A program made the translations under genes and the position numbers. From contig CAMFDG010000023.1 of the NCBI GenBank assembly GCA_945949045.1, positions 1 to 32,727 of the forward strand: a stretch of 32,727 bases of DNA. The letters run 5' to 3'. Each line of letters starts with the position of its first letter. Positions within the stretch are counted from its first letter, which is position 1. Positions 1 through 32,727 of this stretch are shown one piece after another. This DNA comes from an uncultured Lachnospiraceae bacterium (GTDB taxonomy: Bacteria > Bacillota > Clostridia > Lachnospirales > Lachnospiraceae). The notes under the pieces were generated by a model. The model ran no database searches. It was not told the DNA's origin and worked only from the letters and a program-made list of their open reading frames with translations.

Positions 1-250
1 CATCTTTCATTGCATCTTTAATATGCTGATAACACTTCTTTGGATCTCTCAGTTCTTCATTTTCAATGCCATCCAATGCAATCTCAATGATATGGTCATT
101 ATCTACGCCACTTTCCAATAAATATTTCTTAAACAACACAAATAACAGGAATGATTTGCCGCATCTCCTGATTCCTGTGATAATCTTAATCATTCCGTTA
201 TCTTTTCTTATCTTTAACTGTTCAAGATATGAATCTCTCTTAATCTCCAT
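1..250 (-). CDS. AAA+ ATPase, DUF4143-type, N-terminal fragment cut by window edge
   Basis: The reverse strand reads an ATG at 248-250 and stays open for 83 codons to the window edge, so only the N-terminus is present. It begins MEIKRDSYLEQL and carries a P-loop GIRRCGKS at residues 26-33. This start and the R-x-GKS form of Walker A are typical of the AAA+ ATPases with a C-terminal DUF4143 domain, common in Clostridia and Bacteroidota and of unknown cellular role. The ribosome binding site AAGGAG lies about 8 bases before the ATG. The gene sits in AT-rich DNA unlike the rest of the window. Family assignment rests on the N-terminal motif only; the C-terminal domain that defines the family is outside the window. 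Confidence 0.75.
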   Translation of the reverse strand, partial: MEIKRDSYLEQLKIRKDNGMIKIITGIRRCGKSFLLFVLFKKYLLESGVDNDHIIEIALDGIENEELRDPKKCYQHIKDAMKD

Positions 251-269
251 AGTGTCACTCCTTGTTTTT

Positions 270-355
270 GTGCATTGCACGAATTTTGGTAATGTTATTT
301 TACCACTAAATTATTTTCACTTCAATAGCCATTACTATTTTTTGTGCATTTGCAC
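270..355. promoter_or_regulatory. Pair of GTGCA-TGCAC palindromes flanking the promoter
   Basis: GTGCATTGCAC at 270-280 and GTGCATTTGCAC at 344-355 are near-identical inverted repeats with 5-bp arms and 1- or 2-base centres. Both are preceded by TTTTT on the plus strand. One lies downstream of the -10 and the other upstream of the -35 of the ATPase promoter, 74 bases apart. This is the layout of a two-site operator. No binding protein can be named. Confidence 0.45.
297..325 (-). promoter_or_regulatory. Sigma-A-type promoter of the AAA+ ATPase gene
   Basis: On the minus strand a -35 element TTGAAG (320-325) is followed after exactly 17 bases by a -10 element TAAAAT (297-302), about 47 bases upstream of the ATPase start codon. 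Two short palindromes flank it, one on each side, which suggests repressor control. Confidence 0.6.
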
Positions 356-386
356 TTTTTTATGTAATGATTATAGATAATATGCA

Positions 387-434
387 AAAAGGATACCTAC
401 ACCATGTCCTGTAACACGATATAAGTATCCCTTT
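387..434 (-). terminator. Probable intrinsic terminator after the truncated-HTH gene
   Basis: AAAAGGATAC (387-396) pairs with GTATCCCTTT (425-434) over about 10 bp with one G-T pair. Read on the minus strand, the second arm runs into TTTTT at 390-386. It lies 40 bases beyond the stop codon at 474. The loop is long (28 bases), so termination may be weak. Confidence 0.45.
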
Positions 435-473
435 GCTTGATAACTACAACACATATAAATAGACTCTCAGAGA

Positions 474-1322
474 TTAATCAATTTTTTCCCCAAATCTATA
501 ATTTGACGGGTATTCCAAACACCACAAATCTTCTCCGTATGGAATATCCAAAGTATGGTTTTCGCTTAACACATATTCTTTGCCATTAAGCTTAAACACG
601 CTTCCCGGCTCATAATTCATAAGCTGATACCCTGTGGATGTTATATGCTCATATTTACTGTCATATCTTGCCTTTGACTGTATGGCACTTGTGTTTTCGC
701 TTTTGGTATAATATTGTGTTGCTTCCCGATTCCCCATTCTAACAGTAAAGAAGCCATTTTCTATGCCTGCATGTTTCATAAATTCATCAATATCATCATT
801 AGAATAAGTCAATCCTACATATACAGGATCATCGTTCATCATATACCGCCAAAAATGAGCATATCTCTGAGCAACTGCATCATGCTCTGCTCCCCGCATA
901 TGTTCCGAGTAGGGAACCCCAACACCCTTGTCATTTGTAAATAATGCATGCTCTTTTCCGTCTGAAGAAACATATTTGAAGTAATGATTCTGTCCGAAAT
1001 CAATTATATTGTTACAAGCTTTTATTTCTAATAACTTATTGGTATCTATTTTAGGAATCTGGTCTGCTGTAAATCGAACACCTGCAACTTCATATGTTTC
1101 TCCATGTTTTCGTACCTTAGAGCTGTCATTATTGATAACCAGCAACAACAAATCAGAAATATAACTATTAATATGTTCATAATAAACCAGAACTCGTTTC
1201 TTAATATCGATAGGGGAATCTAATAGTTTTTCAATAAGGATACTATCCTCTACTAGATAATCCGCTGTTAATACTGTATTATTCTTATCTTCCTCGTCAC
1301 AAAGCAATCCCACAAGTGACAT
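474..1322 (-). CDS. Unrecognised protein, body of an N-terminally truncated XRE-type regulator
   Basis: This is a 282-codon frame from an ATG at 1320-1322. The protein body is not a family I recognise: it is acidic and soluble, has no signal peptide, and has aromatic-rich stretches such as YAHFWRYMMNDDPVYVG. In the same frame just upstream, 32 further sense codons (1323-1418) read as the second half of an XRE-type helix-turn-helix, so the ATG may be an internal methionine of a longer regulator. The in-frame stop TAA at 1419-1421 blocks any longer ORF. AAGG sits 8 bases before the ATG and might still allow translation. The gene lies in AT-rich DNA next to an AAA+ ATPase fragment. It could be a decaying regulator or a re-started shorter protein; the sequence does not decide. 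Confidence 0.55.
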   Translation of the reverse strand: MSLVGLLCDEEDKNNTVLTADYLVEDSILIEKLLDSPIDIKKRVLVYYEHINSYISDLLLLVINNDSSKVRKHGETYEVAGVRFTADQIPKIDTNKLLEIKACNNIIDFGQNHYFKYVSSDGKEHALFTNDKGVGVPYSEHMRGAEHDAVAQRYAHFWRYMMNDDPVYVGLTYSNDDIDEFMKHAGIENGFFTVRMGNREATQYYTKSENTSAIQSKARYDSKYEHITSTGYQLMNYEPGSVFKLNGKEYVLSENHTLDIPYGEDLWCLEYPSNYRFGEKID

Positions 1323-1418
1323 ATCCAGTGCCTTACATATAGCTACCAGCTTATCCGCCTGTGGATTTGTCTTTTTCCTACGCCAATCACTAATAGTACT
1401 GGTTGCAATACCCTTCTT
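1323..1418 (-). other. Remnant of an XRE-type HTH domain in frame with the downstream ORF
   Basis: These 32 codons read GIATSTISDWRRKKTNP followed by QADKLVAICKALD, then run into the M-S-L-V-G-L-L of the downstream frame. That matches the recognition helix and following helices of HTH_3/XRE domains. The first ~25 residues (helix 1 and part of helix 2) are missing and a TAA precedes the two leading lysines. No upstream frame supplies the missing part, so a deletion is more likely than a simple frameshift. Confidence 0.6.
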
Positions 1419-1424
1419 TTATTT

Positions 1425-1469
1425 TCCGATTTTTCGGATATTATATCATTTTACAATGTATGCATGCAA
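1425..1469 (-). promoter_or_regulatory. Promoter with overlapping palindromic operator for the XRE-type gene
   Basis: The minus strand has TATAAT at 1440-1445, with TTGCAT at 1464-1469 as a plausible -35 (18-base spacer). The inverted repeat TCCGA-TTTT-TCGGA (1425-1438) lies immediately downstream of the -10, over the expected transcription start. That is a usual place for an autoregulatory XRE operator. Confidence 0.5.
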
Positions 1470-1581
1470 GCAAATGTTTCTACGCCCCATATATCAACTA
1501 GTTTTTGCACCCCTCTTTAATTTTCCCCCGCTAAAAACACAGGTACATATTACTCAAAACCCCCCGCTAACCCGCATAAAA

Positions 1582-3015
1582 TCAAGGTTTCTTCGATAGC
1601 AAGCAAACAGTCTCCACGTGCCCACTATGCGCAAACTGGTCAAATGCCCGGACGCGCCGTAGCGCATATCCCCCATCCACCAGAATCCGAAGATCTCTCG
1701 CCAGCGTGGCGGAATCACAGCTCACATACACGATCCGCTCCGGCCGCATCGCCAGCATGGTGGACAGGCAGCGCTCATCACAGCCCTTGCGGGGCGGATC
1801 CACCACGATAACATCCGGATGGCGCATCTTATGAATTTCCTCGCCGGAAGCCGGATTCTTTTCATAAAAATCCGGCAATACCTCTTCGGCTTTCCCGACG
1901 AAGAATTCCGCATTTGTAATCCCATTCAGCTTTGCATTGTTTTTCGCATCCTCAATAGCCTGGGGAACGATCTCCACGCCATAGACCTGCTTCGCCTGTT
2001 GGGAAAGGAACAGGGAGATCGTACCGATGCCACAGTAGAGATCCCAGACGGATTCCTTCCCGGTAAGTTGCGCATATTCCAGCGCCGTGCTGTAAAGCTT
2101 CTCCGTCTGCAGCGGATTTACCTGATAAAAGGACTGGGGGGAAATGTGATAGGCAATTGCCGTATCTGTCAGAGAAAAATCCCCGGTATTACGCAGGTGG
2201 ATATAGTCCGTAATATAGGGCAGACCCCAGATGCAATGGGTACACTTACCCAGAATGACATTGGTCCGCTCAATATTGACGTTATAGGAAATGGAGGTCA
2301 TGCCCGGAATCTGCCGAAGTCTTTCCACCAGTTCCTGCTGCATGGGCAGATCATTGCCATTCACCACCAGACATACCATGATTTCCTTCGTGGTAAAGCC
2401 ATAGCGGATCAGGATATGGCGCACCAGCCCTGTGCCGTTTTTCTCGTCATAGGCCGGAATCTGAAAAGCCTTCATCCAATCCTTCACCGCTGCAAGAACC
2501 TCTTTATTATCCGGTACACCCAGCAGGCAATCCTCCACCGGTATGATGCTGTGAGTTCTGGCAGCATAGAAGCCTGTGACAAGCTCCCCGTTTTTATCAT
2601 ATCCCACCGGAAACTGTGCTTTATTGCGGTAACGATAGGGCTCCTCCATACCCACAATGGGTTCCATGACGGCTGCAAGTTCCTCCCCGGAAAAGCCTCC
2701 GATGCGCATCAGATTATTTCTTACCTTCTTTTCCTTAAAAGACAGCTGCTGCGGGTATGAAAGAGCCTGAATCTGGCAGCCGCCGCAGCGTCTGTGATGC
2801 GGGCAGGGCGGTTCGACGCGGTTGGGGGAGGGAATAAGAATTTCCTCCAGTCTCGCATATCCGTAATGTTTTTTCATCTTTATGATTCTGGCACGAATCT
2901 GATCCCCGATCAGGGCATCTTTGACAAAAAAGGTCATTCCCTCTGCTTTGCCGATTCCCTCACCATCGACTCCCATATCTGTAATTTCCAGAGTGATCAA
3001 GTCATTCTTTTTCAT
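1582..3015 (-). CDS. rlmD: 23S rRNA (uracil-C5)-methyltransferase, RlmD/RlmCD (TrmA/RumA family)
   Basis: S-adenosylmethionine-dependent enzyme that makes 5-methyluridine in 23S rRNA; Gram-positive members often modify both U747 and U1939. The 477-residue protein has an N-terminal TRAM/OB fold (about 1-60), a [4Fe-4S] cluster set C71, C77, C80 and C163 with the spacing of E. coli RumA, the SAM/catalytic motif DPPRKG, the nucleophile in YVSCDSATLARDL (about C433), and the C-terminal HSGHVETV with the general-base Glu. I choose the ATG at 3013-3015 because GGGAG lies 6 bases upstream and because longer frames would start inside the terminator hairpin at 3055-3101. No separate promoter is evident, so expression may depend on readthrough from yhaM. 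Confidence 0.92.
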   Translation of the reverse strand: MKKNDLITLEITDMGVDGEGIGKAEGMTFFVKDALIGDQIRARIIKMKKHYGYARLEEILIPSPNRVEPPCPHHRRCGGCQIQALSYPQQLSFKEKKVRNNLMRIGGFSGEELAAVMEPIVGMEEPYRYRNKAQFPVGYDKNGELVTGFYAARTHSIIPVEDCLLGVPDNKEVLAAVKDWMKAFQIPAYDEKNGTGLVRHILIRYGFTTKEIMVCLVVNGNDLPMQQELVERLRQIPGMTSISYNVNIERTNVILGKCTHCIWGLPYITDYIHLRNTGDFSLTDTAIAYHISPQSFYQVNPLQTEKLYSTALEYAQLTGKESVWDLYCGIGTISLFLSQQAKQVYGVEIVPQAIEDAKNNAKLNGITNAEFFVGKAEEVLPDFYEKNPASGEEIHKMRHPDVIVVDPPRKGCDERCLSTMLAMRPERIVYVSCDSATLARDLRILVDGGYALRRVRAFDQFAHSGHVETVCLLSKKP

Positions 3016-3054
3016 ATTTTCTCCCATTTTAAAAATCAAGTCTTCACAAAAAAC

Positions 3055-3101
3055 TTCCCACACTGATTTGCGCGTGGCCGCGGCGCAAATCAGTGTGGGA
3101 A
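3055..3101 (-). terminator. Strong intrinsic terminator between yhaM and rlmD
   Basis: TTCCCACACTGATTTGCGC (3055-3073) and its exact reverse complement (3083-3101) form a perfect 19-bp stem with a 9-base loop. On the minus strand the stem is followed by AGTTTTTTG. It starts 8 bases after the yhaM stop and lies 40 bases before the rlmD start. The stem is unusually long for so short a spacer. Confidence 0.8.
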
Positions 3102-3108
3102 ATTTTAG

Positions 3109-4053
3109 TTAGCAGCTGGTTTTCCTCACATTGCTGTCCAGCAGGCGGTTGAAGCCCTGCCATTCCAGATTGTTGTCCGGGACATTGGAGAGAAGTTCCC
3201 GCATGGTTTCCATCTTGGCGTCCAGATTATCCGCAAAGCTTAAGGCCAGAGCCTCCACCAGCGCGGGTTTCTTCGGAGAGCCATACTCCAGTTCCCCGTG
3301 GTGGGCAAGAATGCAGTGCTTCAGTTCATTGGCAAGTACCTCCGGAAAACCGTCGATGGTCCGGATCTTCTCCCCCACCCACTCGGCGCCGATCATGATA
3401 TGGCCAAGGAGCTGTCCGGCATCCGTATAATCATTGGCCGGAAAAGCTGACAATTCCTTTAATTTTCCGATATCGTGGAACATGGCAGCAGAAAGAAGCA
3501 GATCTCTGTTTAAAAACGGATAATTTTTCGCGAAATAATCGCAGTTTCTCGTAACACTGACCGTATGCTCCAGAAGACCGCCCACAAAGCCGTGATGTAC
3601 ACTTTTCGCTGCGGAGTGGAACTTAAATTTTGCTGCAAAGTCCGCATCATCAAAGAAGCTGTGCAGGAGCTGATTCAAGTATGTATTTTTTACCGAATCA
3701 ATATACTTCAAAAGCTGTGCATACATCTCCTCCACGTCCTTATCCGTGGTGGGGAGATACTCTTTCGGCTCATACTCTCCTTCATGGGCTTTTCGCGCCC
3801 GCTTAATGGAGAGCTGCAGATTTCCCTGAAAGCTGGTAATATCTCCTGTGACAGCCACATAATCCAGTGCCTCAAACTCATCGATTCCCACAGAGCCCGG
3901 ATCCCAGATTTTCGCATCCAGCGTGCCGGTTTTATCCTGCAGAATCACGTTGTCGTATGGCTTTCCTGCTTTCGTCAGTGCCGCCTGTTTGGATTTACAA
4001 AGATAAATTTCATTGATTCTCTCTCCTTCTCGGAGCGATTCGATATATTTCAT
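3109..4053 (-). CDS. yhaM: 3'-5' exoribonuclease YhaM family (OB fold plus HD domain)
   Basis: Cytoplasmic 3'-5' exoribonuclease of Firmicutes that trims RNA ends. At 314 residues it has the usual family length. An OB-fold nucleic-acid-binding domain occupies about residues 1-90 (VILQDKTGTLDAKIWD). A metal-dependent HD phosphohydrolase domain follows, with H163 (LLEHTVSV), H193-D194 (MFHDIGKLKE), H251-H252 (AHHGELEYGSP) and D275 (SFADNLDAK). All metal ligands expected for the HD family are present, so it should be active. The start has AAAGGAG about 7 bases upstream. It lies 22 bases after the HtrA-like gene, so the two probably share the promoter at 5406-5434, and the hairpin at 3055-3101 ends the unit. 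Confidence 0.9.
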   Translation of the reverse strand: MKYIESLREGERINEIYLCKSKQAALTKAGKPYDNVILQDKTGTLDAKIWDPGSVGIDEFEALDYVAVTGDITSFQGNLQLSIKRARKAHEGEYEPKEYLPTTDKDVEEMYAQLLKYIDSVKNTYLNQLLHSFFDDADFAAKFKFHSAAKSVHHGFVGGLLEHTVSVTRNCDYFAKNYPFLNRDLLLSAAMFHDIGKLKELSAFPANDYTDAGQLLGHIMIGAEWVGEKIRTIDGFPEVLANELKHCILAHHGELEYGSPKKPALVEALALSFADNLDAKMETMRELLSNVPDNNLEWQGFNRLLDSNVRKTSC

Positions 4054-4075
4054 TCTGGTCTCCTTTACCTATCTA

Positions 4076-5356
4076 CTATTTAAGCACCCCGGCCTCTACC
4101 TTACAGGTTATCTTCTTATAGCCGCCGGTACCCTCACGCATCACCACAACCGGATAGCTCTGTCCCACGGTCAGGCCAAGCACAACACTGCTGAATTCAT
4201 CCACGTCTCCCACGTCCTGTCCGGCCAGCTTCACGATCACGTCCCCGCTTTGGAGACCTGCGCTCATAGCCGGAGAATCCATGGCGATCTCCTTGACAAA
4301 CACACCCTTGGGAAGCCCGTATTTATCAGAAATCTTATCCGTCACCGTGGACACATAAATGCCAAGGTTCGGAACATCCTGGTTGGCATTCAGAAGCTCC
4401 ATCACTGGTTCCAGCTCTGCCACATCCACCGCCATCAGAGTGCTGGAGGATGCAGTGTTGTAATCCTGCATCACAACGCCGACCATCTTTCCCTCTGTAT
4501 TGATCAGAATTCCGCTGCCATTCTTATTGGCAACGATATCCGTGGTGTATACGGAATAATTCTTGTCCTGAGTAGAAATCTCGTTGTTCATCGCCGTGAT
4601 ATTCCCCGTCAGGATGGAATAATTCGTTCCGAGAGGACTCCCCAATGCGATGACCATGCTGCCCTTATGTACAGTCCCTGCAATCCCGGTCTCCATCACA
4701 GCGATGGCGGAAAGCGTCGAGTCCTCCAGCTTCTCCTTGTCCACCGTCAAAACAGCCAGACCTGTATTGCCGTCATATTTCATAAGCTGTGCCGTAGCAA
4801 CCGCATCGTTAATAAAGGTCACCTGGATCTCAGAAGCGTCCTTAATCACCTTTTTCTCCGTGAGAATAAAGAGCTTTCCCTGCCGGTCTCCAATGATCGT
4901 TCCGGATCCCTGCCCCTCTCTCTCGTAAGAATTATTGAACCAGTCCGTGTCACTGACCACACTGGTGATGTTGACGATCGACCGGTTCGCCCGGTTGCCG
5001 ATAGCGTAAAGCTCCGTCTGGATCCGCTGATAATCCTCAATGGAAATCGGCTCCCGCTTATTCTGGACCGTGATCTCCTCCGGCTTTGGCGTCTCCTGCT
5101 TTTGAGTCTCCTGCACCTGGGTCACCGCCTGCGTCTCTTCGGTGGCCGTCTGGGTCTCCGACACCGGCTGACTCTCCTCCCACTGCCTCCGAAGTCCCGG
5201 CATCAGCACATAGAGTGTGAACCCCATCGTCAGTGCAAACACCACCCCGCACAGTGCTGCAACTGCAGCCTTCACCAGAATACGCCTGTGGTTTAACGGC
5301 TTATTCTTAATTTTCTCCCTTACAAAATCCCTCTCTGGTACCTGTTTATCTTCCAT
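4076..5356 (-). CDS. Membrane-anchored HtrA/DegP-like protein with PDZ domain, apparently catalytically dead
   Basis: This 426-residue protein has the HtrA layout: a short cytoplasmic tail, one membrane segment (about 28-52), a Gln/Glu/Thr-rich linker (60-100), a trypsin-like domain (about 110-325) and a C-terminal PDZ domain (about 330-420, with LQSGDVIVKLAGQDV). The fold is recognisable at GQGSGTII, but the His motif TNxHV is TEKKVI (K169 at the His position). The Asp motif DLAVLKV is GLAVLTV (G199). The GNSGGPL serine loop is NKNGSGIL, where a Ser remains only if the loop is aligned with a gap. With His and Asp gone it should not be a serine protease; it may act as a scaffold or sensor. 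I choose ATG 5354-5356 behind AAGGGG over an upstream TTG. First gene of the htrA-like-yhaM unit. Confidence 0.85.
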   Translation of the reverse strand: MEDKQVPERDFVREKIKNKPLNHRRILVKAAVAALCGVVFALTMGFTLYVLMPGLRRQWEESQPVSETQTATEETQAVTQVQETQKQETPKPEEITVQNKREPISIEDYQRIQTELYAIGNRANRSIVNITSVVSDTDWFNNSYEREGQGSGTIIGDRQGKLFILTEKKVIKDASEIQVTFINDAVATAQLMKYDGNTGLAVLTVDKEKLEDSTLSAIAVMETGIAGTVHKGSMVIALGSPLGTNYSILTGNITAMNNEISTQDKNYSVYTTDIVANKNGSGILINTEGKMVGVVMQDYNTASSSTLMAVDVAELEPVMELLNANQDVPNLGIYVSTVTDKISDKYGLPKGVFVKEIAMDSPAMSAGLQSGDVIVKLAGQDVGDVDEFSSVVLGLTVGQSYPVVVMREGTGGYKKITCKVEAGVLK

Positions 5357-5405
5357 CTTTCCCCTTCTCAATTATCAGTGGAATAAACATCATACATCAA
5401 CCCTT

Positions 5406-5434
5406 ATTATATTCATATTTTCCTTCCCTTGCAA
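5406..5434 (-). promoter_or_regulatory. Sigma-A-type promoter of the HtrA-like/yhaM unit
   Basis: TTGCAA (5429-5434), a 17-base spacer, and TATAAT (5406-5411) on the minus strand, giving a transcript start near 5399, about 43 bases before the ATG at 5356. No other good promoter is visible before the next downstream genes. Confidence 0.75.
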
Positions 5435-5445
5435 CCATTTTTACC

Positions 5446-5474
5446 TTTTCCAAACCGCCCAAATGGATTATACT
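5446..5474 (+). promoter_or_regulatory. Possible promoter of mutS2 and the two-component pair
   Basis: TATACT at 5469-5474 preceded at 17 bases by a weak -35 TTTTCC (5446-5451). It is 35 bases before the mutS2 start and back-to-back with the htrA-like promoter. The -35 is poor, so this is tentative. Confidence 0.4.
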
Positions 5475-5509
5475 ATTATTATCAATCAACAGGTAAAAGG
5501 AAAAAGGAT

Positions 5510-7888
5510 ATGAATCAAAAGGTTTATCATACACTGGAATTCGACAAGGTCCTGCATCAGCTATCCGATTTTGCGGCCTGCGAGGAGACAAAAAAGCGCT
5601 GTCTTTCCCTGAAGCCCCTGACGGACGCAGGGGAAATCGCAAGACTTCAGGAAACCACCGGCGATGCCTTAAGCCGCCTGTACAAGGGCAATGGCATCAG
5701 TTTCTCCGGAGTAAAAAATGTCAACGCTTCCTTAAAGCGTCTGGACATTGGCAGCACCTTAAATACCACGGAGCTTCTGGCCATTGCCTCCCTGCTGGAA
5801 GCCGCCAGGCGGGCGAAAGCCTATGACCGCAGTGACCATGTACAGGAGAAATCGGATTCCCTGTCACCGCTGTTTGCACAGCTTGAGCCCCTGTCGCCGC
5901 TCTTAGAGGAAATCAGGCGCTGCGTCCCCGGAGAGGACGAGATCGCAGATGATGCCTCCCCGGCCCTGTCTAAGATACGCCGCCAGATTCGTGGCATGAA
6001 CGACCGGATTCACGTGCAGCTCACCAACATGATGAACAACACCACCACCAGAAGTTACCTGCAGGACGCAGTCATCACTATGAGGGACGGCCGCTACTGC
6101 CTGCCGGTTCGGGCAGAGTCCAAGACGCAGGTGCCCGGCATGGTCCATGACCAGTCTTCCAGCGGCTCCACTCTGTTTATCGAGCCCATGGCCGTGGTAA
6201 ATCTCAACAACGAGCTGCGGGAATTATTCTTAAAGGAGCAGGAGGAGATAAACGCAATTCTTGCACAGTTGTCAGGCCGTGTGCTGGAAAACGCCTGTGC
6301 CATCCGGGAAAATTACTCGGTTCTGGCAGAGCTGGACTTTATTTTTGCCAAGGCCCAGCTGGCCAAATCCTACAACGGCGTGGCTCCCATCTTCAATGAG
6401 GAGGGACACATCCATATCCGTGGGGGCCGTCATCCCCTCCTGGATCCGAAAAAGGTGGTTCCCATCGATGTACGACTGGGAGAGGATTTCAAGCAGCTGA
6501 TCGTCACCGGTCCTAACACCGGCGGAAAAACGGTCTCCTTAAAAACAGTGGGCCTTCTGACCTTAATGGGACAGGCAGGGCTCCATATTCCGGCCAAAGA
6601 CCGCTCACAGCTTGCCATATTTGAGGAAATCTTTGCTGATATCGGGGATGAACAGAGCATCGAACAGAGCCTTAGTACCTTTTCCTCCCACATGACCAAC
6701 ATCGTCGGGATTCTGGATCAGGCAGATGACCGCAGCTTATGTCTGTTTGACGAGCTTTGTGCCGGAACAGATCCAACCGAGGGCGCAGCTCTGGCTATCG
6801 CCATTCTGCATAAGCTCCATCAGTACGGTGCCATCACCATGGCCACCACCCACTACAGTGAACTGAAGGTCTATGCCCTTTCCACCCCCGGCGTGGAAAA
6901 TGCCTGCTGCGAATTTGACGTAGACACCTTAAGCCCTACCTACCGTCTTTTGATCGGCATTCCAGGCAAGAGCAATGCCTTTGCCATCAGTTCCAAATTG
7001 GGACTTTCAGAAAACATCATCGAGGATGCCAGAGGCCGCCTGAGCGAAAAGGATGCCAATTTCGAGGATATGCTTGCGAATCTGGAGGCCAGCCGTGTCA
7101 CCATAGAGAAGGAGCGGCTGGAGGTTAACCGCTATAAGTCCGAGGTGGAAGAATTAAAGCAGAAGCTCACCTCCAAGAACGAGCGCCTGGACGCAAACCG
7201 CGACGAAATCTTAAGGAAAGCCAACGAGGAGGCCTACCGCATCTTAAAGGAGGCCAAAGATCTGGCGGATGAAACCATTCGCAACTTCAACAAATACGGC
7301 CAGGGCAAGGCTCCCATGAGCCAGATGGAGAAGGAGCGAAGCAACCTCCGCGAAAAAATGAGTGAGCGTGAGAAAAACCTTGCACTGAAGAAAAAGGAGC
7401 CCGTCAACCATAAGGTTCCGAAGAAGCTTAGGATTGGAGACAGTGTCAAGGTTCTGTCCATGAATTTAAAGGGAACCGTGCACACCCTCCCCAACGCAAA
7501 AGGCGATCTTTATGTACAGATGGGAATCTTACGTTCTCTGGTCAACATCAAAGATCTGGTCCTGATCGACGAGGATGCATCCCCTGCTGCAAAAAAATAC
7601 GGTGGATCCTCCTCCGGAAAACTGAAAATGAACAAATCCGCTTCCGTTTCCACAGAGATTAACCTGATCGGCATGACAGTGGATGAGGCTCTTGCCCATC
7701 TGGACAAATACCTGGATGACGCCTATCTGGCCCATCTTCCTTCCGTACGGATCGTCCACGGAAAAGGCACCGGGGCCCTGCGCAACGCAGTCCAGTCTCA
7801 CCTGAAGAGCCAGAAATACGTGAAATCCTACCGCATGGGCGAATCCCAGGAGGGCGGCGCCGGCGTAACAATCGCATATTTTGAATAA
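5510..7888 (+). CDS. mutS2: MutS2 family ATPase/endonuclease with C-terminal Smr domain
   Basis: MutS2 (RqcU in Bacillus) is a homodimeric ATPase. In different species it suppresses recombination or acts on collided ribosomes; it is not a mismatch-repair MutS because the mismatch-recognition domain is absent. The 792-residue protein has a helical core, a P-loop GPNTGGKT at 334-341, the STFSSHM signature, Walker B LFDELCAGTDP near 412-422, and ATTHYSELK. A long charged coiled coil follows (about 520-640), then an Smr nuclease domain (about 717-792) with INLIGMTVDEA and HGKGTGALR. The start is the ATG at 5510-5512, downstream of the -10 element; AAAAGG lies about 9 bases upstream. The response regulator begins 15 bases after its stop. 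Confidence 0.95.
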   Translation: MNQKVYHTLEFDKVLHQLSDFAACEETKKRCLSLKPLTDAGEIARLQETTGDALSRLYKGNGISFSGVKNVNASLKRLDIGSTLNTTELLAIASLLEAARRAKAYDRSDHVQEKSDSLSPLFAQLEPLSPLLEEIRRCVPGEDEIADDASPALSKIRRQIRGMNDRIHVQLTNMMNNTTTRSYLQDAVITMRDGRYCLPVRAESKTQVPGMVHDQSSSGSTLFIEPMAVVNLNNELRELFLKEQEEINAILAQLSGRVLENACAIRENYSVLAELDFIFAKAQLAKSYNGVAPIFNEEGHIHIRGGRHPLLDPKKVVPIDVRLGEDFKQLIVTGPNTGGKTVSLKTVGLLTLMGQAGLHIPAKDRSQLAIFEEIFADIGDEQSIEQSLSTFSSHMTNIVGILDQADDRSLCLFDELCAGTDPTEGAALAIAILHKLHQYGAITMATTHYSELKVYALSTPGVENACCEFDVDTLSPTYRLLIGIPGKSNAFAISSKLGLSENIIEDARGRLSEKDANFEDMLANLEASRVTIEKERLEVNRYKSEVEELKQKLTSKNERLDANRDEILRKANEEAYRILKEAKDLADETIRNFNKYGQGKAPMSQMEKERSNLREKMSEREKNLALKKKEPVNHKVPKKLRIGDSVKVLSMNLKGTVHTLPNAKGDLYVQMGILRSLVNIKDLVLIDEDASPAAKKYGGSSSGKLKMNKSASVSTEINLIGMTVDEALAHLDKYLDDAYLAHLPSVRIVHGKGTGALRNAVQSHLKSQKYVKSYRMGESQEGGAGVTIAYFE

Positions 7889-7903
7889 AGGAGGAAATCT
7901 AAC

Positions 7904-8614
7904 ATGGTCTCGAAACAGAAAATTTTAATTGTGGACGACGACAACAATATTGCGGAACTGATCTCCCTTTATCTGACCAAGGAATGCTATGATACGAAAA
8001 TTGTCAGCGACGGAGAGGAGGCCCTGACTGCTTTTGAGCAGTACAATCCTAACCTGATCCTCCTGGATCTGATGCTTCCCGGCATTGACGGCTATCAGGT
8101 ATGCCGGGAGATCCGCACCCACAGCAATGTCCCCATCATCATGCTGTCGGCAAAGGGCGAGATTTTTGACAAGGTCTTAGGTCTGGAGCTTGGCGCAGAT
8201 GACTATATCATGAAGCCCTTTGATTCCAAGGAACTGGTGGCAAGAGTCAAGGCAGTGCTGCGACGCTATCAGCCCGCGCCCACCGTCCGGAAGGCAGAGC
8301 CTGTAGTGGAGGTCAAATGCGTGGAATATCCGGATCTCATCGTAAACCTGTCCAACTACTCCGTCATGTACAACGGACACCCGGTAGATATGCCGCCAAA
8401 GGAGCTGGAGCTTTTATATTTTCTGGCCGCCTCACCCAATCAGGTATTTACCAGGGAACAGCTTTTGGATCATATCTGGGGATACGAATACATCGGCGAC
8501 ACAAGAACGGTTGATGTCCACGTCAAGCGTCTCCGGGAAAAAATCAAGGATCACGATACCTGGTCCATCGCCACGGTCTGGGGCATCGGCTATAAATTCG
8601 AGGTAACGGAATGA
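7904..8614 (+). CDS. OmpR/PhoB-family response regulator
   Basis: A 236-residue two-domain transcription factor. The receiver (about 5-120) has the acidic pair D11-D12, phosphoacceptor D55 (LILLDLMLPG), S82 and K104 (YIMKPF). The winged-helix effector (about 140-233) has the expected PPKELELLYFLA, REQLLDHIWG, TRTVDVHVKRLREK and WGIGYKF. All receiver residues are intact. A very strong ribosome binding site (AAAGGAGG) lies 8 bases before the ATG. Its stop overlaps the kinase start by 4 bases (ATGA), so the two are translationally coupled partners. The regulon cannot be predicted from this window. Confidence 0.93.
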   Translation: MVSKQKILIVDDDNNIAELISLYLTKECYDTKIVSDGEEALTAFEQYNPNLILLDLMLPGIDGYQVCREIRTHSNVPIIMLSAKGEIFDKVLGLELGADDYIMKPFDSKELVARVKAVLRRYQPAPTVRKAEPVVEVKCVEYPDLIVNLSNYSVMYNGHPVDMPPKELELLYFLAASPNQVFTREQLLDHIWGYEYIGDTRTVDVHVKRLREKIKDHDTWSIATVWGIGYKFEVTE

Positions 8615-10047
8615 AAACGAATCTTTTCGTCAAATATCTGACAGGCTTTTTGTGCTTCATCGTCCTGTCTTTTGTCATCCTCTGCACTTTTACCCAGAGT
8701 GCGGTAACCCGCTATCTGGAACACCATGAGGCACAGCAGCTTTATCGGGAATCCTCACAGATTGCTGCAGACTACGCAGCCTCCTTTCTGAACCAGTCCC
8801 TGTCTTTGGAGGAATTTCAAAAGCAGATGGAGACCCTGGGAGAATATTTATCTGCTGAGATCTGGATGATGGATAATAAAGGGCATATACTGTTTAATTC
8901 TGCGGATGCCGAGATTGGCAAATCTGCTTCCACCGCCCAATATCAGGTACTTTCCGATTTTGACACCGGAGATTTTGACGGCTCCTATTACCGGATCAAC
9001 GATTTCTACGGCTGTTTTTCGGAAAAGACGCTGACTGTCATCTCCCCGGTCACTACCAACTACCGGGTACATAATTATGTGCTCATTCATAAGCCCCTGT
9101 CCAAAATCACAGGTACTGCCAATGAGGTGATGAACATTACGTTCTTTACCGTAGGCCTGGTATGTCTTGCGGCACTGCTTCTTCTTTTGTTTTTTCTTCT
9201 CCTGGTGCATCGTCCGGTGAGAAAAATTACAAAGGTCGCCAAAAGCTATGCCAAGGGCGATTTTGAGCCTGCAGTGGAGCTTCACACCGACGATGAGCTG
9301 GGTCTGATCGCCAACACCATGAATTACATGGCCAATGAGCTTGGCACCCTCGAGGATGACCAGCGCAAATTTATCTCCAACGTATCCCACGATTTCCGGT
9401 CTCCGCTGACCTCCATCAAGGGCTATGTGGAGGCAATGCAGGATGGCACCATCCCTCCGGAGCTTCAGGAAAAATACTTTAATATCATTCTCTTTGAGAC
9501 CGAGCGCTTAACTAAGCTGACCCAGGGTATTCTGGATTTAAACCGCTTCGGACATCGGGGAATCATGCTGGACCTGGCGGATTTTGACATCAATCGTATG
9601 ATTAAAACTACCATCCTGACCTTCGAGGGCACCTGCAGTAAAAAGGGCCTGTCTTTCGATCTGGTGCTGACGGGACAGGAGCTGTTTGTCACTGCAGATA
9701 TGAGCAAGATCCAGCAGGTCCTCTATAACCTGATTGACAATGCCACGAAGTTTTCCCACAACAATTCAGCCATCAAAATAGAGACCAGCATCAAAAATGA
9801 AAAGGTGTTGATCTCTGTCAAGGATTCCGGTATCGGAATCCCGGCCGACAGTATCTCAAAGATCTGGGACCGCTTCTACAAGACGGATCTGTCCCGGGGC
9901 AAAGACAAGAAAGGCACCGGCCTTGGACTTTCTATTGTGAAGGAAATCATCCAGGCCCACAATGAACACATCAACGTGATCAGCACAGAGGGAGTGGGCA
10001 CGGAATTTATCTTTACGCTTCCCCTGTCAAAAAAAGAAGTGCAGTAA
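8611..10047 (+). CDS. Sensor histidine kinase with HAMP domain, partner of the adjacent regulator
   Basis: A 478-residue membrane kinase of the classic two-membrane-segment type. TM1 covers about 9-28, an extracellular sensor about 30-175, TM2 about 177-199, and HAMP about 200-250. The H-box is NVSHDFRSPLTS with phosphorylated H260. HATPase motifs are NLIDNATKFS (N377), DSGIGI (405-410), and GTGLGL (435-440). All catalytic boxes are present. The extracellular domain has the size of a PAS-like (PDC/dCACHE) fold but I do not see a diagnostic motif. The last codons form the left arm of the terminator at 10032-10062. Confidence 0.93.
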   Translation: MKTNLFVKYLTGFLCFIVLSFVILCTFTQSAVTRYLEHHEAQQLYRESSQIAADYAASFLNQSLSLEEFQKQMETLGEYLSAEIWMMDNKGHILFNSADAEIGKSASTAQYQVLSDFDTGDFDGSYYRINDFYGCFSEKTLTVISPVTTNYRVHNYVLIHKPLSKITGTANEVMNITFFTVGLVCLAALLLLLFFLLLVHRPVRKITKVAKSYAKGDFEPAVELHTDDELGLIANTMNYMANELGTLEDDQRKFISNVSHDFRSPLTSIKGYVEAMQDGTIPPELQEKYFNIILFETERLTKLTQGILDLNRFGHRGIMLDLADFDINRMIKTTILTFEGTCSKKGLSFDLVLTGQELFVTADMSKIQQVLYNLIDNATKFSHNNSAIKIETSIKNEKVLISVKDSGIGIPADSISKIWDRFYKTDLSRGKDKKGTGLGLSIVKEIIQAHNEHINVISTEGVGTEFIFTLPLSKKEVQ

Positions 10048-10062
10048 TCCTGCACTTCTTTT
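10032..10062. terminator. Bidirectional terminator between convergent genes, enclosing the kinase stop codon
   Basis: AAAAGAAGTGCAG (10032-10044) and its exact complement CTGCACTTCTTTT (10050-10062) form a 13-bp stem. The 5-base loop starts with the TAA stop of the plus-strand kinase. The minus-strand gene stops at 10063, directly against the other arm, and its transcript would then run into seven U residues. The A/T ends of the stem let it work in both directions. Confidence 0.8.
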
Positions 10063-11148
10063 CTACTCTAATTTCAAAGCATTTCCTTTTCTGTCATAAG
10101 CCACACTGTGAGCCGTCCAGTCAAAGCTCTCCGGGTCCAGTTTCTGTTCATTGGCGCGGTAATCTCCACGGAAAACATCATATTCAAAGCGATATCCATC
10201 CGATGATACGGCCCGGAGGAACAAGCGGATACGATGATCCTTCTGCATTGCATTCTCCGGCTGGACCTGAGGCTCTGCAGGGTCATCCCCTGCCGGCTGG
10301 TCCAACCCCTCGTCCCCCTCCGATTGAAGAGAATAAGAAAACTGACATTTCATGTCGGATGCATAGCTTGTGACCGGCAATAATTCCTCCGGTGTCTGCC
10401 TCTCGGATTCCGGCTGTTCCACCTGTTGACCAGCCACAGATTCCTGGAGGTTTTCAGCAGTTTCGTCCGGATCCTGTGTCATATTTGCAAAAAGATTCTG
10501 TGTCCATATTTCCTCATTATCCAGAAGAGCTACCAGCTCTAGACTTTCAAACTGAAACTGTTTTTCTCCTTCCAGCGCAAAGCTGCACTTGGACTTCAGA
10601 CTTAACGTTCCCTCTTTCACAGTAGGCGCATACTCCAGCCTTCCGGAGAGCACGCTTCCCAGCTTCATCCCCAGACCGTCATAGTCCTCCAGCACCTCGG
10701 TGGATTTCTTCTTACCGTTAGCCAGAAGGAAAGTGACATTTCCGTCGAAGGATTTGTTTAAAGGGAGCTTGATGCTTCCGGTATAAGCATAGCCTTCCAG
10801 CGAGAGCGGGCACTCCACCGTGCCAAAGTAAACACTGACTGTGGTATCCTCGCTGTACTCCTTCGGAATCACGGTTGCCTTCACCTCATAGTTCTTTCCT
10901 GCAAAATCCATATCTGTGACCTCAATGGAGTAGTTCTCCACCATACTGGCCTCTTCCTTAAGGGTCTTCTCTATATTGGACTGCATCCCACTCACATCCG
11001 AAAGAATGATATTGGTGGTATCCTGCAGATAAACCAGCTGATTTGTCAGCTCCTTCAGTCTGGCATACATCATTACCATGATCACCAGCCCTGCTGCAGC
11101 AACCAGCGCAGCGATAATTGTTTTCCACTTAATCTTTCTTTTTTTCAT
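10063..11148 (-). CDS. Unrecognised membrane-anchored extracellular protein
   Basis: The protein of 361 residues has a basic start (KKRKIKWK), one membrane segment (about 10-28), then a heptad-like stretch (about 30-68) suggesting a short coiled coil. The rest is an extracellular region with beta-rich character and an acidic Gln/Glu/Pro-rich low-complexity linker (about 245-305). I recognise no enzyme motif. It is the last gene after hisS and aspS, 27 bases behind aspS, with only a weak AAGA ribosome binding site. No link to translation is evident, so it may simply be carried by the operon. It ends at the bidirectional terminator. Confidence 0.8.
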   Translation of the reverse strand: MKKRKIKWKTIIAALVAAAGLVIMVMMYARLKELTNQLVYLQDTTNIILSDVSGMQSNIEKTLKEEASMVENYSIEVTDMDFAGKNYEVKATVIPKEYSEDTTVSVYFGTVECPLSLEGYAYTGSIKLPLNKSFDGNVTFLLANGKKKSTEVLEDYDGLGMKLGSVLSGRLEYAPTVKEGTLSLKSKCSFALEGEKQFQFESLELVALLDNEEIWTQNLFANMTQDPDETAENLQESVAGQQVEQPESERQTPEELLPVTSYASDMKCQFSYSLQSEGDEGLDQPAGDDPAEPQVQPENAMQKDHRIRLFLRAVSSDGYRFEYDVFRGDYRANEQKLDPESFDWTAHSVAYDRKGNALKLE

Positions 11149-11175
11149 ATTATCTTATTTAATGACTGCTATGCT

Positions 11176-12975
11176 TTAGTCATCCTGTCCCTGGGGCGCA
11201 GCGATGGCGATTCCCAGTTCCTCCAGCTGCTTGTCATCTACAGTTCCCGGCGCCTCTGACATCAGATCAGACGCATCCTTCACCTTCGGGAACGCGATCA
11301 CATCACGGATGGAATCTGCATGAACCATGTGCATGATCATGCGGTCCACTCCGTAGGCCAGTCCTGCGTGAGGCGGTACTCCATAGGAAAAGGCATCCAG
11401 AAGGAAACCAAACTGCTCATGGGCACGCTCTTTCGTAAAGCCCAGCACTTCAAACATCTTTTCCTGAATATCATCCTGATGAATACGGACAGATCCTCCG
11501 CCCAGTTCCGTTCCATTTAATACAATATCGTAGGCCTTTGCACGGACCGCGCCCGGATCGGAGTCGATTTTGTCCCAATCCTCCTCCATCGGCATCGTAA
11601 AAGGATGATGCATCGCCATAAAACGGTTCTCCTCATCCGACCACTCCAGCAGCGGGAACTCTGTTACCCAAAGGAAATGATACTGGTTCTCATCCATCAG
11701 ACCAAGCTCCTCACCTAACTGCAGACGAAGGGCTCCCAGCACGTTCCATACGATCTTATTCTTATCTGCTGCAAAGAGAAGCAGATCTTTCGGTTTTCCA
11801 TTCATCTTTTCTACAAGAGCAGATAATTCTTCCTCTGTCATAAACTTTGCAAAAGAAGACTTATAGGTGCCGTCCTCGTTGATAGAAAGATAGGCCAGAC
11901 CCTTGGCTCCGCAGCCCTTTGCAAACTCTACCAGCTTGTCAATCTTCTTGCGTGGCATGGCTCCCTGTCCCTCTACATTGATACCACGGACACTTCCGCC
12001 ATTCTCCAGCGCACCGGTAAACACGCCAAATCCACAGCCCTTTACCACGTCTGATACATCCACCAGTTCCATGCCAAAACGGGTGTCCGGCTTATCAGAG
12101 CCAAATCGGTCCATGGCCTCCTGCCATGGCATACGCGGCAGCGGGATCTGGATATCCACGCCGACGGCCTTCTTAAATACATATTTCAGCAGGCGCTCAT
12201 TCACCTCAATCACATCATCGATATCCACGAAGGACAGCTCCATATCTGCCTGAGTAAATTCCGGCTGACGATCCGCACGAAGATCCTCATCCCGGAAGCA
12301 TCTTGCAATCTGGAAATAGCGGTCATAACCGGAAGCCATCAGAAGCTGCTTAAACAACTGCGGAGACTGTGGAAGTGCATAGAAGTTTCCCGGATGCACG
12401 CGGCTCGGAACCAGGTAATCTCTTGCCCCCTCCGGAGTAGACTTGCACAGGATCGGCGTCTCGATCTCTAAAAAACCCTCGTTTGCCATAAACTGGCGCA
12501 TCAGCCCCAGCACTCGGCTCTTTAACATGAGATTACGCTGGATGTCCGGTCTGCGCAGATCCAGGTAACGGTATTTGAGGCGAATCTCTTCCTTTGTCTG
12601 ACTGTTCTCCTCAATGGCAAAGGGAGGCGTCTGTGCCTCGGATAAAATCCGAAGGCTGGTGGCAATGACTTCGATATCTCCGGTCTTTAAGTTCTCGTTG
12701 ACCGCTGCAGTACGCTTCTGAACGGTTCCCTCTACGGCCACAACAAACTCGCTGCGGAGCGTTCCCGCCTTTGTAAATCCTTCAGCCCCCACACGATTCT
12801 CATCAAAAACAATCTGTAATAATCCACTTCGGTCACGCAGATCGATAAAAATCAGACTTCCTAAGTTTCTTCTCTTCTGCACCCAGCCCATGACCGTAAC
12901 CTTTTCACCGATATTGGCACTGGACACCTCTGTACATCTGTGGCTTCTGTGTAAGCCCATCATTGACTCTGCCAT
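11176..12975 (-). CDS. aspS: Aspartyl-tRNA synthetase, bacterial type
   Basis: Class II synthetase that charges tRNA with aspartate, acting in the cytoplasm. At 599 residues it is the usual bacterial length. The N-terminal OB fold binds the anticodon (VTVMGWVQKRRNLGSLIFID, about 26-45). The catalytic domain has motif 2 in FRDEDLRADRQPEFTQ (about 227-242) and motif 3 in YGVDRM (about 541-546). The bacterial GAD insertion lies between them. The start ATG has AGGAGG 5 bases upstream. It follows hisS by 49 bases in the same transcript. I cannot tell from the sequence alone whether it discriminates tRNA-Asp from tRNA-Asn. Confidence 0.97.
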   Translation of the reverse strand: MAESMMGLHRSHRCTEVSSANIGEKVTVMGWVQKRRNLGSLIFIDLRDRSGLLQIVFDENRVGAEGFTKAGTLRSEFVVAVEGTVQKRTAAVNENLKTGDIEVIATSLRILSEAQTPPFAIEENSQTKEEIRLKYRYLDLRRPDIQRNLMLKSRVLGLMRQFMANEGFLEIETPILCKSTPEGARDYLVPSRVHPGNFYALPQSPQLFKQLLMASGYDRYFQIARCFRDEDLRADRQPEFTQADMELSFVDIDDVIEVNERLLKYVFKKAVGVDIQIPLPRMPWQEAMDRFGSDKPDTRFGMELVDVSDVVKGCGFGVFTGALENGGSVRGINVEGQGAMPRKKIDKLVEFAKGCGAKGLAYLSINEDGTYKSSFAKFMTEEELSALVEKMNGKPKDLLLFAADKNKIVWNVLGALRLQLGEELGLMDENQYHFLWVTEFPLLEWSDEENRFMAMHHPFTMPMEEDWDKIDSDPGAVRAKAYDIVLNGTELGGGSVRIHQDDIQEKMFEVLGFTKERAHEQFGFLLDAFSYGVPPHAGLAYGVDRMIMHMVHADSIRDVIAFPKVKDASDLMSEAPGTVDDKQLEELGIAIAAPQGQDD

Positions 12976-13024
12976 AACTTCCTCCTAATTATAAATTAAA
13001 CAAACGGCCAATGGACCGACGCTT

Positions 13025-14284
13025 TCACTTTTTAAAGAACTCCACGAATTCTTCGTAGCCCTCTTTCGCAAGCTGCTCCTTCTGGAACTTCTTATTCTTG
13101 TTCATTCTTACCACAAGCACCTGCTGGCCGTCCGCCCTGGCAGCCTTTGCCTGTTCCATCACATTCACCAGCTTGTCCGCCGGATAATTTTTCTCCACCA
13201 GATATGCCACCCTCTTTGGGCTCTCCGGAATCTTGAAGCCGCTCTCCATGAGGAGTAAAATGATGCGCTCAAAACCGATGGAGAAACCGCAGGCTGGCAC
13301 ATCCCTTCCCGTAAATTTGCCGATCATCTGGTCATAACGGCCACCGCCACCGCAGGCTGCACCAAGCTCCGGCATGGCAATCTCAAAAATAGTACCGGTA
13401 TAGTAGCTCATACCACGCACCAGCGTTGGATCAAAGACCAGCGTAAACTCCGCTGCCTTTGTGGCATTGACCGCCGTAGCGATCTCAGTCATATTTTTTG
13501 CCACATCCGGGTCCAGATATTCGCCAAGAACCTCTGAGAGGGCAGAAATTCCTTCTGCCACATCTTTTTTATCTTTAAGCAGTTCAAACAGATTCAGGTA
13601 TTTGTCGATAGATTTCTCCTCGTAGCCTTCCTTGGCCAGCTCCTCCGCCACACCGTCAATCCCAATCTTGTCCATCTTATCCAGTGTGATAAGTACGCTG
13701 TCGTAATCCTCCTCGGCAAAACCGCTGTAAGCGGCCATTGCCTTTAAGATTCTCCGCTCGTTAATGCGAATCTCGAAATTCTTAAAACCCAGGCGGCCAA
13801 TGGTGGTAGTAGTAGCGGAGATCAGTTCGATCTCCGCCAGATTACTGGACTCACCTAAGATATCAATATCGCACTGGGTAAACTGGCGGTAACGGCCTCT
13901 CTGGGGGCGGTCTGCTCTCCACACGCTCCCGATCTGCAGAGCCTTAAAGGGCGTCGGCAATTCATTGGCATTGTTCGCGTAAAAACGGGAAAGAGGTACG
14001 GTCAGGTCGTAGCGCATACCAAAATCCACTACGTCTGCCTCTTCCTTTGCGGTTTCTAAATTTAACTTTTCCCCACGCTTCAACACTTTAAAGATCAGCT
14101 TCTCGTTCTCACCGCCCTGCTTATTGGACAGGTTCGCAATATTCTCCATACATGGGGTCTCAATCGGTGTAAACCCGAAGCTTCGGTAAGTATCCTTGAT
14201 CACGCCTGTCACATAATCACGGATCTCCATCTCCGCCGGTAAAATATCCTTCATGCCGTTGACCGGCTTTTTACTCAATGCCAT
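13025..14284 (-). CDS. hisS: Histidyl-tRNA synthetase
   Basis: Class II synthetase that charges tRNA-His. The 419-residue protein has DLTVPLSRFYAN, motif 2 in VWRADRPQRGRYRQF (about 121-135), the histidine-specific RGMSYYTG (about 286-293), ACGGGGRYDQMIG, and motif 3 in GFSIGFERI, followed by the C-terminal anticodon-binding domain. GGAGG lies 7 bases before the ATG. It is the first gene of hisS-aspS-unknown, with a promoter at 14379-14407. The leader is only about 70 bases, too short for a T-box, which distinguishes it from many T-box-controlled synthetase operons of Firmicutes. Confidence 0.97.
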   Translation of the reverse strand: MALSKKPVNGMKDILPAEMEIRDYVTGVIKDTYRSFGFTPIETPCMENIANLSNKQGGENEKLIFKVLKRGEKLNLETAKEEADVVDFGMRYDLTVPLSRFYANNANELPTPFKALQIGSVWRADRPQRGRYRQFTQCDIDILGESSNLAEIELISATTTTIGRLGFKNFEIRINERRILKAMAAYSGFAEEDYDSVLITLDKMDKIGIDGVAEELAKEGYEEKSIDKYLNLFELLKDKKDVAEGISALSEVLGEYLDPDVAKNMTEIATAVNATKAAEFTLVFDPTLVRGMSYYTGTIFEIAMPELGAACGGGGRYDQMIGKFTGRDVPACGFSIGFERIILLLMESGFKIPESPKRVAYLVEKNYPADKLVNVMEQAKAARADGQQVLVVRMNKNKKFQKEQLAKEGYEEFVEFFKK

Positions 14285-14311
14285 CTGCTTTCCTCCATTT
14301 ATCTGACTTCC

Positions 14312-14326
14312 CTGTCAATATGACAG
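14312..14326 (-). promoter_or_regulatory. Small hairpin in the hisS leader
   Basis: CTGTCA-ATA-TGACAG is a perfect 6-bp inverted repeat with a 3-base loop, in the leader about 28 bases before the hisS ATG. It has no U-run, so it is not a terminator. It could be an operator or an mRNA structure; no known element matches. Confidence 0.3.
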
Positions 14327-14378
14327 CCTCTTTCTATTCTCTCTGCAGACTGATACCTTTCCGCAGACACTATTCTTA

Positions 14379-14407
14379 ATTATAGTCTGTTCTTCCTCTT
14401 TAATCAA
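14379..14407 (-). promoter_or_regulatory. Sigma-A-type promoter of the hisS-aspS operon
   Basis: TTGATT (14402-14407), a 17-base spacer and TATAAT (14379-14384) on the minus strand, with the transcript start near 14372. The -35 begins only four bases after the stop of the broken regulator gene, so upstream readthrough into hisS is possible. Confidence 0.75.
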
Positions 14408-14410
14408 CTA

Positions 14411-14997
14411 TCATTTATTTTTCGACTGCTCTTCCATCCGGGCAATGCCATAGCTGACCTTTACACTACCGCCGGTGTAGAGCTCATGAAAACACCTGAG
14501 AATACGGCCTGCCACCATATCCCCATTCTCATCACCGGTCTCAATCAGGATCACGATGATCTGTTTGCTGGAATATCTGGTGGAGACATCGGACCTGCGT
14601 AAAGACAGATAGATTGACATTTTCCTGGGTATAAACCCGGTTCCACAGTCCCGTCAGGGCATCCTGACAGGACTTATTCTTCATATCAGAGATTTCACGA
14701 TTCTTCTGTTCCAGCCGTTCTGCCAGACTGCTCCGAAGCTCCTCCAGCTCCAGGACTCTTCCGATCCGGGAGCGCATCACTGCCGGGACGAAGGGCTTTG
14801 CGATGAAATCAAAGGCCCCCTCTTTAAAACAGCGGGTCTCCGTTTCACTGTCACTGTCCGCCGTCAGAAAGATCACCGGAATATTTTCACAGTGTTCCAC
14901 GGATTGCCGGAATGATCTTATATTCATCACTCAGAAAACTTCTTGCTGTTGCAAGATTCATTTTATCGTCATCAATCATCAGAATTGTTTTTTTCAT
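14411..14997 (-). pseudogene. Broken response regulator with degenerate GGDEF-like domain
   Basis: The remnant starts at ATG 14995-14997 as MKKTILMIDDDKMN, the first strand of a receiver. Near 14911 the frame shifts and about 30 residues are missing, including the phosphoacceptor Asp. The second frame continues ENIPVIFLTADSDSETETR and FIAKPFVP (receiver end), a coiled-coil linker, and DALTGLWNR, the start of a diguanylate-cyclase-type domain. Near 14600-14635 there is a second junction with loss of the domain middle. A third frame ends it with LRRSDVSTRYSSKQ and VKVSYGIARME. RYSSKQ stands where active cyclases have the R-x-GGDEF loop, so the parent was probably already inactive as a cyclase. 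The receiver part resembles that of the HD-GYP protein at 21292-22317. Last gene of the signalling operon. Confidence 0.75.
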
Positions 14998-15020
14998 ACC
15001 CCAATTACCTCATCTCTTTC

Positions 15021-15842
15021 TTACTGATCCTGCTCTAACACAGCACTTTCGATACCATACTTCTCTGCCAGGGAAGCAATGGTTCCATCCTGGTAGGATG
15101 CAGCCAGGAATTCATTTGCTTTTTCCGTCAGGTCCGATTCCTTTCGAAATCCCACGCATAACACTTCATCATTCAATGCAATAGCAAACCCCAGTTCCTC
15201 AAATTCCTGTCCCTCTCCGGTATAGCAGTCCGCCATAATGACATCGATCACAGCCGCATCCGTTTTTCTGTCACGGACACTCTGCAGTGCCTCCAGCTGT
15301 GTAGGATAGGCGGTGTAACGGAATTTTTTCTCCTTCAGAAGAGCCTCCCCTGTGGAGCCGGTTTCCACAGCAAACAAGAGATGCTGACAGGCTTCCAGCG
15401 TTTGATACTGCTGCCCTTCGCTTTTTCGAAGCACCACCACCTGAGCATTGGAAAGATATGGGTCGGAGCAGGAAATGGTCTGTTTCAATTCCTCCGTCTC
15501 TGTCATCCCATTCCAGATGCAGTCAATGGATCCCTTCCGAAGAAGCTCTGTTTTCTTATCCCAGTCGATTTCCTTAAACTTCAGGGAAACCCCCAGCTCC
15601 CGGGCGAAGGCCTCTGCCAGATCCGCATCAAATCCCACCCAGCTGTCACCCTCCTGGTAATCCATCGGTACAAAATCCGTGATCCCCACCACAAGGGATC
15701 CTTTTGCCTTCACATATTCCAGGTCGGAGCTCTGCAGTCTGTTTCTAGACCGCCCCCCGCCTGTTCCACCGGAACAGGCGGCAAGCAGAGCCGTCATGGC
15801 CACAATGGCAAAAAGCAGGTAAATTCTGTAGTGTTTTTTCAT
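15021..15842 (-). CDS. Family 3 extracellular solute-binding lipoprotein without transporter genes
   Basis: A 273-residue lipoprotein: signal peptide with lipobox LAAC and lipidated C23, a Gly/Ser/Arg linker, then a periplasmic-binding-protein type 2 fold (about 40-265) starting KGSLVVGITDFVPM with GFDADLAEAFARELG, as in amino-acid ABC binding proteins. In those, the motif T-x-T-x-x-R supplies an Arg that binds the ligand carboxylate; here it reads GMTETEELK with L119 at that position, so the ligand may not be a standard amino acid. No permease or ATPase is nearby. It lies 26 bases downstream of the DegV-fused kinase in the same operon, so it may feed a ligand signal to the membrane kinases. 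AAAGGAG precedes the start. Confidence 0.88.
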   Translation of the reverse strand: MKKHYRIYLLFAIVAMTALLAACSGGTGGGRSRNRLQSSDLEYVKAKGSLVVGITDFVPMDYQEGDSWVGFDADLAEAFARELGVSLKFKEIDWDKKTELLRKGSIDCIWNGMTETEELKQTISCSDPYLSNAQVVVLRKSEGQQYQTLEACQHLLFAVETGSTGEALLKEKKFRYTAYPTQLEALQSVRDRKTDAAVIDVIMADCYTGEGQEFEELGFAIALNDEVLCVGFRKESDLTEKANEFLAASYQDGTIASLAEKYGIESAVLEQDQ

Positions 15843-15868
15843 GTCTGTCCCTCTCCTTTATTCTGATA

Positions 15869-18535
15869 CTACTTCATTACGATCTGCAATCCGAAGACTC
15901 CCGGCCCACAGTTGGAAGCCTCCGCCGGAGAAGCCTTCTGACAGATGATCTGCTGGAAGGTCATCCTTTTCTCTACCTGCTTCAAAACCTCACTAAGCTC
16001 CTCCGCAGTCAGACCTGCGTAAGAGACTATCAGCAGCTTATCATCGATCTGTCCCCGGACATGGAACACCGAATTCAGATATTTTCTCCAGGCATGCTCC
16101 TTCGTACCGATCCAGAGAGCGCCTACCTTCATATTGCTTTTTTTCAAAGCAATCACCGGGTGTATCATGAATGCCTTACAAATGGAATTCACGCTCCGCG
16201 GAATTCTCCCGGCCTTCGCCATGTACTCCGTATCTGATACGATAAAGCTGGTTTTCACCCGGCTGCGCAGCCCGTTTAATTCCCTGACGATTTCCTCGGC
16301 ATTCTTTCCATGTGCGGAGGCCTCCGCGGCATAAAGCACCATAAGTCCCAATCCGCCGGAAAGCTGCCCGGAATCTATCACCAGAACATTGTCAAAGGCA
16401 CGAGCCGCCTCCGTAGCCCGCTCGTAAACCCTGCAGGAATGCTTTGCCATCGCGACATGGATGATATACTGTGCTTTAGTCAGCTGCTCTGCAAAATAAG
16501 TCTCATAGTCTGACACTTCCGGCTCCTCGGAATACGCCGTCTTCCCCTTCTCTACGATATAGGAAAGGAGTCCGTCCGTCTCCATCTCTATGCCATCCAG
16601 AAAAGTTCCCCCCTCTGTCACAATCCGGTAGGGCATCACTGCAATCTGGTATTTTTCCAGGATATCCTTTGGAAGATCGCACATGCTCTCCGTGGAAATC
16701 ATAACAGAAAGCCGTTTTCTGTGCTCCACCACCGGAGTCTCCACGACACCGACACTTTCCCCTGACTCCAGTATATTCACCATTTCCCTCGGAAGATGCC
16801 TAAGCAGTTCCTGTTCCAGCAGCTGACTGCTGACCGGCTTGAGCAGATATCCATCAAAACCTTCTCTCTTGTAAAGCGCCTGATTCTCTCCTCCCGCATT
16901 TGCTGTCAGTATCACCACCGGGGTATTCAGATTCAGACCTCCGGTCTGTCTTCTGATCTCATGCAGACATTCCACTCCATCCATCTGGGGCATCAAATGA
17001 TCCATAAAAATGACATTGTAGCGTTTTTTTAATGTTTTTTTCAGGCACTGGGCACCGCTTTCGGCAGTATCAATGGTAACCCTTGTACCCTTAAGCAGTT
17101 TCTTCTCCACCATCAGGTTAGCCTCATTGTCATCGACAATCAGCACATTCGCCTCGGGGGCCTCAAAACTCTGCTTATAGCGGGTTCTGGTATTCCCGGA
17201 CCGGCCGGCCTCCAGATTCAGTTCCCCAATTGCTCCTTCTCCGACAATTTTCTGGGGAAGGGTAATGACAAAAGTGGAGCCCTTCGTATAAACGCTGTTT
17301 ACAGCAATCTCACCGTCCATCAGCTCCACCAGCTGCTTAACGATGGAAAGACCCAGACCAGTTCCTTCAATGTAGCGGTTTTTCTCTTCATCACCCCTCT
17401 TAAAGGCACTGAACAGATAGGGAATATTCTCCTTCTTAATTCCCATTCCCGTATCTGTTACCGAATAGGAAATCTGCGCGCAGCCATCTTCCATCTTCTT
17501 GCAGGAAATGGATAAGGTGACGGAGCCCTCCGATGTATATTTCACCGCATTGTTTAACACATTGATCAGAATCTGCTTGATTCTGACCTCATCCCCACAC
17601 AGCTGTGACGGCATGGACTGATCTACATCAATGTGGAATTCCAGCCCCTTTTCCCTGGCCCTTACCCAGATCATATTGACAATGTCCGACAGCATTGCCC
17701 CCACATCATAATTCACCGCAACAATGTCCATGTTGCCAGATTCTATCTTCGACATATCAAGGATATCATTGATGAGGGTAAGAAGCATTTTGCTTGCCCC
17801 CTGAATGTTCTTCGCATCTGCCGCCACCTCATCGGAGACATCCTCCCTGAGAATCATTTCATTCAGGCCGATAATGGTATTGATGGGAGTTCGGATTTCA
17901 TGGCTCATGCTGGAGAAAAAGCGGTTCTGCATCTGGTTTAATTCTTCAATTTCCTTTTTCTGTTTTTTTGCCAGAGCATTTTCCGAGCGAAAGATGGTGT
18001 TCTGAAACAGAATCATCCCACAGGTCAGCCCCGAAACAATCATCAGGGTCATGATGGAATCCACATAAGCCATCTGTGTCGTATGCTGGACAATCAGGCT
18101 TGGATACGTATAGGCAACATAATAACAGACCGCAAACAGAATATAACCGCTGACCAGGAGAAAATATTTGACTTTTCCTACCACCACAAGGCACACATAA
18201 ACAACCCCCAGCAAAAACCAGATCGGTGCACCTCCATAAATTCCTCCCGTAGTGAGAAAATTATAGGGCAGGATCAGATAAATGAGGAGTGCAGCCGTAA
18301 TCACTGCCCCCCACTGGGTCCTGTTATACCGGACAGAAAAATAGGTAATGGCAGCCAGTGCCACAAAAGCCACACTGATAGCAATGCCGTTACCCATACT
18401 CTCCCCTAAGAGCAGGCCGGCAGCAAAGCCCACCAGAAGCCCGGCCAGACCAATCAGCATGATCAGACGAAAAAGGCGTTCCTGCAGATTCAGATTGGGA
18501 TTTCCGATATCCCGGATCATTTTTTTCAGCTTCAT
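15869..18535 (-). CDS. Hybrid sensor kinase with receiver and C-terminal DegV-like domain
   Basis: An 888-residue fusion. Six or so membrane segments (about 21-178) are followed by HisKA with H212 (SSMSHEIRTPINT), HATPase with N329 (VLNNAVKY), DTGMGI (361-366) and GTGLGL (391-396). A receiver (about 463-580) has D468-D469, phosphoacceptor D512 (FMDHLMP), T544 and K566. From about 608 to the end is a DegV-type domain: ISTESMCDLPKDI at the usual TDSSsDL position, VLVIDSGQLSGGLGL, KAGRIPRS, HPVIALKK and a terminal GPGVFGL. DegV proteins bind fatty acids (FakB in staphylococci). So a lipid-binding fold appears to be covalently joined to a phosphorelay. Its start overlaps the upstream kinase stop by 4 bases. 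All kinase and receiver residues look functional. Confidence 0.88.
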   Translation of the reverse strand: MKLKKMIRDIGNPNLNLQERLFRLIMLIGLAGLLVGFAAGLLLGESMGNGIAISVAFVALAAITYFSVRYNRTQWGAVITAALLIYLILPYNFLTTGGIYGGAPIWFLLGVVYVCLVVVGKVKYFLLVSGYILFAVCYYVAYTYPSLIVQHTTQMAYVDSIMTLMIVSGLTCGMILFQNTIFRSENALAKKQKKEIEELNQMQNRFFSSMSHEIRTPINTIIGLNEMILREDVSDEVAADAKNIQGASKMLLTLINDILDMSKIESGNMDIVAVNYDVGAMLSDIVNMIWVRAREKGLEFHIDVDQSMPSQLCGDEVRIKQILINVLNNAVKYTSEGSVTLSISCKKMEDGCAQISYSVTDTGMGIKKENIPYLFSAFKRGDEEKNRYIEGTGLGLSIVKQLVELMDGEIAVNSVYTKGSTFVITLPQKIVGEGAIGELNLEAGRSGNTRTRYKQSFEAPEANVLIVDDNEANLMVEKKLLKGTRVTIDTAESGAQCLKKTLKKRYNVIFMDHLMPQMDGVECLHEIRRQTGGLNLNTPVVILTANAGGENQALYKREGFDGYLLKPVSSQLLEQELLRHLPREMVNILESGESVGVVETPVVEHRKRLSVMISTESMCDLPKDILEKYQIAVMPYRIVTEGGTFLDGIEMETDGLLSYIVEKGKTAYSEEPEVSDYETYFAEQLTKAQYIIHVAMAKHSCRVYERATEAARAFDNVLVIDSGQLSGGLGLMVLYAAEASAHGKNAEEIVRELNGLRSRVKTSFIVSDTEYMAKAGRIPRSVNSICKAFMIHPVIALKKSNMKVGALWIGTKEHAWRKYLNSVFHVRGQIDDKLLIVSYAGLTAEELSEVLKQVEKRMTFQQIICQKASPAEASNCGPGVFGLQIVMK

Positions 18536-21291
18536 TCTGCCTCACCACCTTCCAACTCTTCAATGAAAGCACCAAGCTTCCCGGAAGCCGAAGTGAATTC
18601 AAAATCCTCCAGATCTCTCCTGATATCCGAAAGCAGTTCCCGGAGAGTTCTGCCCTTAAACACATAATTCTCCATCTTAACAGCCATTTCCTCTGCCTTA
18701 TCCGCTTCATAAGTATCCAGGCTCTGCCTCATCGCCTTCAGCCTCAAAAGCAGTTCTTCTCTGGAAATCTCCACAGTATTTTCTACCACAGCCTCCGTGG
18801 CGGTGTCTTTTTCCAGCTCCAGAACGTCTTTCATGTGCAGGGCAAGCTGTTCATACCGCTCAAGGAGTTCCTCGTGATTCTTTTGAATATAATCGCTGTC
18901 GCCATTCTTCGCAGCCGTCTCCATCTGCTTTGCAAGCGCTGACAGTGGATCTGCTCCCACCATCTTTGCGGTGCTCTTTAAGGCGTGAACCAGAATCTGG
19001 TAATTCTTCCAGTCCTCCTTCTGGTAGAAACCATGAATTTCAGCAGCTTTTTTTCTTTGATCCGTTGCAAACTTTGTCAAAAGCTCCACATAAAATTCCC
19101 TGTCACCGGAACAGTACTGGATGCCGGATGCGGTGCGAAGCTCCTCCCCCTCCAGCCGGTCTATTTTGTCCCCCAGAGACTCGGCTGCTTTGGCCTCCTC
19201 CGATGTATTCAGTGTCTTTCTCTCCTCCTCATCCACATACCGGAAGGAGGAACTCGGCAGTACCTTTCTTAAGATCCGCTCCAGTTCCACCCGTTCAATG
19301 GGTTTGGAGATAAATTCATCAAAGCCCTCCCGCAGAAACATCTCCCTGGCGCCGCTGACCGCATTGGCGGTAAAGGCAATCACCGTAGGCACCCTGCCGG
19401 TATCGGCATAAGTTTTACGAAGCCGCTTTAGGGTTTCCACCCCGTCCATCTCCGGCATCATATGATCCAGGAAGATCAGATCAAACTCCTTACGTTCGCA
19501 GAGCTCGATGGCTTTTCGTCCACTTTCCGCTTTCAGAACAGACATTTGATAATCCTTAAAAATCCCTTCCGCCACCATAAGATTCATGGGCTCATCGTCC
19601 ACCACCAGAACCCGGATTCCCGGACAAATCATAGATTTGTCCTTATACAAAGCATCCGCTTGTGTCTCCTCATTCAAAATATTAACCAGCGGAAGGGTAT
19701 AAAATGGCTTATGTATAAATTTTACCCGGCTCTTTTGGGGTACCGGAAAATCCTCGTCTACCATGGCAACGATCTGTATCTCCGGATCCAGATTCTCCAT
19801 ATAAGCAGCATTTTCCAGATACTCCGGTCCTCCTAGGAACAGGTGTGTCAGCGGGTACACAGAAATCAGCTTCTTTAATTCCTCCATGTGGAATACCCGG
19901 TGCAGCGGCATTTCCAGCCCCTGAACCATGTGAGATATCGTCTCATTGTAATAACTTCTGACCTCAGGGCTTTCACAGGTTTCCGGTCTCAAATAGCAGG
20001 CAAGACACAGTTTCTCCCGGTTCCTAAGTACCATCCCCGGTTCCCCGTCCATCACCTTCTGCGGGATGCTGACCGATACCACGGTTCCAGTCCCCGGCGT
20101 ACTTTCGATCTGAATAAAGCCCTCCATGGCCGAAACCATGCCATACACGATTGGCAGTCCCAGTCCCAGTCCTCCGGCCTTTCGGTTCCTTCCTGCATTG
20201 GACTGATAGAACCGTTCACTGATGCGTTCCAGTTCCTCCCGGGGTATTCCCATTCCTGTGTCACTCACCTGAATGCAGAGATTGATGCCGTATTCTTTCG
20301 GAAGAGCATACATGCGGACATAAATTCCACCTTCACTGGTAAACTTGTAGGCGTTGTCGATCAGATGCTCTAATATCTTCTTGATTTTCTTCTCATCTCC
20401 CAACAGAACCGAAGGAATTGCCGCATCCACATCAAAGATCAAATCCAGCTTCCGGTCCCCCTTTTTCAGACGGTTACTGACGATCAGATCATTGATCAGG
20501 GAGGACACCATATAATTTTCTTCGCTGACCTGTATTTTCCCGGTATCCACCTCCGTATAATCCAGAATGTCCCCGATCTGTCCGAAAAGTCTTTGTCCGG
20601 CGGTCTGTATTGCATGAAGATCCTTCCTTTTTTCACCGTCCTCCTCATTCTTCAGCATCACAGCCGTGATACCGGTGACGGCGTTGATGGGCGTACGAAG
20701 CTCATGGGACACATTGGTGAGAAAGTCCTCCGTCCGCTGATTGTTCATCTCCAGTTCTGCAATGCGCTCCTTATTCAGCCCTCTCTCCCTGCTTCGCCTT
20801 CGGATTGCCACTTTCGTCATGTAGCCGGCGAGATATACCAATAGCAGGTGCAGAAGGGTTCTGGTAATCATAAGAGAAGAGACCTCCAGATGATCCCCCG
20901 TCACAAACAGAAAATCATAGGCCATCGTAAAAAAATACACAGCCACGCAGAGCCGAATGATACTGTAACGCTCCGTAAAAGAGTATAGAATGATGACAGA
21001 AATCATGACAGGTGCCAGATCATAGATACTGGTCTCATGTATTCCATAAAAAAAGAACGCCAGCATGCTGAAACCAAAAAAACAAAAAAGACGTATTTCC
21101 TCCGACAATGTCTCAGTCACATGAATTCCCCAGCACAATACAAGCCCGATCCAAAGAAGAAGCAATGCCCCTTTGTCCCAGCCCAGCAAAAAGGATTCCC
21201 CGGTCAATACGATAATCAACACCGTACATACCAGCAATATCGTCAGATGTGCCGCCCGCTGCTTTTCCTGCTCATAAATTCGCTCGCCCAT
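18532..21291 (-). CDS. Hybrid sensor kinase with two receivers (one degenerate) and HPt domain
   Basis: The protein of 919 residues has about six membrane segments (17-160), HisKA with H196 (TNVSHELRTPINAV), and HATPase with N313 (LIDNAYKF), DTGMGI (344-349) and the G2 box GGLGLGLP. A receiver-like region (about 425-540) lacks an Asp phosphoacceptor. A complete receiver follows (about 558-678; D609 in FLDHMMPEMDG, K663). The HPt domain has H769 in LVHALKSTAKMVGA. A charged helical tail ends it. The chain can in principle carry phosphate from H196 to D609 to H769 and on to separate receivers such as the HD-GYP protein, whose stop codon abuts this ATG. Ribosome binding site GAGGG lies inside the upstream gene. 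Confidence 0.92.
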   Translation of the reverse strand: MGERIYEQEKQRAAHLTILLVCTVLIIVLTGESFLLGWDKGALLLLWIGLVLCWGIHVTETLSEEIRLFCFFGFSMLAFFFYGIHETSIYDLAPVMISVIILYSFTERYSIIRLCVAVYFFTMAYDFLFVTGDHLEVSSLMITRTLLHLLLVYLAGYMTKVAIRRRSRERGLNKERIAELEMNNQRTEDFLTNVSHELRTPINAVTGITAVMLKNEEDGEKRKDLHAIQTAGQRLFGQIGDILDYTEVDTGKIQVSEENYMVSSLINDLIVSNRLKKGDRKLDLIFDVDAAIPSVLLGDEKKIKKILEHLIDNAYKFTSEGGIYVRMYALPKEYGINLCIQVSDTGMGIPREELERISERFYQSNAGRNRKAGGLGLGLPIVYGMVSAMEGFIQIESTPGTGTVVSVSIPQKVMDGEPGMVLRNREKLCLACYLRPETCESPEVRSYYNETISHMVQGLEMPLHRVFHMEELKKLISVYPLTHLFLGGPEYLENAAYMENLDPEIQIVAMVDEDFPVPQKSRVKFIHKPFYTLPLVNILNEETQADALYKDKSMICPGIRVLVVDDEPMNLMVAEGIFKDYQMSVLKAESGRKAIELCERKEFDLIFLDHMMPEMDGVETLKRLRKTYADTGRVPTVIAFTANAVSGAREMFLREGFDEFISKPIERVELERILRKVLPSSSFRYVDEEERKTLNTSEEAKAAESLGDKIDRLEGEELRTASGIQYCSGDREFYVELLTKFATDQRKKAAEIHGFYQKEDWKNYQILVHALKSTAKMVGADPLSALAKQMETAAKNGDSDYIQKNHEELLERYEQLALHMKDVLELEKDTATEAVVENTVEISREELLLRLKAMRQSLDTYEADKAEEMAVKMENYVFKGRTLRELLSDIRRDLEDFEFTSASGKLGAFIEELEGGEAE

Positions 21292-22317
21292 TTATTTTTC
21301 CCTCATCTGATAATCCGTATCCTCATCTATCATGGAAAGCATCATTTCTGCAAATCTTGGATCAAACTGCGATCCCTTTCCCCGCAGCATCTCCTCTCTG
21401 ATCTTTTCCTGGGGAAGCACATCCCGGTAGCTTCTTCTGGAGCTCATGGCATCGTAAGCATCTGCCACTGCAATGATCCGCGCCTCCACCGGAATCGTCT
21501 CGCCGGAGATCCCATCTGGATAACCCCCGCCGTCATAACGTTCATGGTGCCATCTGGCACCGGTGGCAAGCTTTGGAAATTCCGTAATATTTTTCAGGAT
21601 ATCCGCTCCCATCACCGGATGCTGTTTGATAACGGCATACTCTTCCCCGGTAAGCTTTGCCGGCTTATTGATGATTGCATCCGGCACGCCAATCTTCCCC
21701 ACGTCATGCAAAAGCCCCATCATATAAATATCGTTCTGCTCCTTCTCTGAAAAGCCGGCACGTTCTGCAATCTTTCTGGAGTACTCTGCCACTCTTGTGG
21801 AATGACCGTTGGTATAGGTATCCTTGGCATCAATGGCACCGGAAAGTGACGTTACAATCTGCATGGAGATCCTCTCCAGCTTCTCGTGCTGTGCCATGAC
21901 TTCCTGGGTCTTCTTTTCCACCTCATGGGATAAATCGGTCTGCAGCCGGATGAGATCCAGGGTATGTCTGACACGCAGCAGAAGTACCTCCGGAACAAAG
22001 GGCTTCTTTAAAAAATCCATCGCCCCGGCCTTTAACCCTCTGGCCTCCGTCTCGCTGTCATCGTCTGCCGTGAGAAATATTACCGGAATATCGGCAGTCT
22101 TTTCATTTTCCCTGAGCGCAGCACAAGTCTCAAAGCCGTCCATCCCCGGCATATGGATATCAAGAAGAATGAGATCCGGCCGGTTATTCTGAAGAAAATC
22201 AATTGCGTTCCGGCCGGATTTCAGACAGCTCACCCGCATATTCTCTGCGCTCAATATACGGCTTGCAATTCTCAGGTTTGCCGCATCATCATCAATCACT
22301 AAAATCCAATCACTCAT
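21292..22317 (-). CDS. Response regulator with HD-GYP cyclic-di-GMP phosphodiesterase domain
   Basis: A 341-residue protein with a receiver (D9-D11 acidic patch, phosphoacceptor D53 in LLDIHMPGMDG, K105 in KKPF), a helical linker (about 120-160), and an HD-GYP domain. Metal and signature residues are complete: H172 (NGHSTRV), H204-D205 (LLHDVGKIG), H233 (KQHPVMG), H257-H258 with GGGYPDG, and D286 (AVADAYDAM). HD-GYP enzymes hydrolyse cyclic di-GMP, so an active c-di-GMP-lowering enzyme controlled by phosphorylation is expected. Its start overlaps the stop of a 21-codon ORF (ATGA), with GAGGAAA upstream. The following hybrid kinase starts immediately after its stop, so it is the likely phosphate acceptor. 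Confidence 0.95.
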   Translation of the reverse strand: MSDWILVIDDDAANLRIASRILSAENMRVSCLKSGRNAIDFLQNNRPDLILLDIHMPGMDGFETCAALRENEKTADIPVIFLTADDDSETEARGLKAGAMDFLKKPFVPEVLLLRVRHTLDLIRLQTDLSHEVEKKTQEVMAQHEKLERISMQIVTSLSGAIDAKDTYTNGHSTRVAEYSRKIAERAGFSEKEQNDIYMMGLLHDVGKIGVPDAIINKPAKLTGEEYAVIKQHPVMGADILKNITEFPKLATGARWHHERYDGGGYPDGISGETIPVEARIIAVADAYDAMSSRRSYRDVLPQEKIREEMLRGKGSQFDPRFAEMMLSMIDEDTDYQMREK

Positions 22318-22379
22318 TTCGTTTCCTCTTTCGTCAAGTCAATCATGAAACTTTCGTAAATCGACAAAAGGCACCGCAT
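22314..22379 (-). CDS. Candidate 21-residue leader peptide coupled to the HD-GYP gene
   Basis: Between the LytTR gene and the HD-GYP gene the minus strand has GAGGAGGAG 7 bases before an ATG (22377-22379). The frame reads MRCLLSIYESFMIDLTKEETK and stops at 22314-22316, overlapping the HD-GYP ATG as ATGA. The ribosome binding site is one of the best in the operon, and the stop/start overlap suggests translational coupling. No homologue or function is known to me. It may be a regulatory leader or a short membrane-associated peptide; chance cannot be excluded. Confidence 0.4.
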   Translation of the reverse strand: MRCLLSIYESFMIDLTKEETK

Positions 22380-22421
22380 GCCACGCTCCTCCTCGATTCG
22401 GCATACGATGTCTTTTCTTTA

Positions 22422-23225
22422 TTATTCATTCTTTTCCTTCTTCTTTTCTTTCTCCTTAAAATACATCATCATGGCATGCTCGGCTTCCATACTGTCTTTG
22501 GTGTAGGTTGCATTGGAAATAGGAAAAAGAATGCACCCACAGTGCCCCTTGAAGGTGGGAACGCAGATCACCTGCAGGTGGGCGTCAATCTCAGGACTGT
22601 ATTCCATAAACTCCATCGTCTCGTTATAGAGGGCAACACGCGTATAATACTTCAGCCACTTGGTATCCATATTGGGAAACAGACGGCCAAAGGAACTGCC
22701 GATCAGCTGATCCAGCGGCTTCTTTTCCAGTTTTGCCAGGGCGGCGTTGCCGTACTTAAAAATCCAATCCACTGCATGGCTTTCCTCATCCAGAACCATC
22801 TCGATATCCGTAAAGGCGATGGGCAGCTTCTCAAAGATTTGAAAATGCTCCCGGTATTCCTCCTGGGTCCCTGGAATATCCATCCGGCCAAAGCTTCTGA
22901 ACATATCCCTCTGCCATGCATGAACCTGGTCAATGATCTGGTTTTTCTTACCAAGGGTGTAAATCAGTTCCTCTCCATTGATCAGATGAATCCTGTCGGC
23001 GACATCACAGACTGCCATGGCAGCAACCAGACAGCCTTTGTTCACCCTGATGAAGCCGTCCCCCAGCTCCTCCTCAAGGCTGCTCAAAGTCATCCTTGTC
23101 TCATAGATCCTGCCTCCATAGACATGAATCTGTGCTTTTTTTCCATTCATGAGGATATAGAGAATCGTACTGATACCAAGTACTGTCTTTTTCCTGTTGG
23201 AAATAAAGGTTATGGTTCTCCTCAT
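22422..23225 (-). CDS. LytTR DNA-binding regulator with C-terminal PAS-like domain
   Basis: The protein of 267 residues has an N-terminal LytTR-type DNA-binding domain (about 1-110; TRMTLSSLEEELGDGFIRVNKGCLVA is the characteristic part, shown here as the segment at residues 43-68) and a PAS-like sensor (about 128-240; PIAFTDIEMVLDEE, then DWIFKYGNAALAKL). There is no receiver, so the PAS part, rather than phosphorylation, probably senses the signal. The start is ATG 23223-23225, behind GAGGGTGTGAGG; longer frames would begin inside the promoter at 23296-23324. It is the first gene of the c-di-GMP/phosphorelay operon and could control that operon, the adjacent polymer cluster, or both. Confidence 0.88.
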   Translation of the reverse strand: MRRTITFISNRKKTVLGISTILYILMNGKKAQIHVYGGRIYETRMTLSSLEEELGDGFIRVNKGCLVAAMAVCDVADRIHLINGEELIYTLGKKNQIIDQVHAWQRDMFRSFGRMDIPGTQEEYREHFQIFEKLPIAFTDIEMVLDEESHAVDWIFKYGNAALAKLEKKPLDQLIGSSFGRLFPNMDTKWLKYYTRVALYNETMEFMEYSPEIDAHLQVICVPTFKGHCGCILFPISNATYTKDSMEAEHAMMMYFKEKEKKKEKNE

Positions 23226-23295
23226 ATCCTCACACCCTCTAAACGCTTTCTCTAAACGCTGGCCATAGATCCTATTACCCAAATTATTTGTATTT

Positions 23296-23324
23296 AGTAT
23301 ACTTTTTACGACAGGAAATAGCAA
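23296..23324 (-). promoter_or_regulatory. Promoter of the signalling operon
   Basis: TTGCTA (23319-23324), a 17-base spacer, and TATACT (23296-23301) on the minus strand, giving a leader of about 60-65 bases before the LytTR ATG. It lies just after the end of the glycosyltransferase gene, with no clear terminator between, so the polymer cluster may also read through. Confidence 0.7.
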
Positions 23325-23348
23325 GCCTTTCTTTCCGCTTGGATAAAA

Positions 23349-24764
23349 TTAAGTTTCTCCCTCAGAGTCGTAGTTGATCTTTACCCGTCTGATTTTCCCC
23401 CATTTTGTCTTTTTCCCCCGCATATGCAGCGGTGCAAGCATTCTGGTCCAGGCCATGACAAAGCGAAGGAATACGACCTCGGGAATACAGAACAAAAATG
23501 CCCGCAGAATATCGCAAAGTTTTACCCTGTGCTCGCTGAGAAAGTTTCTTGTCGTAAAGGTGATCACCGTGAGCAGTGCCCCGAAAACCGCATAGATGAC
23601 AAAAATAGCAACGGTCACCGGCAGGTTGATAATTCCCACCACATAGGCCAGAATCGTACACAAAAAGCCAAAAAGCTCAATGATCGGGGACAACATTTCG
23701 TAAAAGAGATAATAAAAATAGCTCCCCATGCTCATGACACGGCTGTGTCCCGCCATACTCTGGATCAAACCGATATGCCACCTTCTCCGCTGTCTGATCA
23801 GGTCCCGCAGACGCTCCGGGCACTGGGTCCAGCACACTGCATCATAGGCATATTTGATGACGCAGGGAAGGTGATTGGACCGATGGTATTCATGAAGCTT
23901 CATGATCAGCTCCATGTCCTCTCCCATACAGTTATTTTTATAGCCTCCCACTGCCAGAACAGCCTCCTTTTTGAACAATCCAAAGGCCCCTGAGACGATC
24001 AGGTTGGCATTAAATTTATCAAGAAAGATTCGGGATGCAAGGAAAGATCTCTCATATTCCAGCACCTGAAATGCCGGAATGATTTTTTTTGGCATCCGAA
24101 GTTCCACCAGCTCCCCATCCTGAAAAACACTGTCATTGCAGATCCGAACCATGCTGCCCACAGCAGCTACGTTCTCATTTTCCAGCACCGGCAGCACGAT
24201 TTTGTTCAAAGCATCCTTTTGCAGGATGGAATCTGCATCCATACAGATAAAATACGGAAATCTGGAAGCATTGATGCCCATATTGATGCTGTCCGCCTTG
24301 CCACCGTTCTCCTTGTTGATCAGCGTAATGGATACCCGCTCTGCCATGCTTCCCTCATATATGGATACCGGATCCTTGCAGGCTAACTGACGCCGGATCG
24401 GTCTTTGTACCTCATGAAGTCCGTATCGTTCTGTCACAATCTCTGCTGTCTGATCCGTAGAGCCATCATTTACCACAATGATCTCATAGCTTTTGTAATC
24501 CAGATGCAGCAGGGAACTTATGGTCTCTGCGATGGTGACCTCCTCATTATAAGCCGGCACAATAATACTGACCGGAACAAAGTAATCATGATGGATCTCG
24601 TTTCGAAGCTGTTTCTTTTTCATGCTGTTGAAGGTCTCATTACAGCCACTCAGCACGGAAATAAAGAGAAATGACGCATAGCCGATGAGATATACCACAA
24701 AAAAGATTTCCGCAAAGGAGATGACTGCCTTGATCATTTCCATATGCTCATAAATAAAAGCCAT
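23349..24764 (-). CDS. Processive GT2 family glycosyltransferase (BcsA/PgaC-like)
   Basis: A 471-residue inner-membrane synthase. One N-terminal membrane segment (about 15-38), cytoplasmic GT-A domain, then a set of C-terminal membrane segments (about 340-450). Motifs expected of a processive beta-glycan synthase are all present: VVNDGSTD (D100), ICMDADS (D176 and D178), NCMGEDMEL (D283) and QRRRW (325-329). This type makes linear polymers such as cellulose, poly-GlcNAc or hyaluronan; the substrate cannot be read from sequence. No PilZ domain is present. ATG 24762-24764 is used here; TTG three bases upstream has better spacing from AGGAGG and is a possible start. Last gene of the six-gene cluster, overlapping the upstream stop. 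Confidence 0.92.
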   Translation of the reverse strand: MAFIYEHMEMIKAVISFAEIFFVVYLIGYASFLFISVLSGCNETFNSMKKKQLRNEIHHDYFVPVSIIVPAYNEEVTIAETISSLLHLDYKSYEIIVVNDGSTDQTAEIVTERYGLHEVQRPIRRQLACKDPVSIYEGSMAERVSITLINKENGGKADSINMGINASRFPYFICMDADSILQKDALNKIVLPVLENENVAAVGSMVRICNDSVFQDGELVELRMPKKIIPAFQVLEYERSFLASRIFLDKFNANLIVSGAFGLFKKEAVLAVGGYKNNCMGEDMELIMKLHEYHRSNHLPCVIKYAYDAVCWTQCPERLRDLIRQRRRWHIGLIQSMAGHSRVMSMGSYFYYLFYEMLSPIIELFGFLCTILAYVVGIINLPVTVAIFVIYAVFGALLTVITFTTRNFLSEHRVKLCDILRAFLFCIPEVVFLRFVMAWTRMLAPLHMRGKKTKWGKIRRVKINYDSEGET

Positions 24765-25882
24765 CAATTTTCTTCCTCCTTCGACCTGTTTTTTTGTTCC
24801 TCAATGAGCCTTCCAATATAGTCAGACATTACCGGATCCTCTCTGTACTGATACACAAGAGCCTCGTTGGTATACGGATCCTCAAGGCCAATGATTTCTG
24901 CAATCTCCTGCTCATCCATCCCGCTGTTTTTAAGATATTCCAACGCATTCACACGCACATACCAGTTTTCGCTGGTGATGTGGCTTTTCATCAGGTCACG
25001 TATTTCTTTTTCCTGCCATCTGCCAAGTCCCTGAATGGCCAGCATTTCCTCTACCCAGCCGCCTTCCTCCCGGGACCGAAGCATATCCGCAAACATTCCC
25101 TTTGCTTTCTCATCCGGATATTTCAGGAAGTACCGTATTGCTGTGTATCTCACCTGGCTGCCCTTTGGCTCGAGGATGATGACTCTCCTGCAGAAGTCCC
25201 CCGCGTCCACCTCCGCGAACCGGAAATATTCCAGGATGCATTCCTTCGTGAAATCGCTGTATCTGTCATACTGTTCCATCAGCGCAGCAGCCAGTTCCTT
25301 TTTATCCACCCGGGCACTCAGCAGTCCGTCCACAAAGAGCTTTTTGTGATAAAAGCCTGCCCGCTCATCCACCACGTCTATGGCATTCATAAGAATACAA
25401 AGGTCACCAAATTCGTACACAGCAGCCATGGTATTGGAAAAGGTATACAAAGACCCGCTCTTTAGAAATGACAGAAACTCACTGGCAAAATAAGAGGATA
25501 TCCGGGCCCTCTCATAGCCGAGCGCAGATACCACATAAGCGTAATAGGCCTGCTCATAGTCCGATTTTTTCCGATACTCAAACAACAGAGAATAGACGAC
25601 CTCCCGAAACCAGTCCCTGGCATAGGGTTTTACCTCCAGAACACCCTGTAATGCCAGCAGATACTTTGTCTTCCTGCACCTTTCCCTTACAGAATCCAGC
25701 CATCCGGCGGAAAACTCCCCCGTCGTATTTTTTTGTTCTATTTCTTCTCCGACCCTCTTTTCGAATCGTGGCATTCTCGGATAAAATCTCTGATTTCTCG
25801 CATTTTTCACAATCAGAAACCCAATATCAAACACCAGTAAAATCACACATACCATCATGTAGATCTGCACAACGATGTTCAT
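24764..25882 (-). CDS. Membrane-anchored HEAT-repeat-like protein
   Basis: The 372-residue protein has one N-terminal membrane segment (about 4-25) followed by an all-helical cytoplasmic or surface region. Near the C-terminus several 30-residue helical pairs look like HEAT repeats (for example VRYTAIRYFLKYPD, EEMLAIQGLGRWQ and WYVRVNALEYLKN). HEAT repeats are protein-binding scaffolds. Its stop overlaps the glycosyltransferase start and its own start overlaps the upstream glycosidase-like gene by 4 bases, so it probably acts as an assembly partner of the synthase. AAAGGAG precedes the ATG. No enzymatic motif is seen. Confidence 0.75.
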   Translation of the reverse strand: MNIVVQIYMMVCVILLVFDIGFLIVKNARNQRFYPRMPRFEKRVGEEIEQKNTTGEFSAGWLDSVRERCRKTKYLLALQGVLEVKPYARDWFREVVYSLLFEYRKKSDYEQAYYAYVVSALGYERARISSYFASEFLSFLKSGSLYTFSNTMAAVYEFGDLCILMNAIDVVDERAGFYHKKLFVDGLLSARVDKKELAAALMEQYDRYSDFTKECILEYFRFAEVDAGDFCRRVIILEPKGSQVRYTAIRYFLKYPDEKAKGMFADMLRSREEGGWVEEMLAIQGLGRWQEKEIRDLMKSHITSENWYVRVNALEYLKNSGMDEQEIAEIIGLEDPYTNEALVYQYREDPVMSDYIGRLIEEQKNRSKEEEN

Positions 25883-28059
25883 ACGCCGCTCCTTTCAGCC
25901 TTCCAATACTCTCTGATCATTTCGTAGGATTCCTTCCGTCTCTCATGATAAGCGGGAGACTTTCCCAAAGGCTTAAGGGCTGCCCACTCCATCTTAATCT
26001 CGCAGGATCCGTCTCCTGCCCCTGCTGCGATCCGGTCTATAGAAAGATATTCCACGCCGTAGTTTTCATAATAGTCATCGTGAATGAACATTTTTACCGG
26101 ATCCGCCACATTCAAAAGCTGCCAGGGAATGCGAATTTCCACACAATCCTCTCCGCTGCAGAAATCCGTCAGGGAATCAAAATCTTCCGCCCCGGGATCC
26201 CCGTTGCCGTAATGCAGCTTTCCGGTTTCATAGCAGGCCTTCACCTTATAGTGGTACGGATTATAGGAATCATATTCCCTGAAGGTGATCCGCCGGTCAT
26301 CCGGAGAACCTTCACTCTCCAGATCCTCCGTTTCATAGTACAGTTCCTCCTGCAAAAGCATATGAATCTGGGAGAATACCGGAGAATCCTTTTTCGGAAA
26401 TTCCTTTGAAAAAAAGTCCCGGGCACTGATTTCCTCGTTAAAAAGAGCAGACAGCATATTATACCGGTCCTGCACCCACACCCTGCTGTTATTCCTGCCA
26501 TTGATCTCGATGCAGAAATCCGCCGCCCGGTTCATGGAGATTCCCAGATTTTGTGCGGTTTTCGAGCCGCTTTTCGGAGTGATATCGATGGGAATGTACA
26601 AATGATCACGACAAAAGTCATATCCCTTCTGCTCCACCATAAAATACAGGCAGGCCTCGTCATATTTCATGTAGAGCCGGATTCCATCCCGGCTTAAGAC
26701 CAGATCGCTTTCTCCCCATTCCGATATTTTCCCGTCCACGCAGCAGATACTCTCTTTTTCTCCCGGTTCAAAGGCTAAGAGTCCATAAAACGCGTCACAG
26801 GACTGACGGTTGACCCAGTAGGGGGAATCCTCACTGTTTACACCGGCCACACAGTTCCAGGTGGTTTTGTACCATTCATCCTGCCATTCATAGATGATTC
26901 CACCGGCACAGCCTGCTTTGCGGATATCGTCATACATGGAAATGACCGCCTCCCCCTGCTGCGTTTCATTCAGACGGCCCATATTTCTGCCCAGACCCTT
27001 TTCCTCTGCAGAGAGAGTTCTTGCGGAGGACGCTCCAAATCCGGATATGACCACCGGCATGCTGTGGTGAGCATTGAGTGCTTTCAGGTACTGTCTATAT
27101 GTATTCATTTCATGTACGTCCATATAACTATAAAAATCCGGGTAGGCGGGGTAGACATGATAGGAGGCAAACTGTCCCGCCACAAACTGCTCTGTGGATT
27201 TAATATGCTCTGTGTCCACCTTTGCCGCCTTCTTAAAATAAACCTCCAGTTCCTCCCCGTAGGACAGGGGATCCGTCATCGTCCAGTTCCCAAAAGAGAT
27301 TGTTTTCTGGGCTCCGTATTTCTCCATCTCATAGGAGATAAGTTCATCCCCCATTTCCGCAAGAAAGATCTCAAAATTACCAGCCCCCCGGGTGCAAAGG
27401 TATTTTCCTTCAAACTGGGGCTGCTGTTCAAAGGAGCGGTCCGTGTAGGCTACCAGCGTGGTCTCCCACTCCCCGCCCAGGATATACCCGTACACCCATG
27501 GGGAGACATCCCGGTTATAATGGGTGGGAAAAAGGCCGTAATCCGAATGGGTTTTTAATCTTCCATGGACAGCATCTACCGTTTTTTTACAATTTCTCGC
27601 AAAGGGCTTGTAGAATTCCTCGTCTAACGCCCCATAGATGGAATTTACCAGATACTCGTCAATGGCAATTCCCTGGATGAGATAAACGGGATCCTTGTTT
27701 CCCTCATTGAATTCATACAGAGCATCATAAAAGGCCTTCGGCCCCATAGTCTCCACGCCGATGACGTTGGCACCCATTTCTTTGATCTGCCGGATCCAGC
27801 TTAAATACTCCTCCCTGGAAACGGCATCCTCCGTGGCATAGTACCCCGGCTTACTAAAGCCCAGATTGACACCCCGAATCTCAAACTTCTGAAATCCTTC
27901 CCTCCCCTTCAGGTACAGAGTGTCCCCCCTCACCTGAGATATACACGCCACATCCTGTTGCCCCCGGGACAGATAAACCACTCCCGCATAATAATACAGA
28001 TAGTTCCACACAAAAATACCGATCACCAGGATCAGGGAGCCCGCAATCACTTTCTTCAA
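25879..28059 (-). CDS. Membrane-anchored TIM-barrel glycosidase-like protein, catalytic Glu apparently missing
   Basis: The protein of 726 residues has an N-terminal membrane anchor (about 5-26), a TIM-barrel glycoside-hydrolase-like part (about 55-410), and a C-terminal beta region (about 430-710) resembling a CBM9/DOMON carbohydrate-binding fold. GYILGGEWE (E197) fits the acid/base position. The second catalytic position normally reads ...E-F-G after a beta strand, but here it is MPVVISGFGASSAR with G340 (codon GGA; Glu would be GAA). The match YEWQDEWYKTTWN follows. If this reading is right it binds rather than cuts glycan. It starts with TTG (28057-28059) behind AGGAGGTG, four bases after the CotH stop; no nearby in-frame ATG exists. 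Part of the six-gene cluster. Confidence 0.8.
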   Translation of the reverse strand: MKKVIAGSLILVIGIFVWNYLYYYAGVVYLSRGQQDVACISQVRGDTLYLKGREGFQKFEIRGVNLGFSKPGYYATEDAVSREEYLSWIRQIKEMGANVIGVETMGPKAFYDALYEFNEGNKDPVYLIQGIAIDEYLVNSIYGALDEEFYKPFARNCKKTVDAVHGRLKTHSDYGLFPTHYNRDVSPWVYGYILGGEWETTLVAYTDRSFEQQPQFEGKYLCTRGAGNFEIFLAEMGDELISYEMEKYGAQKTISFGNWTMTDPLSYGEELEVYFKKAAKVDTEHIKSTEQFVAGQFASYHVYPAYPDFYSYMDVHEMNTYRQYLKALNAHHSMPVVISGFGASSARTLSAEEKGLGRNMGRLNETQQGEAVISMYDDIRKAGCAGGIIYEWQDEWYKTTWNCVAGVNSEDSPYWVNRQSCDAFYGLLAFEPGEKESICCVDGKISEWGESDLVLSRDGIRLYMKYDEACLYFMVEQKGYDFCRDHLYIPIDITPKSGSKTAQNLGISMNRAADFCIEINGRNNSRVWVQDRYNMLSALFNEEISARDFFSKEFPKKDSPVFSQIHMLLQEELYYETEDLESEGSPDDRRITFREYDSYNPYHYKVKACYETGKLHYGNGDPGAEDFDSLTDFCSGEDCVEIRIPWQLLNVADPVKMFIHDDYYENYGVEYLSIDRIAAGAGDGSCEIKMEWAALKPLGKSPAYHERRKESYEMIREYWKAERSGV

Positions 28060-28062
28060 GGA

Positions 28063-29559
28063 CTAATTCACCTCCTGATAGTTGATGCTTTTGTTAAGAG
28101 AATCATGACACAGGGTATACAGCCTGTCGATGTGGGTATCCATGTGACGGATTCTTTGAGAAATGCAGGTTTTTAGCTGGTCAATGGCTTCCTCATAGTT
28201 TCTCGGATTTCGTTCACGGGGATACAGATAGTCGTATACCACCCCATTGTATGTGCTGCAAAAACTGTACCCCCACTTATCGTAATTGCGGTCAATGGCC
28301 GGTCCCAGATATGCAATTGTCCCGTCAATATACCCAAACAGGTACTCTTCATTCAAATAGGTTTTCCTCAGCTCATGATATCTGGCTACCACCCGGTCCA
28401 CAAAAGCTTTATCCTTAAACAGATACGAATACCACATACTGTTCTGAAGAGAGAAGGTCTCCGGGGACACCACGGAAAATTCGTAATAATCAAAGGCGGA
28501 ATTGAAATCCCACACACACAGCTTCATCTTTCCACCCAGATCCCGGTACAGGAAGGTGGACAATCCCATCGCGTCATAATTTAAGGTAAATTCGTTGATC
28601 AGAAAATAATTCACAAAGGACTCCACGTCAATGTATGCCTGATAGCCGTGACGTTTATCCCTGTAGTCGTAGGAATACAGTGCTTTCTCAAACCGGGAGA
28701 TATCTGATTCAATATACTGCCTCTGGCCCTCCGTCAGCGTGGAAGAGGGATATTCGATCTGATAGTAGCCCCTTCTTTCTGCTCCTGTATTGGCCGAAAT
28801 GTAGGAGTAGCTGGCAAAGGTCTCGATGCTTTCCAATTCGTTGTGGGAGTCTCTGTCAATCTGCACGATATAGGAGGTGGTGTCCACCTTTGGGTTTGTC
28901 TTTTCAATTTCTATGCGGCCGTCATCGCTGTATTCCACCTTCTCGACAATCAGATACACACCCATATATTCCCCATTGACAAATGCCTCGCAGAACCGTA
29001 CGTTAGGAGCGCAATCCATGATTTCTCCCGCCAGATTATAACAGAGATAATTTCGGATCAGTGTTTTATCCAGAAAAGGGCCATGCAGCGCCCACTCGCT
29101 GTCAGCTGTCATACCTGACAGGGACACCTTTTTGCCGGTCACCAGATCTGCTTCCTTAAACTTGATCAGATACCCCGGCTTATCGTATTTACGAGAGGAG
29201 GCCCCGCGGATCCGGATCAGTGCCCTCTCACGGACGACCGGAGTATCCGTCAGATGGTTGTTCTCTATCTCAGAATCAAAATACTCGATGGAAGCCCCTA
29301 CCATCTCATCATTTTTCAGGAAATACCCATCCTGATCCATCAAAGCAAGATAAGGCGATGGGACAGGCTCGTCCGTTGTAATGCTGATCAGGGGCAGATG
29401 GGTGCAGAACACCTCTCTGCCATGGTCTGTGCAGGCTGTTTTCGGAAGTGCCTCCTGATGCTGGTGATACCGGTTTTTCCTCACATCCAGATTCTGCAAA
29501 CCAAAAGCGCCCAGAAGAATGGACAAAATAATTACGATGGAAAGAATTTTATATTTCAT
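28063..29559 (-). CDS. CotH kinase-family protein, secreted or membrane-anchored
   Basis: The protein of 498 residues has a signal anchor (about 4-22), then a CotH-type domain. Family motifs are RIRGASSRKYDKPGYLIKF (RGxSSR at 118-123), NGEYMGVYLIVEKVEY, INEFTLNYDA, YRDLGGKMKL (D340) and VWDFNSAFD (350-357). CotH proteins are atypical extracellular kinases; B. subtilis CotH phosphorylates spore coat protein CotB. The canonical metal motif WDxD is WDFN here, with Asn for the second Asp, as I recall for some clostridial relatives. Its start overlaps DUF4956 by 4 bases. Placement beside VTC and DUF4956 genes is a recurrent grouping in bacteria. The substrate is unknown; nothing suggests a spore coat here. 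Confidence 0.9.
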   Translation of the reverse strand: MKYKILSIVIILSILLGAFGLQNLDVRKNRYHQHQEALPKTACTDHGREVFCTHLPLISITTDEPVPSPYLALMDQDGYFLKNDEMVGASIEYFDSEIENNHLTDTPVVRERALIRIRGASSRKYDKPGYLIKFKEADLVTGKKVSLSGMTADSEWALHGPFLDKTLIRNYLCYNLAGEIMDCAPNVRFCEAFVNGEYMGVYLIVEKVEYSDDGRIEIEKTNPKVDTTSYIVQIDRDSHNELESIETFASYSYISANTGAERRGYYQIEYPSSTLTEGQRQYIESDISRFEKALYSYDYRDKRHGYQAYIDVESFVNYFLINEFTLNYDAMGLSTFLYRDLGGKMKLCVWDFNSAFDYYEFSVVSPETFSLQNSMWYSYLFKDKAFVDRVVARYHELRKTYLNEEYLFGYIDGTIAYLGPAIDRNYDKWGYSFCSTYNGVVYDYLYPRERNPRNYEEAIDQLKTCISQRIRHMDTHIDRLYTLCHDSLNKSINYQEVN

Positions 29560-30263
29560 GAGATCTCATCACTCTGCACAACGGTATTGACATAATCCAC
29601 ACCCCCGAGGGCAAACAGCTTATCGGAGATGGACTGCTGCATACGCTCCTGGGAAACCGCCAGCTTTCTTTCCTTTTCCTTCGATTTCTCAAATATCTTC
29701 CGGTCCAGCTCATAAATAAACTCCACGGTTTCAGCTGTGGCATTCTCTGTCTTCAGCACCGGTGCTTTCGTAAAGTATTCATAGACGCTCTGCCGGACCT
29801 CATCTGCCCGGCTGCGGTCGCAGCGGATAATCAGCAGCAGCCTGTTTTCGTTCTTCACTCTTCCGAGGAAAAGCAGCACAACAAAAACCATGGCACTTCC
29901 GATTCCCGCGACGATAAAGTCTCCTACTCCACAACAGATTCCCAGTATGATGGTCCAGAAAATATAAGCAGTGTCCCGGCTGTCCTTGATGGAGGTACGG
30001 AACCGGACAATAGACAGAGCTCCCACCATCCCCAGGGACAGCGCCACGTTATTTCCAATCACCGTCATAACCATGGTAGTAAGAATTGTTAAGGTGACCA
30101 GCGTAATATTGAATTTTGCACTGTAAACAGAGCCTGAATGGGTGATTCTGTACGAAAGAAATACCACAATGGCAAAGGCCGCCGAAACCGCCATCCGGAT
30201 TGTGATGTCCTGGACACTCAGGGTACCCTGGCTGGTAATAATGTCATATAAATATTTGTTCAT
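29556..30263 (-). CDS. DUF4956 membrane protein
   Basis: This 235-residue protein has about four membrane segments (22-38, 50-69, 98-117, 118-135), then a cytoplasmic alpha/beta tail (about 140-225). The signature LGMVGALSIVRFRTSIKDSR (residues 78-96) lies between membrane segments 2 and 3 and is the hallmark of DUF4956. No biochemical function is established for this family; it is repeatedly found with VTC-domain and CotH genes, as here. AGGAGG lies 4 bases before the ATG. It is the second gene of the cluster, 30 bases after the VTC-domain gene. Confidence 0.9.
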   Translation of the reverse strand: MNKYLYDIITSQGTLSVQDITIRMAVSAAFAIVVFLSYRITHSGSVYSAKFNITLVTLTILTTMVMTVIGNNVALSLGMVGALSIVRFRTSIKDSRDTAYIFWTIILGICCGVGDFIVAGIGSAMVFVVLLFLGRVKNENRLLLIIRCDRSRADEVRQSVYEYFTKAPVLKTENATAETVEFIYELDRKIFEKSKEKERKLAVSQERMQQSISDKLFALGGVDYVNTVVQSDEIS

Positions 30264-30293
30264 AAAACCTCCTGGGTTGTTTTTTCTATTACA

Positions 30294-30986
30294 CTACTGA
30301 AATGGATAAGTGACAGATCTGCTCAGACAGTATTTACTGGATGATATGCTTCTTGCATCCACCCGGGAAATCAAATTCGATATGTATTCCAATATAAATT
30401 TATCATATTTTACTTCAAAGATTACTTTATCCGGCGGAAATACCGGCGTCAGGGGGAGTTTTTCCGAAAACAGGTTAAAGTCTGTCTCCGTGGCCCTGAT
30501 GTCGCCGTCAAAGGTGAGACGGATATTATTTTCCCTGGCCATAAATGCATACCGCTGATACTCGACAATGGATTTGGGACGGTACAGTTCACCGGCCATA
30601 AGGGTATAAAGCTCCGCTGCAAAATCCTCAGAATAACGAAGCAGCACGGAATAATTTCCCCCGATCAGTTCCAGCGCCTCCGCTTTTGAGATGGTAAGTG
30701 ACCTTTTTCTCTGGAAAATATTCTCCTTCTGTTTCATCTCCAGCTTCGCTCTCTGATCTGTTGGACTGTATATTCTAAGCCTTATCTTACGCCTTACGTT
30801 CTGTTCATTGATCTTTTGGAAGTAGTCCCTATCCTCCGGTGTATCAAAGTACAGGGACCGCACCATATAGCTTCCCCTCTGGGAAAAGCTGTCCGTCATC
30901 AGCATGGCGGAAAATACACTGCGGTATTCATACGCATAGGTCACATCCAGCGGATATTTTTCTTCTCTTCTGCACACTGAGATCAT
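30294..30986 (-). CDS. VTC-domain protein (polyphosphate-polymerase-like)
   Basis: A 230-residue single-domain protein of the VTC (polyphosphate polymerase, TTM-like tunnel fold) family. Basic and acidic tunnel residues are present in order: EEKYPLD (K10), VRSLYFDTPEDRDYF, RRKIRLRIY (65-73), KLEMKQKE (E83, K85), IRLTFDGDIRAT (R156) and VIFEVKYDKF (E191, K193). Yeast Vtc4 makes polyphosphate from ATP with this fold; bacterial members are less well defined. The start is ATG 30984-30986 behind AAAGGAGG; an upstream GTG is less likely. It heads the six-gene cluster. A possible divergent minus-strand promoter (TTGTCA at 31068-31073) is too weak to list separately. Confidence 0.9.
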   Translation of the reverse strand: MISVCRREEKYPLDVTYAYEYRSVFSAMLMTDSFSQRGSYMVRSLYFDTPEDRDYFQKINEQNVRRKIRLRIYSPTDQRAKLEMKQKENIFQRKRSLTISKAEALELIGGNYSVLLRYSEDFAAELYTLMAGELYRPKSIVEYQRYAFMARENNIRLTFDGDIRATETDFNLFSEKLPLTPVFPPDKVIFEVKYDKFILEYISNLISRVDARSISSSKYCLSRSVTYPFQ

Positions 30987-31066
30987 GACAAGCCTCCTTT
31001 CAACGGTCCGCACCCTCTCTCAGTGTATTCATACCTTCATCATAATATGTGGTATTTTCGTTCCTG

Positions 31067-31095
31067 TTGACAAAACAAACTGTGAATGCTATGAT
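31067..31095 (+). promoter_or_regulatory. Near-consensus promoter of the DUF5058 operon
   Basis: TTGACA (31067-31072), a 17-base spacer, and TATGAT (31090-31095) with an extended TGC just before the -10. This is the strongest promoter sequence in the window. The expected transcript start (about 31102) falls 8 bases before the hairpin at 31110. Confidence 0.85.
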
Positions 31096-31109
31096 TTTTC
31101 AAAGGCGAA

Positions 31110-31143
31110 GGCGCTCTTGTTTCCCAAGAGCGCCCGTTTTATT
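31110..31143 (+). terminator. Terminator-like hairpin at the 5' end of the DUF5058 transcript
   Basis: GGCGCTCTTG (31110-31119) pairs perfectly with CAAGAGCGCC (31125-31134) across a 5-base loop, and CGTTTTATT follows. By shape it is an intrinsic terminator, yet it lies between a strong promoter and the start of the DUF5058 gene (31168), so it would act as an attenuator or yield a ~40-base RNA. There is almost no room upstream for an aptamer. Confidence 0.65.
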
Positions 31144-31167
31144 CTAAAGAGAAAAGAGGTAAAAGTT

Positions 31168-31887
31168 ATGGCATCTATGAAAGACATTATTTCCAGTCCC
31201 CTGCTGCTGGCTCTGGTGGCAGGCGGACTCATCTACATCGTGATTTTTTCACTGATTCATCTGAAAAAGTCCTACGGCCGCTGCCTTGAGCTGGGAATCA
31301 CCAAGGAGGACCTGCACAAGGTCATCAAATCCAGTCTGGTATTCTCCATCGTTCCCAGTCTTTCCATCGTAGTTGGACTCTTTGCACTGATTTCCGTGCT
31401 GGGAGTTGTATGGTCCTGGTGGAGGCTCTCCGTCATCGGATCTCTGTCCTACGAATCCTTAATCTCCAGCAGTGTTGCATCAGCACTGAAGTTTTCTTCC
31501 ACTGCAGAAATGCTGGAGCAGGCTACCGGAAGTCAGTTCGGCGTGGTAATGATTCTTATGAGCATCGGAATGTTAAGCGGATTCTTTATTCTGATTCCTT
31601 TTGGCAGGAAGCTCTCCATGAGCGTCGTAAAAACCGAGAATTCCAGCAGCTGGAAATATGTGTTAAGCGGCACCTTCATGCTGTGTCTCTTTGCAGTTTA
31701 TATCCCGGTTCTTCTGATTGGTGATACCATCCAGGCTTCTGTTATGCTGACGGGCCTGGTCATTGCCGTGGTACTTGGCATTCTGGCATCCAAGCCCAGG
31801 CTTCGATGGTTAAACGAGTTTATCATGGCCTTTTCCATGATCGGAGGTATGATTTCCTCCATCTTCTGGACGAAGTTATTTCAGTAA
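31168..31887 (+). CDS. DUF5058 family membrane protein, probable transporter subunit
   Basis: The protein of 239 residues has about six membrane segments (12-32, 56-80, 124-146, 165-186, 188-206, 216-234). It fits the DUF5058 family in length and in the conserved stretch FSIVPSLSIVVGLFALISVLG followed by WRLSVIGSLSYE (residues 59-96; the first run lies at 59-79). The function of DUF5058 is not established. It is the first gene after the promoter/hairpin and precedes a second integral membrane protein by 32 bases, so the two probably form a membrane complex. AGAGG lies 8 bases before the ATG. Confidence 0.85.
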   Translation: MASMKDIISSPLLLALVAGGLIYIVIFSLIHLKKSYGRCLELGITKEDLHKVIKSSLVFSIVPSLSIVVGLFALISVLGVVWSWWRLSVIGSLSYESLISSSVASALKFSSTAEMLEQATGSQFGVVMILMSIGMLSGFFILIPFGRKLSMSVVKTENSSSWKYVLSGTFMLCLFAVYIPVLLIGDTIQASVMLTGLVIAVVLGILASKPRLRWLNEFIMAFSMIGGMISSIFWTKLFQ

Positions 31888-31919
31888 TGTATAGAGGTAC
31901 AATGAAAGGAGAATTACCT

Positions 31920-32720
31920 ATGAGCAAGAAGACAAAACAGACAACCGTCATGGATCCGTTTCAGGCATGGTGCCACAAGTGGAGCCGCCTGGGGACTGTA
32001 ATCATGTTAGCCTATATGATTGCACTGCCTTTTATCGTACTGGCATATTACCACTGCATGCCAACCTTCGGGGAAGTGATCAATCTGTCCACCATCAGTA
32101 TTCTGATGATCTATATTCCGGTAGGAATTTCCGAGGCCTTAAGCTACACTCCGATTCTTGGATCTTCTACCTACCTGACCTTTATCACCGGTAACATCAT
32201 GAACCTGAAGCTTCCGGTCGCCGTAAATGCCATGAAGCTTGCCAAGAAAGAAGCTAACACCCCGGAGGGCGAAGCCATCTCCTGTGTCGCCGTATCCGTC
32301 TCCTCCATCATGACGGTAATCATCTTAGCTTTGGCAGCGCTTCTCAGCTCCCAGATCAGCCCGATCTTCGAACTGCCTGCAGTTAAGACCGCCTCCAATT
32401 ACCTGATTCCGGCACTGTTCGGATCCCTGACTCTTGGCCTGTTCTCCAGCACCAAGGCAGGTAAAAAGGTAGTGAAAAACGGAATTGCCGGTGTCATCCC
32501 GGTGCTTGTCATCGTTGCTGTTCTGGCACTGTTCGTGCGAATCACCAGCGGAGGCTCTCTCTTTGGAGCAATCGGCTTTTTGATTCTGTTCATGCTTCCG
32601 GTAGCTATCATTTCCTCCCGGATTATGTGGAAGAAGGGGATCATTAAGGTTGTTGACAATAATGAGACTGCTTCTTCGGAAAGCGTTTCTCAGAAAGCAG
32701 ACGACAAAAAAGAAGTGTAA
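31920..32720 (+). CDS. Integral membrane partner of DUF5058, unknown function
   Basis: This 266-residue protein has about six membrane segments (24-43, 55-72, 120-143, 160-176, 189-207, 216-232) and a short charged C-terminal tail. I do not recognise a named family. AAAGGAG lies 8 bases before the ATG at 31920-31922. Close spacing with the DUF5058 gene and similar size and topology suggest two subunits of one membrane machine, perhaps a transporter. The stop is 8 bases from the window end, so any further operon genes are outside. Confidence 0.8.
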   Translation: MSKKTKQTTVMDPFQAWCHKWSRLGTVIMLAYMIALPFIVLAYYHCMPTFGEVINLSTISILMIYIPVGISEALSYTPILGSSTYLTFITGNIMNLKLPVAVNAMKLAKKEANTPEGEAISCVAVSVSSIMTVIILALAALLSSQISPIFELPAVKTASNYLIPALFGSLTLGLFSSTKAGKKVVKNGIAGVIPVLVIVAVLALFVRITSGGSLFGAIGFLILFMLPVAIISSRIMWKKGIIKVVDNNETASSESVSQKADDKKEV

Positions 32721-32727
32721 TATTTGA

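Follow-up and report, generated by a model that had tools for sequence, protein, structure and literature searches.

Few histidine kinases are known to us whose sensor has been proven to bind fatty acids, and in Gram-positive bacteria the connection of two-component signalling with the state of fatty acids has, as far as we are aware, been indirect so far. The RpfC and RpfG proteins of Xanthomonas, which we take to have the layouts HK-REC-Hpt and REC-HD-GYP, respectively, resemble two products of the locus described here (window 18532-21291 and 21292-22317), the likeness being one of layout; we know of nothing like a DegV kinase in that system. DhaQ, a co-activator related to the kinase subunit DhaK, acts with a regulator of the TetR type, whereas the DegV domain that is the subject of this analysis is fused into a phosphorelay. 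Passages of PMC5391125 place the action of the fatty-acid signal DSF on the histidine kinase RpfC, which senses it with a 22-residue N-terminal region. In Staphylococcus aureus, the SaeRS two-component system depends for its activity on the fatty acid kinase, according to parts of PMC5539427; a fusion of FakB with a kinase is not mentioned in those parts.

The fused domain comes closest to the FakB/DegV fatty-acid binders (PF02645; FakB2, structure 4x9x, and FakB1, structure 5uto), from which it differs in being tethered to a hybrid kinase. The network and docking residues of FakB2 are presumably T61, S93, R170, R202 and H266, in numbering as in role; the letters T, S, R, R and H do stand at these positions in 4x9x. 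For FakB1, sections of PMC8892158 describe a network made up of Thr62, Ser95, Ser171, His270 and the carboxylate, a catalytic requirement for Arg173 and a role for Arg205 as the key residue binding FakA, with both arginines completely conserved in the family. These FakB1 residues would be the counterparts of those of FakB2 (Arg205 that of Arg202, for example). A description joining DegV with a hybrid kinase was not found in the open-access papers that were searched, so that the suggestion of the initial annotation, that this architecture may be undescribed, stands; DegV as mentioned in passages of PMC3146951, PMC12688256, PMC9912610, PMC3533761, PMC8406281, PMC5757299 and PMC6593474 is unrelated to kinase fusion. 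The parts are each known; their combination, the partner and the residue signature appear to be new.

The window, which is the whole 32,727-nucleotide stretch analysed, carries on its minus strand, in this order, genes for a REC-HD-GYP protein, an HK-REC-Hpt kinase, the HK-REC-DegV kinase and a solute-binding lipoprotein, followed by the remnant of a REC-GGDEF gene; the first three genes abut or overlap by 4 bp.

21292-22317, minus strand: REC-HD-GYP response regulator, a predicted c-di-GMP phosphodiesterase with HHERYDGGGYP present (Pfam); abuts the partner kinase gene.
18532-21291, minus strand: partner kinase HK-REC-Hpt, 919 aa, with DHp His196, receiver Asp609 and Hpt His769 (Pfam and alignment).
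15869-18535, minus strand: HK-REC-DegV membrane hybrid kinase, 888 aa (frame, Pfam and full-length relatives).
17966-18535, minus strand: N-terminal part of the fused kinase, residues 1-190, with six predicted long helices (AlphaFold), putatively in the membrane.
17246-17965, minus strand: HisKA (H212) and HATPase_c (N329, GTGLGL), about residues 191-430 (Pfam and alignment).
16808-17146, minus strand: receiver, residues 464-576, with phospho-acceptor D512 and K566 (Pfam and alignment).
16718-16768, minus strand: linker, residues 590-606, pLDDT below 50 in the full-length model (AlphaFold).
15878-16705, minus strand: DegV domain, residues 611-886 (Pfam, alignments and predicted fold).
15021-15842, minus strand: extracellular solute-binding lipoprotein, SBP_bac_3 (Pfam), 26 bp downstream of the HK-REC-DegV gene.
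14429-14991, minus strand: REC-GGDEF response regulator remnant in three frames (comparison with locus L045).

The fused kinase is encoded in a single frame, 888 codons long, that opens with ATG and ends at a stop codon. HisKA, HATPase_c, Response_reg and DegV follow one another in this order, each far above its Pfam cut-off (146.2 bits for DegV, PF02645, where the curated cut-off is 27), and the marks of a hybrid kinase are present: the HisKA histidine, the N and G boxes of the HATPase, and the Asp and Lys of the receiver. The initial annotation had read this composition from one uninterrupted frame, and frame and Pfam search bear it out; structure prediction, compared with known structures, likewise gives the two-lobed DegV fold that it had anticipated, close to lipid-loaded structures. 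Its membrane segments are upheld as far as six long helices are concerned, which a full-length AlphaFold model (60 sequences) places from residue 17 on, the sixth continuing into the dimerisation helices. These are taken as membrane helices, a placement that the model suggests; a Pfam search with the N-terminal part gave no match, even with E relaxed to 1. The stretch that joins the receiver to DegV (residues 590-606) is probably a flexible tether, judging from the same model. The overall pTM of that model is 0.47, so that it does not give the arrangement of the domains, and it does not establish that DegV touches either the receiver or the kinase.

That a fault of sequencing, assembly or gene calling had joined two genes was one alternative, the genome of the window being a draft of 78 contigs. 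It is refuted by relatives with the full-length fused frame, found in at least 15 of 36 genomes of the same genus (the window's own included) and in isolates; the artefact named in the initial annotation as a refuting explanation is rejected, and we allow it a vanishingly small probability. The genus figure comes from a set of 60 genomes: the window's own, 35 others from its genus and 24 from its order. At least 21 places in the 36 same-genus genomes hold full-length matches, 39-69% identical among the matches listed, the window itself aside; none was full-length among the matches listed for the 24 same-order genomes outside the genus.

Wider sampling traces the fusion through the family and, more thinly, beyond it. 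With about one genome taken per genus, at least 46 of 299 genomes of the family have a matching frame of at least 700 aa, the kinase domains being confirmed for part of them. Frames of this length at E 1e-60 or better occur in nine of 391 genomes of a class sample, six belonging to the same family and the remaining three to a single other one; in one of these three (L202) the frame holds all four domains, HisKA, HATPase, receiver and DegV, and has a partner kinase as its neighbour. Three of 398 genomes in a phylum sample have such a frame, all of the same family, and the other 17 that match at E 1e-60 have frames of 284-397 aa, the length of a free DegV gene. A scan of named genomes gave 281 confirmed loci; the 80 considered divide, going by their record titles, into 46 from Lachnospiraceae, 14 from Oscillospiraceae, two from Treponema, two from Eubacteriaceae and 16 less exactly or not placed, many being metagenome bins with loose names, with isolates among them. 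For three named records, two of them isolates and the third a Treponema bin, the fused protein was confirmed by Pfam. The bins labelled Treponema (L067 and L074) carry fused proteins that group together inside the Clostridia set, which suggests either transfer between phyla or mis-binning; L067 also has REC-HD-GYP and HK-REC-Hpt genes. A plasmid search returned 20 records, all below 60% identity; the five listed are four annotated DegV family proteins and one unannotated place.

The survey of kinase-DegV fusions in Lachnospiraceae that the initial annotation had proposed thus found them there and outside: 122 of 135 distinct kinase/receiver-DegV frames match over N-terminal part, HisKA, HATPase, REC and DegV, many of these 122 coming from stretches that also cut the N-terminal part. 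"Distinct" means non-identical over the end of the DegV domain, so that close relatives remain in the count. Six of the 13 incomplete frames are cut by the end of the stretch (L043, L044, L064, L136, L148, L155), two are broken or split (L053, L063), three lack an N-terminal match (L081, L164, L167), and two (L163, L165) match in HATPase and DegV only. These last (L163 2781-5375, L165 2433-5060) have no receiver and no HisKA by profile, nor by Pfam in L163, and are possibly degenerate kinases; in L133 the kinase part lies in another frame. Catalytic residues are invariant in a 60-row alignment. The HK-REC-DegV architecture is real and conserved.

What distinguishes the fused DegV domain from its free relatives is best seen at the FakB residues. 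T61, S93, R170 and H266 of FakB2 correspond to S669, C701, R777 and N875 of the window protein; R202 corresponds to T811 in a pairwise alignment and to I809 in a multiple alignment, and the exact counterpart is unsure. Since neither residue is Arg, the loss of the docking Arg in the window protein holds despite this difference. The comparison across the family rests on 135 fused rows (with a FakA-like fusion left out, two edge rows included, a cut copy of the window gene, L005, serving as the window's DegV row, and the alignment of L202 doubtful at the first three FakB residues) and on 53 unfused DegV proteins. At the His266 column, the fused domains have Asn in 131 of 135 and His in none, as against His in 51 and Tyr in two of the 53 unfused proteins; at the Arg202 column, Arg is found in one of 135 fused domains and in all 53 unfused ones. 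From these two losses the fused DegV is predicted to be uncoupled from FakA. The pocket side appears to be only partly eroded: the Thr61 column holds Ser or Thr in 116 of 135 (S669 in the window is a conservative change); the Ser93 column, Cys in the window, holds Ser in 101 and Gly in 29; and the Arg170 column holds Arg, which the window retains, in 81, Lys in 19 and Tyr in 18. Seventeen of these 18 Tyr170 rows also have Gly93, and the carboxylate site may accordingly be gone in that part of the family, which takes in four chemoreceptor-linked paralogues.

Fused and unfused DegV domains differ clearly at 35 alignment columns, counted along the sequence. Among these are T8, T11 and S15 (FakB2) of the start motif, whose divergence in the window protein the initial annotation had singled out as a possible cause of altered binding. 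The divergence is confirmed; as the key change, the start motif was dropped, since we are aware of no FakB function for these columns. The docking Arg and the carboxylate-network His both have a function in FakB and are for that reason taken as the more telling changes. Besides a single FakA-like gene, the genome of the window has four unfused DegV genes of full length; three keep the whole set of five FakB residues, and the fourth has Ser61 and Tyr266. The host would thus retain ordinary parts for fatty acid phosphorylation. Judged from its sequence, with His266 replaced by Asn, Ser93 by Cys and the FakA-docking Arg202 lost, HK-REC-DegV is best filed as a hybrid kinase phosphorelay with a repurposed DegV domain, and not as a FakB.

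The second recurrent feature of these loci is the Hpt-bearing partner kinase, which the initial annotation did not take into account and whose gene in the window overlaps the start of the fused gene by 4 bp. An HK-REC gene lies directly upstream of the fused gene in 84 of 92 distinct loci with at least 1500 bp upstream. The remaining eight are so classed by the rule applied: no HK is seen directly upstream in L163, L164, L165 and L054, nor within the 1.7 kb upstream in L063; in L162 the partner is split into two frames, with its Hpt kept; and in L053 and L106 an HK with Hpt is present upstream and was missed by the overlap or frame rule. A control with other hybrid kinases in the fetched loci, three of ten of which also have an HK directly upstream, is weak, being small and not clean (the three lie in the same clusters as fused genes).

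The Hpt domain ties the two proteins together. Its His is present in 80 of 85 partner rows (the 84 partners and the window's own) and a gap in five. These five, the partners in L157-L161, are proteins of 677-719 aa in which Pfam finds no Hpt, and the corresponding fused proteins, 1129-1166 aa long, carry a Pfam Hpt after the DegV domain. That either the fused protein or its partner carries the Hpt is good evidence that both work as one unit, and these pairs show a movement of the domain between the two proteins. An extension of more than 70 aa beyond DegV is found in seven fused frames. Five are those with Hpt; the other two, L156 and L162, represent one gene and continue for 108 aa in which Pfam finds no match. 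Upstream of the partner, genes typed by simple patterns (n = 81, with three more loci lacking flank) comprise 65 with a receiver, four chemoreceptors, 11 others and one case of nothing; examples of receiver and chemoreceptor were confirmed by Pfam, and several of 59 "REC" rows are REC-HD-GYP. The four chemoreceptor cases are paralogues (L037, L038, L040, L041) with a methyl-accepting chemotaxis gene, confirmed in L037 by Pfam, where a response regulator would otherwise stand.

How such a pair might have come about can be read from a quick tree of 72 DegV domains, rooted at the midpoint, for which 35 kinase-fused domains were chosen from the fetched ones. The 35 lie on one side of a branch with SH-aLRT 95, and together with two unfused proteins, L171 and L172, they form a set with support 100. 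The genes of L171 and L172 lie 4 bp from, or overlap, an HK-REC-Hpt gene; both proteins carry Asn at 266 and Phe at 202, and in the tree they fall immediately outside the fused group. In L172 the DegV gene is followed by a REC-GGDEF gene. Profiles from the fused family, which may miss other kinases, place an HK gene next to one of the 53 remaining unfused DegV genes (L179) and a receiver gene next to two (L091, L168); the receiver next to L091 belongs to a fused module, and in L168 an HK follows. The unfused DegV gene of L091 (1094-2038, plus strand), which stands immediately ahead of the module's receiver gene, has the full set of five FakB residues. Because the fused domains tested form one group, the residue changes represent few events and not 131. 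The order that these relationships suggest is a free FakB-type protein, then a DegV gene in a kinase operon with both residues lost, then a single fusion to the second kinase, and lastly transfer of the Hpt in one branch; the family would thus be a readable evolutionary series. A gene that occurs in L166 and L203 complicates the reading of the residue losses. It encodes a 601-aa frame (L166 2096-3898, plus strand) with DAK2, a FakA-like middle domain and DegV, that is, kinase and carrier in one chain. Its DegV domain also has Asn266, with Phe202, and this exception means that Asn266 and the loss of Arg202 may mark any tethering rather than sensing.

The reading that we favour, with somewhat more belief than doubt, is that a FakB/DegV-type domain, freed from presenting fatty acids to FakA, is reused as the intracellular sensor module of a two-kinase phosphorelay. 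The membrane kinase would autophosphorylate at H212 and pass the phosphate to its own receiver at D512. Since HK-REC-DegV itself lacks both an Hpt and an output domain, this receiver would exchange phosphate with the Hpt of the partner HK-REC-Hpt, which in turn would feed the neighbouring response regulator. Here that regulator is the REC-HD-GYP protein, with c-di-GMP hydrolysis as the predicted output; in relatives, a lone receiver, a REC-GGDEF protein or a chemoreceptor gene would take the output place. A lipid-like ligand in the tethered DegV domain would change the activity of kinase or receiver. We infer that the fused DegV binds a ligand, presumably a fatty acid or similar lipid, and that it serves as input rather than output. 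The presence of the fused protein nearly always beside its partner kinase, in many related bacteria, suggests that lipids are read directly into the relay.

The direction of the signal is the point at which this reading could be turned around. Phosphorylation of the receiver might instead open or close DegV, so that the relay would control capture or release of a lipid. The order REC-DegV is that of response regulators with outputs, output domains being common after a receiver, and the link between REC and DegV is predicted by AlphaFold to be disordered. However, 134 of 135 fused domains lack the Arg that docks FakA and all 135 lack the network His, which makes hand-over to the known lipid pathway unlikely, and in the five variants of 1129-1166 aa the Hpt that follows DegV places the latter inside the relay, not at its end. 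Such an output role is in our view quite improbable.

It is also conceivable that nothing is bound at all, the DegV fold serving solely as a surface for dimer formation or for docking of the partner kinase. Erosion of the carboxylate residues in the Gly93 and Tyr170 members, and the 35 columns at which fused and unfused domains differ, speak for an empty scaffold; the Ser and Thr held by most of the 135 at the Thr61 and Ser93 columns, and a predicted fold that resembles lipid-loaded structures, speak against it, and we consider it improbable, if a little less so than the output role. Closer to the favoured explanation, with which it overlaps, is a sensor for a ligand that is not a fatty acid but, for example, some other amphiphile, or a lipid alcohol or amide, Asn taking the place of the network His. 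The prevalence of Asn at the His266 column (131 of 135) is what recommends this variant, which differs from our preferred explanation in the ligand; it is the likeliest of the alternatives, and still rather unlikely.

To a wider proposal we give tentative credence that falls somewhat short of even: that these proteins are a new class of intracellular lipid receptor, in which a fatty-acid-carrier domain, cut off from FakA through the missing docking Arg and network His, feeds lipid status directly into a conserved two-kinase relay that governs c-di-GMP, lone receivers or chemotaxis in Clostridia of gut type, and perhaps in some Treponema. A kinase with a built-in carrier-type domain makes the connection between fatty acids and two-component signalling directly testable, with one domain and one expected class of ligand, and the unfused FakB-type proteins of the same genome are a natural control.

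The surroundings of the module in the window add some minor observations. The gene for the solute-binding lipoprotein is found at the same place in several close relatives, L045 among them, and its product may bring a second signal to the kinases. The three pieces of the REC-GGDEF remnant match amino acids 4-36, 65-166 and 393-455 of an intact 461-aa relative in L045, with most of GGDEF absent, a state that may reflect genuine decay or an error in the draft assembly. Upstream of the module, window 22422-31013 (minus strand) encodes a LytTR protein, a glycosyltransferase of family 2 with weak likeness to PgaC, a protein whose HEAT match stays below threshold, an unmatched protein of 726 aa, a CotH kinase, a DUF4956 protein and a VTC domain, and may be a surface polymer cluster that the c-di-GMP module could serve.
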